Shown here piece after piece: positions 1 through 46,177 of a stretch of 46,177 nt of DNA (position 1 is the stretch's first letter; each line of letters begins with the position of its first letter). The notes beneath the pieces were generated by a model. That model made no database searches, had not been told where the DNA came from, and saw only the letters and a program-made list of their open reading frames with translations. The position numbers and the translations under genes are program-made. This stretch comes from an uncultured Ruminococcus sp. (lineage in GTDB: Bacteria; Bacillota; Clostridia; Oscillospirales; Acutalibacteraceae): NCBI GenBank assembly GCA_902787145.1, contig CADAEZ010000007.1:1-46177 (forward strand). The letters run 5' to 3'.

Positions 1-2
1 TT

Positions 3-86
3 ACCGCTAAGAAGAAGGGTACAGCTACAGTATACGCTTACGCTCAGAACGGCGTATTCGCTAAGATCAAGGTTAAGGTTAAATAA
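3..86 (+). CDS. C-terminal end of a Big2 (bacterial Ig-like) domain protein, partial
   Basis: The window opens inside a reading frame that ends with TAA at 84-86 and gives a 27-residue tail (TAKKKGTATVYAYAQNGVF, then lysine/valine-rich to the end). The pattern 'K.KGTATVYAYAQNGV.AKIKVKV' is the usual last strand of a Big2 immunoglobulin-like domain, found in surface and secreted proteins of Firmicutes. The 5' part is outside the window, so the full protein cannot be named. The strong terminator at 110-140 fits this being the last gene of its transcript. Another Big2 protein lies at 39200. Confidence 0.7.
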   Translation, partial: TAKKKGTATVYAYAQNGVFAKIKVKVK

Positions 87-109
87 TTAAATCTTAATAG
101 ATTGCATAA

Positions 110-140
110 GAAAAGCGTGTCTTCGGACACGCTTTTCGTT
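110..140 (+). terminator. Intrinsic terminator with UUCG tetraloop
   Basis: Perfect stem AAAAGCGTGTC / GACACGCTTTT (111-121 with 126-136) closed by TTCG and followed by TCGTTT, 24 bases after the stop of the Big2 protein. Confidence 0.85.
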
Positions 141-251
141 TACTCATCGCACGTTGTTGCGCAGCAACAAACTGTGCGGAGAATATAAATCAGTTCAGCT
201 TTATAGGAGTAGGGAAAACATCGTTTTTCAAAAATATATCCTATAAAGCCT
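138..251. other. Gene-free spacer with two further inverted repeats
   Basis: Between two near-identical terminators lie a hairpin at 148-178 (CGCAC-GTTGTTGC, loop GCA, GCAACAAAC-TGTGCG) and an 11-bp inverted repeat GCTTTATAGGA / TCCTATAAAGC (198-208 with 239-249). I see no credible coding frame. It may be a remnant of an inserted element or part of an untranslated RNA. Confidence 0.5.
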
Positions 252-280
252 GAAAGCGTGTCTTATGACACGCTTTTCCT
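252..280 (+). terminator. Second intrinsic terminator, near copy of the first
   Basis: Stem GAAAGCGTGTC / GACACGCTTTTC with loop TTAT (252-277). It has the same stem sequence as the terminator at 110-140, so the two are probably a duplication. Confidence 0.7.
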
Positions 281-320
281 GCTGTAAAAAAACAATTATT
301 TATAGAAGCAGTTTAAGCAT

Positions 321-608
321 TGTAGGGACATTCCTCAGCCGGAGACGGCACCCTCTCTGTCGCATTCGCGACATCTCTCCCAATGGGAGAGTCTCCTCTG
401 TGCCTGTCCGCTCGTTTATGCTACAGATCCTTGAAGTCGAGCGCAGAAACTTATATTTAATCAGAGTTCTGCTACTTCCCACAAATAGAGATTAAGGATA
501 GGAACGGGATGGAGACTCCCTTGTTAAGGGAGATGTCGCGAATGCGACAGAGGGTTTGCCGTCTCCGGCTGAGGAACGGAGGCCATCCCCTACAAATGTA
601 ACATAAAC
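321..608. repeat. Interspersed modular hairpin repeat, copy A (long form)
   Basis: The reverse complement of 37198-37378 matches this stretch at both ends (TGTAGGGACA at the left, CCATCCCCTACAAATGTAAC at the right) and over a central core of about 120 bases (tgtccgctcgtttatg..., ...gagcgcagaa..., ...agttctgct...). Copy A carries two extra segments, about 331-390 and 512-580, that are inverted repeats of each other (CTCAGCCGGAGACGG, GTCGCATTCGCGAC and their complements). In copy B the same two places hold short unrelated hairpins. Frames called here have no gene-like features, so this is non-coding repeat DNA. Confidence 0.8.
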
Positions 609-709
609 CCCTAGCGTGTTGCTTTTCCGGAAAAACTAAAAATATCCGACACATAACCTAACATAACAGCTGGAAAGGAACGGTGCAGAACAAAGAATAT
701 CGACTGTAA

Positions 710-738
710 TTGACATCTTCGTCCTACTTTGCTAAAAT
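710..738 (+). promoter_or_regulatory. Sigma-A type promoter for the PLP-pathway kinase
   Basis: TTGACA (710-715), 17-base spacer, TAAAAT (733-738), about 35 bases before the start codon. Confidence 0.8.
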
Positions 739-772
739 AATATCTGCGTATAAAAACTAAAGGATGATTATT

Positions 773-1597
773 ATGAAACGAATAGCGACAATCCAGGATA
801 TCTCTTGCCTCGGAAAATGCTCACTTACCGTAGCATTGCCGGTAATATCCGCTACCGGAGTCGAAGCGGCGATAATCCCCACGGCTGTTTTGTCTACACA
901 TACAATGTTCAAAAACTTTACCTGCAAGGATCTGGACGACCAGCTCCTGCCCATTGCTGACCACTGGAAAAGCGAGGGCGTAGAATTCGACGCCTTCTAC
1001 ACCGGCTATCTCGCCAACGGCTCCCAGGTCGACAAGGTCATCAGCATAATAAACAGCCTTAAAACCGAAAAAACAAAAATTATAATCGATCCCGCTATGG
1101 CCGACAACGGCAGACTCTATCCGGCGTTCGACAGCAAATTCCCCAAGGAAATGGCTAAGCTCTGCGCAATTGCCGACATAATCCTGCCTAATATCACCGA
1201 GGCTTGTCTGCTGACCGACACACCTTACCGCGAATCCTACGACGAAGCCTTCCTCAAAACCGTAATCGGGAAGCTATCTGCCCTTGGCGCGAAAAAAATC
1301 GTACTCACAGGCGCCGAGTTCGGCAAAAAATACGGCGTAATGACCTACGACAACGGCGAATATAATATGTATGAGCAGAAGAAAATCGACGCGGTATTCC
1401 ACGGCACGGGCGATATTTTCAGCTCGGCGTTCACAGGCCTGCTCACAAGGGGAAAGTCACTTGACGAAAGTGTAAGGATTGCCGCTGACTTTACCGCCGA
1501 ATGTATCCGAATCACAAAGCTAACCCCTGAGGCAAACTGGTACGGCGTTGAGTTCGAGCGCGCGATCCCATATCTTATCGAGCGTATAAAATCCTAA
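773..1597 (+). CDS. Pyridoxal/pyridoxamine kinase (PdxY/PdxK-like, ribokinase superfamily)
   Basis: A kinase that phosphorylates the 5'-hydroxymethyl of pyridoxal or pyridoxamine with ATP, in the cytosolic vitamin B6 salvage pathway. The N-terminus (ATIQDISCLGKCSLT.ALPVISATG) and the region IPTAVLSTHT are typical of the PdxY/PdxK group. Near the C-terminus HGTGDIFSSAFTGLL carries the ribokinase-type GTGD anion hole and catalytic Asp. The length of 274 residues fits the family. I chose ATG 773 over ATG 764 because AAGGA at 759-763 overlaps the first ATG but is correctly spaced for the second. A good promoter lies directly upstream. The gene converges on the small genes at 1594-2435, overlapping by four bases. 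Substrate preference (pyridoxal, pyridoxamine or hydroxymethylpyrimidine) cannot be settled by eye. Confidence 0.88.
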   Translation: MKRIATIQDISCLGKCSLTVALPVISATGVEAAIIPTAVLSTHTMFKNFTCKDLDDQLLPIADHWKSEGVEFDAFYTGYLANGSQVDKVISIINSLKTEKTKIIIDPAMADNGRLYPAFDSKFPKEMAKLCAIADIILPNITEACLLTDTPYRESYDEAFLKTVIGKLSALGAKKIVLTGAEFGKKYGVMTYDNGEYNMYEQKKIDAVFHGTGDIFSSAFTGLLTRGKSLDESVRIAADFTAECIRITKLTPEANWYGVEFERAIPYLIERIKS

Positions 1598-1860
1598 AGC
1601 AAAAGATAAATCAATGCGAGCAGCAGCGATGGGTCGGTATCTTCACCCATAAGCAAAATGAGCAGTATAAGTATTATGCTGTTATCGTTGTTTCCGAACA
1701 GATTCGACAGTATATTTCCGCTCGCCCTATTTTGAGATTTAACCTCCGGTTCACGTTTTTCCGGTTGAGCCGGAGGCTTTTTAGCAGGATTTTGCGATCG
1801 AAAATGCATCTGATTGGCGCGGCGCAGCGCTTCCTTGGTAATATCGTCAATCTCAGCCAA
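1594..1860 (-). CDS. Small protein with hydrophobic C-terminus, unknown function
   Basis: An 88-residue protein with a charged, Pro/Lys/Gln-rich N-terminal two thirds and a C-terminal tail of two short hydrophobic stretches (SIILILLILLMG, then LLLALIYLLL) that could form a tail anchor or hairpin in the membrane. The start is TTG at 1860-1858: GGAGG lies seven bases upstream and overlaps the stop of the preceding gene (TAA, 1866-1864). It is the last of three coupled minus-strand genes and overlaps the end of the convergent kinase by four bases. I do not recognise the family. A role as membrane tether for its partners would be inference from context. Confidence 0.7.
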   Translation of the reverse strand: MAEIDDITKEALRRANQMHFRSQNPAKKPPAQPEKREPEVKSQNRASGNILSNLFGNNDNSIILILLILLMGEDTDPSLLLALIYLLL

Positions 1861-1863
1861 GGT

Positions 1864-2208
1864 TTAACCTCCAAACATTTCGAATAACCCGACCTCTTTA
1901 AGCGCGGGTATCAGCTTTAGCATCATAATAATCCGCCTTGCGCTGTCCAGGCGTTTCCTCCTTGCCTCGCTCAAAAACGGCTTTAGCGCCGCAAGCAGGC
2001 GTGTGGTGTCGTCCTCTCCGCGGGCGTTGTTTATAATCGGCATAAGCTGTGTCAGTTTTCCCATTGTGTCGGCATTTATCACGCTTTCATCCTTCGGTTC
2101 GGCTTCCTCCTGATTAATCCCCAACATCTGACCCAGGCTTTTTATCTGTTCCATAGCCTCGGGGTCGGACATTATCTCGGAGATTTTTTGTTCCAGACCC
2201 GCGTCCAT
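1864..2208 (-). CDS. Small acidic/helical protein, unknown function
   Basis: A 114-residue protein predicted to be all helical and soluble. It begins with an acidic segment containing SDPEAMEQIKSLGQMLG, reminiscent of the short helices in STI1-type chaperone-binding modules, though this is only a resemblance. A basic helical part follows (LKPFLSEARRKRLDSARRIIMMLKLIPALKEVGLFEMFGG). Its ATG overlaps the TAA of the upstream gene (TAATG, base 2208 shared), which indicates translational coupling. It has no signal peptide. The family is not recognised by name. Similar small clusters may exist in related Clostridia, but I could not check that. Confidence 0.72.
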   Translation of the reverse strand: MDAGLEQKISEIMSDPEAMEQIKSLGQMLGINQEEAEPKDESVINADTMGKLTQLMPIINNARGEDDTTRLLAALKPFLSEARRKRLDSARRIIMMLKLIPALKEVGLFEMFGG

Positions 2209-2435
2209 TATTTGCCTAGTTTCTTAAAAAGCGCTTTGGCTGCAGGCGAGCTCAGGATTTTTTGTGATTTTTCAGGGTTGTTCAGCAGGTCTTTGAGCGT
2301 GGAAGCCTGTTTTTCGCTGAGACCGGACAGCAGCTTGGACACCTTTTCCTTGTTTTTAATATCGTTTTTGTCTGAGCTGAGCTTGTTTTTATTTATATAA
2401 TTATTAATCATACCGGTTAGTTCGTTATTGTTCAT
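2208..2435 (-). CDS. Small basic helical protein, unknown function
   Basis: A 75-residue, lysine-rich, helical protein (NNNELTGMINNYINKN..., ...LSGLSEKQASTLKDLLNN..., ...SSPAAKALFKKLGK). I chose ATG 2435 because AGGTGG sits six bases upstream. The longer frame to 2498 runs through the divergent promoter region. It is the first gene of the three-gene minus-strand set, and its stop overlaps the next start. The segment LLNNPEKSQKILSSPAAKALF echoes the SDPEAMEQIKSLGQML motif of the next protein, so the two may be related or bind a common partner. The function is unknown. Confidence 0.72.
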   Translation of the reverse strand: MNNNELTGMINNYINKNKLSSDKNDIKNKEKVSKLLSGLSEKQASTLKDLLNNPEKSQKILSSPAAKALFKKLGK

Positions 2436-2479
2436 TGTACCACCTCGATATATATTATGCGAAATTATTAAATATATGA

Positions 2480-2508
2480 TTGAAAAATCACTCGGCATTT
2501 GTTATAAT
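2480..2508 (+). promoter_or_regulatory. Promoter for the metallophosphoesterase gene
   Basis: TTGAAA (2480-2485), 17-base spacer, TATAAT (2503-2508). The start codon is at 2542, giving a short leader. Confidence 0.8.
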
Positions 2509-2541
2509 ATATAGAAGGTACCAAAGAAAGAGTTGATAACA

Positions 2542-3018
2542 ATGAAATTTTTAGTGCTATCTGATTCTCACGGCAACCTGGCAGGAGTAAAGGAGGCCGT
2601 AAAAAAGTACGGTAAAAACGCGGATGTCATAATCCACTGCGGCGATTCGCGCAATGAGGCGGAATGGCTTATGGAGAACTGCGCCGATTCGTCCGTAGTA
2701 TGCGTGCGCGGCAATTGCGACTGGGGCTGTAATCTTGACACAGTCGAGTTTTTGACCCTTGCCGGCAAAAAGATTATGGTAACCCACGGTCACCTGTTTT
2801 CGGTAAAGTACGGTCTCGACAATCTTTCCTACAGTGCCGAGGAAAACGGGGCTGACATTGTATTTTTTGGACACACACATATGCCGACTGACGAAATGGT
2901 CGGCAATATCCGTTTGATAAATCCCGGCAGCGCGTCGAGCTATGAGCGCAACTGCGCCACCGTCGAGATAGATGATAACGGAAACGTACTTGTTAATCAT
3001 CTTAAAATTCCGGGTTAA
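2542..3018 (+). CDS. YfcE/MJ0936-type metallophosphoesterase
   Basis: A 158-residue phosphoesterase with all motifs of the calcineurin-like fold: LSDSHGN at the N-terminus, HCGD, RGNCDW (GN.D), VTHGH and GHTHMP. These residues bind two metal ions, usually manganese. Homologues hydrolyse phosphodiesters such as bis-p-nitrophenyl phosphate in vitro, and the cellular substrate is generally unknown. I chose ATG 2542 and not the in-frame TTG at 2533. The ribosome binding site is weak (AAAGAAAGAG) but the promoter is strong. It precedes holB by 27 bases, so the two are probably co-transcribed. Confidence 0.88.
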   Translation: MKFLVLSDSHGNLAGVKEAVKKYGKNADVIIHCGDSRNEAEWLMENCADSSVVCVRGNCDWGCNLDTVEFLTLAGKKIMVTHGHLFSVKYGLDNLSYSAEENGADIVFFGHTHMPTDEMVGNIRLINPGSASSYERNCATVEIDDNGNVLVNHLKIPG

Positions 3019-3045
3019 AAAGCCGCTTACGCGGAGGTGAGGTTT

Positions 3046-3909
3046 TTGAATTTTCCCGAATTGCAGGGCAACGAACAGCTGAAAAAGTCACTAAGCGAGC
3101 TTGAGCGCGGCGGACGTATGCCGCACGCGGTTATAATAAGCTCCGGCAACGCCGAAGGACGCCGTATACTTACCAAGCGTCTCTCGATGTGGGCGGTATG
3201 CTCAAAGGATAATCCACCCTGCGGAAAATGCAAGGACTGCCAAAACGTCCAAAGCGATGTTCATTGCGACGTCTACTTCGCCAAGGGCTCCGGCAAAACC
3301 GATATATATAAAAAAGAAGAAATAGCCGCGATAATCCGCGACTCATACGTAAAGCCAAACCAGGCATTGCGCAAGGTGTATGTATTTGAGGACTGCGACC
3401 GCAAGCTGCCGGTAATCTCACAGAACGCTTTTCTCAAAACACTGGAGGAGCCGCCGCAGGATACCCTGTTCATCCTTACCTGCGAAAGCTCACGCAGTCT
3501 GCTCGACACAATCCGTTCCAGGGCGGTGGAGTTCAGCCTCGAAAACACCGAACAGATAAACGAGGAAGCGTATTCTCTCGCAAAGGAAATCGCGCGGGGA
3601 ATCGTCTCGCCCGGCGAGATTAACCTGCTTCGCTCAACCTATAAAATGAACGACCGCGCTCTCGCGCTTGACACTCTGGATTCGATTGCGGCTCTTTTGC
3701 GCGACGGACTGGCGGTCTATATCGGCTCAACCGCCGAGATCGACAGTGACACGGCCGATTTATTGTGCAGAAAGCTTACGAAATCAAGATTTTTAAAACT
3801 AATAGAGCTCACTCAGGACGCGAAATCGAAAATCTACGCGAATGTGAGCCTCAAGCTCATATCCCTTTGGTTATGCGCTGAATACAGGAGGAACGTATGG
3901 CAGAAGTAA
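3046..3909 (+). CDS. holB: DNA polymerase III delta-prime subunit
   Basis: Clamp-loader subunit of the replisome, 287 residues. It has the AAA+ core of the family: a zinc module with four cysteines (C..., CGKC, C in 'CSKDNPPCGKCKDC'), VYVFEDCDRK, NAFLKTLEEPP and the arginine-finger region SRAVEF. As is normal for delta-prime it lacks a good Walker A motif. The frame is open to GTG 3037, but that codon overlaps the GGAGG at 3033-3037. TTG 3046 is eight bases downstream of it and is the likely start. The end overlaps ricT by 13 bases. The order holB-ricT-...-trmN6-rsmI matches Bacillus. Confidence 0.92.
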   Translation: MNFPELQGNEQLKKSLSELERGGRMPHAVIISSGNAEGRRILTKRLSMWAVCSKDNPPCGKCKDCQNVQSDVHCDVYFAKGSGKTDIYKKEEIAAIIRDSYVKPNQALRKVYVFEDCDRKLPVISQNAFLKTLEEPPQDTLFILTCESSRSLLDTIRSRAVEFSLENTEQINEEAYSLAKEIARGIVSPGEINLLRSTYKMNDRALALDTLDSIAALLRDGLAVYIGSTAEIDSDTADLLCRKLTKSRFLKLIELTQDAKSKIYANVSLKLISLWLCAEYRRNVWQK

Positions 3910-4769
3910 TAGGAGTCAGATTTAAAGAAGTTGGAAAAATCTATTATTTTGACCCCAAAAACACAAAACTAAATACAAACGATAAGGTTATAGTCGAGAC
4001 AGCCCGCGGCATAGAATGCGGCATTGTCGCGCTTCCCAACAAAGAGGTTGCCGACGAGGATATAATCTATCCGCTCAAGCCGATGATACGCATCGCCAAC
4101 GAAAACGACCTCAACCATATCGAGGAAAATAAAAAAAGAGAAAAAGAGGCTTTCAAAATCTGCGAGAAAAAAATCGCCGATCATGGTCTTGAGATGAACC
4201 TCGTGGATGTCGAATACACCTTTGACAACAACAAAATTCTCTTTTATTTTACAGCCGACGGCAGGGTAGACTTCCGCGCGCTCGTAAAGGATTTGGCAAG
4301 CGTGTTCAGAACCCGAATCGAGCTCAGGCAGATCGGCGTGCGTGACGAGGCTAAAATGCTCGGAGGTCTCGGCGTATGCGGCAGACCATTCTGTTGCCAC
4401 AGCTTTATGGGCGATTTCCAGCCCGTTTCAATAAAAATGGCAAAGGAACAGGGCCTCTCCCTCTCTCCGGTCAAGATTTCCGGAACCTGCGGAAGGCTTA
4501 TGTGTTGCCTTAAATATGAGCAGGAGGCGTATTCCGACCTGCTAAAGCGTACTCCCAAGGTCGGAGCTATTGTAAAAACCCCCGAAGGCCGCGGAATTGT
4601 TGTCGAAAACAACCTCATCTCCGGAGTGTTGAAGGTAAAGCTCGACTCAGCCCCCGATGGTGTGGCGCCCGCAACCTTCAAGGTCAAAGAGGTCAAGCTC
4701 ATAAAGGACGGATATATCCGTATGAACAAAAAGGAAATCGAGGATCTAAAACACCTTGAGGAGCAGTAA
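3897..4769 (+). CDS. ricT: RicT/YaaT (PSP1 domain) protein
   Basis: A 290-residue PSP1 family protein. In Bacillus subtilis RicT (YaaT) forms a complex with RicA and RicF that carries iron-sulfur clusters, assists RNase Y in mRNA maturation, and affects sporulation and competence. The hallmark cysteine block is present: LGGLGVCGRPFCC...GTCGRLMCCLKYE, five conserved cysteines in two CC-type motifs around residues 160-205. The ATG at 3897 lies inside the end of holB, with AGGAGG 5-6 bases upstream, which implies translational coupling. RicA and RicF are not encoded in this window. Confidence 0.93.
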   Translation: MAEVIGVRFKEVGKIYYFDPKNTKLNTNDKVIVETARGIECGIVALPNKEVADEDIIYPLKPMIRIANENDLNHIEENKKREKEAFKICEKKIADHGLEMNLVDVEYTFDNNKILFYFTADGRVDFRALVKDLASVFRTRIELRQIGVRDEAKMLGGLGVCGRPFCCHSFMGDFQPVSIKMAKEQGLSLSPVKISGTCGRLMCCLKYEQEAYSDLLKRTPKVGAIVKTPEGRGIVVENNLISGVLKVKLDSAPDGVAPATFKVKEVKLIKDGYIRMNKKEIEDLKHLEEQ

Positions 4770-4836
4770 AATCGGGTTTTTACTGTTAATTATGTGAACT
4801 TTTTAAAAAAATACCAAATTAGTGAACACTAACCTA

Positions 4837-4864
4837 TTGCATTTTATGAAATGTATGGTAAAAT
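4837..4864 (+). promoter_or_regulatory. Promoter for the ferredoxin gene
   Basis: TTGCAT (4837-4842), 16-base spacer, TAAAAT (4859-4864) in an AT-rich gap after ricT. Confidence 0.65.
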
Positions 4865-4894
4865 ATACTTAATAAATCAAGGAGGTTTCACCTT

Positions 4895-5065
4895 ATGGCA
4901 TATAAGATTAATGACGATTGCATTATGTGCGGAGCTTGCGCTGACGAGTGTCCTGTAAGCGCTATCGCTGAAGGCGACGGCAAGTACGATATCGACGCAG
5001 ACGCTTGCATCGATTGCGGTACATGTGCTGATGTATGCCCTGTAGGCGCGCCACAGGAAGCATAA
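4895..5065 (+). CDS. 2[4Fe-4S] clostridial-type ferredoxin
   Basis: A 56-residue protein (MAYKINDDCIMCGACADECP...) with two classical CxxCxxCxxxCP motifs. Cysteines 9, 12, 15, 19 and 38, 41, 44, 48 bind two 4Fe-4S clusters. It is a low-potential electron carrier in the cytosol of anaerobes. The start is ATG 4895, with GGAGG at 4881-4885. The gene has its own promoter and a strong terminator, so it is an independent unit set between ricT and trmN6, where Bacillus carries yabA. The residues between the two cluster motifs are acidic, as is usual for this family. Confidence 0.96.
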   Translation: MAYKINDDCIMCGACADECPVSAIAEGDGKYDIDADACIDCGTCADVCPVGAPQEA

Positions 5066-5080
5066 TTAGGAATTATCCTG

Positions 5081-5112
5081 ACAGCAAGGTTCATACCTTG
5101 CTGTTTTTCTTT
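5081..5112 (+). terminator. Terminator of the ferredoxin gene
   Basis: Perfect 10-bp stem ACAGCAAGGT / ACCTTGCTGT, loop TCAT, followed by TTTTCTTT. Confidence 0.92.
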
Positions 5113-5197
5113 ACTCTATAGGGAATCACCCAACTTCGTCATCTTAATCCGGCGTAGATTTCCTACAGTGTTATAATCGGTTAAGGTGATAACGACT

Positions 5198-5938
5198 ATG
5201 ATAAAAGCTAACGAACGCATAGAGCCGCTGGGAAGCGGAATAAGCATGATAGTGTCCGATATGTTCCATTTTTCGACCGACACGATACTGCTCGCCGATT
5301 TTGCCGGCGCCGATAAGGCTAAAAGAGCGGTTGACCTCGGCGCCGGATGCGGAACCATCCCGCTTTTGTGGGCAAGGGACAATAAAACCTGCGAGATAGC
5401 AGCGGTAGAAATCCAGAGCGAATGTTGTGATATGGCGTCACGCTCGGTCAGGATGAATAATATTGACAATATAACCGTGCACAACGCCGATTTAAAAGAG
5501 CTTAAGGGCAGGCTGAGCTTTGGTTATTACGATTTGGTCAGCTGCAACCCTCCGTACAAGCCCGACGGTACCGGCATAAAGAATCCCGACTGCGAAAAAC
5601 TTCTCGCCCGTCACGAAGAAAGCTGTACTATTGATGATATCACCCTCGCGGCGAAGAACCTCTTGCGGTTCGGCGGACGATTCTGTCTTTGCCAACGCCC
5701 TGAGCGGCTTACGGATATTCTGTGCTCAATGAGAAAAAACGACCTGGAGCCTAAAAGGCTGAGGTTTGTGCAACAGCGAAAGGGCAAACCTCCCAAGCTC
5801 TTCCTGGTTGAGGGCAGGCGCGGTGGAAAACCGGGAGGACTTATAGTAAGCGACACGCTCTATATCGAGGAAAACGGAGATTGGAGCGATGAAATGAAGA
5901 AGATTTACGGAAGCTACAAGGAAGGTTATTATGAATAA
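5198..5938 (+). CDS. trmN6: tRNA1(Val) (adenine-37-N6)-methyltransferase, TrmN6/YabB-like
   Basis: A 246-residue SAM-dependent methyltransferase. Motif I is VDLGAGCGTIPLLWA, and the N6-adenine motif is SCNPPYKP (NPPY), placing it with TrmN6/YfiC/YabB, which methylates A37 of tRNA1(Val). ATG 5198 is preceded by TAAGGTGAT at 5182-5190, a strong match to the anti-Shine-Dalgarno sequence. The in-frame GTG 5186 overlaps it and is rejected. TATAAT at 5172-5177 may be its -10 box, but no clear -35 was seen. The end overlaps rsmI by eight bases. The position in the holB-ricT-trmN6-rsmI block supports the call. Confidence 0.87.
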   Translation: MIKANERIEPLGSGISMIVSDMFHFSTDTILLADFAGADKAKRAVDLGAGCGTIPLLWARDNKTCEIAAVEIQSECCDMASRSVRMNNIDNITVHNADLKELKGRLSFGYYDLVSCNPPYKPDGTGIKNPDCEKLLARHEESCTIDDITLAAKNLLRFGGRFCLCQRPERLTDILCSMRKNDLEPKRLRFVQQRKGKPPKLFLVEGRRGGKPGGLIVSDTLYIEENGDWSDEMKKIYGSYKEGYYE

Positions 5939-6758
5939 CAAACTATATGTAGTCGGCACGCCGATAGGCAATCTATCCGACCTCTCGCCCAGGGCGGTCG
6001 ACACGCTGAGTAAGGTCGACTTTATCGCGGCGGAGGACACCAGGGTCACACTCAAGCTGCTGAATCATTTTGATATAAAAAAGCCTATGGTCAGCTATTA
6101 CGAGCATAACAAGCGCGAACGCGGTGAGATAATCTGTGCCCGGATCCTATCGGGCGAGGACTGCGCGATTGTCACCGACGCCGGAATGCCGTGTATTTCC
6201 GATCCGGGCGAGGATCTTATTAAGCTGTGCGAAGAAAAGGGAATTCCTACCGTGGTCATACCCGGCCCCAGCGCGGTGATCTCGGCGCTTGCCGTCAGCG
6301 GACTGGAGACCGGACGATTCTGTTTTGAGGGTTTTTTAAGCGTAAATAAAAAGAGCCGTAAGGATCACCTCGAAGCCCTTCGGGACGAGAGGAGAACTAT
6401 GATATTTTACGAGGCGCCGCACAAGCTGCCGTCCACACTAAGGGATTTATATGACTTTTTCGGCGAGCGAAAGCTGACTATCGTCCGAGAGATAACAAAA
6501 ATCCACGAAGAAACAATCCGCACCAACACAAAATACGCCGCCGAGGTACTGGCGGAAAGCGGAATCAAGGGCGAAATTGTGCTTGTGCTGGAGGGCAAAA
6601 AATCGGACGAATCCGTGGAGTACACCCTCGAACAAGCCGTAGAAACAGCCCAAAAGCTGATTGATAAGGGCGAAAAAATAAACAATGCCGCAAAACAGGC
6701 GGCTCAGCTCACGGGCATAAAGAAGAACGAAATCTACAGGGAGCTGATAAGCAGATGA
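5931..6758 (+). CDS. rsmI: 16S rRNA (cytidine-1402-2'-O)-methyltransferase
   Basis: A 275-residue tetrapyrrole-methylase-fold enzyme that adds a 2'-O-methyl to C1402 of 16S rRNA in the decoding centre, using SAM. Family signatures are VGTPIGNLSDLSPRA at the start, AAEDTRVT.KLL, VTDAGMPCISDPG and IPGPSAVISALAVSGL. The length is normal. The start overlaps the end of trmN6 and the stop overlaps the folC ATG (ATGA). It is therefore part of a tightly coupled trmN6-rsmI-folC transcript. Confidence 0.95.
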   Translation: MNNKLYVVGTPIGNLSDLSPRAVDTLSKVDFIAAEDTRVTLKLLNHFDIKKPMVSYYEHNKRERGEIICARILSGEDCAIVTDAGMPCISDPGEDLIKLCEEKGIPTVVIPGPSAVISALAVSGLETGRFCFEGFLSVNKKSRKDHLEALRDERRTMIFYEAPHKLPSTLRDLYDFFGERKLTIVREITKIHEETIRTNTKYAAEVLAESGIKGEIVLVLEGKKSDESVEYTLEQAVETAQKLIDKGEKINNAAKQAAQLTGIKKNEIYRELISR

Positions 6759-8023
6759 ATTGTATAGACAAAATCCATTCACTCGACAAATTCGGCTCAA
6801 GGCCCGGTCTGGACAGGATAAAAAGATTCCTCGACATTCTCGGCAATCCACAGGACAGGCTCAGGTTTGTGCACGTAGCCGGAACCAACGGCAAAGGCTC
6901 AGTTTGCGCTTTGATAAGCAGTACCCTGACGGCGGCAGGCTACAAAACCGGATTGTTTATCTCGCCGTATATAACCGACTTTTGCGAGAGAATTCAGGTT
7001 AACGGCAGAATGATTCCCGTGGAAGTTCTCGAAAACGCCGTGGAGCGAACCTTCCCGATTATCGAACAGCTGCGTGAGGACGACTGTATTATTACCGAGT
7101 TCGAGTATGTAATGGCGCTCGAATTCCTTATCCACAGCGAGGCAAAATGTGATATCGTAGTTCTGGAAACAGGCCTCGGCGGACTGCTCGACTGCACTAA
7201 TGTGATAAAGCCGCCTCTGTGCTCGGTGATTACGAGAATCGGACTTGACCACACCGCCGTTCTCGGAGACACAATCGAGGAAATCACCATCCAAAAATGC
7301 GGAATCATAAAGCCTTCCTCCGTGGCGGTCACATCCGCCCAGGACGAAGAGGTTATGAGAATTATCGTGGACGACTGCCACGCAAAGGGTGTAAGCCTCG
7401 TAAAAAGCGGAGGAATAAGCATAAAAATACTCGAAGAAACCATCGACGGCACAAAATTCGAGTACAATAATTCTGTAATTACCTTGCCGCTGATTGGAAG
7501 TCATCAGATTGAAAACGCCAAAACCGCCCTATCCGCTCTCGAGAGTATTAAGGCGGACTTCCCCGTGTCGCCGGATGATATAAAAATCGGTTTCAAAAAC
7601 GCGGTCAACCCCGCGAGGTTCGAGGTGTTATCAAAAAATCCTCTTGTGATTCTCGACGGAGCGCACAATCCCAACGGAGTCTGCGCGCTGAAAAATGCCC
7701 TTGAAAAATATGTTAACAAAAAACCAAAACTCCTCGTAATCGGGATGCTCGCTGACAAAGACAGCCGAAGCTCGCTGTCAATCCTCAGCGGAAAGTTCCG
7801 CAAGGTATGCACAGTCCCGGTCAACAATCCCAGAACCCTGTCGTCCGACGAGCTCGCCCGCGAGTGCAGGTCGTATTTCGATAACGTAGAAAGCTTCGCT
7901 TCTGTTTTTGAGGCAATAGACAGCGCTCTCGTCTCGGCAAAACAAACCGACTGCGCTATGGTGATAGCAGGCTCTCTGTACCTCGCCGGCGAGGCGCGTT
8001 CATATATTTTTGACAAGCTATAA
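6755..8023 (+). CDS. folC: Bifunctional folylpolyglutamate synthase / dihydrofolate synthase
   Basis: A 422-residue Mur-ligase-family enzyme that adds glutamate to dihydropteroate and to reduced folates, using ATP. Visible motifs are the P-loop HVAGTNGKGSVCALI (residues about 40-54), SPYI.DFCERIQVNG, ETGLGGLLDCTNVI, LDHT.VLG, KCGIIK and the C-terminal-domain start LDGAHNPNG. The length fits the family. It begins in the ATGA overlap with rsmI and ends 20 bases before a clear terminator. Confidence 0.95.
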   Translation: MNCIDKIHSLDKFGSRPGLDRIKRFLDILGNPQDRLRFVHVAGTNGKGSVCALISSTLTAAGYKTGLFISPYITDFCERIQVNGRMIPVEVLENAVERTFPIIEQLREDDCIITEFEYVMALEFLIHSEAKCDIVVLETGLGGLLDCTNVIKPPLCSVITRIGLDHTAVLGDTIEEITIQKCGIIKPSSVAVTSAQDEEVMRIIVDDCHAKGVSLVKSGGISIKILEETIDGTKFEYNNSVITLPLIGSHQIENAKTALSALESIKADFPVSPDDIKIGFKNAVNPARFEVLSKNPLVILDGAHNPNGVCALKNALEKYVNKKPKLLVIGMLADKDSRSSLSILSGKFRKVCTVPVNNPRTLSSDELARECRSYFDNVESFASVFEAIDSALVSAKQTDCAMVIAGSLYLAGEARSYIFDKL

Positions 8024-8042
8024 AATACGACAATCTTTTCAG

Positions 8043-8077
8043 CCTATACCATCTATAATGGTATAGGTTTTTCTTTT
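8043..8077 (+). terminator. Terminator after folC
   Basis: Stem CCTATACC / GGTATAGG (8043-8050 with 8060-8067) followed by TTTTTCTTTT. Confidence 0.9.
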
Positions 8078-8146
8078 ACCTATTATTGTATTGTCCGCTC
8101 AGTTTTATGCTGTGAATAAACGAGCGATGACCGGAGGCTGATTACT

Positions 8147-8449
8147 ATGCTGAATACAGACTACAAAGACGATATCCTGACAGTATTCCTGAGCGGCGAG
8201 ATTGACCACAACCGTGCCGTCGGAATACGCTCTGCAATCGACAGCCAGATAAACGCTCTGCGCCCGAGACGGCTGGAGCTGGATTTTTCCGACGTAAGCT
8301 TTATGGACAGCTCCGGGATCGGACTGATTATGGGGCGCTACAGGGCGGTTGGACTGATCGGCGGCGACCTGAGAATCATAAATGTGCCCGACAATCTCAA
8401 CCGTATAATCGAACTCAGCGGAGTAACAACCTTGGGGGTGCTCAGATGA
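8147..8449 (+). CDS. spoIIAA: Anti-sigma F factor antagonist SpoIIAA
   Basis: A 100-residue STAS-domain protein. In the forespore the unphosphorylated form binds SpoIIAB and releases sigma F. It carries the phosphorylation motif FMDSSGIGLIMGRYR, in which the Ser of DSSGIG is the residue phosphorylated by SpoIIAB. GGAGG at 8133-8137 lies nine bases before ATG 8147. The start codon of spoIIAB overlaps the stop (ATGA). A sigma-H promoter would be expected upstream, but 8078-8146 holds no convincing match. Confidence 0.95.
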   Translation: MLNTDYKDDILTVFLSGEIDHNRAVGIRSAIDSQINALRPRRLELDFSDVSFMDSSGIGLIMGRYRAVGLIGGDLRIINVPDNLNRIIELSGVTTLGVLR

Positions 8450-8880
8450 ATGTAATAAACGAGATGCATATACGTTTTCAGAGCAAAAGTACAAACGAAA
8501 GCTTTGCCCGCAGTGTGATTTCTGCCTTTGTGCTGGAGCTTGACCCTACAATAAGCGAGCTCGCCGATATAAAGACCGCCGTCAGCGAAGCGGTCACAAA
8601 CTCAATCGTCCACGGTTATTGCCGCGAAAGCGGAATGATTTACATAGACGCAAAGATAACCGACGCCCGCAAGGTGATAATAAAAATACGTGACAAAGGC
8701 ATTGGGATAAAAGATATCTCCCGGGCTATGCAGCCCTTGTTCACTACTGCGGCGGAGGAAGAACGCGCCGGGCTCGGATTCGCCGTTATGCAGAGCTTTA
8801 TGGACGACGTAAAGGTGAGGTCAAAGCCCGGACAGGGTACAACAGTAACCCTCACAAAACAAATCGTTCCACTGCGATGA
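8446..8880 (+). CDS. spoIIAB: Anti-sigma F factor / serine kinase SpoIIAB
   Basis: A 144-residue GHKL-fold kinase. It holds sigma F inactive in the pre-divisional cell and phosphorylates SpoIIAA. The Bergerat ATP-binding motifs are present: the N box EAVTNSIVHGY, the G1 box RDKGIGIKDI and the G2 region AGLGFAVMQSFMD. Both ends overlap neighbours by four bases (ATGA), the standard coupling of this operon that keeps the three proteins in proportion. Confidence 0.96.
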   Translation: MNVINEMHIRFQSKSTNESFARSVISAFVLELDPTISELADIKTAVSEAVTNSIVHGYCRESGMIYIDAKITDARKVIIKIRDKGIGIKDISRAMQPLFTTAAEEERAGLGFAVMQSFMDDVKVRSKPGQGTTVTLTKQIVPLR

Positions 8881-9530
8881 GCGGTTTTGATTCACTGATC
8901 AAGGACAACCTCGCCCTCGTGCACTCCTGCTGCAAGCGGTTCAAGAACAAGGGTATCGAGTACGAGGAGTTATATTCCGCCGGGTGTGTCGGACTCGTAA
9001 AAGCCGCCAAAAGATTCAACCCCGACTTTGGGCTAAAGCTCTCTACTTACGCTGTGCCGGTAATCCTGGGCGAAATAAAACAGCTCTTCCGCGACAGCGG
9101 AACCGTCAAGGTCAGCCGCGGCCTGAAGGAGCTGAATCTTAAAATCAACGAAAAAACAAAGGAGTTTCAGACCAAAAACGGTCGGGAACCTACAATAAAC
9201 GAGCTTTCCGACATTCTGGGTGAGCCTGTCGAAAAGCTAAACGACGCGCTTAACGCCGCAAAAACTCCCGTATCGCTCAACTCGTCGCCGGACGAGGACA
9301 GAGAAATCGACATACCCTGCGACGATATCTCCGAAAATATCACAGAAAAGCTCGCGCTGCGAAATGTAATAAAGGAGCTGAATCCCTCCGACAGAAAGAT
9401 AATCGAGCTGCGCTATTACAAGAGGATCACCCAGCAAAAAACCGCAGAGGCTCTCGGAATGACTCAGGTGCAAATCAGCCGGCGCGAAAAGAAAATTCTC
9501 GCATTTATGAGAGCGCGGCTCTCGGTATAA
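8877..9530 (+). CDS. sigF: RNA polymerase sigma factor F, early forespore
   Basis: A 217-residue sigma-70 family factor. Region 2 (EELYSAGCVGLVKAAKRFNPDFGLKLSTYAVPVILGEI) and region 3 (VKVSRGLKELNLKI...) are present. Region 4 (LNPSDRKIIELRYY...TQQKTAEALGMTQVQISRREKKIL) carries a helix-turn-helix for the -35 element. Its identity follows from position after spoIIAA-spoIIAB and from the absence of the C-terminal extension of sigma G. It is the strongest evidence in the window that the organism sporulates. A terminator follows at 9566-9590. Confidence 0.95.
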   Translation: MSGFDSLIKDNLALVHSCCKRFKNKGIEYEELYSAGCVGLVKAAKRFNPDFGLKLSTYAVPVILGEIKQLFRDSGTVKVSRGLKELNLKINEKTKEFQTKNGREPTINELSDILGEPVEKLNDALNAAKTPVSLNSSPDEDREIDIPCDDISENITEKLALRNVIKELNPSDRKIIELRYYKRITQQKTAEALGMTQVQISRREKKILAFMRARLSV

Positions 9531-9565
9531 CAGTCTACATCTGCCTTAATAAATCTCCCTTAGAG

Positions 9566-9590
9566 AACGCGTCCGTAATGGGCGCGTTTT
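9566..9590 (+). terminator. Terminator after sigF
   Basis: Stem AACGCGTCC / GGGCGCGTT with one G-T pair, loop GTAAT, then a short TT run. It separates the spoIIA operon from spoVAD. Confidence 0.7.
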
Positions 9591-9705
9591 CGCTATTCCG
9601 CCTTTGTGAGTTTTGCGTAAGATGACAGGTTCATCTAATACAACGCCCGGAGTCCTGTAATATTTTATTATAATCAGCGCAAAATAAGAAAAAAGGATTG
9701 ATTAT

Positions 9706-10710
9706 ATGATAAACAGGCTTGGCAAATACACGGTTGAGTTCGGCGACGCGCCCTCGATAACAGGCTATGGCTCGGTCGCCGGTAAAAAGGAGTACGAGGG
9801 TCTGCTCTCGGATAGATTCGACAAAATCTTCTTTGACCCGCGCGCGGGGCAAAAGACCTTTGAAAAAGCCGAAATTCTCTTTCAGCAGGAGGCGCTGACA
9901 GCCGCTCTCGGACGAGCAAATAAAAAAGCGGAGGATATCGACTTTGTGTTCGCCGGTGATCTTCTAAACCAATGCATAAGCTCCTCCTACGGAATGAAGG
10001 AGTTTCGCGCGCCCTATCTCGGACAGTACGGAGCCTGCTCCACAATGGTGCAGACACTATTCCTCGCGGCGCTGACTGTATCAAGCGGAGCCTCATCCCT
10101 GAGCGCGGCGGTGACCTCCTCGCACTTCTGCACAGCCGAAAGACAATACCGTATGCCTCTCGAATACGGCGGTCAGCGTACCACTACCGCCCAGTGGACA
10201 GTAACCGGCTCCGGAGCCTGTCTGATAGAAAAAGTGGACAAAGGCCCCAAAATCGCCAAAGCGACAATAGGCAAAATCACGGACCTTGGCATAAAAGACG
10301 CAAACAATATGGGAGCCGCTATGGCTCCTGCCGCGGCGGATACCATAATGAATTATCTGGATGACACCCACACCCGACCCTCGGATTACGACCTGATTCT
10401 CACCGGCGACCTTGGCGTGGTCGGATCTGAGTGCCTGTACAAAATTCTCGAAAGAGAGGGTATAGACATTATCGGCAGGCACAACGACTGCGGACTGATG
10501 ATTTACGGCGAGGGGCAGGATGTCCACTCCGGAGGCTCCGGATGCGGATGCTCGGCAGCGGTTTTATGCTCAACAATTCTCCCCGATATGATCTCAGGCA
10601 AATACAGCAATATCCTCTTCATAGCGACAGGCGCGCTGATGAGCCCGCTCTCATCACAACAAGGCAACTCAATCCCCGCGATAGCGCATTTGGTTAATAT
10701 TGTGTGCTGA
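9706..10710 (+). CDS. spoVAD: Stage V sporulation protein AD
   Basis: A 334-residue thiolase-fold protein of the SpoVA channel, which moves dipicolinic acid into and out of the spore. In Bacillus SpoVAD sits on the outer face of the inner spore membrane and binds dipicolinate. Family signatures are VEFGDAPSITGYGSVAGKKE near the N-terminus, EFRAPYLGQYGACSTMVQ, TTTAQWTVTGSGA and VHSGGSGCGCSA near the end. AAAAAGGA precedes ATG 9706. In Bacillus the spoVA operon directly follows sigF, and that order is kept here. However spoVAC and spoVAE, its usual partners, are not adjacent: the next gene is unrelated and 149 bases away. Confidence 0.93.
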   Translation: MINRLGKYTVEFGDAPSITGYGSVAGKKEYEGLLSDRFDKIFFDPRAGQKTFEKAEILFQQEALTAALGRANKKAEDIDFVFAGDLLNQCISSSYGMKEFRAPYLGQYGACSTMVQTLFLAALTVSSGASSLSAAVTSSHFCTAERQYRMPLEYGGQRTTTAQWTVTGSGACLIEKVDKGPKIAKATIGKITDLGIKDANNMGAAMAPAAADTIMNYLDDTHTRPSDYDLILTGDLGVVGSECLYKILEREGIDIIGRHNDCGLMIYGEGQDVHSGGSGCGCSAAVLCSTILPDMISGKYSNILFIATGALMSPLSSQQGNSIPAIAHLVNIVC

Positions 10711-10793
10711 TATTATTGCAATATGATTGAAGATATTCAGTAACGTTAAAGATCCCAAATCCATCATAATAATCCGAAAACACCGTTTGATTA

Positions 10794-10822
10794 GTGACAA
10801 AACAGAATAAATATGCTATAAT
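10794..10822 (+). promoter_or_regulatory. Promoter for the nucleotidyltransferase-like gene
   Basis: GTGACA (10794-10799), 17-base spacer, TATAAT (10817-10822). The start codon follows at 10860. Confidence 0.72.
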
Positions 10823-10859
10823 ATCCTAACATCATTATTACGACACAGAGGAAGCAAAA

Positions 10860-12080
10860 ATGGATGCGATAAAAAGCTCGTTGTTACAAATAGTCGGGTA
10901 TCAGCTTTTCGGGGGAGAACGCCCGAAGGCTAATGCTGACGCGCTCAAAATTCTTGACGAAGCCAAGGCTCAGACTGTTTTTACATCCGTATTTCCTTTT
11001 TTGCAGGAGGATGTGCTCAAAAATCATCCCGAAAGCTTTGCCGAGCTGCAGGAGGATTATTTCAGAAATCTTATCCTAAACACCAACAACCTGCAGGAGC
11101 ATCGTGAGCTTCACGAGCTTATGATGTCGCGCGACATTCCGTATGTTTCTATCAAGGGGCTGTCCTCCGCGTATTATTATCCCGATTCTTCCCTGCGAGA
11201 TATGGGCGACGTGGACTTTCTCGTAAATATAAATGATTTTGAAAAAGCAAAGAACGCTGTGCTAAGCGCCGGGTTCGCGGTGGATCACGGCGACGACGAG
11301 GATAGTATACACATAGCTTTTACTCGGGATCCGATGAGTGTTTGGGAGCAGCACCGCAGCGTCAACGGTATTCCCGGCGGTGTAATCGGCGAGCTGATTG
11401 AAAAGGATATCAAAGGCGCGATCGGTACAGCCCGGTCAGCAGAGTACGAAGGCTCGGTTTGTATGATCCCCGATAAATATCATCACGGCTTGATTATCCT
11501 CCTGCATATGGCGTCTCATATGACCGGCGAGGGAATAGGCTTGCGGCATTTGTGCGATTGGGCTGTATTTGTAAACAGCTTTACCGATGACGAGTTTGCC
11601 GTGATGTTCGCCGAAAAGCTGAGGAGTTTCGGTTTGTGGAAGTACGCTCAGGTTATGACCTCCGTTTGCGAGGAGTACCTCGGCATAAAGCGCAACCGCT
11701 GGGCCGTAAATCCGCAGATTGACGCAAACCTTATGTCCGGCGTGATAGAGGATATTCTCAGCGGCGGCAACTTCGGCAAAAAAGACCTGAACCGTTACCG
11801 CGAGATAAAATATATCTCAAACCGCGGCGAGCGGACTGTTGACGATAAAAATGTTGTCGCGCAGGTCGCCAGGACGCTGAATCAAAAGGTTTATTCCGAT
11901 TATCGCTTTATAGACAAACATCATATATTGCTTCCCGCGGGCTGGATAGCCGAGGGCGTAAAGTATACAGGTCTGTTGATTTCCGGTAAACGCAAGAGCA
12001 AAGGTACATCCGCAATGCTCAAAGAAGCCGCAAAGCGTAAAGATATTTACAGCAAAATGGATCTTTTTGAATCAAAATAG
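10860..12080 (+). CDS. Uncharacterised nucleotidyltransferase-like protein (NTP_transf_5 type)
   Basis: A 406-residue cytosolic protein. The core IPYVSIKGLSSAYYYPDSS.RDMGDVDFLV (residues about 95-125) resembles the Pfam nucleotidyltransferase_5 family, where a Gly-Ser pair and the Asp residues of D.DFLV form the nucleotidyl-transfer site. Later conserved-looking parts include HIAFTRD...WEQHRSVNG and HHGLIILLHMASHMTGEGIGLRHLCDWAVF. Members occur in polysaccharide and peptide-modification loci, and the substrate is unknown. It has its own promoter and terminator. It precedes the large surface protein but is separated from it by 387 bases, so a link is possible but not shown. Confidence 0.75.
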   Translation: MDAIKSSLLQIVGYQLFGGERPKANADALKILDEAKAQTVFTSVFPFLQEDVLKNHPESFAELQEDYFRNLILNTNNLQEHRELHELMMSRDIPYVSIKGLSSAYYYPDSSLRDMGDVDFLVNINDFEKAKNAVLSAGFAVDHGDDEDSIHIAFTRDPMSVWEQHRSVNGIPGGVIGELIEKDIKGAIGTARSAEYEGSVCMIPDKYHHGLIILLHMASHMTGEGIGLRHLCDWAVFVNSFTDDEFAVMFAEKLRSFGLWKYAQVMTSVCEEYLGIKRNRWAVNPQIDANLMSGVIEDILSGGNFGKKDLNRYREIKYISNRGERTVDDKNVVAQVARTLNQKVYSDYRFIDKHHILLPAGWIAEGVKYTGLLISGKRKSKGTSAMLKEAAKRKDIYSKMDLFESK

Positions 12081-12083
12081 TTT

Positions 12084-12127
12084 AACCCTGTCCTTCGCAA
12101 AGAGGGGCAGGGTTGTGTTTTTTTGTT
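12084..12127 (+). terminator. Terminator after the nucleotidyltransferase-like gene
   Basis: Stem AACCCTGTCC / GGGGCAGGGTT (12084-12093 with 12104-12114) followed by GTGTTTTTTT. Confidence 0.88.
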
Positions 12128-12467
12128 CTGAGTAAGTTCTCAAAACCTATATATATGTATATATAAGCAATTTTCGTTTTTTCGGATAAATGTTTTCGCC
12201 ACGTATTTCATAGAAAACCCGGTTTTTTGGATATGTTTGCTGCGCTTGTTGTCAAACACTACAAAAAAGCCGCAAAATGTTAATGCTTTATTAGAACTAA
12301 ATTTGAGTTATAATTCTGCATAAGAAAAATAAATAAGAGGTGTATGTTATAATTGTAGCGAATAAGTGTCCTTTTTTGACTACTTAAGCTATTGCATAAA
12401 AATAGTGCAATAAAATGCAAAATTTGGACAAAAACTACATTATTTCTACTAAATCAGGAGGATTGGA
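12128..12467 (+). promoter_or_regulatory. AT-rich upstream region of the surface adhesin
   Basis: No gene is seen in these 340 bases. There are two TATAAT sequences (12309-12314 and 12348-12353) without good -35 partners. TTGACT at 12376-12381 faces a weak A-rich -10 about 16 bases on. An inverted repeat ATTGCA / TGCAAT (12391-12396 with 12406-12411) is followed by another TGCAA at 12416-12420, which could be a regulator site. The ribosome binding site AGGAGG is at 12456-12461. The exact transcription start is not clear. Confidence 0.4.
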
Positions 12468-15400
12468 ATGAAACACTTAAGTAAAAGCAACAATTTTGTT
12501 TCACGCAGACTTCTTCCGCTGACACTCGTCGCAATGCTTGTAATCTCAATGGTTACAATCGCGTTCTCGGTTAACATCACGGTTGACGCGGCGACTGACT
12601 ATGTAACGGACAATGTACCTGTGCATAAAGACAGTGTTAGCAAGGCGCATTGGGTTGACGCTACATATTTTGACTATTTCACAGATGATGAGATAGCCCC
12701 GGGCGGCAGCAAATGGCTCGACGTGAAAAAGTACGGTACAGGCCACAACGGTTCCGAGGATAACTGGTACCCTTATGGTCAGTTTAACCAGAAGATAAGC
12801 ACAGATTACGGCTCACAGTGGGGCACACCGCTCTATCTGGGTAACTTCTGTAATGTATACGACGCTTATCCCAACGCCAACACAACTCACGGCGGACCAT
12901 ACAAGACAGCTTCCGCGCTCAACGGATTTAACTACTATTTCAATAACTCAAACGGTCTTTCCAACTATGATGTTGCCGTAAGGGGTCTCGTGGGCAACTC
13001 CCTCGATTCATCCGGCAACCTCCTCACGGACAGAGGCGTTGTAGTTCCGTATTTTAACAAGACTTATCTTGAGAACAACGGACTAGCCAAGATGATTCCG
13101 TCCAAGTTCCCGTTCAGAGAGACCGAGCAAAACGGCGTAAAGAAGTATGTGTTCGATTCAACAGACGGACACGATAACGTATACTTCAACTGGGACGGCA
13201 AAAAGCCGACCTCTGTCGGCTATTCCGCTGACTCGAACGCTGTAGAAGACGGTATCAAGTACTTTATGAGCGACCAGGAATCCGGCAAGGGTATCTTCCC
13301 GTTTAACCGCGCAGACGGTAACGGCGGCGCCGAGAACCTCGACTACGGTTTCGGTATCCGTATGGATATGAACTTCAAGGTTCCCAAGGACGGTAAGATC
13401 GTCAAGACCGACCAAACTACAGAAGACGTAAAGTTCACATATTCGGGTGACGACGACCTCTGGGTATATATCTCCGAGGCGGACGGCTCTAACTCTAAGC
13501 TCGTCCTCGATATCGGCGGCGACCACAAGATGGCTACCGGCGAAATCAACTTTGCTACAATGACCTCCAAGGTTTCAAAGTATATCAACGCTTCCGAAGC
13601 TAACAAAAAGGACGCTCTCTTCCTTTATGATAATAAGGGATGGGGAAGCTCCATGGCGGTTTACGCATGGAACAACGCCGGCGCAAGCGGCTGGTTTACT
13701 CCTGTTAAGGATCCAAGAACATCCAAGGAGTTCGACAAGGTTTACTATGTTCCTTCCGACGCTAAGGCCGACTCAAGCGCAAGCTTCTCCGAAATGGAAA
13801 GATTCATCGTAACCAACAAGAAGGCTACAGACGCCAACTGGACAGGCGTTACTAAGGCTGAATCCGGTAACTGCCTCTTTATTAAGGATACAAAGGGTTG
13901 GGGCGACTCGATGAAGATCTGGGCTTGGAGAAACGGCGATACTTCCGGCCAGTATACCGGCGAGTGGTACAACCTCAAAAAGTACTCCGACGGCATTTAC
14001 TATGTAGACTGCGACGAAAAGGGCAGCCTTGGTCATCCTCTCGTAGGCGATAATGGCAACTGGGTATTCCAGGTTGCGTCCAACGAGAGTTGGTCTAACG
14101 GCGGAACCAACACCGCCAATATCTGGGATTCCAAGAATCAGCTCTTCGACAACTCAACTTCAACTTGTGTTGGCGAGCAGAAATACGAGCCAAAGGTTTC
14201 CGAGCACATTAACCATATGACCTACACGGATAATGTTGCTTACATCGGCGGCGAGGAGACATATCCTCTCCAGTATAAGGAAGGCACAGACGAGCCTTTC
14301 ACAATCGGAAAGACTTCTTCCGCTTCAACAAAGAAGCTCACAGGCGCAAACCTCGATCCCAAGAAGACGTACAAAATGACAATCTTCTATATGGAGAGAG
14401 GTATGCTTGAGTCCAACTGCTCAATGGGCTTCACAATGACTCCGGCAAAGAACTTCCTTGAGGTTACAAACCAGGTTAACCTCACCGACCTTAACCCGTC
14501 ACTCGTAGATACGATCAAGTCCGGCGAGAAGTTCGACTTTACAACTACCAACACAAAGGATAACGGTGAAACAGACACCGATCCTACATTCAAAGATACA
14601 ATCAACGATCCTAACGAAAAGAATCCCGACGAAAACGGTTCAAAGCGTTATGATAACCTCTTCGAAACAGGCAGCAAGCTTCACGTTAAGCAGGTTGAGG
14701 ACACAGTCCTAGATTACGACACAACGTGGAATGTAGTTGATGTTGCCGACAACAACAAGGAGCTTATCAAGTACGATAAGGACAGCACAAACCAGGATTC
14801 AAAGGATTGCGACAAGTTCGACCTTATCAACAGAGCCGACGAGTACGGCGACGCTAATATGCAGGTCAACTTTGTCAACACACCGAAGGTTGCTCCCGTA
14901 GTAATCGACAAGCAGGTTCTCACAAGAGAAGGAACAGGCAAGGATTCCAACGAAGAGTTCACATACAAGTTCAACCTCACAATTCCAAAGGTTAATTCAA
15001 ACGCCTTCCCGCTTCAGTATTATGTAATCGACAAGCCGGCGGCAGGCACAGAAGCTAAGGATATCGACGTTACAGGTATCGCTCCGAGACGAATGACCGA
15101 CGACGGCACATTCAAGTTCCCGGCAGACAAGGCGGTTCTCGTAAAGGGACTTCCGATTGATTCCGAGTTTAAAGTAACCGAGACAGAGTCCGGCGACTAT
15201 GATAACAAGACCGGTTCGGTAGAGGGTAAGGTCGGCACAGACTATGTAGCCACATTTACCAACCAGGAGCCTGAGACTACAGCTCCTCCTACAACCCAGC
15301 CTACTACAGCTACAGAAACTGCTACAGAAACAGTTACCGAGACTATCCCTGAGCCCGATCCCGATATCAATAAGGTTATCGAAGAATCCAAGTACACTCC

Positions 15401-17234
15401 GTACTTCACCACCGCGGCTCTCGACGAGATAGTCAAGTTCAAGCTCACTGCTACTATCCCCGGCACAGCTCAGTCCAAGATTAAGGCATACTCGATCGTT
15501 GATAAGATGAGCGAGGGACTCACATTCGAAGATGTACAGTCAGTATCCCTCAAGGGCGACGCTGTACAGAAGCTCAACGCCAACCAGTGGAAGGTCGAAG
15601 AGACAGACACAGGCTTCGAGGTGATCCTCGACAAATCCGTGCTTGAGGACGATTCCTTCTACGACTTTAACAGCGTAGTTGTAGAATGTACAGCAACCCT
15701 CAACGACAAGGCAATAATCGGCGCTCCGGGCAACCCGAACGAGGATAGCCTCAAATGGACAAACTCCAAGGATGAGAACAAAACTAAAGAAGGTAACGAG
15801 GTCAAGGTCTACACCTTCAAGATCAAAGTCAAGAAGGTAGACGCCGAAGACAAGAGTCCTATCGAGGGCTGTATGTTCGGTCTCTACAAGTCGGAGAGCG
15901 ACGCCGAGAATGACAAAGACGCTCTCGGCAAGGCTATGTCCGACAAGAACGGTATCGCTTCGTTCGACTTCCTCGACAAGGGCAAGTACTATGTAAAGGA
16001 AACCGAAACCGTCAATGGCTATACCCTCAATGAAAAGGTTTATCCGGTTACAATAGATCCTCAGTTCAACGCCGATAATCTCGTAGATCCCGAGGACGGT
16101 GTAGTAGAGACTACTATCGAGAACACTAAGCCGACAGAACCCCAGACAACCACAGCTCCGCCGACAACTACTGTTCCCGAAACAACAACCGAGCCTGTTA
16201 CAACAACAGAGCCTCAGACTACAACTGAGCCTCAGACAACAACCGAGCCTCAGACAACTACCGAGCCACAGACAACAACTACTCAGCCTCAGACAACAAC
16301 GCCTGTAATGCCGGTAGAACCTGAGCCGGAGATCAACAAGATTATCGCTGACTCGAAGTTCACTCCGTACTATACTACAGCGGCAATCGGCGAGACTGTC
16401 AAGTTCCGCCTCACAGCCACCGTTACCGGTACAACGGCTTCGAAGCTCAAAGCATATACAATTGTAGATACAATGAGCGACGGCCTCACCTTCGGCGAGG
16501 TAACATCGGTTAAACTCACAGGCGACGGCCTCGACACCGAGAAGCTCCTTCCTGAGCTTTACACAGTAGCAAAGACCGACACAGGCTTCGAAGTAAGCCT
16601 CAGCCAGGGCGTACTCGCCAAGGACGCATTCTACAGCTACACCAACGTTGTTGTAGATTGCACAGCCAAGCTTAACAAGGACGCTGTAATCGGTCCCGAC
16701 GGCAACCCGAACGAGGACAGCCTCAAGTGGACAAAAGCCGACGGTACAGAAAAGACCAAGGAAGGTAACGAGGTTATCGTATACACCTTCGAGATTGACG
16801 TTAATAAGGTTGACGCCGACAGCGACGAGGCTGTAAAGGGATGTTCTTTCGAACTCTACAAGAGTGAGGAAGACGCCAAGAAGGGCGAAGGCGCTATTGC
16901 CAAGTCCGAATCCGACGACGAGGGCTTAGCTCCGTTCATCGGCCTCGACAAGGGCGAGTACTTTGTCAAGGAGACAAAGGCTGCCGAGGGCTATAACCTT
17001 AACACAAAGCCGTATAAGGTTACTATCAAGCCTGAGTTCGACGAAAACGGCAAGCTCACAGGTCCTGATGATGGTATCTTCAGTACTACTATCGAGAATA
17101 CAAGACCCGATGAGGTTAAGACAGGCGGTTACGCCGGCACAATCTGCTTCGGCCTGATTGGCGCGGCATTCCTCTCAGCAGCAGGATTCCTTTTCTTCTT
17201 CGCTTTCAGAAGAAAAACATCCGCCGAAAAATAA
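12468..17234 (+). CDS. Large sortase-anchored pilin-like adhesin: fibro-slime domain, two pilin-D1/Cna-B pairs, Thr-rich linkers
   Basis: A 1588-residue exported protein. The signal peptide is at residues 1-41 (RRLLPLTLVAMLVISMV..., cut near VDA-A). Residues about 190-670 contain a fibro-slime-like region (KFTYSGDDDLWVYI near 322, LVLDIGGDH, later IFYMERGMLESNCSMGF). Inside it are two copies of a KGWG(S/D)SM..(Y/W)AW module, reminiscent of starch-binding CBM26 folds. A Cna-B-like domain at about 820-935 ends in ATFTNQEP. A Thr/Pro linker follows, then two tandem pairs (about 962-1225 and 1284-1545). Each pair is a pilin backbone D1 domain (INKxIxxSKxTPYxTTAA) plus a Cna-B/SpaA domain (GC.F.LYKSE, KGxYxVKET), which usually carry isopeptide bonds. 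The C-terminus is EVKTGGYAG, a hydrophobic helix and RRKTSAEK. The sorting motif departs from LPXTG. A sortase gene follows. Confidence 0.88.
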   Translation: MKHLSKSNNFVSRRLLPLTLVAMLVISMVTIAFSVNITVDAATDYVTDNVPVHKDSVSKAHWVDATYFDYFTDDEIAPGGSKWLDVKKYGTGHNGSEDNWYPYGQFNQKISTDYGSQWGTPLYLGNFCNVYDAYPNANTTHGGPYKTASALNGFNYYFNNSNGLSNYDVAVRGLVGNSLDSSGNLLTDRGVVVPYFNKTYLENNGLAKMIPSKFPFRETEQNGVKKYVFDSTDGHDNVYFNWDGKKPTSVGYSADSNAVEDGIKYFMSDQESGKGIFPFNRADGNGGAENLDYGFGIRMDMNFKVPKDGKIVKTDQTTEDVKFTYSGDDDLWVYISEADGSNSKLVLDIGGDHKMATGEINFATMTSKVSKYINASEANKKDALFLYDNKGWGSSMAVYAWNNAGASGWFTPVKDPRTSKEFDKVYYVPSDAKADSSASFSEMERFIVTNKKATDANWTGVTKAESGNCLFIKDTKGWGDSMKIWAWRNGDTSGQYTGEWYNLKKYSDGIYYVDCDEKGSLGHPLVGDNGNWVFQVASNESWSNGGTNTANIWDSKNQLFDNSTSTCVGEQKYEPKVSEHINHMTYTDNVAYIGGEETYPLQYKEGTDEPFTIGKTSSASTKKLTGANLDPKKTYKMTIFYMERGMLESNCSMGFTMTPAKNFLEVTNQVNLTDLNPSLVDTIKSGEKFDFTTTNTKDNGETDTDPTFKDTINDPNEKNPDENGSKRYDNLFETGSKLHVKQVEDTVLDYDTTWNVVDVADNNKELIKYDKDSTNQDSKDCDKFDLINRADEYGDANMQVNFVNTPKVAPVVIDKQVLTREGTGKDSNEEFTYKFNLTIPKVNSNAFPLQYYVIDKPAAGTEAKDIDVTGIAPRRMTDDGTFKFPADKAVLVKGLPIDSEFKVTETESGDYDNKTGSVEGKVGTDYVATFTNQEPETTAPPTTQPTTATETATETVTETIPEPDPDINKVIEESKYTPYFTTAALDEIVKFKLTATIPGTAQSKIKAYSIVDKMSEGLTFEDVQSVSLKGDAVQKLNANQWKVEETDTGFEVILDKSVLEDDSFYDFNSVVVECTATLNDKAIIGAPGNPNEDSLKWTNSKDENKTKEGNEVKVYTFKIKVKKVDAEDKSPIEGCMFGLYKSESDAENDKDALGKAMSDKNGIASFDFLDKGKYYVKETETVNGYTLNEKVYPVTIDPQFNADNLVDPEDGVVETTIENTKPTEPQTTTAPPTTTVPETTTEPVTTTEPQTTTEPQTTTEPQTTTEPQTTTTQPQTTTPVMPVEPEPEINKIIADSKFTPYYTTAAIGETVKFRLTATVTGTTASKLKAYTIVDTMSDGLTFGEVTSVKLTGDGLDTEKLLPELYTVAKTDTGFEVSLSQGVLAKDAFYSYTNVVVDCTAKLNKDAVIGPDGNPNEDSLKWTKADGTEKTKEGNEVIVYTFEIDVNKVDADSDEAVKGCSFELYKSEEDAKKGEGAIAKSESDDEGLAPFIGLDKGEYFVKETKAAEGYNLNTKPYKVTIKPEFDENGKLTGPDDGIFSTTIENTRPDEVKTGGYAGTICFGLIGAAFLSAAGFLFFFAFRRKTSAEK
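16188..16305 (+). repeat. Tandem 18-bp coding repeat (Glu-Pro-Gln-Thr-Thr-Thr linker)
   Basis: Imperfect tandem units of gagcctcagacaacaacc encode about five EPQTTT units between the two pilin-domain pairs of the adhesin. Third-position differences between units show they are not all recent. The run length is likely to vary between strains. Confidence 0.85.
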
Positions 17235-17246
17235 ACAAAGCTAATA

Positions 17247-17279
17247 CGGAGGCCGCGTAAACGCGGTCTCCGGTTTTTC
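17247..17279 (+). terminator. Strong hairpin between adhesin and sortase
   Basis: An 11-bp stem CGGAGGCCGCG / CGCGGTCTCCG (one G-T pair), loop TAAA, then GTTTTTCT. It starts 13 bases after the adhesin stop and ends about 14 bases before the sortase ATG. Confidence 0.88.
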
Positions 17280-17292
17280 TAAATATTCTAAA

Positions 17293-18054
17293 ATGAAAAA
17301 GATACTTATAATAATCGCGGTGATATTCGTCCTGGTTGGATTGGGATTTGTGTTGTTTGAGCCTGTCTCCAACGAAATCGGCCGACAAGAGGCGAACAGG
17401 CTGGTTGACGAGTTCGATCAAATCGTCAGCGAGGCCGAGGATACCGCCGATAACCCGAAAAAACAGAATAAATCTTCCGCTCAGTCCGGCAACAACGACA
17501 GCTCAGGGCTGATTCGCCCCACAAAGGCGATGCTGAGAAAGCTTATGAAGGACAGCAGGGAGTATAACAAAAAACTCCTTACCGCCCAGGGTACGGTAAG
17601 CACCAGCAGCTATAAACATGCCGCGCTAAACCTGCGCAACTACGGTATAACAAGCAATATATACTGTTATATTTCCGCGCCGAAAATCGGTATGAAGCTT
17701 CCCGTCTATCTCGGAGCTAATGAAAGCTCATTGAGGTACGGAGCGGCTCATCTGTCCAACACCTCTCTGCCTGTTAACCAGAACAGCACCAACAGCGTGA
17801 TTGCCGGCCATACGGGATATATCGGCCGAACCTTTTTCGACAATATCCGCTCGCTTGGCATAGGCGATTCCGTCTCGATAAAAAACTACGCTGAGACTAT
17901 CAGCTACAAGGTGATAAAAAAGAAGATTATTAAGCCAAACTACACCCGCGACCTATACGTTCAATACGGACGTCAGCTCCTCACTTTGTATACCTGTACA
18001 AGAAACTCCGAGGGTGGTTTTGACCGATATCTTGTGATTTGCGAAAAAGTATAG
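17293..18054 (+). CDS. Class C-type (pilin) sortase
   Basis: A 253-residue membrane-anchored transpeptidase with an N-terminal anchor (ILIIIAVIFVLVGLGFVLF). The sortase barrel is at about 125-253. The catalytic triad is visible: His173 in IAGHTG, Cys235 in TLYTCT and Arg245 in FDRYLVIC. The SVIAGHTGYIGRTFFDNI pattern and its place after a pilin-like protein suggest a pilin-type enzyme, but the class is uncertain without a tree. It presumably cuts the EVKTG signal of the preceding adhesin. No ribosome binding site is evident before ATG 17293, and a strong terminator lies just upstream, so expression probably depends on limited read-through. No C-terminal second membrane helix is seen. Confidence 0.88.
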   Translation: MKKILIIIAVIFVLVGLGFVLFEPVSNEIGRQEANRLVDEFDQIVSEAEDTADNPKKQNKSSAQSGNNDSSGLIRPTKAMLRKLMKDSREYNKKLLTAQGTVSTSSYKHAALNLRNYGITSNIYCYISAPKIGMKLPVYLGANESSLRYGAAHLSNTSLPVNQNSTNSVIAGHTGYIGRTFFDNIRSLGIGDSVSIKNYAETISYKVIKKKIIKPNYTRDLYVQYGRQLLTLYTCTRNSEGGFDRYLVICEKV

Positions 18055-18063
18055 AATAAATTC

Positions 18064-18092
18064 TTTTCAAATCCAAAATCTTGTGTTATAAT
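18064..18092 (+). promoter_or_regulatory. Possible promoter for the PAP2 phosphatase gene
   Basis: TTTTCA (18064-18069), 17-base spacer, TATAAT (18087-18092), with a second TATAAT at 18093-18098. The -35 match is weak. Confidence 0.5.
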
Positions 18093-18140
18093 TATAATAT
18101 ATGGATTATCATCACAGGTTTATCAGAAAGGCTATGGCTT

Positions 18141-18692
18141 ATGTTCAAGAAGATACAGAGGCTTGACGACAAGGTTGTCGACGGCATTATCAAGTTTCGC
18201 TCTCCCTTGAAAAATAAAATAATGATAGCCGCCTCAACCGCCGGAAACGGAGGTATGATTTGGTTCGCGATTTGTATGCCGCTGCTTATCTATGCGCCTT
18301 GGAGGCTTATCGGAGTAAACATTATTTTTGCTCTTGCTTTCACACAGCTTTTGTGTGAGGTTATTCTCAAGCATATCGTACGTCGCGAGCGACCGGTCTG
18401 GAAGCTGCCCGACCAGGAACAGCTCATTCACCGTCCAAAGTACTACTCATTTCCTTCCGGCCATACCTCAGCTTCCTTCTGTGTTGTGGCAGTAGCGTTC
18501 TACAGGTTTCCGCCGCTTACCGCTCTGATTATCCTGGTTTTTGCCGTAATGATCGCGACCTCCAGGGTTTACCTGCGCGTTCACTATCTTTCCGACGTAC
18601 TTGTCGGCGCGATTCTCGGCTTACTGTGCGGCAGCGCCTCCGTGTCCCTTTTCGACAGATTTGTCGCGATGACCGCCGGACTTAATTTGTAA
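18141..18692 (+). CDS. PAP2-family membrane phosphatase
   Basis: A 183-residue integral membrane protein with about five hydrophobic segments and the three PAP2 signature motifs: KHIVRRERPVW (KxxxxxxRP), YYSFPSGHTSAS (PSGH) and SRVYLRVHYLSDVLVG (SRxxxxxHxxxD). Such enzymes dephosphorylate undecaprenyl pyrophosphate or phosphatidic and related lipids on the outer membrane face. I chose ATG 18141, with AGAAAGG about ten bases upstream. The frame extends to 18081, but that would start within the promoter. A terminator follows. Confidence 0.88.
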   Translation: MFKKIQRLDDKVVDGIIKFRSPLKNKIMIAASTAGNGGMIWFAICMPLLIYAPWRLIGVNIIFALAFTQLLCEVILKHIVRRERPVWKLPDQEQLIHRPKYYSFPSGHTSASFCVVAVAFYRFPPLTALIILVFAVMIATSRVYLRVHYLSDVLVGAILGLLCGSASVSLFDRFVAMTAGLNL

Positions 18693-18709
18693 AATCAGCG
18701 AATAGTATA

Positions 18710-18742
18710 AAAAGTCCCTGCTAACGGGACTTTTCTTTTTTT
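18710..18742 (+). terminator. Terminator after the PAP2 gene
   Basis: Stem AAAAGTCCC / GGGACTTTT (18710-18718 with 18726-18734) followed by CTTTTTTTC. Confidence 0.88.
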
Positions 18743-18762
18743 CTTAAATTTCTGCGGAACGA

Positions 18763-18802
18763 TTGACATACAGATATTACTATTTGTAGTATAAAAATAC
18801 TA
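18763..18802 (+). promoter_or_regulatory. Promoter with overlapping palindrome, upstream of the candidate RNA
   Basis: TTGACA (18763-18768) with TAGTAT 18 bases on (18787-18792), and TATAAT at 18801-18806. A perfect inverted repeat TAGTAT-AAAA-ATACTA covers 18787-18802, so a regulator could bind over the -10 region. Confidence 0.55.
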
Positions 18803-18810
18803 TAATATTT

Positions 18811-18950
18811 CTTAATAGAATATTGTGGAAAACTCTGCGGAGTATGTGGAAAGTCTGAGCTTTTTATTATACAAGGGGATAAATGACATATGTTTCCCCG
18901 GGTTATTAACACTTTCCACCGAGTTTTCCCCATTTTTGTTGAAGATTAAG
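18811..18950 (+). ncRNA. Candidate structured non-coding RNA or leader RNA
   Basis: A stretch with no supported gene holds nested inverted repeats that could fold into one long interrupted hairpin: CTTAAT/ATTAAG (18811-18816 with 18945-18950), GGAAAACTC/GAGTTTTCC (18827-18835 with 18921-18929), GTGGAAAGT/ACTTTCCAC (18846-18854 with 18911-18919) and GGGGA/TCCCC (18875-18879 with 18895-18899). A promoter lies directly upstream, and a T-rich stretch (ATTTTTGTT) follows the second stem. The next gene has its own promoter at 19011-19039. The class is not recognised, and the shape alone recalls rod-like RNAs with internal bulges. Confidence 0.4.
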
Positions 18951-19010
18951 AACTATACAAATAGTATATTTCTTTTGAAAAATATAAAATCGGAAAATAA
19001 AGTTACACAG

Positions 19011-19039
19011 TTGACAGAACTTGCCGAATTAATTACAAA
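19011..19039 (+). promoter_or_regulatory. Promoter for the small membrane protein gene
   Basis: TTGACA (19011-19016), 17-base spacer, TACAAA (19034-19039), 50 bases before the start at 19089. Confidence 0.6.
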
Positions 19040-19088
19040 GTTGATACTATTTAATTCTGTTTCGGCATATTATCTATATGGTGATACT

Positions 19089-19625
19089 ATGCGTTACAGA
19101 TTATTCGGAGTACTCGAAATTATCGGGGCGGTTGTATGCGCAATCTCAGTCTGTCTGCTGTCCGACTTATACGAGCTTTCCGGTAAAAACCCTATCGGAA
19201 TCCTGTTTGGCTGCGTTAACGGAAGCATATGGGAGAGCCTCAAGCCGCTTATTCTATCCTATTTTGTATTTGCCGGACTGGAGCTTTTGTCGGCGAAGCC
19301 CTATTTTCGCCGCTTTACAGCCTCAAAAGCAATCGGGCTGTATATAGTTTGCGTCCTGTACATCCTGCTTATGAGCCTGACGCCGATCAAAGGCGCAGCC
19401 GCGGTATTTATCTGCGAGCTGGCTGGTTTTGTTATTTCTGCTATACTTATGAAGAAAAACACCGAGCGCCTCTACTGTCTCGGGTGCTTTATGCTGCTTT
19501 TGGTATTTGTATGCTATTTTTCGTTCAGCGCCAATCCTCCGCGCGCCGGATTGTTCATAGACCCGCTAACGGGAATGTACGGCATTATTCCCGAAAATAT
19601 CGACATAGGAGCGTTCAGACTCTAA
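19089..19625 (+). CDS. Small integral membrane protein, DUF6512-like
   Basis: A 178-residue protein with about five to six hydrophobic helices (FGVLEIIGAVVCAISVCLLSD, PLILSYFVFAGLELL, AIGLYIVCVLYILLM and others) and a conserved-looking loop NPIGILFGCVNGSIWESLKP between the first two. This resembles the DUF6512 group found in gut Clostridia. I chose ATG 19089 because GGTGAT sits five bases upstream. The frame extends to 18825, but that part crosses the promoter and the structured RNA region. The function is unknown. A conserved W-E-x-x-K loop facing one side of the membrane could be functional, but that is inference. Confidence 0.68.
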   Translation: MRYRLFGVLEIIGAVVCAISVCLLSDLYELSGKNPIGILFGCVNGSIWESLKPLILSYFVFAGLELLSAKPYFRRFTASKAIGLYIVCVLYILLMSLTPIKGAAAVFICELAGFVISAILMKKNTERLYCLGCFMLLLVFVCYFSFSANPPRAGLFIDPLTGMYGIIPENIDIGAFRL

Positions 19626-19670
19626 GTTTTTCCTCATTTTTCTTTAAATAAATTATTTGCGCGCCTTTTT

Positions 19671-19699
19671 TTGATATACTACAATAGTATAAATATACT
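19671..19699 (+). promoter_or_regulatory. Promoter for rlmB with palindromic -10 region
   Basis: TTGATA (19671-19676), 17-base spacer, TATACT (19694-19699). The inverted repeat AGTAT-AAAT-ATACT covers 19685-19698 and resembles the one at 18787-18802. Confidence 0.68.
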
Positions 19700-19718
19700 G
19701 GGAAAGAATGGCTGAAAA

Positions 19719-20468
19719 ATGACAGACGATAAAAAACAAAAGGACGACCTGGTCTTTGGCAGAAACCCGGTCAGCGAGGCAATCCGCTCCTCACGCGCGG
19801 TCGATCGTATTCTGGTCGCCAAGGGCGCGCGTACCGGAGCCATAGTTGGTATCCTCGCCAAAGCAAAGAAGAAAAATATTCCCATAAAAGACGTCGACCC
19901 CAAAAAGCTGGATTATATGACGGGCGGAGCTAATCACCAGGGAATCGCCGCCTACTGCGCGGTCAAGGAGTATTCCTCGGTTGACGATATTTTTGACCTG
20001 GCTGATAACAGAGGCGAAAAGCCCTTTATAATAATCCTCGACGAAATCGAAGATCCGCATAACCTCGGCGCGATACTCAGGACAGCCGAGTGCACAGGAG
20101 CGCACGGAGTCATAATTCCAAAAAGACGCAGCGCAGCTCTCAGCTACGCCGTAGGCAAGGCCTCCGCCGGCGCGGTCGAGTATGTCCCCGTAGCCCGCGT
20201 GACAAATATTTCCAATACAATCGAAGACCTGAAAAAGCGCGGACTCTGGGTATACGGAGCCGATATGAACGGCACAAACTACCGCGACTGCGATTTTTCG
20301 GGTGCTGTTGCGCTTGTAATAGGCAACGAGGGCAAGGGCATCGGCAGGCTCGTCAGGGAAAAATGCGACGAGATTGTTTCTCTCCCGATGAAAGGAAAGA
20401 TAAACTCGCTCAACGCCTCGGTAGCCGCGGGCGTGCTTATGTATGAGATAGCTTCAAAAAGGACTTGA
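19719..20468 (+). CDS. rlmB: 23S rRNA (guanosine-2251-2'-O)-methyltransferase RlmB-like (SpoU family)
   Basis: A 249-residue SPOUT-class enzyme that methylates the 2'-OH of a guanosine in 23S rRNA with SAM. The N-terminal substrate-binding domain begins VFGRNPVSEAIR. The knot motifs are ILDEIEDPHNLGAILRTAE (motif 1), ALVIGNEGKGIGRLV (motif 2) and SLPMKGKINSLNASVAAGV (motif 3). ATG 19719 is preceded by GGAAAG at about 12 bases. It could also be a related tRNA Gm18-type or TrmH-family enzyme, but the length and N-terminal domain favour RlmB. The next gene starts five bases after the stop. Confidence 0.9.
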   Translation: MTDDKKQKDDLVFGRNPVSEAIRSSRAVDRILVAKGARTGAIVGILAKAKKKNIPIKDVDPKKLDYMTGGANHQGIAAYCAVKEYSSVDDIFDLADNRGEKPFIIILDEIEDPHNLGAILRTAECTGAHGVIIPKRRSAALSYAVGKASAGAVEYVPVARVTNISNTIEDLKKRGLWVYGADMNGTNYRDCDFSGAVALVIGNEGKGIGRLVREKCDEIVSLPMKGKINSLNASVAAGVLMYEIASKRT

Positions 20469-20472
20469 TTCT

Positions 20473-23061
20473 ATGAAGAACAAAAAAACAAATGAAGATT
20501 CACAAAAAATAAATATTTCGAACGAAAACGTATCTGACGAGCGCGAGGAATTCAAGCTTGAGCAAATCCTCGCCGAGACGCGTTACATCTCCGAACGCGA
20601 CGCTATGCGCAAGGCTGCCGAAAAATACGGCGCGCGTCCCGAAATGGACGAGATATTCAGCACAACCGACAAAAAGGTAAGGCTTACTAACAGTAATCCG
20701 CTGGAACTCGACGAGGAAGAAAAAAAGACCGAAGAGGTCCGGGATGACGAGACTACCGTCGCCACCGTCGAAGCCCAGATGATGATGGACAACGACGATG
20801 ACAACAAGATAATCAACCTCACGCCTATGCTGCGCGAGGGCACCACGATCGCCGACGACGTAATCGAGGACAGCCCGGAGTTCTCCGAGGTTGACCCCGA
20901 AATCGGCACAATGTTCTCCACCGATGACGACGAATCCCTCGAAGTCCTTCGCGGCAGGGATAAGGATGACAAAAACCCTTACGCGGGCAACTACGAAAAA
21001 AAATTCGGCATAAAGCGTCCGTCTCCCGACGCAAAAACAGTTAAATCCAAGGTTCCCGTCTACCAGCAGGACAACGAGGTCGAAAAGGTACACGTAAAGG
21101 CCGGCAGGTTCTCCTCGGTTGTAAGAAGCGAGTACGAACAGTATCTCCGTTCCAAGAACCCGTCAATCTCCCAGGTAATCAAGACCGAGATGAACAGAAT
21201 CGAAAATATCCGTGATGACAAGGACCCCCGCTCCGGCAAGGAAAAGCTCCTGTCGGCAGTAGTTGGATTCTTCTCCGGCGACAGCTCGGACGACAGCGAT
21301 GTCCCGATAAACCAGGTGATAACCGTCGACGACTACAACGGTCAGGAGGACAGCAAAAGCATCCTCTACGAGCTCAACCTCAATATAAAAAAGATGTTTA
21401 TGCGCAGCCTGGTTATGGCGCTGATAACTATAGTCCAGCTTATTATAACACTGATTGTCGGCATTATCCCCGACACGATCTCCCAAACTATCGCCAACGC
21501 TCCGCTGGTCTACGCCATAATTAACTTTATCTTTGTCGGCGCGGTTATATTCATAAACAGGGTAACTATTTACTCCGGACTAACCCCTCTCGCAAAGCTA
21601 AGGGGCAACTCCGACACCGCCCTCGCCATTGCGTCGGTAGGTATGACTATCCAGGCGATATCCTCGCTGTTCAGGCTGGTCGGAGTAGTCAACTTTGACA
21701 TTAACTTCTTCAGCATAATTGTTACAATCGGATTCCTGTGCAACTGTATAGGCAAGCTGATGATGGTGCTGAGGGTCAAGGATAACTTCAAGTTTATATC
21801 CTCCGACACACCCTCGCACGCCGTAAAGATTTATACAAACGAGGAGATTGCCGAGAAAATGCTTCCCGACTCCGAGGGCGAGAGGCCGATTATCCTCTAT
21901 CATCACCGTACAAAATTCCTCTCTAACTTTCTTAAAATCTCCTACGCTCCCGATCCAAGCGAGGACTTAGCCGGCAAAATAGCTCCGGTAACCTCGGTAT
22001 GCGCTCTTATTGTAGCGTTTTTATACGGAATAATCCACTCATCCTTTGTTGGCGCGGTAGATACATTTTCGGTAATGAGCGCTGTCAGTATCCCGATATG
22101 TACGCTTCTGGCCGTCAACCTGCCGATGCGTATTATGTGCAAAAAGCTGAACAAAGAGGACGCTATGGTCGCCGGATATCCGTCGGTCAAGCAATTCTGT
22201 GACAGCAGCGCCGTTATGATTGACGCTGCCGAGCTCTATCCCGAAGGCTGTGTAAAGCTTGACGGAATAAAAACCTTCGCCAACCACCGTACCGACGAGA
22301 GCGTACTCGCCGCGGCAGCAATCCTCAGGGAAGCGCAAAGCCCTATGGCATCCGTATTCAACCGCAACATTCTCTCCAAAGAGCAGAACGCCGCTCTCCC
22401 GGAGGTCGAATCCGTTCTCTACGAGGATTCTATGGGACTTATCGGCTGGGTAGCCGGCGAGCGAATCCTCGTCGGAAACCGCGAGCTTATGCATAAATAT
22501 AATATCGAAACCCCGTCCACCGACTACGAGGAAAAATATCTCATCGAAGGACGCCAGATCACATATCTGGCTCAGCAGGGCGAGCTGATTTCGATGTTTG
22601 TAACAACCTATTCTCCCGACAAAAAAATTGCCGAAGCTCTTCACAAGGGCGAGCAAAGCGGACTGAGCTTCCTTGTCCGCACCACCGACTGCAATATCAC
22701 CGCCGAAAAGGTTTCCGAGGATTTCTCCCTGTTCTATCGCAGCGTGCGAATCCTGCCTACAGGTCTCGGCAATGTGTGCAAAGAGGCGCAGTCCCAGATC
22801 GAGGAAAAATCTCGCGCCTATCTCGGCACAAGAGGCAGCGTAGCCTCGATGATTCGCGGCGCTGCCGGATGTATGCGTATCAAGGGCAACATCTCGCTCG
22901 CGATAATCGTCCAGCTTATAGCGCTGATTCTGGGTATCCTGCTTGTGGCTACTCTGTGTCTCTACGCCACCACGTCGGTACTCGGTACCCTGCAAATTCT
23001 TATTTATTCGGTATTCTGGGCGGCCGCGGCACTGCTGTCGCCTCTGATTCCAAAAGCCTAG
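20473..23061 (+). CDS. Large membrane protein resembling a P-type ATPase with lost catalytic motifs
   Basis: An 862-residue protein. Residues 1-300 are hydrophilic and rich in Asp/Glu. Hydrophobic helices follow at about 310-440 and 500-560, a soluble domain at about 565-790, and two helices at about 805-860. The second half follows the P-type ATPase layout. SAVSIPICTLLAVNLP (536-551) is where CPC or PEGL would be. VMIDAAELYPEG (Asp584) stands at the phosphorylation site instead of DKTGTLT. GERILVGNREL (663-672) is a nucleotide-domain-like motif. TTDCNITAEKV (737-747) replaces TGDN..TA. No GDGxND hinge is visible, and no A-domain TGE motif. Pumping by autophosphorylation is therefore unlikely. 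A sensor, scaffold or regulator role is possible but unproven. It starts five bases after rlmB and ends 12 bases before rpe. Confidence 0.75.
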   Translation: MKNKKTNEDSQKINISNENVSDEREEFKLEQILAETRYISERDAMRKAAEKYGARPEMDEIFSTTDKKVRLTNSNPLELDEEEKKTEEVRDDETTVATVEAQMMMDNDDDNKIINLTPMLREGTTIADDVIEDSPEFSEVDPEIGTMFSTDDDESLEVLRGRDKDDKNPYAGNYEKKFGIKRPSPDAKTVKSKVPVYQQDNEVEKVHVKAGRFSSVVRSEYEQYLRSKNPSISQVIKTEMNRIENIRDDKDPRSGKEKLLSAVVGFFSGDSSDDSDVPINQVITVDDYNGQEDSKSILYELNLNIKKMFMRSLVMALITIVQLIITLIVGIIPDTISQTIANAPLVYAIINFIFVGAVIFINRVTIYSGLTPLAKLRGNSDTALAIASVGMTIQAISSLFRLVGVVNFDINFFSIIVTIGFLCNCIGKLMMVLRVKDNFKFISSDTPSHAVKIYTNEEIAEKMLPDSEGERPIILYHHRTKFLSNFLKISYAPDPSEDLAGKIAPVTSVCALIVAFLYGIIHSSFVGAVDTFSVMSAVSIPICTLLAVNLPMRIMCKKLNKEDAMVAGYPSVKQFCDSSAVMIDAAELYPEGCVKLDGIKTFANHRTDESVLAAAAILREAQSPMASVFNRNILSKEQNAALPEVESVLYEDSMGLIGWVAGERILVGNRELMHKYNIETPSTDYEEKYLIEGRQITYLAQQGELISMFVTTYSPDKKIAEALHKGEQSGLSFLVRTTDCNITAEKVSEDFSLFYRSVRILPTGLGNVCKEAQSQIEEKSRAYLGTRGSVASMIRGAAGCMRIKGNISLAIIVQLIALILGILLVATLCLYATTSVLGTLQILIYSVFWAAAALLSPLIPKA

Positions 23062-23072
23062 GAGGATGAACA

Positions 23073-23723
23073 ATGCTGATAGCACCGTCACTTTTATCAT
23101 GTGATTTTTCAAAATTCGGCAGCGAAATCGAGCGTATGGACAAGGCCGGAGCCGACTATATGCATCTCGACGTAATGGACGGACATTTTGTGCCGAACCT
23201 TACCTTTGGCGCCCCGGTTATAAAATATGTAAGACCATTTACAAAAAAAGTATTTGACGTTCATCTTATGATAAGCGAGCCGCTGAGATATATCGACGAC
23301 TTCTGCGACGCCGGAGCCGACCTTATCACCTTTCATATCGAAAGCGACAGCGACCCCGAAAAAACCATAGAAAAAATAAAGTCAAGAGGAGTAAAGGCGG
23401 GTATAGTCCTAAAGCCAAAAACTCCCGCCGAGGCGGTTTTTCCGTATCTCGACAGGATAGATATGGTGCTTATTATGACGGTCGAGCCCGGGTTCGGCGG
23501 ACAGAGCTTTATGGCGGATATGCTGCCGAAGATAGAGGCTGTTCGATCCGAAATTGACAAACGCGGACTTGACGTTCTCGTTGAGGCCGACGGCGGAATC
23601 GGAGATCAGAACATCTCTCTGTGCGCGAAAGCAGGAGTAGACGTCGCCGTAGCCGGTACCGCGGTATTTAAGGCGGAGGATCCCGCCAAAGCAATAAAAG
23701 TATTAAAGGAGCTTGCGATTTAA
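23073..23723 (+). CDS. rpe: Ribulose-phosphate 3-epimerase
   Basis: A 216-residue TIM-barrel enzyme that interconverts ribulose 5-phosphate and xylulose 5-phosphate in the pentose phosphate pathway. Signature motifs are IAPSLLSCDFSKFGSEIERM, YMHLDVMDGHFVPNLTFG with the catalytic Asp and metal-binding His, DVHLMI, TVEPGFGGQSFM and VEADGGIG (second catalytic Asp). GGAGGATG lies eight bases before the ATG. It follows the degenerate ATPase-like gene closely and probably shares its transcript. A hairpin overlaps the stop codon. Confidence 0.96.
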   Translation: MLIAPSLLSCDFSKFGSEIERMDKAGADYMHLDVMDGHFVPNLTFGAPVIKYVRPFTKKVFDVHLMISEPLRYIDDFCDAGADLITFHIESDSDPEKTIEKIKSRGVKAGIVLKPKTPAEAVFPYLDRIDMVLIMTVEPGFGGQSFMADMLPKIEAVRSEIDKRGLDVLVEADGGIGDQNISLCAKAGVDVAVAGTAVFKAEDPAKAIKVLKELAI

Positions 23724-23734
23724 GCAAGCTCCTT
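23706..23734. terminator. Hairpin between convergent rpe and mecA
   Basis: Perfect 11-bp stem AAGGAGCTTGC / GCAAGCTCCTT (23706-23716 with 23724-23734), loop containing the rpe stop. The T-run is weak on both sides, and it may serve both genes. Confidence 0.7.
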
Positions 23735-23735
23735 G

Positions 23736-24293
23736 CTATTTAAAGCAGTCCGACAATATCCCGACGGCGTTCTTATGAGCGATTAGTCTGCCGTTTTCTT
23801 TTATTCTGGCTGATGTTATCCGGTTCAGCGCCAGAATTTTCGAAAACTCCTCGAACGTCGCCAGTACATATACCGACACAGGCCGGCTGTCTATGATAAG
23901 ATAGTATTTTCCGTTATAAAAGTACGCGCTGTTTTTCGGAATATAGTTTTTGCCAAGCGCGACCGACGCCTGTATAAGCGCCTCGCAGTTCTCAAAAACA
24001 CAGCCGAGTTCCTTGTTTGTACGCTTGATTTTATATGTCCGTCTTTCACTTTTAGGCCTCAGCGTAAGAAGAATAAGACATCCGTTATTGTGCGGCAGCG
24101 CCTCGACATACATTCGCTTGTTGTCGGTGTTTAGTCCGGTCTTGCTGCACGCAAGCTTTAAAAGCCGGTTCAAAATCCGCCTGGAGTGTGGGTCGCTGAA
24201 ATCAAGCGTGTCGTATTCCAGCGAAAAATCGCGCATATCCTCGCTGCCCAGCAGTATCATCACCTTGCTTTTGTCAATCTGTTCAATAGTCAT
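23736..24293 (-). CDS. MecA-like adaptor protein
   Basis: A 185-residue protein resembling MecA/YpbH, adaptors that bring substrates (ComK, Spx, Spo0A in Bacillus) to the ClpCP protease. The N-terminal domain begins MTIEQIDKSKVMILLGSEDMRDFSLEYDTLD and goes on to RRILNRLLKLACSKTG, as in the MecA substrate-binding domain. The C-terminal part has FENCEALIQASVAL...SAYFYNGKYYLII, the ClpC-binding domain pattern (typically 'Y.Y.g.yyl.l'). I chose ATG 24293, with AGGTGAT nine to ten bases upstream. The central linker is short and basic and does not contain a long acidic stretch. It is monocistronic. clpC is not in the window. Confidence 0.85.
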   Translation of the reverse strand: MTIEQIDKSKVMILLGSEDMRDFSLEYDTLDFSDPHSRRILNRLLKLACSKTGLNTDNKRMYVEALPHNNGCLILLTLRPKSERRTYKIKRTNKELGCVFENCEALIQASVALGKNYIPKNSAYFYNGKYYLIIDSRPVSVYVLATFEEFSKILALNRITSARIKENGRLIAHKNAVGILSDCFK

Positions 24294-24395
24294 AGAAAGA
24301 ATCACCTGATAACATAATATGAAATCCCGCGCGGGTTTGCAAGTGAATATTACCGGAAACACAGGAAAATATCGACAAATATTCCAAAATAATTA

Positions 24396-24425
24396 TTGCA
24401 ATTACTTACGCTCTTGTGTTATCAT
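24396..24425 (+). promoter_or_regulatory. Promoter for the GH13 gene
   Basis: TTGCAA (24396-24401), 18-base spacer, TATCAT (24420-24425). Confidence 0.6.
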
Positions 24426-24466
24426 TAAAGTGTATAAATATTCTTAACAGAAAAGGGGCTGAGACT

Positions 24467-26002
24467 ATGCCGAAATGGTTAAAGGACGCAATATTTTACG
24501 AGATTTATCCGCAGAGCTTTTATGACTCAAACGGAGACGGAATAGGTGATATACAGGGTATTATTCAAAAGCTTGACTATGTCAAGCAGCTTGGATGCAA
24601 CGCTATATGGCTCAATCCCGTGTATGATTCTCCATTCAAGGACGCAGGCTACGACGTCCGCAACTACAAGAAGGTTGCCGCGCGCTACGGTACAAACGAA
24701 GACTTAAAGGAGCTTATAAAAACAGCTCATAAAAAGAAGCTGAGGATTATCCTCGACCTCGTTCCCGGTCATACAAGCGACACTCACCCCTGGTTTAAGC
24801 AGTCTAAACAGGCAAAGCCAAATAAATTTTCAAACAGATATATTTTCACAAAGTCAGTATGGGACGCTCCCCCGGAGTACAGGCTGATGTGCGGCCTGTG
24901 CGAGCGTGACGGCAACTATATGGTCAACTATTTTTCGAGCCAGCCGGCGCTCAACTACGGTTTCGCCGAGATCACCCATCCCGAATGGCAGCTGCCGATG
25001 GATCATCCCGACTGCAAGGCTACTGTAGAGGCGCTTAAAGAGGTAATGCGATTCTGGCTCGACCAGGGCGCCGACGGATTCCGCGTGGATATGGCGGATT
25101 CCCTCGTCAAGAATGACGATACCAAGGAGCCTACAGCCACAATCTGGGCGGATATAAGGAAAATGCTCGACAAGGAGTATCCCGACGCCGCGCTTATCTC
25201 GGAGTGGTGCAATCCCCATATCGCGGTCAACAAGGCAGGTTTCCACAGCGATTTCTACCTCGACCATATCGGCAACGGCTACAATCATCTTTTCCGCGGC
25301 GGCAGCTGGGGCGATACCGCTTTCTTTAACAAAAACGGCAACGGCAATATCCGCGCGTTTACCGACGAGTATCTTCCCGAGTATACCGAGACAAAGGATA
25401 ACGGCTTCATAAGCTTTATAACCTGTAACCACGATACTCCCAGGCTTACCGCCTATCTGGACAAAGAGGCGATAAAAATCGCGTACGCCACAATATTCAC
25501 CCTGCCGGGAGTCCCCTTCCTGTATTACGGCGACGAGATTGGTATGCGCTACCTCAAGGACCTCACAAGCGTAGAGGGCGGCTACAGCCGCACCGGCTCG
25601 CGTTCTCCGATGCAGTGGGGCAAGGGCAAAAACTTCGGTTTCTCCGACAGCGACACAACCTACATCCCCGTTGACCCGGACGAAAACGCTCCCACAGTCG
25701 AAAACCAACGCCGCAAAAAGGACAGCATCTACAAGGTTGTAAAGGATATCATAAAGCTTCGCAAGAAGAACAAGGAGTTCTCCGCCGACGGCGATTTCGA
25801 GGTTGTCTACGCCGAGGAAAACAGCTTTCCGTTTGTATACCGCCGCGGCAAGTTCTATATTTTTGTAAATCCTCTCGACCGTCTTGTGGACGTAAACTTT
25901 GAGCTGGAGGTCAAGAACGAGGTCTACCGAATCGGCGAATACATCCAGTCATGGCAAAAAATGACTCTGAGTCCCCAGAGCTTTGTAATAGTAGAGGTAT
26001 AA
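24467..26002 (+). CDS. GH13 alpha-glucosidase / alpha-amylase family enzyme, intracellular
   Basis: A 511-residue glycoside hydrolase with the GH13 barrel. IFYEIYPQSFYDSNGDGIGDIQGI is at the start, DLVPGHTSD is region I, and GFRVDMA contains the nucleophile Asp208. ISEW carries the acid/base Glu246, and TCNHDTPR carries the stabilising Asp323. There is no signal peptide, so it acts on imported malto-oligosaccharides or similar in the cytosol. ATG 24467 has AAAAGGGG upstream. The C-terminal beta-domain is present. Subfamily cannot be fixed by eye: oligo-1,6-glucosidase, maltose-type alpha-glucosidase and trehalose-type enzymes share these motifs. It has its own promoter and terminator. Confidence 0.88.
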   Translation: MPKWLKDAIFYEIYPQSFYDSNGDGIGDIQGIIQKLDYVKQLGCNAIWLNPVYDSPFKDAGYDVRNYKKVAARYGTNEDLKELIKTAHKKKLRIILDLVPGHTSDTHPWFKQSKQAKPNKFSNRYIFTKSVWDAPPEYRLMCGLCERDGNYMVNYFSSQPALNYGFAEITHPEWQLPMDHPDCKATVEALKEVMRFWLDQGADGFRVDMADSLVKNDDTKEPTATIWADIRKMLDKEYPDAALISEWCNPHIAVNKAGFHSDFYLDHIGNGYNHLFRGGSWGDTAFFNKNGNGNIRAFTDEYLPEYTETKDNGFISFITCNHDTPRLTAYLDKEAIKIAYATIFTLPGVPFLYYGDEIGMRYLKDLTSVEGGYSRTGSRSPMQWGKGKNFGFSDSDTTYIPVDPDENAPTVENQRRKKDSIYKVVKDIIKLRKKNKEFSADGDFEVVYAEENSFPFVYRRGKFYIFVNPLDRLVDVNFELEVKNEVYRIGEYIQSWQKMTLSPQSFVIVEV

Positions 26003-26043
26003 GAAAATATTCAAGTTTTGAGTAATTTCCTTTCTATAGAGTA

Positions 26044-26072
26044 AAAAAAGAGCAGCCCGGCTGCTCTTTTTT
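26044..26072. terminator. Bidirectional terminator between GH13 gene and dockerin gene
   Basis: GAGCAGC-CCG-GCTGCTC with an A6 run before and T6 after, so it reads as a terminator on both strands for the two convergent genes. Confidence 0.92.
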
Positions 26073-26123
26073 CTATATAGGGAACTATTCGAAATCATTT
26101 TTCAAATACTCTATCAATAATGC

Positions 26124-26462
26124 CTAGAACCAATCACCGATATCCTCTTCCTCCTTGCCGATTTCGGTCGGCTGCGGGTCTTCGGCAAGATCTGCCAGGA
26201 GCTTTTGCATTCGGGTTGAATCCTTGATATTGATCAGGCTGTCGTAGTTCGCGTCCAGCTGTGAGCGGTTGACCTTAACCTCATAACCGGCTAAAAAAAG
26301 CTGGAGGTCGGTGGAGTCCTTTATGTTGAAGCTGCCGTCCATATTGACGTCGTGCCTGATGCCCGTTTCTTCCGGAGCATCGGCCGCGGAGGACGCAATT
26401 GTTGCCGAAACAGCTATGATAAGAGCCGCGGCGGCAGCGGTGAGTCTTGCGCTAAGTTTCAT
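26124..26462 (-). CDS. Secreted stand-alone type I dockerin protein
   Basis: A 112-residue exported protein. The signal peptide (residues 1-27, LTAAAAALIIAVSATIASSAADA) is followed directly by a dockerin pair: DVNMDGSFNIKDSTDLQLFLAG and DANYDSLINIKDSTRMQKLLADL, each an EF-hand-like calcium loop plus helix. An acidic tail (EIGKEEEDIGDWF) ends the protein. No catalytic or binding module is attached, which is unusual for dockerins, which normally carry enzymes to cohesins on scaffoldins. AGGAGG is six bases before the ATG. It lies 14 bases after trpS on the same strand. The second calcium loop has Tyr and Ser-Leu in place of the usual N.DG, so calcium binding there may be weaker. Confidence 0.88.
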   Translation of the reverse strand: MKLSARLTAAAAALIIAVSATIASSAADAPEETGIRHDVNMDGSFNIKDSTDLQLFLAGYEVKVNRSQLDANYDSLINIKDSTRMQKLLADLAEDPQPTEIGKEEEDIGDWF

Positions 26463-26476
26463 ACCGGCCTCCTGTA

Positions 26477-27475
26477 TCAGAGGATAAATCCTATCTTCTT
26501 CTTTGCCTTTGTAAGAGTTCTCTGTGAGATTCTAAGGGCTATGTCGTCGGCCTTTCTGTAGCATTCCTCAAGGTAAGCCTTGTCTTTGATAAGCTTTTCG
26601 TACTCGGCTCTGATTGGTTTTAAGTGCTCTACAACACATTCGCCGACAGCAGCCTTGAAGTCGCCGTATCCCTTGCCGTCAAAGTCTTTTTCGATCTGTT
26701 CGCGGCTGAGGCCGGTGATTGTGGAGTAAATGTCGATAAGATTGTTGATTCCGTCCTTGCCCTCGCCATAGCGTACAACAGCCTCGCTGTCTGTTACGGC
26801 TCTCTTAAACTTTCTCATAATTGTGTCCGCGTCGTCGAGAAGATGTACGCAGCCGTTTACGTTTTCGTCGGACTTGCTCATCTTTCTTGTCGGATCCTGC
26901 AGACTCATAACTCTGGCGCCTGTCTTTGGTACATAAGCTTCGGGAACCTTAAACACATTCGGATAAAGACCGTTGAATCTGTTGGCGATGTCTCTTGTAA
27001 GCTCAAGATGCTGAACCTGGTCGGCTCCAACGGGTACGAGATCAGCCTGATACAGCAGGATGTCCGCCGCCATAAGCGCGGGATATGTAAAGAGTCCGGC
27101 GTTGATATTGTCAGCGTGCTTCTGGCTCTTGTCCTTGAACTGAGTCATTCTTGACAGCTCGCCGAACTGAGTATAGCAGTTAAGGATCCACGCAAGCTCG
27201 GCGTGAGTGTGGACGTGGCTCTGAATAAAGAACAGCGATTTTTCCACGTCGATTCCGCAGGCGAGGATGGAGGCGTAGGCGTCAAGGATATTCTTGCGCA
27301 TTTTGCCCGGCTCCTGGCGTACGGTGATTGTGTGTAAATCTGCAAGAGCGAAGATGCAGTCGAATTTCTCCTGCATATCAACCCAGTTTTTGAGCGCTCC
27401 GAGGTAATTTCCGAGTGTAATTGTACCGCTGGGCTGGATAAGGCTCAGCGCGACTTTTCTTTTTTCATTTTCCAT
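26477..27475 (-). CDS. trpS: Tryptophan--tRNA ligase
   Basis: A 332-residue class I aminoacyl-tRNA synthetase that charges tRNA(Trp). Motifs are QPSGTITLGNYLGAL (HIGH-type signature), YQADLVPVGADQVQHLELTRDIA (tryptophan and ATP site) and RKMSKSDEN (KMSKS). The length is normal. GAGG lies about nine bases upstream. It is the middle gene of a minus-strand run, aminotransferase - trpS - dockerin, with 14-base gaps on either side. No T-box leader is present, since the gap to the upstream gene is far too short. Confidence 0.96.
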   Translation of the reverse strand: MENEKRKVALSLIQPSGTITLGNYLGALKNWVDMQEKFDCIFALADLHTITVRQEPGKMRKNILDAYASILACGIDVEKSLFFIQSHVHTHAELAWILNCYTQFGELSRMTQFKDKSQKHADNINAGLFTYPALMAADILLYQADLVPVGADQVQHLELTRDIANRFNGLYPNVFKVPEAYVPKTGARVMSLQDPTRKMSKSDENVNGCVHLLDDADTIMRKFKRAVTDSEAVVRYGEGKDGINNLIDIYSTITGLSREQIEKDFDGKGYGDFKAAVGECVVEHLKPIRAEYEKLIKDKAYLEECYRKADDIALRISQRTLTKAKKKIGFIL

Positions 27476-27489
27476 ATTACTGTCCTCAC

Positions 27490-28674
27490 TTAGTAAGATT
27501 TTATAAGATCTCCGAGAGCCTTTATGCCCTTTTCGAGCTGTTCGTCTGTCGGAGTAGAGAAGTTGATTCTGAATCCGTTAGTCTTTTCGGTTTCGTCGGT
27601 CAGGAAGGCGTTGCCCGGCACTACGCATACCTTGTTGTCAATTGCCCTTCTGACGAACTGAGGCATATCCACGCCGTCGGGCAGCCTGCACCAGATGAAC
27701 AGTCCGCCGTCGATTTTGTCGTAGGTGATTTCGGGAGCGCAGTATTTGTCGAGCAAGTCCATACAGAACTTAGCCTTTTCGCGATAGATTGAGCGGAGTC
27801 TTTCGAGGTGAGCCTCAAAATCGTATTTTGTGATAAACTCATAGCACAGCATCTGTGACCAGATATTTGTGTGAACATCCGAGCCCTGCTTGCATACTGT
27901 CATCTTCTGAATAACAGGTTTGGGAGCGATAGTAAACGCCACACGGATTCCGGGCGAGATAACCTTGCTGAACGATCCCGCGTAAATTACACGTCCGTCC
28001 GTGTCAAAGGTCTTGATCGCCGGCAAAAATTCTCCGCTGTACCTGAGGTCGCCGTATGGGTTGTCCTCCAGAATCATAACATCGTATTTTTTAGCGAGCT
28101 CATATACCTTTTTGCGCTTTTCGAGGCTCATTGTTACGCCCGACGGATTCTGAAAGTTCGGGATCGTGTAGATAAACTTTGTGTTTGGGTTATTTCTGAG
28201 CGCTTCGTCGAGCTTGTCGGTATTCATTCCGTCGGCCTCGACTTCTACTCCGACCAGCTTTGCGTTGTATGCTCTGAACGAGTTCAGCGAGCCTATAAAG
28301 CTCGGAGCCTCGGTGATGATGACCTCGCCTTCGTTAACGAGCGCCTTTGTCGAGAAATCCATAATCTGCTGCGCGCCGGTCGTAATCAGTATGTCGTCGC
28401 CGTCTGAGCCGATATCGTATTTGTCCTTCATATATTTTGTGAGGTGCTCCCTCAGCGGAGCGTATCCCTCGGTAACGCTGTACTGCAACAGCCCGATGGG
28501 ATTCTCTCTGAAAAGCCTCGCGGAGATTTCCTCCAGCTCCTTAACCGGAAAAGCGTCCGGCGAAGGATTACCCGCCGACAGCGAAACTACTGTCGGGTCT
28601 GCCGCGTATTTAAAAATCTCCCTTATAGCCGATGGCTTAAGGTTATTTGTTCTGTCAGAAAACTTATAGTCCAT
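27490..28674 (-). CDS. PLP-dependent class I/II aminotransferase
   Basis: A 394-residue fold-type I aminotransferase of the 2-aminoadipate/aromatic transaminase (LysN/MocR-core) type. Visible motifs are VSLSAGNPSPDAFP near the start, LLQYSVTEGYAPLRE, ITTGAQQIMDF (cofactor phosphate), YTIPNFQNPSGVTM, EDNPYGDLRY and AGSFSKVISPGIRV with the Schiff-base Lys. I chose ATG 28674 because AGGAG (complement of 28684-28688) abuts the ATG at 28683 but is nine bases from this one. No DNA-binding N-terminal domain is present. The amino acid substrate cannot be stated. It is first in the operon with trpS. Confidence 0.9.
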   Translation of the reverse strand: MDYKFSDRTNNLKPSAIREIFKYAADPTVVSLSAGNPSPDAFPVKELEEISARLFRENPIGLLQYSVTEGYAPLREHLTKYMKDKYDIGSDGDDILITTGAQQIMDFSTKALVNEGEVIITEAPSFIGSLNSFRAYNAKLVGVEVEADGMNTDKLDEALRNNPNTKFIYTIPNFQNPSGVTMSLEKRKKVYELAKKYDVMILEDNPYGDLRYSGEFLPAIKTFDTDGRVIYAGSFSKVISPGIRVAFTIAPKPVIQKMTVCKQGSDVHTNIWSQMLCYEFITKYDFEAHLERLRSIYREKAKFCMDLLDKYCAPEITYDKIDGGLFIWCRLPDGVDMPQFVRRAIDNKVCVVPGNAFLTDETEKTNGFRINFSTPTDEQLEKGIKALGDLIKSY

Positions 28675-28705
28675 TTGTTTCATCTCCTAGTATCTATACC
28701 TTTTT

Positions 28706-28734
28706 ATAATACCATATTTCGATTATTGTTGCAA
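28706..28734 (-). promoter_or_regulatory. Promoter for the aminotransferase-trpS-dockerin operon
   Basis: On the minus strand, TTGCAA (28734-28729), 17-base spacer, TATTAT (28711-28706), with TGG before the -10 as an extended element. Confidence 0.72.
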
Positions 28735-28758
28735 GATAAAAAATATTTCGCAAAAACA

Positions 28759-28787
28759 TTGTAATATATTGTTTTTTGTTGTATAAT
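28759..28787 (+). promoter_or_regulatory. Promoter for the DHHW-Nudix pair
   Basis: TTGTAA (28759-28764), 17-base spacer, TATAAT (28782-28787). It is divergent from the aminotransferase promoter. Confidence 0.75.
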
Positions 28788-28838
28788 TATAATGTATATT
28801 CTATATTTCGATTAATTCCGTAGAACGGAGGGATAGCT

Positions 28839-30035
28839 TTGAGCTATAACGACTACAACAGGAACAACAGGCGGCGTCCGCAAAACCGTCGTCCGTCCTC
28901 ATCCGGAATCAGCCGCAGAACCAGAAACAGAGTAATCATAGTAACCGCGGGTCTGTTGATTTTCGCGCTGATAATAGTATTCATCTCGTCTGTGTTCAGC
29001 TGCATATGCGCTCCCAAAGTGAGCACAACCCAGCTCGACACCGCTACAAAGGGTACCGAGGCTAAGGAAACTGATAAAACCAAGAAGAAAGAGATTTCCT
29101 TCAGAGAACCCGAAATCGACTACGACGAGGACAGCGAGCCGGGCGTTGTAAGCGGCGAGCTGTATATCTGGAACAAAAAGGCGTTCGAGCCCTTCTACGG
29201 CGGAGAAACAGCCGCCAAGACTTATGCGAAAATGGTCAACTCAGCCAAGAAAACCCTGGGCTCCAAGATTAAGGTCTACACAATGGTTTTCCCGAATCAT
29301 ATCGAAATGGGACTTCCGTCAGAGTATAAAAACGTGGAAGACGGTATGAAGACCGACTCCCAGGCCGACTATATAAAGCACGTATACTCGAACCTCGACG
29401 AAGAGGTTGGCTATATAAACGCCTACAACGAGCTATCCAAGCACTGCAACGAGTACATCTATTTCAACTCCGACCACCACTGGACGGGTCTCGGAGCGTT
29501 CTACGCGTACAAGGCGTTTGCCAAGGAAACAAAGCAGACTCCCGTAAAGCTCGCGCAGCTTGAGGATAATACGATCGAAGGCTTCACAGGTTCGCTGTCC
29601 AAGCTAACCGAGTACGAGCTTGCCGAGGACGCGGTAACATACTGGGACTTCCCGTATGAGGTAACCGACGAGGTAACAACCGAGGAGGGCGAGACCGAAA
29701 CCTACGATACCTGTTTCTACAAAAACTCCCAGCCCGGCGACAGCACCTACGGGGTATTCCTCTACGGCGACAACCCGATAGAGAAAATCACAAGCGAAAG
29801 CCCCAAGGCTAAGAACAAAAAAATCGCCATCATCCACGAAAGCTACGGCAACGCGCTTGTACCGTACTTCACCTACAACTACAAAACCATTTATTCAATA
29901 GATTTCAGAAGCTGGAAGGGCAACCTCAAGTCCTTCTGCAAAGAAAACAAAATCGACGAGGTGCTGTTCGCCAACGGAACTCTCAGCTCCGCTACGGCGT
30001 TGCAGGTCAAGTCGATGCAGGGAATAATAAAATAA
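28839..30035 (+). CDS. DHHW-motif membrane-anchored protein (SGNH/AlgX-like)
   Basis: A 398-residue protein with a basic cytosolic N-terminus (RNNRRRPQNRRPSS), one membrane helix (residues about 31-52, VIIVTAGLLIFALIIVFISSV) and an extracytoplasmic domain. The motif YFNSDHHWTGLGAFYAYKA matches the DHHW family, related to SGNH-type O-acetyl-transfer or esterase proteins such as AlgX and AlgJ. Later, IHESYGNALVPYF fits the second catalytic block seen in those folds. Such proteins often modify surface polysaccharides together with an MBOAT partner, but none is nearby. The start is TTG 28839, with GGAGG seven bases upstream. Polysaccharide acetylation is inference. Confidence 0.82.
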   Translation: MSYNDYNRNNRRRPQNRRPSSSGISRRTRNRVIIVTAGLLIFALIIVFISSVFSCICAPKVSTTQLDTATKGTEAKETDKTKKKEISFREPEIDYDEDSEPGVVSGELYIWNKKAFEPFYGGETAAKTYAKMVNSAKKTLGSKIKVYTMVFPNHIEMGLPSEYKNVEDGMKTDSQADYIKHVYSNLDEEVGYINAYNELSKHCNEYIYFNSDHHWTGLGAFYAYKAFAKETKQTPVKLAQLEDNTIEGFTGSLSKLTEYELAEDAVTYWDFPYEVTDEVTTEEGETETYDTCFYKNSQPGDSTYGVFLYGDNPIEKITSESPKAKNKKIAIIHESYGNALVPYFTYNYKTIYSIDFRSWKGNLKSFCKENKIDEVLFANGTLSSATALQVKSMQGIIK

Positions 30036-30058
30036 TCTAAGGAAAGGGGGAAAGGAAT

Positions 30059-30742
30059 ATGCTGGCAGAGAAGATAAGCGTTAATATTTTCGGAAAACTC
30101 ACTCGTGATTTGTACTCGGGATATATCGGCGGCGACAGCTCGCGCAAGGCATATGTCCTGTCCTCCGAGCCTGTAAGAGAGTATTTCAGGGGGATTGTAA
30201 TCGCCGAGGCTGTTTTTGACGGCGGCGACGAAAGGCTTATTATAGCCGACGAAAACACTCCATACTACGAGCCCGATATCCGCGTCAGCCTGTCGTATCT
30301 GAAGAACACCAAGCTCACCGACATCCGCTGTCTGTACGAAAAATCCTGCGGAGCCGTAATATTCTACAACGGCAAATCCACTACCCGGATCCTGCTCGTT
30401 AAGAACAACAACGGCCGGTACTGGAGCTTTCCTAAGGGTCATATCGAAATCGGCGAAACCGAGGAACAGACCGCTATACGCGAGATAAAGGAGGAGACTT
30501 CGCTCGAAGTCGAGATAAAAGACGGCTTCCGCGAGGTCAGCGACTACTGTCCGTTCGGCAAAATCCGCAAGAGGGTAGTATTCTTCCTTGCTCAGGCGTT
30601 TACCGATAGCGTCAGGGTACAAGAGGAGGAAATCGCCGAGTATATCTGGGTAGACCTCCAGCAGGCGCGCAAGCTCTGCTCTTATGACAACGACCTGCGT
30701 ATAATCAGCAAGGCGGAGACAATGATAAAGATGATTAAGTAA
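30059..30742 (+). CDS. Nudix hydrolase with N-terminal extension
   Basis: A 227-residue protein. The C-terminal Nudix domain (about 98-225) contains a full Nudix box, GHIEIGETEEQTAIREIKEETS, that is G-x5-E-x7-REUxEE with its metal-binding glutamates. This part resembles Ap4A or NDP-sugar hydrolases. The N-terminal ~95 residues (KISVNIFGKLTRDLYSGYIGG, AYVLSSEPV.EYFRGIVIAE) form a separate domain I do not recognise. It starts 23 bases after the DHHW gene, with AAAGGA before ATG, and so is likely co-transcribed. The substrate is unknown. Confidence 0.88.
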   Translation: MLAEKISVNIFGKLTRDLYSGYIGGDSSRKAYVLSSEPVREYFRGIVIAEAVFDGGDERLIIADENTPYYEPDIRVSLSYLKNTKLTDIRCLYEKSCGAVIFYNGKSTTRILLVKNNNGRYWSFPKGHIEIGETEEQTAIREIKEETSLEVEIKDGFREVSDYCPFGKIRKRVVFFLAQAFTDSVRVQEEEIAEYIWVDLQQARKLCSYDNDLRIISKAETMIKMIK

Positions 30743-30935
30743 GTGGCAAGTGATAAGTGGCAAGTGATAAGTGATAAGTTAAGGTCGGGAACTACCGTGA
30801 GAAGCGGTTGTTTCCCGACCATATTTTTTGCTGTCGCGAAGCGATATATTAATTATGTCGGGCACAAAAGTATAATAATCTTGGATGCTTTCTGCTCGAC
30901 ATAAATTGCTCATTGCGCATTCCGAATTCCGAATT
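30743..30935. repeat. Composite intergenic element: heptamer arrays flanking three hairpins
   Basis: Tandem 7-mers (AGTGGCA/AGTGATA, about five units, 30743-30780) are followed by hairpin 1 (GGTCGGGAA / TTCCCGACC, 30783-30820), a short hairpin GCTGTCGCGAAGCGATA, and hairpin 3 (TTATGTCGGGCA / TGCTCGACATAA, 30853-30864 with 30893-30904). ATTCCGA 7-mers follow (about 30919-30933). The same order is found at 43481-43686. Hairpin 1 plus ATTTTTT probably also terminates the Nudix transcript. Confidence 0.72.
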
Positions 30936-30936
30936 T

Positions 30937-30964
30937 AAAAAAGACTGTCCACTTGGACAGCCTT
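30937..30964 (-). terminator. Terminator of mtnN
   Basis: On the minus strand, GGCTGTCC-AAGT-GGACAGTC with one G-T pair, followed by TTTTTT. It starts five bases after the mtnN stop. Confidence 0.88.
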
Positions 30965-30967
30965 TTC

Positions 30968-31657
30968 CTACATCTGTATGAATTTTTTAAGCGCTTTTAT
31001 CGACCTGTCGGCCGCGAGCTGACTGAATTCCTCATAGTTTTCGGGTTTGTTAAACTTAAAGTCGTCGCTTATCGAACGCAGAATAGCGAACGGAACCTTG
31101 TTCATATAGCATACGTGGCCGACGGCTCCGCCTTCCATCTCACAGCACAGCGCGTCAAACTCATAGGCGATAAACTCGCGCTTGCTCCTGTATACAACGA
31201 ACACATCGCCGGTAGCGATTCGGCCTCTCATAACGTGAGAGCCGAGGTTCTGACAACATTCGGCGAGCTTATCGCACAAATCCTTGTCAGCCGGAATGTC
31301 GATTCTCTTTTCGTCCGTAAATCTTATCTGGCCTCTCGGCTCGTCGAGCTCAGTGCAGTTGATGTCGTGCTCGACACAGTCGGTCGAGATTACAATATCG
31401 CCGATAGTAAGCCGCTTCGACAGGCTTCCGGCAATACCGGAGTTGATGAGCGCGTCGGGATTGAACAGGTCAATCATTATCTGTGTGCCGACCGCCGCGT
31501 TAACCTTGCCCGAGCCGCATTCGAGCAAAACAACATCCTTATCATATATTTTTCCGCTTATAAACTCCAGCCCGGCTTTTTTAGTAACTTCGGGGTTTTC
31601 CATAAGCTCCTTAAGTCCGTTTACTTCAATTTTTAACGCGCAAATTATACCAATCAT
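30968..31657 (-). CDS. mtnN: 5'-methylthioadenosine/S-adenosylhomocysteine nucleosidase
   Basis: A 229-residue enzyme that removes adenine from methylthioadenosine and S-adenosylhomocysteine, recycling by-products of SAM use. Family signatures are MIGIICALKIEVNGL at the start, VLLECGSGKVNAAVGTQ, LINSGIAGSL, GRIATGDVFV, CCEMEGGAVGHVCY (substrate-binding MEGGA) and LRSISDDF with the catalytic Asp. I chose ATG 31657: AGGAG is about seven bases upstream, and the TTG at 31663 is too close to it. It is monocistronic with a good promoter. Confidence 0.94.
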   Translation of the reverse strand: MIGIICALKIEVNGLKELMENPEVTKKAGLEFISGKIYDKDVVLLECGSGKVNAAVGTQIMIDLFNPDALINSGIAGSLSKRLTIGDIVISTDCVEHDINCTELDEPRGQIRFTDEKRIDIPADKDLCDKLAECCQNLGSHVMRGRIATGDVFVVYRSKREFIAYEFDALCCEMEGGAVGHVCYMNKVPFAILRSISDDFKFNKPENYEEFSQLAADRSIKALKKFIQM

Positions 31658-31710
31658 TGCCAAACTCCTTTCCGTATCAACTACAATGATATTTTTGCTT
31701 ATACACTCGT

Positions 31711-31739
31711 ATTATAACACTCTGTATACAAAATTTCAA
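31711..31739 (-). promoter_or_regulatory. Promoter for mtnN
   Basis: On the minus strand, TTGAAA (31739-31734), 17-base spacer, TATAAT (31716-31711). Confidence 0.8.
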
Positions 31740-31841
31740 CTGTTATTTAAATAAAATTGTATAATTTCAATATCTTTTACTATAAGCTGAATAAAAACGA
31801 AAAGGCTGTCCGCCGTGATTTGAGCAATACTTTTCTCAAAT

Positions 31842-31881
31842 AAAAAAGCCACTCCCTTGTACAAACCGCGTAAGGGAGTGG
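31842..31881 (-). terminator. Terminator of glmS
   Basis: On the minus strand, a 10-bp stem CCACTCCCTT / AAGGGAGTGG (31881-31872 with 31858-31849) followed by CTTTTTTA, 46 bases after the glmS stop. Confidence 0.9.
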
Positions 31882-31926
31882 TTGTCTTTGTATATATTGA
31901 TTGAGCTTTTTAGCCGAAGCTAAGGG

Positions 31927-33750
31927 TTATTCCACCGTAACCGATTTAGCAAGATTCCTCGGTTTGTCAACGTCGTTACCCTTGTTGACCGAGGTGTAGT
32001 ACGCCAGCAGCTGCATCGGAACCGTAGCAATCATCGGCATAAGCACCTCCGAGATCTTCGGGATCCTGATCGTATAGTCTGCGGCGTCATTGTCGAACTC
32101 GGCGGCTTCGTCACAGATTACGATTGTCATCGCGCCCCTCGCCTTAACCTCCTTGATGTTGCTTACGGTTTTTTCGAGCAGCGAGGTCTGTGTCGCTACG
32201 GCGATAACCGGCATTCCCTCGGTGATAAGCGAGATTGTACCGTGCTTGAGCTCGCCGGCGGCGTAGCTTTCGGAGTGGATATATGATACTTCTTTAAGTT
32301 TTAGCGAGCCTTCCATCGACAGCGCGTAGTCGAGTCCGCGTCCGATATACAGCAGGCTGTCCGCTGTGATAAGCTTTGTCGAAATATACTGACAGTTGTA
32401 TTCGAGGCTGATTGCCCTTTCGATAATCTCCGGAGTTTTTACCAGCTCGGCGGTCAGTCTGCGGCATTCCTTTTCGTCAATCCTGCCCTTTGCGTACGCC
32501 ATCTCGAACGCCAGCAGGTACATAACCGATAGCTGTACCATATATGCCTTTGTCGACGCTACGGCGATTTCGGGACCCGCGTGGGTGTAGATTACCATAT
32601 CGGATTCTCTGGCTATGGAGCTGCCCTTTACGTTTACCACTGCGAGGGTCTTTGCTCCTTTTTCCTTGGCAAGGTTCAAAACCGCCTTCGAGTCCGCGGT
32701 CTCGCCCGACTGGCTGATGATTATAACCAGGTCGTCCTCGTTAAGCAGCGGATCGCGGTAACGGAACTCCGACGCTATGTCGACCGTTACCGATACTCTC
32801 GCAAGCTTTTCGATAACATATTTGCCGACCATACCGGCGTGCATAGCTGTTCCGCAGGCGACGATAAAAATGTTCTTGAAGCTTTTGAGGGTTTCGGGAG
32901 TGATTCCGCATTCGCTGAGGTTTGGCATACCGTCCTCGATCCTCGGTGTAATCGTAGTCTTTACCGCGGTGGGCTGCTCGTGGATTTCCTTTATCATAAA
33001 GTGCTCAAATCCGCCCTTCTCGGCGCTGTCCTCGTCGAAGTCGGCAGTCTTAAGCTCTTTTTCTATCATCCTGCCGTGCAGGTTACAGAAGCTTGCCGAG
33101 CCGTTTTTAAGCACGGCGATTTCTCCGTATTCAAGCAGGTAGTAGTCTTTTGTGTATTTTATAATCGCCGGAACATCCGAGGCGATAAAGGCTTCGCCCA
33201 TACCCTGACCGACAATCAGCGGCGACTCGCACCTTACTGCGTATACAGTCTCCGGACGGTCGGCAAATACAATTCCAAGCGCGAACGAGCCTCTGATTTC
33301 GTGCAGAACCTTTCTGATACAGCGTACCGGGTTGCCGTCATAATAATAATCCAGAAGCTGAGCGACGATCTCGGTGTCTGTATCGCTCAAAAACTCTGTG
33401 CGGTCGTTGTCGATAAGGAATTTTTTGATCTGCTTGTAGTTCTCGATAATTCCGTTGTGTACAATAGTAACCCTCCTGCCCGAATGCGGGTGGGAGTTTA
33501 CGTCCGACGGCTCGCCGTGCGTCGCCCAGCGGGTATGACCGATTCCGGCGTGACCGGACGGTTTGCCCTCTTTTTCCATTTTGGCGACAAGATCCGTCAG
33601 TCTGCCCTTGGACTTCGCCACCTCGATTTTGCCGTTCTCAAAAACAGCGATTCCGGCTGAGTCGTATCCTCTGTATTCAAGCTTAGTCAGCGCGGATACA
33701 AGCACGTCCGAACAGTCTCTCGGACCTACATAACCAACTATACCACACAT
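31927..33750 (-). CDS. glmS: Glutamine--fructose-6-phosphate aminotransferase (isomerizing)
   Basis: A 607-residue enzyme that makes glucosamine 6-phosphate from fructose 6-phosphate and glutamine, the first step to UDP-GlcNAc. The glutaminase domain is complete: MCGIVGYVGPRDCSDVLV with the N-terminal nucleophile Cys, EYRGYDSAGIA, HTRWATHGEPSDVNSHPH and DTDTEIVAQL. Two SIS domains follow (ACGTAMHAGMVGKYVIE, SQSGETADS, SSTKAY-like ASTKAYMVQL). The C-terminus DKPRNLAKSVTVE is typical. GGAGGG lies six bases before the ATG. It is transcribed away from nagB. Its leader is only about 25-30 bases, so it has no room for a glmS ribozyme. Confidence 0.97.
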   Translation of the reverse strand: MCGIVGYVGPRDCSDVLVSALTKLEYRGYDSAGIAVFENGKIEVAKSKGRLTDLVAKMEKEGKPSGHAGIGHTRWATHGEPSDVNSHPHSGRRVTIVHNGIIENYKQIKKFLIDNDRTEFLSDTDTEIVAQLLDYYYDGNPVRCIRKVLHEIRGSFALGIVFADRPETVYAVRCESPLIVGQGMGEAFIASDVPAIIKYTKDYYLLEYGEIAVLKNGSASFCNLHGRMIEKELKTADFDEDSAEKGGFEHFMIKEIHEQPTAVKTTITPRIEDGMPNLSECGITPETLKSFKNIFIVACGTAMHAGMVGKYVIEKLARVSVTVDIASEFRYRDPLLNEDDLVIIISQSGETADSKAVLNLAKEKGAKTLAVVNVKGSSIARESDMVIYTHAGPEIAVASTKAYMVQLSVMYLLAFEMAYAKGRIDEKECRRLTAELVKTPEIIERAISLEYNCQYISTKLITADSLLYIGRGLDYALSMEGSLKLKEVSYIHSESYAAGELKHGTISLITEGMPVIAVATQTSLLEKTVSNIKEVKARGAMTIVICDEAAEFDNDAADYTIRIPKISEVLMPMIATVPMQLLAYYTSVNKGNDVDKPRNLAKSVTVE

Positions 33751-33784
33751 AGTAACCCTCCGTTACGGTATTTATAATGATATC

Positions 33785-33813
33785 AGTATAGACTATAGTC
33801 ATATGTTTGTCAA
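33785..33813 (-). promoter_or_regulatory. Promoter for glmS
   Basis: On the minus strand, TTGACA (33813-33808), 17-base spacer, TATACT (33790-33785). The start codon at 33750 leaves a very short leader. Confidence 0.85.
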
Positions 33814-33816
33814 TAG

Positions 33817-33851
33817 AATATTGCAAGATAAATCTTTGTTCCTGCAATATT
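33817..33851. promoter_or_regulatory. Inverted repeat upstream of the glmS promoter
   Basis: AATATTGCA (33817-33825) and TGCAATATT (33843-33851) separated by 17 bases, directly upstream of the glmS -35 box. It is a possible regulator site. The rest of 33852-34030 is AT-rich with no gene seen. Confidence 0.45.
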
Positions 33852-34033
33852 ATGCAAGATTACCTAAAAATATACTCAATATCACGCCAAAATTGAATTA
33901 TAAAGACGACTATATTGCAGTTTATACAGGGCGATATGCTCGGTTATTCCGTGTTTTGGTTATATAATCTCCCTTGCCGCAAAATCGGTTTTAGTCTGTG
34001 ATTTTTCGCGCGATTTCTTGTCAATTTGTTTTC

Positions 34034-34062
34034 TTGACTTTTGCTCTATATTATGCTAAAAT
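34034..34062 (+). promoter_or_regulatory. Promoter for the ribozyme-nagB-glmM transcript
   Basis: TTGACT (34034-34039), 17-base spacer, TAAAAT (34057-34062) with TGC before it as an extended -10. It gives a leader of nearly 290 bases. Confidence 0.85.
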
Positions 34063-34095
34063 TTCTATGATTACGCATAGGTGATCGCACAGTAA

Positions 34096-34129
34096 AACAA
34101 ACTCCGTGAAAGGAGCAAAAGAGTTTGTT
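34096..34129 (+). promoter_or_regulatory. Hairpin immediately upstream of the ribozyme cleavage site
   Basis: Perfect 9-bp inverted repeat AACAAACTC / GAGTTTGTT (34096-34104 with 34121-34129), loop of 16 bases containing AGGAG, ending exactly at the base before the predicted scissile A. It may present the cleavage site or protect the 5' product. Confidence 0.6.
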
Positions 34130-34264
34130 AGCGCCAGGACCGAAAGGTTGACGAGGAATGACAGTTATCGAAAGACTCGGCGGATGCTGTCACGGCCTTA
34201 TAAAGCGGGTCGTTAAGGAGAAAGAAAAAGCAGAATCAACACTGTAACAAAGGTTCTCCGGACA
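34130..34264 (+). ncRNA. glmS-type self-cleaving ribozyme (glucosamine-6-phosphate responsive), upstream of nagB
   Basis: The conserved parts of the class appear in order. The cleavage site is A34130/G34131 in AGCGCC. GGACC-GAAA-GGTTG forms a short P1 with a GAAA loop, then GACGAGG follows. Stem TGACAG / CTGTCA (34169-34195 region) encloses TTATCG...TCGGCGGATG. CACGGCC...GCGGGTCGTTA follows, then P4, GGAGAA / TTCTCC (34217-34222 with 34254-34259), ending CCGGACA. In known members glucosamine 6-phosphate is the cofactor for cleavage, and the 5'-OH product is degraded. Here the downstream gene is nagB and not glmS. One departure is GGATG where the better-known members have GGGTG. Confidence 0.88.
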
Positions 34265-34356
34265 CTTTATTATTCTATGTGAAAACATAAAACAGAATGG
34301 ATGTTAATATAAATTTATTGCCCGTTTGATACGGGTAGAAAGGTAAGGCAATTATT

Positions 34357-35148
34357 ATGAGAGTTGTTATTCAGGACAATTACGATAAAATGTGTAAGTG
34401 GGCGGCTGACTATATCGCTCAGAAAATCAAGAACCACAAGGAGGATCGTCCCTTTGTACTCGGACTCCCCACAGGTTCATCACCGATCGGCGTATACAAG
34501 GAGCTCTATACAATGAACCAGAAAGGCGAGCTTTCCTTTGCCAATGTGGTAACATTCAATATGGACGAGTACCTCGGACTCCCTCACGAGCATGACCAGA
34601 GCTACTGGTACTTTATGCACGACAACTTCTTCAACCACCTTGTTGATATGAAGAAAGAGAACATCAACATCCTCAACGGTATGACCGACGATCCTGAGGG
34701 CGAGTGCGCAAGATATGAGGAGAAAATCGCGTCCTACGGCGGCATCGACCTCTTTATGGGCGGAATCGGCGTTGACGGCCATATCGCGTTCAACGAGCCG
34801 TTCACCAGCCTCGCTTCACGCACAGGTCTGCGCGACCTTACTACAGACACAAGAATCGTAAACTCACGTTTCTTCGGCAACGACCCTGAGGCTGTTCCGG
34901 CTCAGGCTCTCTCGGTAGGCGTAGGCACTGTTACAGACTCCAAGGAGGTTCTTATCCTCATCAACGGTCACAACAAGGCCAAGGCTCTCGCCGAGACAGT
35001 AGAAGGCTCGGTAAGCCACAAGTGGACCTGCTCGGCTCTCCAGATGCACAACGGCGCGATAATTGCCTGTGACGAGGCTGCCTGCGACGAGCTTACCGTA
35101 GGCGCTTACAAATACTTCCTCGATATCGAAAAGAAGGAGAGACTTTAA
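34357..35148 (+). CDS. nagB: Glucosamine-6-phosphate deaminase, possibly used in the synthetic direction
   Basis: A 263-residue enzyme of the NagB family: glucosamine 6-phosphate + H2O to fructose 6-phosphate + NH3, a reversible reaction. Motifs are [16 protein letters not shown] (phosphate loop), FNMDEYLGL with the catalytic Asp, [14 protein letters not shown] with His and Glu of the catalytic dyad, SRTGLRDLT and NGHNKAKAL. Length and sequence are normal. It is the first gene behind the ribozyme. The next two genes encode later steps of UDP-GlcNAc synthesis and are coupled (TAATG overlap at 35148). This favours a biosynthetic, ammonia-using role, which is inference. No nagA or sugar transporter is nearby, as would be expected for a catabolic operon. 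Confidence 0.95.
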
Positions 35149-35804
35149 TGTATACAATTAAAGATTTATATGATCTCGACCATACCCTCGCTAAGGACTA
35201 CCTCTCTCAGTTTACCTATCCGTGGGAGGCGCTTAAGGGAATCAAGGATATGATTCTCGAAGTCGGCAAAACTCTCGGCGACGATTACGAGCAGAGAGCA
35301 GAGGGCGTATGGGTTCACAAAACAGCTAAAGTATTTGAGTCGGCTTATCTCGGCTCACCATGTATCATCGGCCCCAACACCGAGGTCAGACACGGAGCTT
35401 TTATCCGCGGCTCGGCTCTCGTAGGCGCTGACTGTGTAGTCGGCAACTCGGTTGAGCTTAAGAACGTAATCCTTTTCGACCACGTTCAAACCCCTCACTA
35501 CAACTATGTCGGCGACTCGATCCTCGGCTATTTCTCTCATATGGGAGCCGGCTCGATCACCTCAAACGTAAAATCCGACAAGCAGCTTGTTGTTGTCAGG
35601 AACGGCGCGGAAAAGATCGAAACAGGAATCAAAAAATTCGGCGCGATGCTGGGCGACTATGTAGAAGTCGGCTGTAACGCCGTATGCAACCCCGGTACGG
35701 TTCTCGGCAGACGCGTAAGCGTGTATCCGACCTCCTGCGTACGCGGAGTTATCCCTGAGGACTGCATCTTTAAGAACAACGGCGAAGTTGTGGAAAGGAA
35801 ATAA
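35148..35804 (+). CDS. Left-handed beta-helix acyltransferase (GlmU C-terminal-like)
   Basis: A 218-residue hexapeptide-repeat protein resembling the acetyltransferase half of GlmU. N-terminal helices (IKDLYDLDHTLAKDYLSQF) are followed by a beta-helix (about 55-195) with V.ESAYLGSPCIIGPNTEVRHGAFIRGSALVGADCVVGN. Its PHYNYVGDSILGYFSHMGAGSITSN matches the GlmU active-site stretch (H..YVGD..iG....iGAG.iT.N). It has no uridylyltransferase domain. Placed between nagB and glmM, the expected reaction is acetylation of glucosamine 1-phosphate. The matching uridylyltransferase must be encoded elsewhere. The start overlaps the nagB stop by one base. Confidence 0.86.
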   Translation: MYTIKDLYDLDHTLAKDYLSQFTYPWEALKGIKDMILEVGKTLGDDYEQRAEGVWVHKTAKVFESAYLGSPCIIGPNTEVRHGAFIRGSALVGADCVVGNSVELKNVILFDHVQTPHYNYVGDSILGYFSHMGAGSITSNVKSDKQLVVVRNGAEKIETGIKKFGAMLGDYVEVGCNAVCNPGTVLGRRVSVYPTSCVRGVIPEDCIFKNNGEVVERK

Positions 35805-35807
35805 TCT

Positions 35808-37154
35808 ATGGGTAAATATTTTGGTACAGACGGATTCAGAGGCGAGGCCAACAAGGTGCTCACCTTTGAACACGCCGTAAAAATCGGCCGATTCCTCGGT
35901 TGGTATTACGGCGCGAATATGGGCAAAAAGGCAAAGGTTGTTATCGGCAAGGACACACGACGCTCCTCGTATATGTTCGAGTACGCGCTGTGCACAGGCC
36001 TTATGGCCAGCGGCGCCGACGCCTATATTATGCACGTTACAACAACACCTTCCGTAGCTTATATCACTCGTATCGACGATTTTGACTGCGGAATTATGAT
36101 TTCGGCTTCTCACAACCCCTTCTATGACAACGGAATCAAGGTTCTTAACGGCAAGGGCGAGAAGATGGAGGAGGAAACCCTCCTGAAGATTGAGGAATAC
36201 ATCGACGACAAAATCGAAATTCCAATCGCCGAGAGAGAAAACATCGGCCGTACAGTCGACTATGTAGCCGGACGTAACCGCTACATCGGCTACCTAATCT
36301 CTATGAGCAAGTACAGCTTCAAGGATATTAAGGTAGGCCTCGACGTAGCCAACGGCGCTTCATGGCAGATCGCCAAGGGCGTATACGACGCTCTCGGAGC
36401 CAAGACATATGTTATGAACGACTCCCCCGACGGCTTTAACATCAACACCGACTGCGGCTCTACTCATATCGAGCACCTGCAAAAGTTTGTAGTAGACAAC
36501 GGCCTCGACATCGGCTTCGCGTATGACGGCGACGCCGACCGCTGCCTCGCTGTAGACGAAAAGGGTAACGTCGTTACAGGCGACCACATCATCTACATCT
36601 ACGGCCGCTATATGAAGGAGAGAGGCAAGCTCATCAACAACAAGGTTGTTGCCACAATTATGAGTAACTTCGGTCTCTTTAAGGCGCTCGACAAGGAAGG
36701 CATCGAGTACGACAAGACCAGCGTAGGCGACAAGTACGTTTACGAGAATATGGTCAACACCGGCAACCGTATCGGCGGCGAGGAGTCAGGCCACATCATC
36801 TTCTCCAAATACGCCACAACAGGCGACGGCATCCTCACATCTCTTAAGCTTATGGAGGTAATGATCGCCAAGGAGAAGCCGATGAGCGAGCTCGCGGCTC
36901 CGATGGTAATGTACCCGCAGGTTCTCAAGAACGTAAAGGTAAAGTCAAAGCCCGACGCCAAGAACGATCCCGACGTACAGGCCGAGGTAGCCAAGGTATC
37001 CGAGGCTCTCGGTGAAAACGGCAGAATCCTGCTCAGAGAGTCAGGCACAGAGCCCGTAATCCGAGTAATGGTAGAGGCCGACTCCGACGAAACCTGCGAA
37101 AAGTATGTTGACCAGGTTATCGCTGTAATCAAGGCAAAAGGACATATTGTTTAA
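35808..37154 (+). CDS. glmM: Phosphoglucosamine mutase
   Basis: A 448-residue phosphohexomutase that converts glucosamine 6-phosphate to the 1-phosphate. KYFGTDGFRGEAN is at the start, MISASHNPFYDNGIKV carries the phospho-serine, and DGDADRCLA is the metal loop. GEESGHI is the sugar-binding loop and RESGTEPVIRVMVE is the phosphate-binding loop. The GEESGHI plus GTDGFRG combination fits GlmM better than phosphomannomutase. GGAAAGGA lies upstream. It is the last gene of the ribozyme-led operon and is followed by a UUCG terminator. Confidence 0.93.
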   Translation: MGKYFGTDGFRGEANKVLTFEHAVKIGRFLGWYYGANMGKKAKVVIGKDTRRSSYMFEYALCTGLMASGADAYIMHVTTTPSVAYITRIDDFDCGIMISASHNPFYDNGIKVLNGKGEKMEEETLLKIEEYIDDKIEIPIAERENIGRTVDYVAGRNRYIGYLISMSKYSFKDIKVGLDVANGASWQIAKGVYDALGAKTYVMNDSPDGFNINTDCGSTHIEHLQKFVVDNGLDIGFAYDGDADRCLAVDEKGNVVTGDHIIYIYGRYMKERGKLINNKVVATIMSNFGLFKALDKEGIEYDKTSVGDKYVYENMVNTGNRIGGEESGHIIFSKYATTGDGILTSLKLMEVMIAKEKPMSELAAPMVMYPQVLKNVKVKSKPDAKNDPDVQAEVAKVSEALGENGRILLRESGTEPVIRVMVEADSDETCEKYVDQVIAVIKAKGHIV

Positions 37155-37157
37155 GAA

Positions 37158-37183
37158 AAAGCGTGCTTCGGCACGCTTTCTGT
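37158..37183 (+). terminator. Terminator after glmM
   Basis: Stem AAAGCGTGC / GCACGCTTT with TTCG loop (37158-37179), then CTGTTT. It resembles the terminators at 110 and 252. Confidence 0.88.
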
Positions 37184-37197
37184 TTGTCGAAAAGTAG

Positions 37198-37378
37198 TTT
37201 GGTTTATGTTACATTTGTAGGGGATGGCGTCTCTGCCATCCCGCTCCTATCCTCTACTGCTCTTTGTAGAAAGGAGCAGAACTTTGATAATATAGGTCTT
37301 CTCTGCGCTCGACTTCAAGGAGCTATGACATAAACGAGCGGACAGCCACGGAGGGCTGTCCCTACAACGCTCTATCAA
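37198..37378. repeat. Interspersed modular hairpin repeat, copy B (short form, inverted)
   Basis: The reverse complement of copy A (321-608) in its ends and core. Two small hairpins occupy the variable positions: GGGATGGCGTCTCTGCCATCCC (stem GGGATGGC/GCCATCCC) near 37220 and GGACAGCC...GGCTGTCC near 37342-37362. It is non-coding. The segment 37379-37469 that follows is AT-rich and shows nothing I can assign. Confidence 0.8.
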
Positions 37379-37469
37379 ATGTTCATCTGTAAAAATAGGT
37401 TTTGCGACACCCTCAAGTTATAAGCATTAAGTTAAAAGCTTTTTAATCCTAAACTATTTACATTCCGAA

Positions 37470-37503
37470 TTTTGGCGTGAAACGTTGACGTTTCACGCCA
37501 AAA
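37470..37503. promoter_or_regulatory. Perfect 15-bp palindrome enclosing the -35 box of the asparagine synthetase gene
   Basis: TTTTGGCGTGAAACG (37470-37484), loop TTGA, CGTTTCACGCCAAAA (37489-37503). The -35 hexamer TTGACG (37485-37490) is the loop plus the first two bases of the right arm. The transcript should start downstream, so this acts at DNA level. It is most likely an operator. Confidence 0.75.
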
Positions 37504-37513
37504 ATGCTATAAT
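37485..37513 (+). promoter_or_regulatory. Promoter for the asparagine synthetase-like gene
   Basis: TTGACG (37485-37490), 17-base spacer, TATAAT (37508-37513) with TGC extension. The start codon is at 37544 with GGAGGGG at 37532-37538. Confidence 0.85.
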
Positions 37514-37543
37514 TTCTACATTATTCGACACGGAGGGGTTATT

Positions 37544-39067
37544 ATGGCAACTGTAAAATATTTCAGCGGTTATATCCGCAACTATAAAAAGCTCTGCGAC
37601 GACCTGGGGATTGATTCCGGGCTCGGCAGGGCGGACAGGGAAGAGGCTATCCTCACACAGGCGTATTCAAAGTGGAAGCTGGATATGATGAGCCATATGT
37701 ACGGCTTTTTCGCTTTTGCGATATATGACGAGGACAAAAACAAGCTCTACTGCGTTCGTGACCAAGTCGGCCAGAAGCAGATGTTTTATTCCGTAATCGA
37801 CGGCGAGTTTGTATGCGACGGCGATATAAACAAAATCGCCGCCAACCCCAAATTTGAAAAAAAGCTCAACAAGCGTATGCTCCAGCAGTACCTGTTCTAC
37901 GGCTATCCTATCGGCGACGAGACCTTCTACGAGGGTATTTACAAGCTGATGCCCGGTCACTATGCTGAGTGGGACGGCAGCGATTATACCGTTCACCGCT
38001 ATTGGAAACCCGACTTTGAACCCGACAGAACCAAGTCGGTCGACGAGTTCGCGGCAGAAATCGAACAGGTTGTCGGCGAAATCCTCGGCGAGGAAAGCGA
38101 CGACAAAGAATGTCCCTACAAGGAATCCTTCCTGTCCGGCGGAGTTGATTCGTCATACTTGCTCGCGGCCGGCGACGCTGTCGCGGCTAATACCGTAGGC
38201 TACAGCGAGGAGGGCTTCGACGAGTCTGAGCTGGCGCGTCATACAGCCGAAATCCTCGGCAAGGGCTTCAATGTAAAGATGATTACTCCACAGGAGTACT
38301 TTGAGCGTATTCCGACTGTTATAGAAAAAATGGGTCAGCCTCTCGGCGACGCTTCGGCCGTAGCATTTTCGATCGGCTGTAAGGCGGTAAGAGAACACGC
38401 GAAGATAGTTTATTCCGGCGAGGGAATCGACGAGTTTTTCGGCGGCTACAACGCCCACAAGCGCGAGATTCCCAAGGAGTGGACATACCTGACCTGCTCA
38501 CATATTATGAACAGGGATATCGTAAAGTCCCTTATGCTCGACTTTGACGAAAACCTCAGCTTCGAGGCTCCGGTCGAGAAGCTGTGGGCGGAGGTTCAGG
38601 GCAAGGATGAGCTCGACAAAAAGCTTACTATTGACGTCAGCCTCTGGCTTGAGGGCGATATCTATCTCAACACCGACCGCACCAGCACCGCCTGCGGCAT
38701 AGAGCTGCACACTCCGTTCAGCGACCTCAGACTGTTCAACGTCGCCCGTAGAATCCCCCAGGAATACAAGTTTATGAATGACTGTAACAAGTATGTATTC
38801 CGCAAGGCCGCCGGCAGCAAGCTTCCCGAAGAGGTCGCTTTCCGAAAGAAAGTCGGCTTCCCCGTACCGGTACGCGAGTGGCTGCGCGACGAGCGATTTA
38901 ACAAACAGATAGAGGACAAGCTCCTCGGCGAGACCTCGAAAAAATTCTTCAATCAGCAGGATATAAAGGATATGTGGACAAGCTACCTCGGCGGCGAAAA
39001 CCTCCTGTGGAACCGAATCTACGCAATCTACGCCTTCCTGCTTTGGTATGATATAAATTTTGACTGA
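37544..39067 (+). CDS. Asparagine synthetase B-like protein lacking the N-terminal catalytic part of its glutaminase domain
   Basis: A 507-residue protein. The synthetase domain is intact: the ATP PP-loop SGGVDSS (198-204), GYSEEGFDES, MGQPLGDASAVA, YSGEGIDEFFGGY, TPFSDLRL and FRKKVGFPVPVREWL. The glutaminase domain is shortened. Normal members begin MCGI with a nucleophile Cys followed by about 70 residues (RGPD motif). This one starts with TVKYFSGYIRNYKKLCDDLG, which aligns with the later 'fNGEIYNy.eLr' strand, then keeps GFFAFAIYDEDKNKLYCVRDQVGQKQMFY. Promoter and ribosome binding site directly precede the ATG, so truncation is by design and not an annotation error. Glutamine use should be lost. 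Ammonia-dependent asparagine synthesis, or amidation of another acid, is expected. Confidence 0.85.
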   Translation: MATVKYFSGYIRNYKKLCDDLGIDSGLGRADREEAILTQAYSKWKLDMMSHMYGFFAFAIYDEDKNKLYCVRDQVGQKQMFYSVIDGEFVCDGDINKIAANPKFEKKLNKRMLQQYLFYGYPIGDETFYEGIYKLMPGHYAEWDGSDYTVHRYWKPDFEPDRTKSVDEFAAEIEQVVGEILGEESDDKECPYKESFLSGGVDSSYLLAAGDAVAANTVGYSEEGFDESELARHTAEILGKGFNVKMITPQEYFERIPTVIEKMGQPLGDASAVAFSIGCKAVREHAKIVYSGEGIDEFFGGYNAHKREIPKEWTYLTCSHIMNRDIVKSLMLDFDENLSFEAPVEKLWAEVQGKDELDKKLTIDVSLWLEGDIYLNTDRTSTACGIELHTPFSDLRLFNVARRIPQEYKFMNDCNKYVFRKAAGSKLPEEVAFRKKVGFPVPVREWLRDERFNKQIEDKLLGETSKKFFNQQDIKDMWTSYLGGENLLWNRIYAIYAFLLWYDINFD

Positions 39068-39072
39068 TGATG

Positions 39073-39120
39073 TGTCGGGCAGACAGACGCTTTCGCAATG
39101 CGTCTGTCTCCCGGCATTTT
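39073..39120 (+). terminator. Terminator after the asparagine synthetase-like gene
   Basis: Inner stem AGACAGACGC / GCGTCTGTCT (39081-39090 with 39100-39109), extended by TGTCGGG / CCCGGCA with one bulged C, followed by TTTT. Its sequence is related to hairpin 1 of the composite elements at 30783 and 43522. Confidence 0.85.
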
Positions 39121-39138
39121 AAATTATCACAGAAACTA

Positions 39139-39167
39139 TTGAATAATATACGAAAATATGTTATTAT
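39139..39167 (+). promoter_or_regulatory. Promoter for the cell-envelope operon
   Basis: TTGAAT (39139-39144), 17-base spacer, TATTAT (39162-39167). GAGGTGG lies just before ATG 39200. Confidence 0.65.
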
Positions 39168-39199
39168 ATAATCGAATTTTTGTATATGAGGTGGTATTT

Positions 39200-40096
39200 A
39201 TGAAAAAACTGAGCTTGTCTTTTATCGCGGTGTTTATTGCGGTCATCTTCTGCGCCTGCGCGCCAAAGGAGATTGAACAGATTACTCTCAGCAATAACGA
39301 CGTAACCCTGGCCGTGGGCGACACCTCGTCGCTCAACGTAATTGTTATGCCCAAGGACGCTCCCACAAAGGGAATCGTCTGGTCGTCAGGCAACGAAAAA
39401 ATCGCAAGGGTCAGCGACGGCACAATCACCGCCGTAGGCAGCGGCTCAACCGTCATTACCGCTATGGCGGACAACGGCGTAAAGGCTACCTGTAACGTAA
39501 AGGTGGAGGACGTCGAGGTCACCTCGGTAACAATCACCTCCGGCCCCTCCGAGATAAAATCCGGCAAGAGCGTCCAGCTTGAGGCAAAGGTTGCTCCTGC
39601 CGAGGCACAGGGCGCCCAGCTTAGCTGGACTTCATCCAACCCTGCCGTGGCGGTTGTAGACAGCTCCGGCTATGTAACAGGCGTAAAGAAAGGCGTAGTC
39701 AGCATAACCTGTACCGCGCCGAACGGCAAGTCCGCTTCCTGTACAATTTCCGTAAAGGGCAAGAAGAAAAAGTCCTCATCCGGAAAAAACACTACAGTTG
39801 TCTACTACACTCCGTATAACCAGCGCGAGATAGGCGACCGCTACGCGAGCGACTTCGTGTTCTATGATTCGTCCTACAGAACCCTGTCACCCTCCGAGGT
39901 AGCAGGCCTCAGCTCGTCACAGATTCAACAGGCGATCAACGAAATCTATGCCCGCAACGGCTATTGCTTCCAGAACAAAAGCATCAGGGCGTATTATGAG
40001 AGTATGTCTTGGTACTATCCCAACCCAAGCTTCTCCCAAAGCGATTTTAACAGCACAGAGCAGCATAACATAGCTCTCCTTAAAAAGTATAAGTGA
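39200..40096 (+). CDS. Lipoprotein with two Big2 domains and a YARHG domain
   Basis: A 298-residue exported protein. The signal peptide ends IAVIFCAC, with Cys near residue 20 as the probable lipidation site, although the lipobox FCAC is imperfect. Two Big2 Ig-like domains (about 24-107 and 110-190, each ending in 'TVITAMADNGVKATCNVKV'-type strands) are followed by a basic linker GKKKKSSSGK. The C-terminal YARHG domain has QQAINEIYARNGYCF, SWYYPNPSF and EQHNIALLKKYK. YARHG domains are extracellular and often occur on peptidoglycan-associated or peptidase proteins. I chose ATG 39200 with GAGGTGG upstream. The amidase gene follows after five bases, which suggests a shared envelope function. Confidence 0.87.
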   Translation: MKKLSLSFIAVFIAVIFCACAPKEIEQITLSNNDVTLAVGDTSSLNVIVMPKDAPTKGIVWSSGNEKIARVSDGTITAVGSGSTVITAMADNGVKATCNVKVEDVEVTSVTITSGPSEIKSGKSVQLEAKVAPAEAQGAQLSWTSSNPAVAVVDSSGYVTGVKKGVVSITCTAPNGKSASCTISVKGKKKKSSSGKNTTVVYYTPYNQREIGDRYASDFVFYDSSYRTLSPSEVAGLSSSQIQQAINEIYARNGYCFQNKSIRAYYESMSWYYPNPSFSQSDFNSTEQHNIALLKKYK

Positions 40097-40101
40097 TTAT
40101 T

Positions 40102-42036
40102 ATGAAGACTAAGCTATTATCACTTTGTATTCTGTTTCTCATAGTCCTGCTGCCGGCTTGCCGTCAGCAGGATAGTAGCAGCAGCGCCTCCGAGACCTTC
40201 CCGAAAATTGCGGTAAAGCTTGAGGATTTCGGCGACGAGTACTCGGTATTCAACAAGGTGTGCTACGAGGACAAATACATTTTTATCACCAAAAAAGGTA
40301 TTTATATCCAGAAAACCCTGGACTCAAAGTCACAGCCGCTTGTAAAGGCGCGTAAAATAAAATCCGCTCTCGCGAACGAAAAATACGTGATTTATACCGT
40401 TGTCGAGGGCGAAAACTCAGGCTCAAAAATCGGCAAAACCACTACGCTTTTCTGCGTAAATACCGACACCGGCAATCAAACCGAGATTGCCTCGCTGAAC
40501 AACTGCGACCTGCGCCTGCTCGGATTCTTTAACGGCAGCATCTACCTTACCGGGCACAAGGATACCGACTCTGACGGCGATAATATCTATTCCTATCCGC
40601 TCGACAGAAGCAAGCTTATCCTGCTGCGCGAGAACACCCTCGGCGCGTTTATAAAGTCCGGCAAGGTCTACTACAACACCTATTTTGACGGCGAGGTCAA
40701 CGTTCCGCTCTATTCGCTCGACCTGCGAAAAGCCGGCGCCAAGGACGACAAAATCCTCGATTCCGCGCTGTGCGAGAGTTACTCAAGCAGCGACTCCTCG
40801 GCGAACTTCTGGACTTATGACGTAAGGGACAGCTCACAGCCGACGTGGAACTATGACCATTATATCTACACCGTCAGCTCAAACCTCACCGAGCGTTCGG
40901 TTCAGTTCCCCGACAAAACAATCCTTCATACGGTTCTCGACACCAAGCGCCACGCCCTCGTCTATTGCGGCGACAAAAGCCTGTCAAGAAAAGGTCTTTA
41001 CCTGTGGAATTTTAAGACCGGCGCCAAAAAGTTTATCAGCGAAAAGCCGCTTCAAACCGGCTGCGAAAGAGGCGTAAACTCCGAGAACGTTTACTTTATC
41101 GTCAAGGGCTCCGGCAGTCTGTCCGACGCGAAGTCATCCGACTCCCACCTCTATATGTACAGGGACTCCAAGCTGTTTGAGCTGAAAATCAAGGGCAAAA
41201 CCCCTGACTTCTCCAAGGGCTATATAGTAGAGGATAAGTGGGTCAAGATAAAGAAAACCAAGATAAAAACCTACGACCTTGTTTCGGTTGAGCAGGAAAC
41301 TCAGCCGGCTACGGAAAAAACCTCGGATAATAAAAGCTCCGATACACAGTCTTTTACCGAGGCGAATTTTGACTCGGTGGCGGATAACGCCCCGATCGTG
41401 GTAATCGACGCGGGTCACGATACCGACGTCCATACCCGCAACCATCCAGACCTTGGATTTAACGAGCAGGACTTAAATCTCAAAATAGCCAAGGCGTGCT
41501 ACAACCGATTGACAGAGTATAAGGGCATAAAGGTCTATATGACACGTACCGACGGCCGCTGTCCCGATGCCGAGACAAAATACGGCGACTGCATAACCGC
41601 GCGTACAAAATTTGCCGACAAAATGCGCGCCGGACTCTTCGTCAGCCTCCACTGTAACGCCACTTCCGGCAAGCTCGGAGCCTCGGCGGGCGGCACTGAG
41701 GTATATGTCTCCAAGCACCCGGATTTTTATACCGACAGCAAAAAGCTCGGCGAAATAATCCTCGGCAAAATCACCTCCTCGCTCGATATGAAGTCCAGGG
41801 GAGTCCTCACCCGTTCCAAACCCTCAAAGGGTACATACGAGGACGGTACCGTAAAGGATTTCTACTATCTTATCAGCAACAACATCGACGTCGGACGTCC
41901 CAGCGTGATTATCGAGCACGCCTTTATGGACAATATTCACGACAATAAAATCCTTAAAAACGACGATAACCTGAAGAAGTTCGGAGTAGCCGACGCCGAC
42001 GCGATAGCGCAGTATTACGGACTGGAGAAAAAATAA
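40102..42036 (+). CDS. Lipoprotein N-acetylmuramoyl-L-alanine amidase (Amidase_3) with beta-propeller-like N-terminal region
   Basis: A 644-residue protein. A classic lipobox LLPAC ends the signal peptide at about residue 20. Residues 40-400 contain repeated YxxDxx-type strands (LFCVNTDTGNQTEIASL, IYSYPLDRSKLILL, LYSLDLRKAG, LYLWNFKTG) suggesting a DUF5050-like beta-propeller. A Ser/Thr/Glu linker leads to Amidase_3 (about 430-644). Zinc ligands are His439 (DAGHD), Glu455 (NEQDLN) and His517 (SLHCNA), and the catalytic Glu605 is in IEHAFMDN. It cleaves the amide between MurNAc and L-Ala on the cell surface. The ATG at 40102 follows the previous stop by five bases, with a weak ribosome binding site. 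Confidence 0.92.
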   Translation: MKTKLLSLCILFLIVLLPACRQQDSSSSASETFPKIAVKLEDFGDEYSVFNKVCYEDKYIFITKKGIYIQKTLDSKSQPLVKARKIKSALANEKYVIYTVVEGENSGSKIGKTTTLFCVNTDTGNQTEIASLNNCDLRLLGFFNGSIYLTGHKDTDSDGDNIYSYPLDRSKLILLRENTLGAFIKSGKVYYNTYFDGEVNVPLYSLDLRKAGAKDDKILDSALCESYSSSDSSANFWTYDVRDSSQPTWNYDHYIYTVSSNLTERSVQFPDKTILHTVLDTKRHALVYCGDKSLSRKGLYLWNFKTGAKKFISEKPLQTGCERGVNSENVYFIVKGSGSLSDAKSSDSHLYMYRDSKLFELKIKGKTPDFSKGYIVEDKWVKIKKTKIKTYDLVSVEQETQPATEKTSDNKSSDTQSFTEANFDSVADNAPIVVIDAGHDTDVHTRNHPDLGFNEQDLNLKIAKACYNRLTEYKGIKVYMTRTDGRCPDAETKYGDCITARTKFADKMRAGLFVSLHCNATSGKLGASAGGTEVYVSKHPDFYTDSKKLGEIILGKITSSLDMKSRGVLTRSKPSKGTYEDGTVKDFYYLISNNIDVGRPSVIIEHAFMDNIHDNKILKNDDNLKKFGVADADAIAQYYGLEKK

Positions 42037-42058
42037 AGCAGATAAAAGGTCTGGTAAA

Positions 42059-43486
42059 ATGAAAAAAACTCTATCCATATTATTAATATGTATAATTGTG
42101 TTCTCCTCCATCCCGGCAGCGGTATCCGCAGAGGAAACTCCCGAGGTTCCGGCGATCCGTGTAACTACCGCCGCCGGCAACGGCAATTCCCTGCAAAAAG
42201 AGGACGGCTATGTCGACGCCGATATTTCGATTACCGACACCGACGGCTCAGTCCTGTCGGACGCCGTCAGCTTCAAGGTCAGGGGCAACAGTACCGCCCT
42301 GCCCGGTATTCCCAAAAAGGCGTTCACCTTCAAATTTGCCAAGAAAAAAGAAGTTCTTTCGATTGGTAAGGGCAAAAAATGGGTTCTCCTCGCCAACACC
42401 TACGACCCTACCCTAATGCGCAACTATATCGCTTTCGACCTGGCGCATAAGCTGGGACTGCCCTACACCGCGGATTACAAGATTGTCGAGCTGTGGGTAG
42501 ACGATGTGTTCAAGGGCTGTTATCTTCTTTCCGAGCCGGTTCAGGAGGGTACAGGCCGCGTCGAGATTGATATCGAGAGCAACAACGGCAAAAAAGACTT
42601 TATGCTCGAGCTCGAAGCCCAAAGAGACGAGTCCGACGTAAAATATATCAAAAAAGAAAACATCCGCTTCGCCATAAGCGAGCCCGAGGAGCCTGATGAC
42701 GAACAGGTCGGGTATATCGGCGACACAATGCAGGGGATATTTGACATCCTTAAAACCGGTGATAAAGAACAAATCGAAAGCGTTCTGGATCTGGATTCAT
42801 TCGTAAAGTTTTATATCTTTAACGACTTTGTAAAGACTCTCGACCTTAACTACAGCTCCGTCTACTTCTTCTACAAGGACGGCAAGCTCTACGCGGGTCC
42901 TCCGTGGGACTACGACCTCGCCTTCGGCAATACCAACAAGGAGAATTCCTACCTCGGCTCCCAGGCTAACAAACCCACCGGCATCTACGCGCTGAAAAAG
43001 AACATCTTCGCTTTTCTTACAAAGCTTAGCTGGTTTAACGAGCTGGCTCGCGGCTGTATGAGCGAAAACTTTGAGCTTTTCGCCGATATTACGCGCGAGG
43101 GCGGAGTGATAGACACCTTCCTTGCGGACTATCAAAACGTAATCCATCGTAACTATAAGAACACCGGACTGAATCCGGGAAGGTTCTACATAACGGTTAT
43201 GATGCGCCCCTACGCTACCTACGACGAAAACCTTGATTTCCTGCGTGACTGGTGCGAGAAACGCCGTATGTGGATGGCGGATTACTATGGCGTCGACCTC
43301 CCGAACGGCGACATAAACCTCGACCTTTCGGTGAATATCAAGGACGCGACGCTGCTGCAAAAGTTCCTTGCGGATATAGTAACGCTTAATTCCCAAAACA
43401 AAGGGGTCTCCGACGTTAACAAGGACGGTAAAATAAACATAAGCGACGCAACAGCTATCCAAAAAAGCATAGCGAATATGAATTGA
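42059..43486 (+). CDS. Secreted CotH-family protein with C-terminal type I dockerin
   Basis: A 475-residue protein. The signal peptide (1-24, TLSILLICIIVFSSIPAAVSA) precedes a CotH kinase-like domain (about 60-360): FKVRGNSTALPGIPKKAFTFKF, KKWVLLANTYDPTLMRNYIAFDLA, DVFKGCYLLSEPVQEG (glycine-rich loop) and PPWDYDLAFGN (metal-binding DYD). Bacterial and spore-coat CotH is an atypical secreted protein kinase. A type I dockerin ends the protein (about 415-475): GDINLDLSVNIKDATLLQKFLAD and DVNKDGKINISDATAIQKSIANM. CotH-dockerin proteins are known from Ruminococcus cellulosomes. The gene follows the amidase after 22 bases, so wall hydrolase and scaffold-bound kinase may be co-expressed. Confidence 0.93.
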   Translation: MKKTLSILLICIIVFSSIPAAVSAEETPEVPAIRVTTAAGNGNSLQKEDGYVDADISITDTDGSVLSDAVSFKVRGNSTALPGIPKKAFTFKFAKKKEVLSIGKGKKWVLLANTYDPTLMRNYIAFDLAHKLGLPYTADYKIVELWVDDVFKGCYLLSEPVQEGTGRVEIDIESNNGKKDFMLELEAQRDESDVKYIKKENIRFAISEPEEPDDEQVGYIGDTMQGIFDILKTGDKEQIESVLDLDSFVKFYIFNDFVKTLDLNYSSVYFFYKDGKLYAGPPWDYDLAFGNTNKENSYLGSQANKPTGIYALKKNIFAFLTKLSWFNELARGCMSENFELFADITREGGVIDTFLADYQNVIHRNYKNTGLNPGRFYITVMMRPYATYDENLDFLRDWCEKRRMWMADYYGVDLPNGDINLDLSVNIKDATLLQKFLADIVTLNSQNKGVSDVNKDGKINISDATAIQKSIANMN

Positions 43487-43686
43487 TAATTGAGAATTGA
43501 GAATTGAGAATTGAGAATTTTGGTCGGGCAGACAGATTTCTATATGAGAAGTCTTTGTCTCCCGACCATATTAATATTTCGCTATCGCGAAGCGATATAC
43601 AAATTTTTTCGGGCAGATAAGTTCATTTTTCGATGAACCTATCTGCCCGTCATTCATTCTCAATTCTCAATTATCAATTCTCAATT
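43481..43686. repeat. Composite intergenic element with inverted heptamer arrays and three hairpins
   Basis: The left array of AATTGAG-type 7-mers (43481-43518) and the right array (43656-43686) are inverted complements of each other. Between them are hairpin 1 (GGTCGGGCAGACAG...CTTTGTCTCCCGACC, 43522-43566), a middle hairpin TCGCTATCGCGAAGCGA (43578-43594), and hairpin 3 (CGGGCAGATA-GTTCAT / ATGAAC-TATCTGCCCG, 43610-43649). Order and parts of the sequence match 30743-30935. The last base of the CotH stop lies inside the left array. Confidence 0.78.
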
Positions 43687-43688
43687 AA

Positions 43689-44660
43689 TCACAGGCACGC
43701 CGCGCCGATAATTCCTGCGTCGTTGCCAAGTATAGCGGACACGATTTTGGTCTGCTTGTCGTTATGCTTTGTGATTCTCTCCTTGGCGACGATTTCTCTT
43801 ACCGGAGCAAGCAGAGTCTCGCCCTGACGGCTTACTCCGCCTCCTACACAGAGGATGTCGGGCTGGAAGATGTTGATTACGTTTACAATACCGCACGCCA
43901 GATAGCCGATGTAGTTGTCCACAACCTCCTTGCCCGTGGCGTCGCCGTCCTTCATTGCGTCAAAGGCGGTTTTGCCGGTTACGTTGTCAAGGTCGCCCTC
44001 AACCGCGTCAAGCATATAGGAGAAGTCGGCCTTCTCGTTGCGTATAGCCTCCTTGGTCTGGTTGATCAGCGCGGTGGCCGAGGCGTACGCCTCCCAGCAG
44101 CCCTTACGGCCGCAGCCGCATTCCTTGCCGTCCTTAACGATAACCATATGTCCGAGCTCCGCTCCGGCAAAGTTCGAGCCGCTGTAAATTTTGCCGTCGA
44201 TAATGATTCCGCCGCCTACACCCGTGCCGAGTGTGATTGCTACTGCGTTCTTGCAGCCCCGCGCGGAGCCTGCCAGGAATTCGCCGAGAGCCGCGGCGTT
44301 GGCGTCATTCTCGATCTTGACATATTTATTGAGTCTTTCCTCCATCATCTTGCTGACTTCCCAGTTTGTAAAGAAAAGGTTGGGAGAGGTCTCTACGATT
44401 CTGGTTTCGGGATTGACCGCGCCGGGAACTCCGATTCCAACATAAGCGATATCGTCCATAGTCAGCTTGGCCTTCTTAATGGCTTTCTTAACTATGTCGG
44501 CCATCGAGTCGCATACATCCGCCTCCGGACGAGGAATCGCGGTCTTGCATTCGGCCTTGGCGATAATCTCGTATTTTTGGTTTCTGGAGTTGCGCTTAAC
44601 TACGCCGGCGACGATATTTGTGCCGCCTAAATCAATTCCGACAGTGTATTCTGTTGACAT
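43689..44660 (-). CDS. ROK-family sugar kinase (glucokinase)
   Basis: A 323-residue kinase. Motifs are VGIDLGGTNIVAGVV (ATP phosphate loop), IGVPGAVNPETR, NDANAAALGEF (catalytic Asp in ENDANAA), LGTGVGGGIIIDG and the ROK zinc motif ELGHM...CGCGRKGCWEAYAS with one His and three Cys. These fit a cytosolic glucokinase of the ROK type, converting glucose to glucose 6-phosphate. N-acetylglucosamine or other hexoses cannot be excluded by eye. AAAGGGGG lies upstream of ATG 44660. It is monocistronic, and its end abuts the composite repeat element. Confidence 0.92.
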   Translation of the reverse strand: MSTEYTVGIDLGGTNIVAGVVKRNSRNQKYEIIAKAECKTAIPRPEADVCDSMADIVKKAIKKAKLTMDDIAYVGIGVPGAVNPETRIVETSPNLFFTNWEVSKMMEERLNKYVKIENDANAAALGEFLAGSARGCKNAVAITLGTGVGGGIIIDGKIYSGSNFAGAELGHMVIVKDGKECGCGRKGCWEAYASATALINQTKEAIRNEKADFSYMLDAVEGDLDNVTGKTAFDAMKDGDATGKEVVDNYIGYLACGIVNVINIFQPDILCVGGGVSRQGETLLAPVREIVAKERITKHNDKQTKIVSAILGNDAGIIGAACL

Positions 44661-44700
44661 AAGATTGTCCCCCTTTGATATTTACTTAATAGTCAAAACC

Positions 44701-44729
44701 ATTATACCACCTTATGCACAAAAAGTCTA
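44701..44729 (-). promoter_or_regulatory. Promoter for the ROK kinase gene
   Basis: On the minus strand, TAGACT (44729-44724), 17-base spacer, TATAAT (44706-44701), with TGG before the -10. Confidence 0.72.
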
Positions 44730-44896
44730 TATTATCAGGAAGTTTTTTATTTAAAAAGCAAGCGGCCGGGTTTTGCGCCGCTGAATCAATGGTGTTTATT
44801 CGGTAAAATTGTAATTTAGCAAAAACGAGTATAAAAGAGATTTAAGCCGAATTTATGAGTACGTGATTTCTAAATTAAAAAATATCCGAAAAAGTG

Positions 44897-44925
44897 TTGA
44901 CAAAAGCTTTTGGGGTTGTTATAAT
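44897..44925 (+). promoter_or_regulatory. Promoter for rplM-rpsI
   Basis: Consensus TTGACA (44897-44902), 17-base spacer, consensus TATAAT (44920-44925), 36 bases before the rplM ATG. Confidence 0.92.
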
Positions 44926-44961
44926 AATCGAGCATTAAGAAAAGTTCAAGGAGGATGCGCT

Positions 44962-45390
44962 ATGTCAACATTTATGGCAAAAAAAGGCGAAATCGACCGC
45001 AAATGGTTTATTATCGACGCAGCGGGCAAGCCGCTCGGACGCGTAGCCGCTGAGGCAGCCGTACTGCTCAGGGGTAAGCATAAGCCAATCTTTACACCAC
45101 ACGTAGATTGCGGCGACCACGTAATTATCATCAACTGCAAGGACGCGGTGCTCACAGGCAACAAGCTCACTCAGAAGAAGTGGCAGCGTCACACCGGCTA
45201 TATCGGTCATCTTAAGGAAACACGTTACGACACTCTTATGGCAACCCGCCCGACAAAGGCTATGGAGCTCGCCGTTAAGGGTATGCTTCCGTCAAATACT
45301 ATCGGCAGAAGCGCTTTTCTGAGACTCCGTCTCTTCGAGGGCGCCGAACACAACCACCAGGCTCAGAAGCCTGAGGCTGTAGAAGCATAA
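44962..45390 (+). CDS. rplM: 50S ribosomal protein L13
   Basis: A 142-residue ribosomal protein with [27 protein letters not shown] at the start, [31 protein letters not shown] and [14 protein letters not shown]. The length is standard. I chose ATG 44962 because AAGGAGG lies eight bases upstream. The open frame to 44863 runs through the promoter. It is co-transcribed with rpsI, 17 bases downstream, as in nearly all bacteria. The leader is short, and I see no obvious structured autoregulatory site. Confidence 0.97.
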
Positions 45391-45407
45391 GAAGGAGGCA
45401 ATTTACT

Positions 45408-45809
45408 ATGTATGATAAGACACCTTATTTTTACGGCACAGGAAGAAGAAAGTCTTCCGTAGCTCGTGTAAGACTTTACCAGGGTACAGGTAAGGTAACA
45501 ATCAACGACAGAGACATCGACGATTACTTTGGCCTTGAGACACTCAAGCTCATCGTTCGTCAGCCTCTCGCTCTTACAGACACACAGGAGAAGTTCGACG
45601 TAGTATGCCGCGTAAACGGCGGCGGAGTTACCGGCCAGGCCGGCGCAATCCGTCACGGTATCTCACGCGCATTGCTCCAGTACGACAGCGAGGCACTCCG
45701 TCCGGCACTCAAAAAGGCCGGCTTCCTCACTCGTGACCCACGTATGAAGGAAAGAAAGAAGTACGGTCTCAAAGGAGCCCGTCGCGCGCCTCAGTTCTCA
45801 AAGAGATAA
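45408..45809 (+). CDS. rpsI: 30S ribosomal protein S9
   Basis: A 133-residue ribosomal protein. [42 protein letters not shown] and the conserved C-terminus [17 protein letters not shown], which reaches toward the P-site tRNA, identify it. The ribosome binding site GAAGGAGG lies upstream. The 3' end of rpsI is a known integration target for some conjugative elements of Firmicutes, which is relevant because a tyrosine recombinase ends 281 bases downstream. Confidence 0.97.
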
Positions 45810-45955
45810 TCTTTGTGCTTCTCAGCACGCTTCAAGGCTACTGTTTACAGGGCTTTTGGAGTATTTAGACGGTTTGAGATGTGCTTAAAAGTGTTAGATA
45901 AGCAACAAGCAAGTAACACATAAGTAACAACAGTTCTCAACCTAAACAAGCAATC

Positions 45956-45996
45956 AAAAGAGATGTTTTTCTAAGTTCAGAAAGACATCTCTTTTT
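45956..45996. terminator. Long bidirectional terminator hairpin
   Basis: A 16-bp stem with one G-T pair, AAAAGAGATGTTTTTCT / GAAAGACATCTCTTTT (45956-45971 with 45980-45995), T-run on both strands. It can end both the rpsI transcript and the recombinase transcript. The flanking 45810-45955 and 45997-46090 contain no gene I can support. Confidence 0.85.
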
Positions 45997-46090
45997 ACTT
46001 TGCCCAAAACCGCTATGTTTCGGTCGGGCTAAAGACGTTTCCGTTACATCTATCTTTCTTCTCGAATTGGATGCAACGTCACGTTGCTGC

Positions 46091-46177
46091 TTAAATCTTA
46101 TTGATTGCATTGATTAGCACCTCAACGTCTAAATGTGTGTACACTCTTTCGGTCATCGTCATAGCGCCCGAGTGTCC
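46091..46177 (-). CDS. C-terminal end of a tyrosine recombinase / integrase, partial
   Basis: Reading in from the window edge on the minus strand gives 28 residues: GHSGAMTMTERVYTHLDVE, then VLINAINKI and TAA (46093-46091). 'GHS...T...YTH' is the C-terminal box of phage-type tyrosine recombinases, containing the second conserved His/Trp region (LGHS) and the catalytic Tyr (in VYTH). The 5' part lies beyond the window. Its presence next to rpsI suggests the border of an integrated element. Whether the element is phage or conjugative cannot be told from here. Confidence 0.85.
   Translation of the reverse strand, partial: GHSGAMTMTERVYTHLDVEVLINAINKI

Follow-up and report, generated by a model that had tools for sequence, protein, structure and literature searches.

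A glmS-class ribozyme ahead of a nagB–acetyltransferase–glmM operon in rumen Ruminococcus and its relatives

The glmS ribozyme is described, in the parts of the literature available to us, as controlling glmS genes (PMC2258182; PMC11477304), and members of its family, RF00234, stand ahead of glmS in Bacillus subtilis and in many Bacillota. The nagAB genes of Bacillus serve the use of GlcNAc under NagR, according to the accessible part of PMC6141813. In Akkermansia muciniphila, whose genome lacks GlmS, the NagB protein Amuc_1822 has been weighed as a possible source of glucosamine 6-phosphate (GlcN6P); the available text puts its Km for ammonium at roughly 41 mM, reports that it does not aminate at physiological conditions, and mentions no ribozyme (PMC5902328). 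Our literature search, of partial coverage that leaves novelty in print unsettled, found no report of a glmS ribozyme upstream of nagB, and the accessible portions of PMC11602151, PMC11477304, PMC2258182, PMC10668854, PMC5902328, PMC11593775 and PMC3766115 contain no nagB-linked example.

We analysed such an arrangement in an uncultured Ruminococcus sp., where by the window we mean the whole 46,177-nucleotide stretch presented above. The original prediction had placed a complete glmS-class ribozyme in the leader of nagB, and had proposed searching the window for RF00234. The search bears this out, with a covariance model match at 34119–34269 on the plus strand that covers the full model (1–167) at 72.2 bits, well above the gathering score of 37 (E=8.6e-15). 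RF00234 is the sole Rfam family over its cut-off in the window, and this is the single copy found in the genome, in an assembly that is 87.5 % complete. The core elements AGCGCC, GACGAGG, ATCGA and TCGGCGG are unbroken, and the predicted cleavage site is A34130|G34131. A chance match can be rejected given the E-value and the lack of any match to the core pattern, even with up to two substitutions, on either strand of 1.65 Mb of reversed control sequence. The RNA shares its family, core and helices with the ribozymes ahead of glmS, and the same ligand and cleavage site are to be expected; it differs from the B. subtilis type in standing ahead of nagB–acetyltransferase–glmM, in a short P1, and in a P4 loop of the form AAUCAAxA instead of GNRA.

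The organization of the leader also agrees with the prediction, which had given the ribozyme a promoter of its own. A promoter-like site found by consensus scan (TTGACT-17-TAAAAT, with TG before the second hexamer and 10 of 12 matches) lies at 34034–34062 on the plus strand, and transcription would start near 34069, upstream of the ribozyme; such sites numbered 11, against 4.5 in shuffles. A probable ribosome binding site, AGAAAGG, can be read at 34337–34343, and nagB itself, encoding glucosamine-6-phosphate deaminase, occupies 34357–35148 (TIGR00502, 373 bits, cut-off 236.9), an assignment backed by PDB matches and by its catalytic residues. It is followed on the same strand by a GlmU-C-like left-handed beta-helix acetyltransferase (35148–35804), which matches the C-terminal parts of TIGR03992 (135.9 bits, under the cut-off of 292.1) and aligns over 147 residues with the archaeal-type GlmU C-terminal acetyltransferases of PDB 2ggo and 5z09, which we take to be Sulfolobus proteins, and then by the phosphoglucosamine mutase gene glmM (35808–37154; TIGR01455, 539.7 bits, cut-off 447.55). 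A terminator-like hairpin of nine pairs comes directly after glmM (37158–37179, plus strand), but is weak on its own because the scan found 4 such sites where shuffles lead one to expect 3.7. No transporter gene is present from the promoter to glmM. Unlike the archaeal-type GlmU, the operon acetyltransferase is a stand-alone protein, and a different contig carries the uridylyltransferase domain as a gene of its own, in a 251-aa frame. No protein of the window's genome exceeds the GlmU cut-off, and the operon acetyltransferase is the best match there to the C-terminal half. Judged from these matches, GlmU is split in this genome.

The glmS gene is divergent (31927–33750, minus strand; TIGR01135, 770.3 bits, cut-off 418.05) and lacks a ribozyme, the window search giving no RF00234 match on its strand near the gene. 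Its promoter-like site (TTGACA-17-TATACT, 33813–33785, minus strand, by consensus scan) would leave a leader of about 28 bases ahead of the ATG at 33750, too short for a ribozyme, much as had been predicted. The position of the ribozyme in the glmS–nagB intergenic region might suggest that it belongs to glmS, or the match might be due to chance, but these readings are already contradicted and are vanishingly improbable: the ribozyme lies on the opposite strand, so that glmS is rejected as its target, the E-value is very low, nagB comes after 48 of the 49 genus ribozymes, and among those 49 loci only the window has glmS near the ribozyme (within at most 5 kb upstream, often less).

These 49 ribozymes come from a survey of 100 genomes of the genus, of the kind that the original prediction had called for. 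The next gene is nagB in 48, the remaining one being cut off by a contig end, and the complete order nagB–acetyltransferase–glmM follows 41. Every one of the 47 ribozyme-bearing genomes has a nagB match. Six further genomes have nagB, four with a divergent NagB, one with a contig-end fragment (G004) and one with a remnant (G053) that has kept acetyltransferase–glmM and lost the ribozyme and most of nagB. GlmS exceeds its cut-off in 88 of the 100 genomes and nagA in none, 55 giving weak nagA matches of at most 34.5 bits. Four relatives (completeness 99, 92, 83 and 66 %) have glmM–nagB and no GlmS-sized match, but their NagB is a different one (38–39 % identical) and they have no ribozyme. Absences in such metagenome-assembled genomes (MAGs) are weak evidence, because in two genomes (G014 and G086, with completeness of 84 and 85 %) GlmS above the cut-off and NagB are both missing, and the absence of GlmS from G006, G058 and G077 (80–89 % complete) can be explained by incompleteness and is not claimed as loss. 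A glmS pseudogene beside an intact ribozyme–nagB operon, considered for G033, was rejected since at least one apparent break is an assembly run of N.

Elsewhere the ribozyme is mostly found ahead of glmS (12 of 16 matches in the family and 54 of 64 in the order). Among 80 named NagB loci, with organism labels as in their MAG records, 37 carry a ribozyme that leads the operon irrespective of how the genes are ordered, a fraction that is no measure of prevalence because the loci are the best 80 by NagB similarity. The ribozyme-bearing loci that appear to lie outside the genus number 29; the other eight (L127–L133 and L135) resemble the window's genus and are not among the 29, and L127, L129, L130, L132 and L133 match contigs of the genus survey in length, so that they are probably the same records, hence not independent. 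Compared with the window, the 29 outside loci have NagB proteins that are 77–92 % identical and GlmS proteins that are 43–54 % identical, and the unit has therefore probably moved horizontally. Ribozyme and operon most likely form one conserved unit. Several of the ribozyme searches were run with the stricter filter settings of Infernal, under which weak matches are lost, so a missing ribozyme is no proof of absence. The glmS flanks checked were 1500 bases, and a leader farther off may be missed. At L327, the ribozyme does not lie upstream of the acetyltransferase gene, whose end overlaps the opening bases of the match.

The named loci also bear on whether nagB is the gene that the ribozyme serves. 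The ribozyme is directly ahead of the acetyltransferase in 6 of the 37 named loci and of glmM in 1, and nagA exceeds its cut-off in 15 of the 29 outside genomes, including all six that have no GlmS-sized match, a pattern consistent with scavenging of GlcNAc and with NagB acting degradatively there. We make no claim that NagB is the sole source of GlcN6P in those six, because nagA occurs in all of them and their genomes come without completeness figures. These observations would suit a ribozyme that is there mainly to control glmM and the acetyltransferase, with a degradative NagB carried along. We consider this rather unlikely, since 8 of the 37 loci have ribozyme and nagB with no detected partner gene (the L203 sequence breaks off within nagB), since the G053 remnant dropped the ribozyme together with most of nagB yet kept the partner genes, and since nagA is missing above its cut-off throughout the genus sample.

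The fold of the RNA is supported by an alignment of 45 ribozymes (35 of the 49 genus ribozymes, plus 10 of the 14 found in the family's other genera), the same sequences from which our own ribozyme model was made. Standard pairs fill 92.5 % of the cells of six helices, the shuffled mean being 78.0 %, and 23 of 30 helix pairs have changes on both sides, a number reached in none of 500 shuffles; P1, P2, P3 and P4 all covary. On the plus strand of the window, P1 is a short hairpin of four pairs at 34138–34149 (34138–34141 with 34146–34149; 97.2 % of cells paired), and P2 (34159–34164 with 34187–34192; 94.4 % paired) frames the core ATCGA...TCGGCGG, with both-side changes in 5 of its 6 pairs. The P4 domain at 34217–34259, which is supported by the model match, pairing and covariation, has an outer stem (34217–34222 with 34254–34259) and an inner stem (34230–34233 with 34242–34245). 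The CGCC and GGCG bases, whose pairing is presumably the pseudoknot of the glmS ribozyme, are able to pair but hardly vary, and they were left out of the covariation count.

The GNRA tetraloop of L4 that would dock into P1, predicted here from B. subtilis, is absent from the window ribozyme, which has instead an eight-base loop, AATCAACA, at 34234–34241. Allowing two substitutions, the loop motif occurs in 49/49 ribozymes of the genus and 37/37 of the named nagB-linked ribozymes, that is, in all 86 tested, against 0/14 in other genera of the family and 1/90 at other loci of the order and phylum. A crude count of P4 tetraloops at these 90 loci recognized GNRA in 16 and parsed no loop in 63, and it is not this count but the alignment and the available part of PMC11602151 that indicate GNRA loops in other ribozymes. 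That source, as far as accessible, reports that key residues of the L4 loop and P1 receptor of the B. subtilis ribozyme are intolerant of substitution, and also that peripheral domains vary among sub-families (PMC11602151), for which reason the family assignment stands despite the non-GNRA loop. The intolerance at this contact, together with one or two core substitutions in 5 of the 37 named ribozymes, might mean that the RNA has stopped cleaving, or that cleavage raises expression. We regard either as very improbable, since the core is perfect in 48 of the 49 genus ribozymes and in 32 of the 37 named ones and since helices P1 to P4 covary. The presence of a TIGR00649 protein (model named MG423; 612 bits, cut-off 400), a model of the RNase J family, likewise argues against it.

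In E. coli NagB, residues D72, D141, H143 and E148 are catalytic, and S151, R158 and K160 are allosteric, binding the phosphate of GlcNAc6P. The window NagB keeps all four catalytic residues (E. coli numbering), as do 41 of the 42 NagB rows of the genus, the other having R for H143; one of the NagB comparisons took in one in three of the genus rows. The allosteric positions are T, G and R in the window protein, as they are in most relatives, and the spirochaete-labelled L202 and L206 retain S, R and K. Loss of the allosteric residues was considered as a signature of the ribozyme–nagB unit and rejected, since relatives lacking the ribozyme share the changed residues. As in the nagAB system of Bacillus, the enzyme belongs to the NagB family, and the window protein conserves the catalytic residues, but the genus sample is without nagA over the cut-off, the operon is without a transporter gene, the companion genes are those of UDP-GlcNAc synthesis, and control is by an RNA expected to answer GlcN6P.

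The original prediction held that this ribozyme-controlled operon is biosynthetic. Its arrangement is confirmed and conserved; a biosynthetic role, with NagB acting towards GlcN6P, is favoured because of the missing nagA in the genus sample, the split GlmU and the operon partners, and the four GlmS-less relatives with glmM–nagB point the same way. Against it, those relatives have a different NagB and no ribozyme, the presence of GlmS makes NagB dispensable for GlcN6P in the window's genome, half or so of the outside genomes (15/29) have nagA, and the Akkermansia enzyme is reported not to aminate under physiological conditions.

The ribozyme, established by model score and covariation, its position, its conservation, the gene content and the recurrence in other lineages are the footing from which we infer cleavage, RNA decay, the direction of NagB and horizontal transfer. 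The account that we prefer, and think probable though by no means assured, is that a glmS-class ribozyme acts as the GlcN6P sensor of an operon for UDP-GlcNAc supply. GlcN6P would bind the leader RNA, serving as the cofactor for the cut, and would most likely thereby shut the operon down; the cut mRNA would decay, probably via RNase J, and expression of nagB, acetyltransferase and glmM would fall. NagB would most likely be mainly aminating, making GlcN6P from fructose-6-phosphate and ammonia as an ammonia-dependent partner of GlmS, and GlmM and the acetyltransferase would carry GlcN6P on to GlcNAc-1-phosphate, the whole unit being exchanged between ruminant gut bacteria.

A rival possibility, which we think less likely, is that a reversible NagB is made solely at low GlcN6P, a state in which amination can be favoured by mass action and ammonia. 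Its production would stop as GlcN6P builds up, at the point where the enzyme would begin to deaminate the GlcN6P made by GlmS, so that the ribozyme makes the reversible enzyme effectively one-way. The ribozyme-free GlmS in the same genome, the lack of nagA in the genus sample, the co-regulation with glmM and acetyltransferase, and the reversible NagB with a weak aminating side described in the available part of PMC5902328 all suit this scheme, which gives no reason for keeping NagB if the aminating flux is small. More speculatively worded, and in our judgement possible rather than likely, a glmS ribozyme of its own peripheral architecture would be a mobile GlcN6P sensor and a check valve on an ammonia-dependent NagB, allowing this reversible deaminase to run only towards synthesis; it would have spread across several ruminant-gut families, in which some of the nitrogen of cell-wall amino sugars would come straight from rumen ammonia.

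In summary, a ribozyme ahead of NagB, an enzyme usually thought degradative, in rumen Ruminococcus and its relatives suggests that NagB helps in building amino sugar here, and cautions against labelling every nagB as catabolic. The nagB-linked ribozymes provide a set with natural change of the P4–P1 contact, and the linkage itself amounts to a prediction of which way NagB runs in its hosts. A group of this size illustrates that GlcN6P feedback may be attached to an enzyme other than GlmS.

A glmS-class ribozyme (RF00234), covering the full model, occupies positions 34119-34269 of the forward strand and scores 72.2 bits against a gathering score of 37 (E 8.6e-15), in agreement with the original prediction; no further Rfam family reached its cut-off in the window. 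The ribozyme core reads as had been claimed, as does the predicted cleavage site between A34130 and G34131. The genes around it are nagB, a GlmU-C-like acetyltransferase gene and glmM, with glmS divergent. The promoter scan placed one promoter-like site on the nagB operon side (34034-34062, forward strand) and another facing glmS (33813-33785, reverse strand), the latter implying a glmS leader of about 28 bases, as short as was foreseen. The window copy is the sole RF00234 match found in its genome, whose assembly amounts to 2.0 Mb in 102 contigs at 87.5 % completeness. Downstream of glmM lies an asparagine-synthase-like amidotransferase gene (37544-39067), preceded by a strong promoter-like site (37485-37513, 11 of 12 consensus matches).

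By every RNA test run this is a glmS ribozyme, except in its P4 loop, a peripheral feature. When 45 ribozymes were aligned (35 nagB-linked from the genus and 10 from elsewhere in the family), 92.5 % of cells in six nested helices were paired, compared with a shuffled mean of 78.0; both sides change in 23 of 30 helix pairs. Covariation scores 0.382, compared with 0.146 after shuffling and no more than 0.100 when the structure is slid; helix 3 is almost invariant and uninformative. The bases of the CGCC-GGCG pseudoknot are able to pair and were excluded from the covariation count. Of the genus ribozymes, 48 of 49 have a perfect core pattern, as do 32 of 37 from named genomes; the six imperfect cores have one substitution in five cases and two in locus L150. 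The P4 loop motif, allowing up to two substitutions, is present in all 49 and all 37 of these nagB-linked ribozymes, and in that of G581 from the order survey; it occurs in none of 14 from the family's other genera and in one of 90 further loci from the order and phylum, the glmS-linked RNA L322. A study of the Bacillus subtilis ribozyme describes an L4 tetraloop that docks into P1, with key residues intolerant of change (PMC11602151). P1 of the nagB-linked ribozyme has four pairs only. The P4-P1 contact has probably been rebuilt.

Within the genus the ribozyme was found at E <=0.001 in 47 of 100 genomes (44 over the cut-off), with 49 matches in total. The survey bears out the proposal that its target is nagB and not glmS: nagB lies downstream of 48 of the 49 (47 by BLAST and a 48th, at the edge of a contig in G015, by a nagB search), the downstream context of the remaining one (G046) being lost at a contig end. 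The complete nagB-acetyltransferase-glmM order is present at 41 of the 49 loci, and glmS occurs near the ribozyme, within the searched span, at one, the window itself. The nagB model matched 53 of the 100 genomes, namely all 47 with the ribozyme and six others. Four of these (G016, G025, G041 and G056) encode a divergent NagB with 38-39 % identity to that of the window, G004 has a nagB fragment at a contig end, and G053 (97 % complete, fragmented assembly) has a nagB remnant (L112, 5090-5240) ahead of a retained acetyltransferase-glmM pair. The remnant keeps both ends with the middle mostly missing, and a ribozyme search of G053 found none.

Named genomes were also searched for relatives of the window NagB, and the best 80 loci were taken. 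Of these, 37 carry the ribozyme, the core pattern and our own covariance model picking the identical set; RF00234 was applied to 56 of the loci, among them the whole set of 37, of which 36 score over the cut-off and L175 below it. Eight of the 37 resemble the window's genus, and five of those were probably already counted in the genus survey. The labels include Ruminococcus, Lachnospiraceae and Erysipelotrichaceae among others, and a ruminant gut site is stated for 10 (a stomach chamber in eight). Since some loci end early, the gene orders after the ribozyme are those visible: nagB-acetyltransferase-glmM (19), nagB with none of the other genes looked for (8), acetyltransferase-nagB-glmM (4), acetyltransferase-glmM-nagB (2), nagB-glmM (2), nagB-acetyltransferase (1) and glmM-nagB-glmS (1).

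In the 29 non-genus genomes NagB is 82-92 % identical to that of the window, except at L182 (77 %). GlmS is over the cut-off in 21, present as pieces in two (G319 and G321) and without a GlmS-sized match in six (best score <=110 bits); the 21 and the two pieces are 43-54 % identical to the window GlmS. Where the start of glmS is present (18 loci), a ribozyme lies within 1500 bases upstream in one, G320; in G324 (L182) the ribozyme operon itself includes glmS, as its third gene. In a NagB tree of 94 rows, a single part (support 93, not starred) takes in all 52 rows linked to a ribozyme together with 21 rows that have none, and 51 of the 52 share one starred branch with 18 rows that have none. 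Families are intermixed, the ribozyme label changes 12 times against a shuffled mean of 31.3, and the tree leaves 49 of its 87 inner branches open. Because of the NagB and GlmS identities and this mixing of families, we read the pattern as suggesting horizontal spread with losses, in a tree that is unable to separate gain from loss. A further 17 NagB relatives (L184-L188 and L190-L201, about 69-73 % identical; rectum, cecum or colon labels in nine) have the T/G/R change at allosteric residues seen in ribozyme-linked NagB, and no ribozyme, acetyltransferase or glmM was found near them.

The operon had also been predicted to be biosynthetic, and this stands in part. The absent nagA, the split GlmU, the operon partners and four GlmS-less relatives favour, at the level of sequence, a synthetic direction for NagB. 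No nagA match exceeded the cut-off in the 100 genus genomes, the weak matches in 55 (<=34.5 bits, short stretches) being taken as other amidohydrolases. The GlmU model gave nothing over its cut-off in the window's genome; a uridylyltransferase domain lies in a 251-aa frame on a separate contig, and the operon acetyltransferase is the best match to the GlmU C-terminal half, into which one weak hit also reaches. The four relatives with divergent NagB (L107-L110; completeness 99, 92, 83 and 66 %) have glmM then nagB and no GlmS-sized match; no ribozyme was detected in them, and their NagB belongs to another subfamily. The window NagB keeps its catalytic residues. The presence of GlmS in the window's genome, however, counts against NagB as a needed source of glucosamine 6-phosphate (GlcN6P). 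No GlmS exceeds the cut-off in 12 of the 100 genus genomes, two of which (G014 and G086) also have no NagB match, and nagA occurs in 15 of the 29 non-genus genomes (each of the six that show no GlmS-sized match, plus nine of the 23 others). For Akkermansia NagB, a published study gives Km values of 41.3 mM for ammonium, 5.5 mM for fructose 6-phosphate and 2.4 mM for GlcN6P, with no GlcN6P formation at physiological conditions (PMC5902328). A single-direction claim is therefore unsafe. The same facts fit a check valve, in which NagB is reversible and its expression is cut when GlcN6P is high, before the enzyme runs backwards into net deamination.

RNase J is the degrading enzyme in the published glmS case, and the window's genome has a gene for a TIGR00649 protein (612 bits, cut-off 400), which we take to be of the RNase J family. 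By analogy with that case, in which RNases break down the glmS mRNA once it has been cut (PMC11477304), cleaved nagB-operon mRNA would be expected to meet the same fate.

A glmS ribozyme with nagB as its target is new to us, and a literature search of partial coverage, with two key papers outside it, found no case of one before nagB. Outside the genus the ribozyme is mostly in the textbook position before glmS. Of 200 genomes in the family survey, 15 gave 16 matches between them (12 before glmS, two nagB-linked from the window's genus, one at a contig end and one after glmM), and of 295 in the order survey, 63 gave 64 (54 before glmS, seven in other surroundings, one unassignable, and two before nagB, those of the window and of G581, from another family). 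In the phylum 265 of 398 genomes have a match, with glmS downstream at all of the best 30 places, a count silent on weaker ribozymes because best-scoring places favour canonical RNAs.

Five RF00234 matches from one family of the order (L301, L302, L304, L305 and L311; 78-87 bits) have no glmS downstream; by eye, two are flanked by genes for an ATPase and an NptA-like transporter, and two by malQ and a gene for a CAAX-protease-like protein. At L106 (G221, 6039-6190) and L319 (G421, 3303-3454 on its own strand) the ribozyme is directly 3' of adjoining acetyltransferase and glmM genes and, by eye, is followed by a hairpin and T-rich tail in the former and a strong hairpin in the latter, as if both sat in a 3' UTR. 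A degenerate match at L327 (G595, 62.8 bits, AGCGCC and GACGAGG altered) overlaps an acetyltransferase-like gene at its 3' end and is possibly a dead relative of these. At L106 and L319, GlcN6P could control the acetyltransferase and glmM by removing the end of their mRNA.
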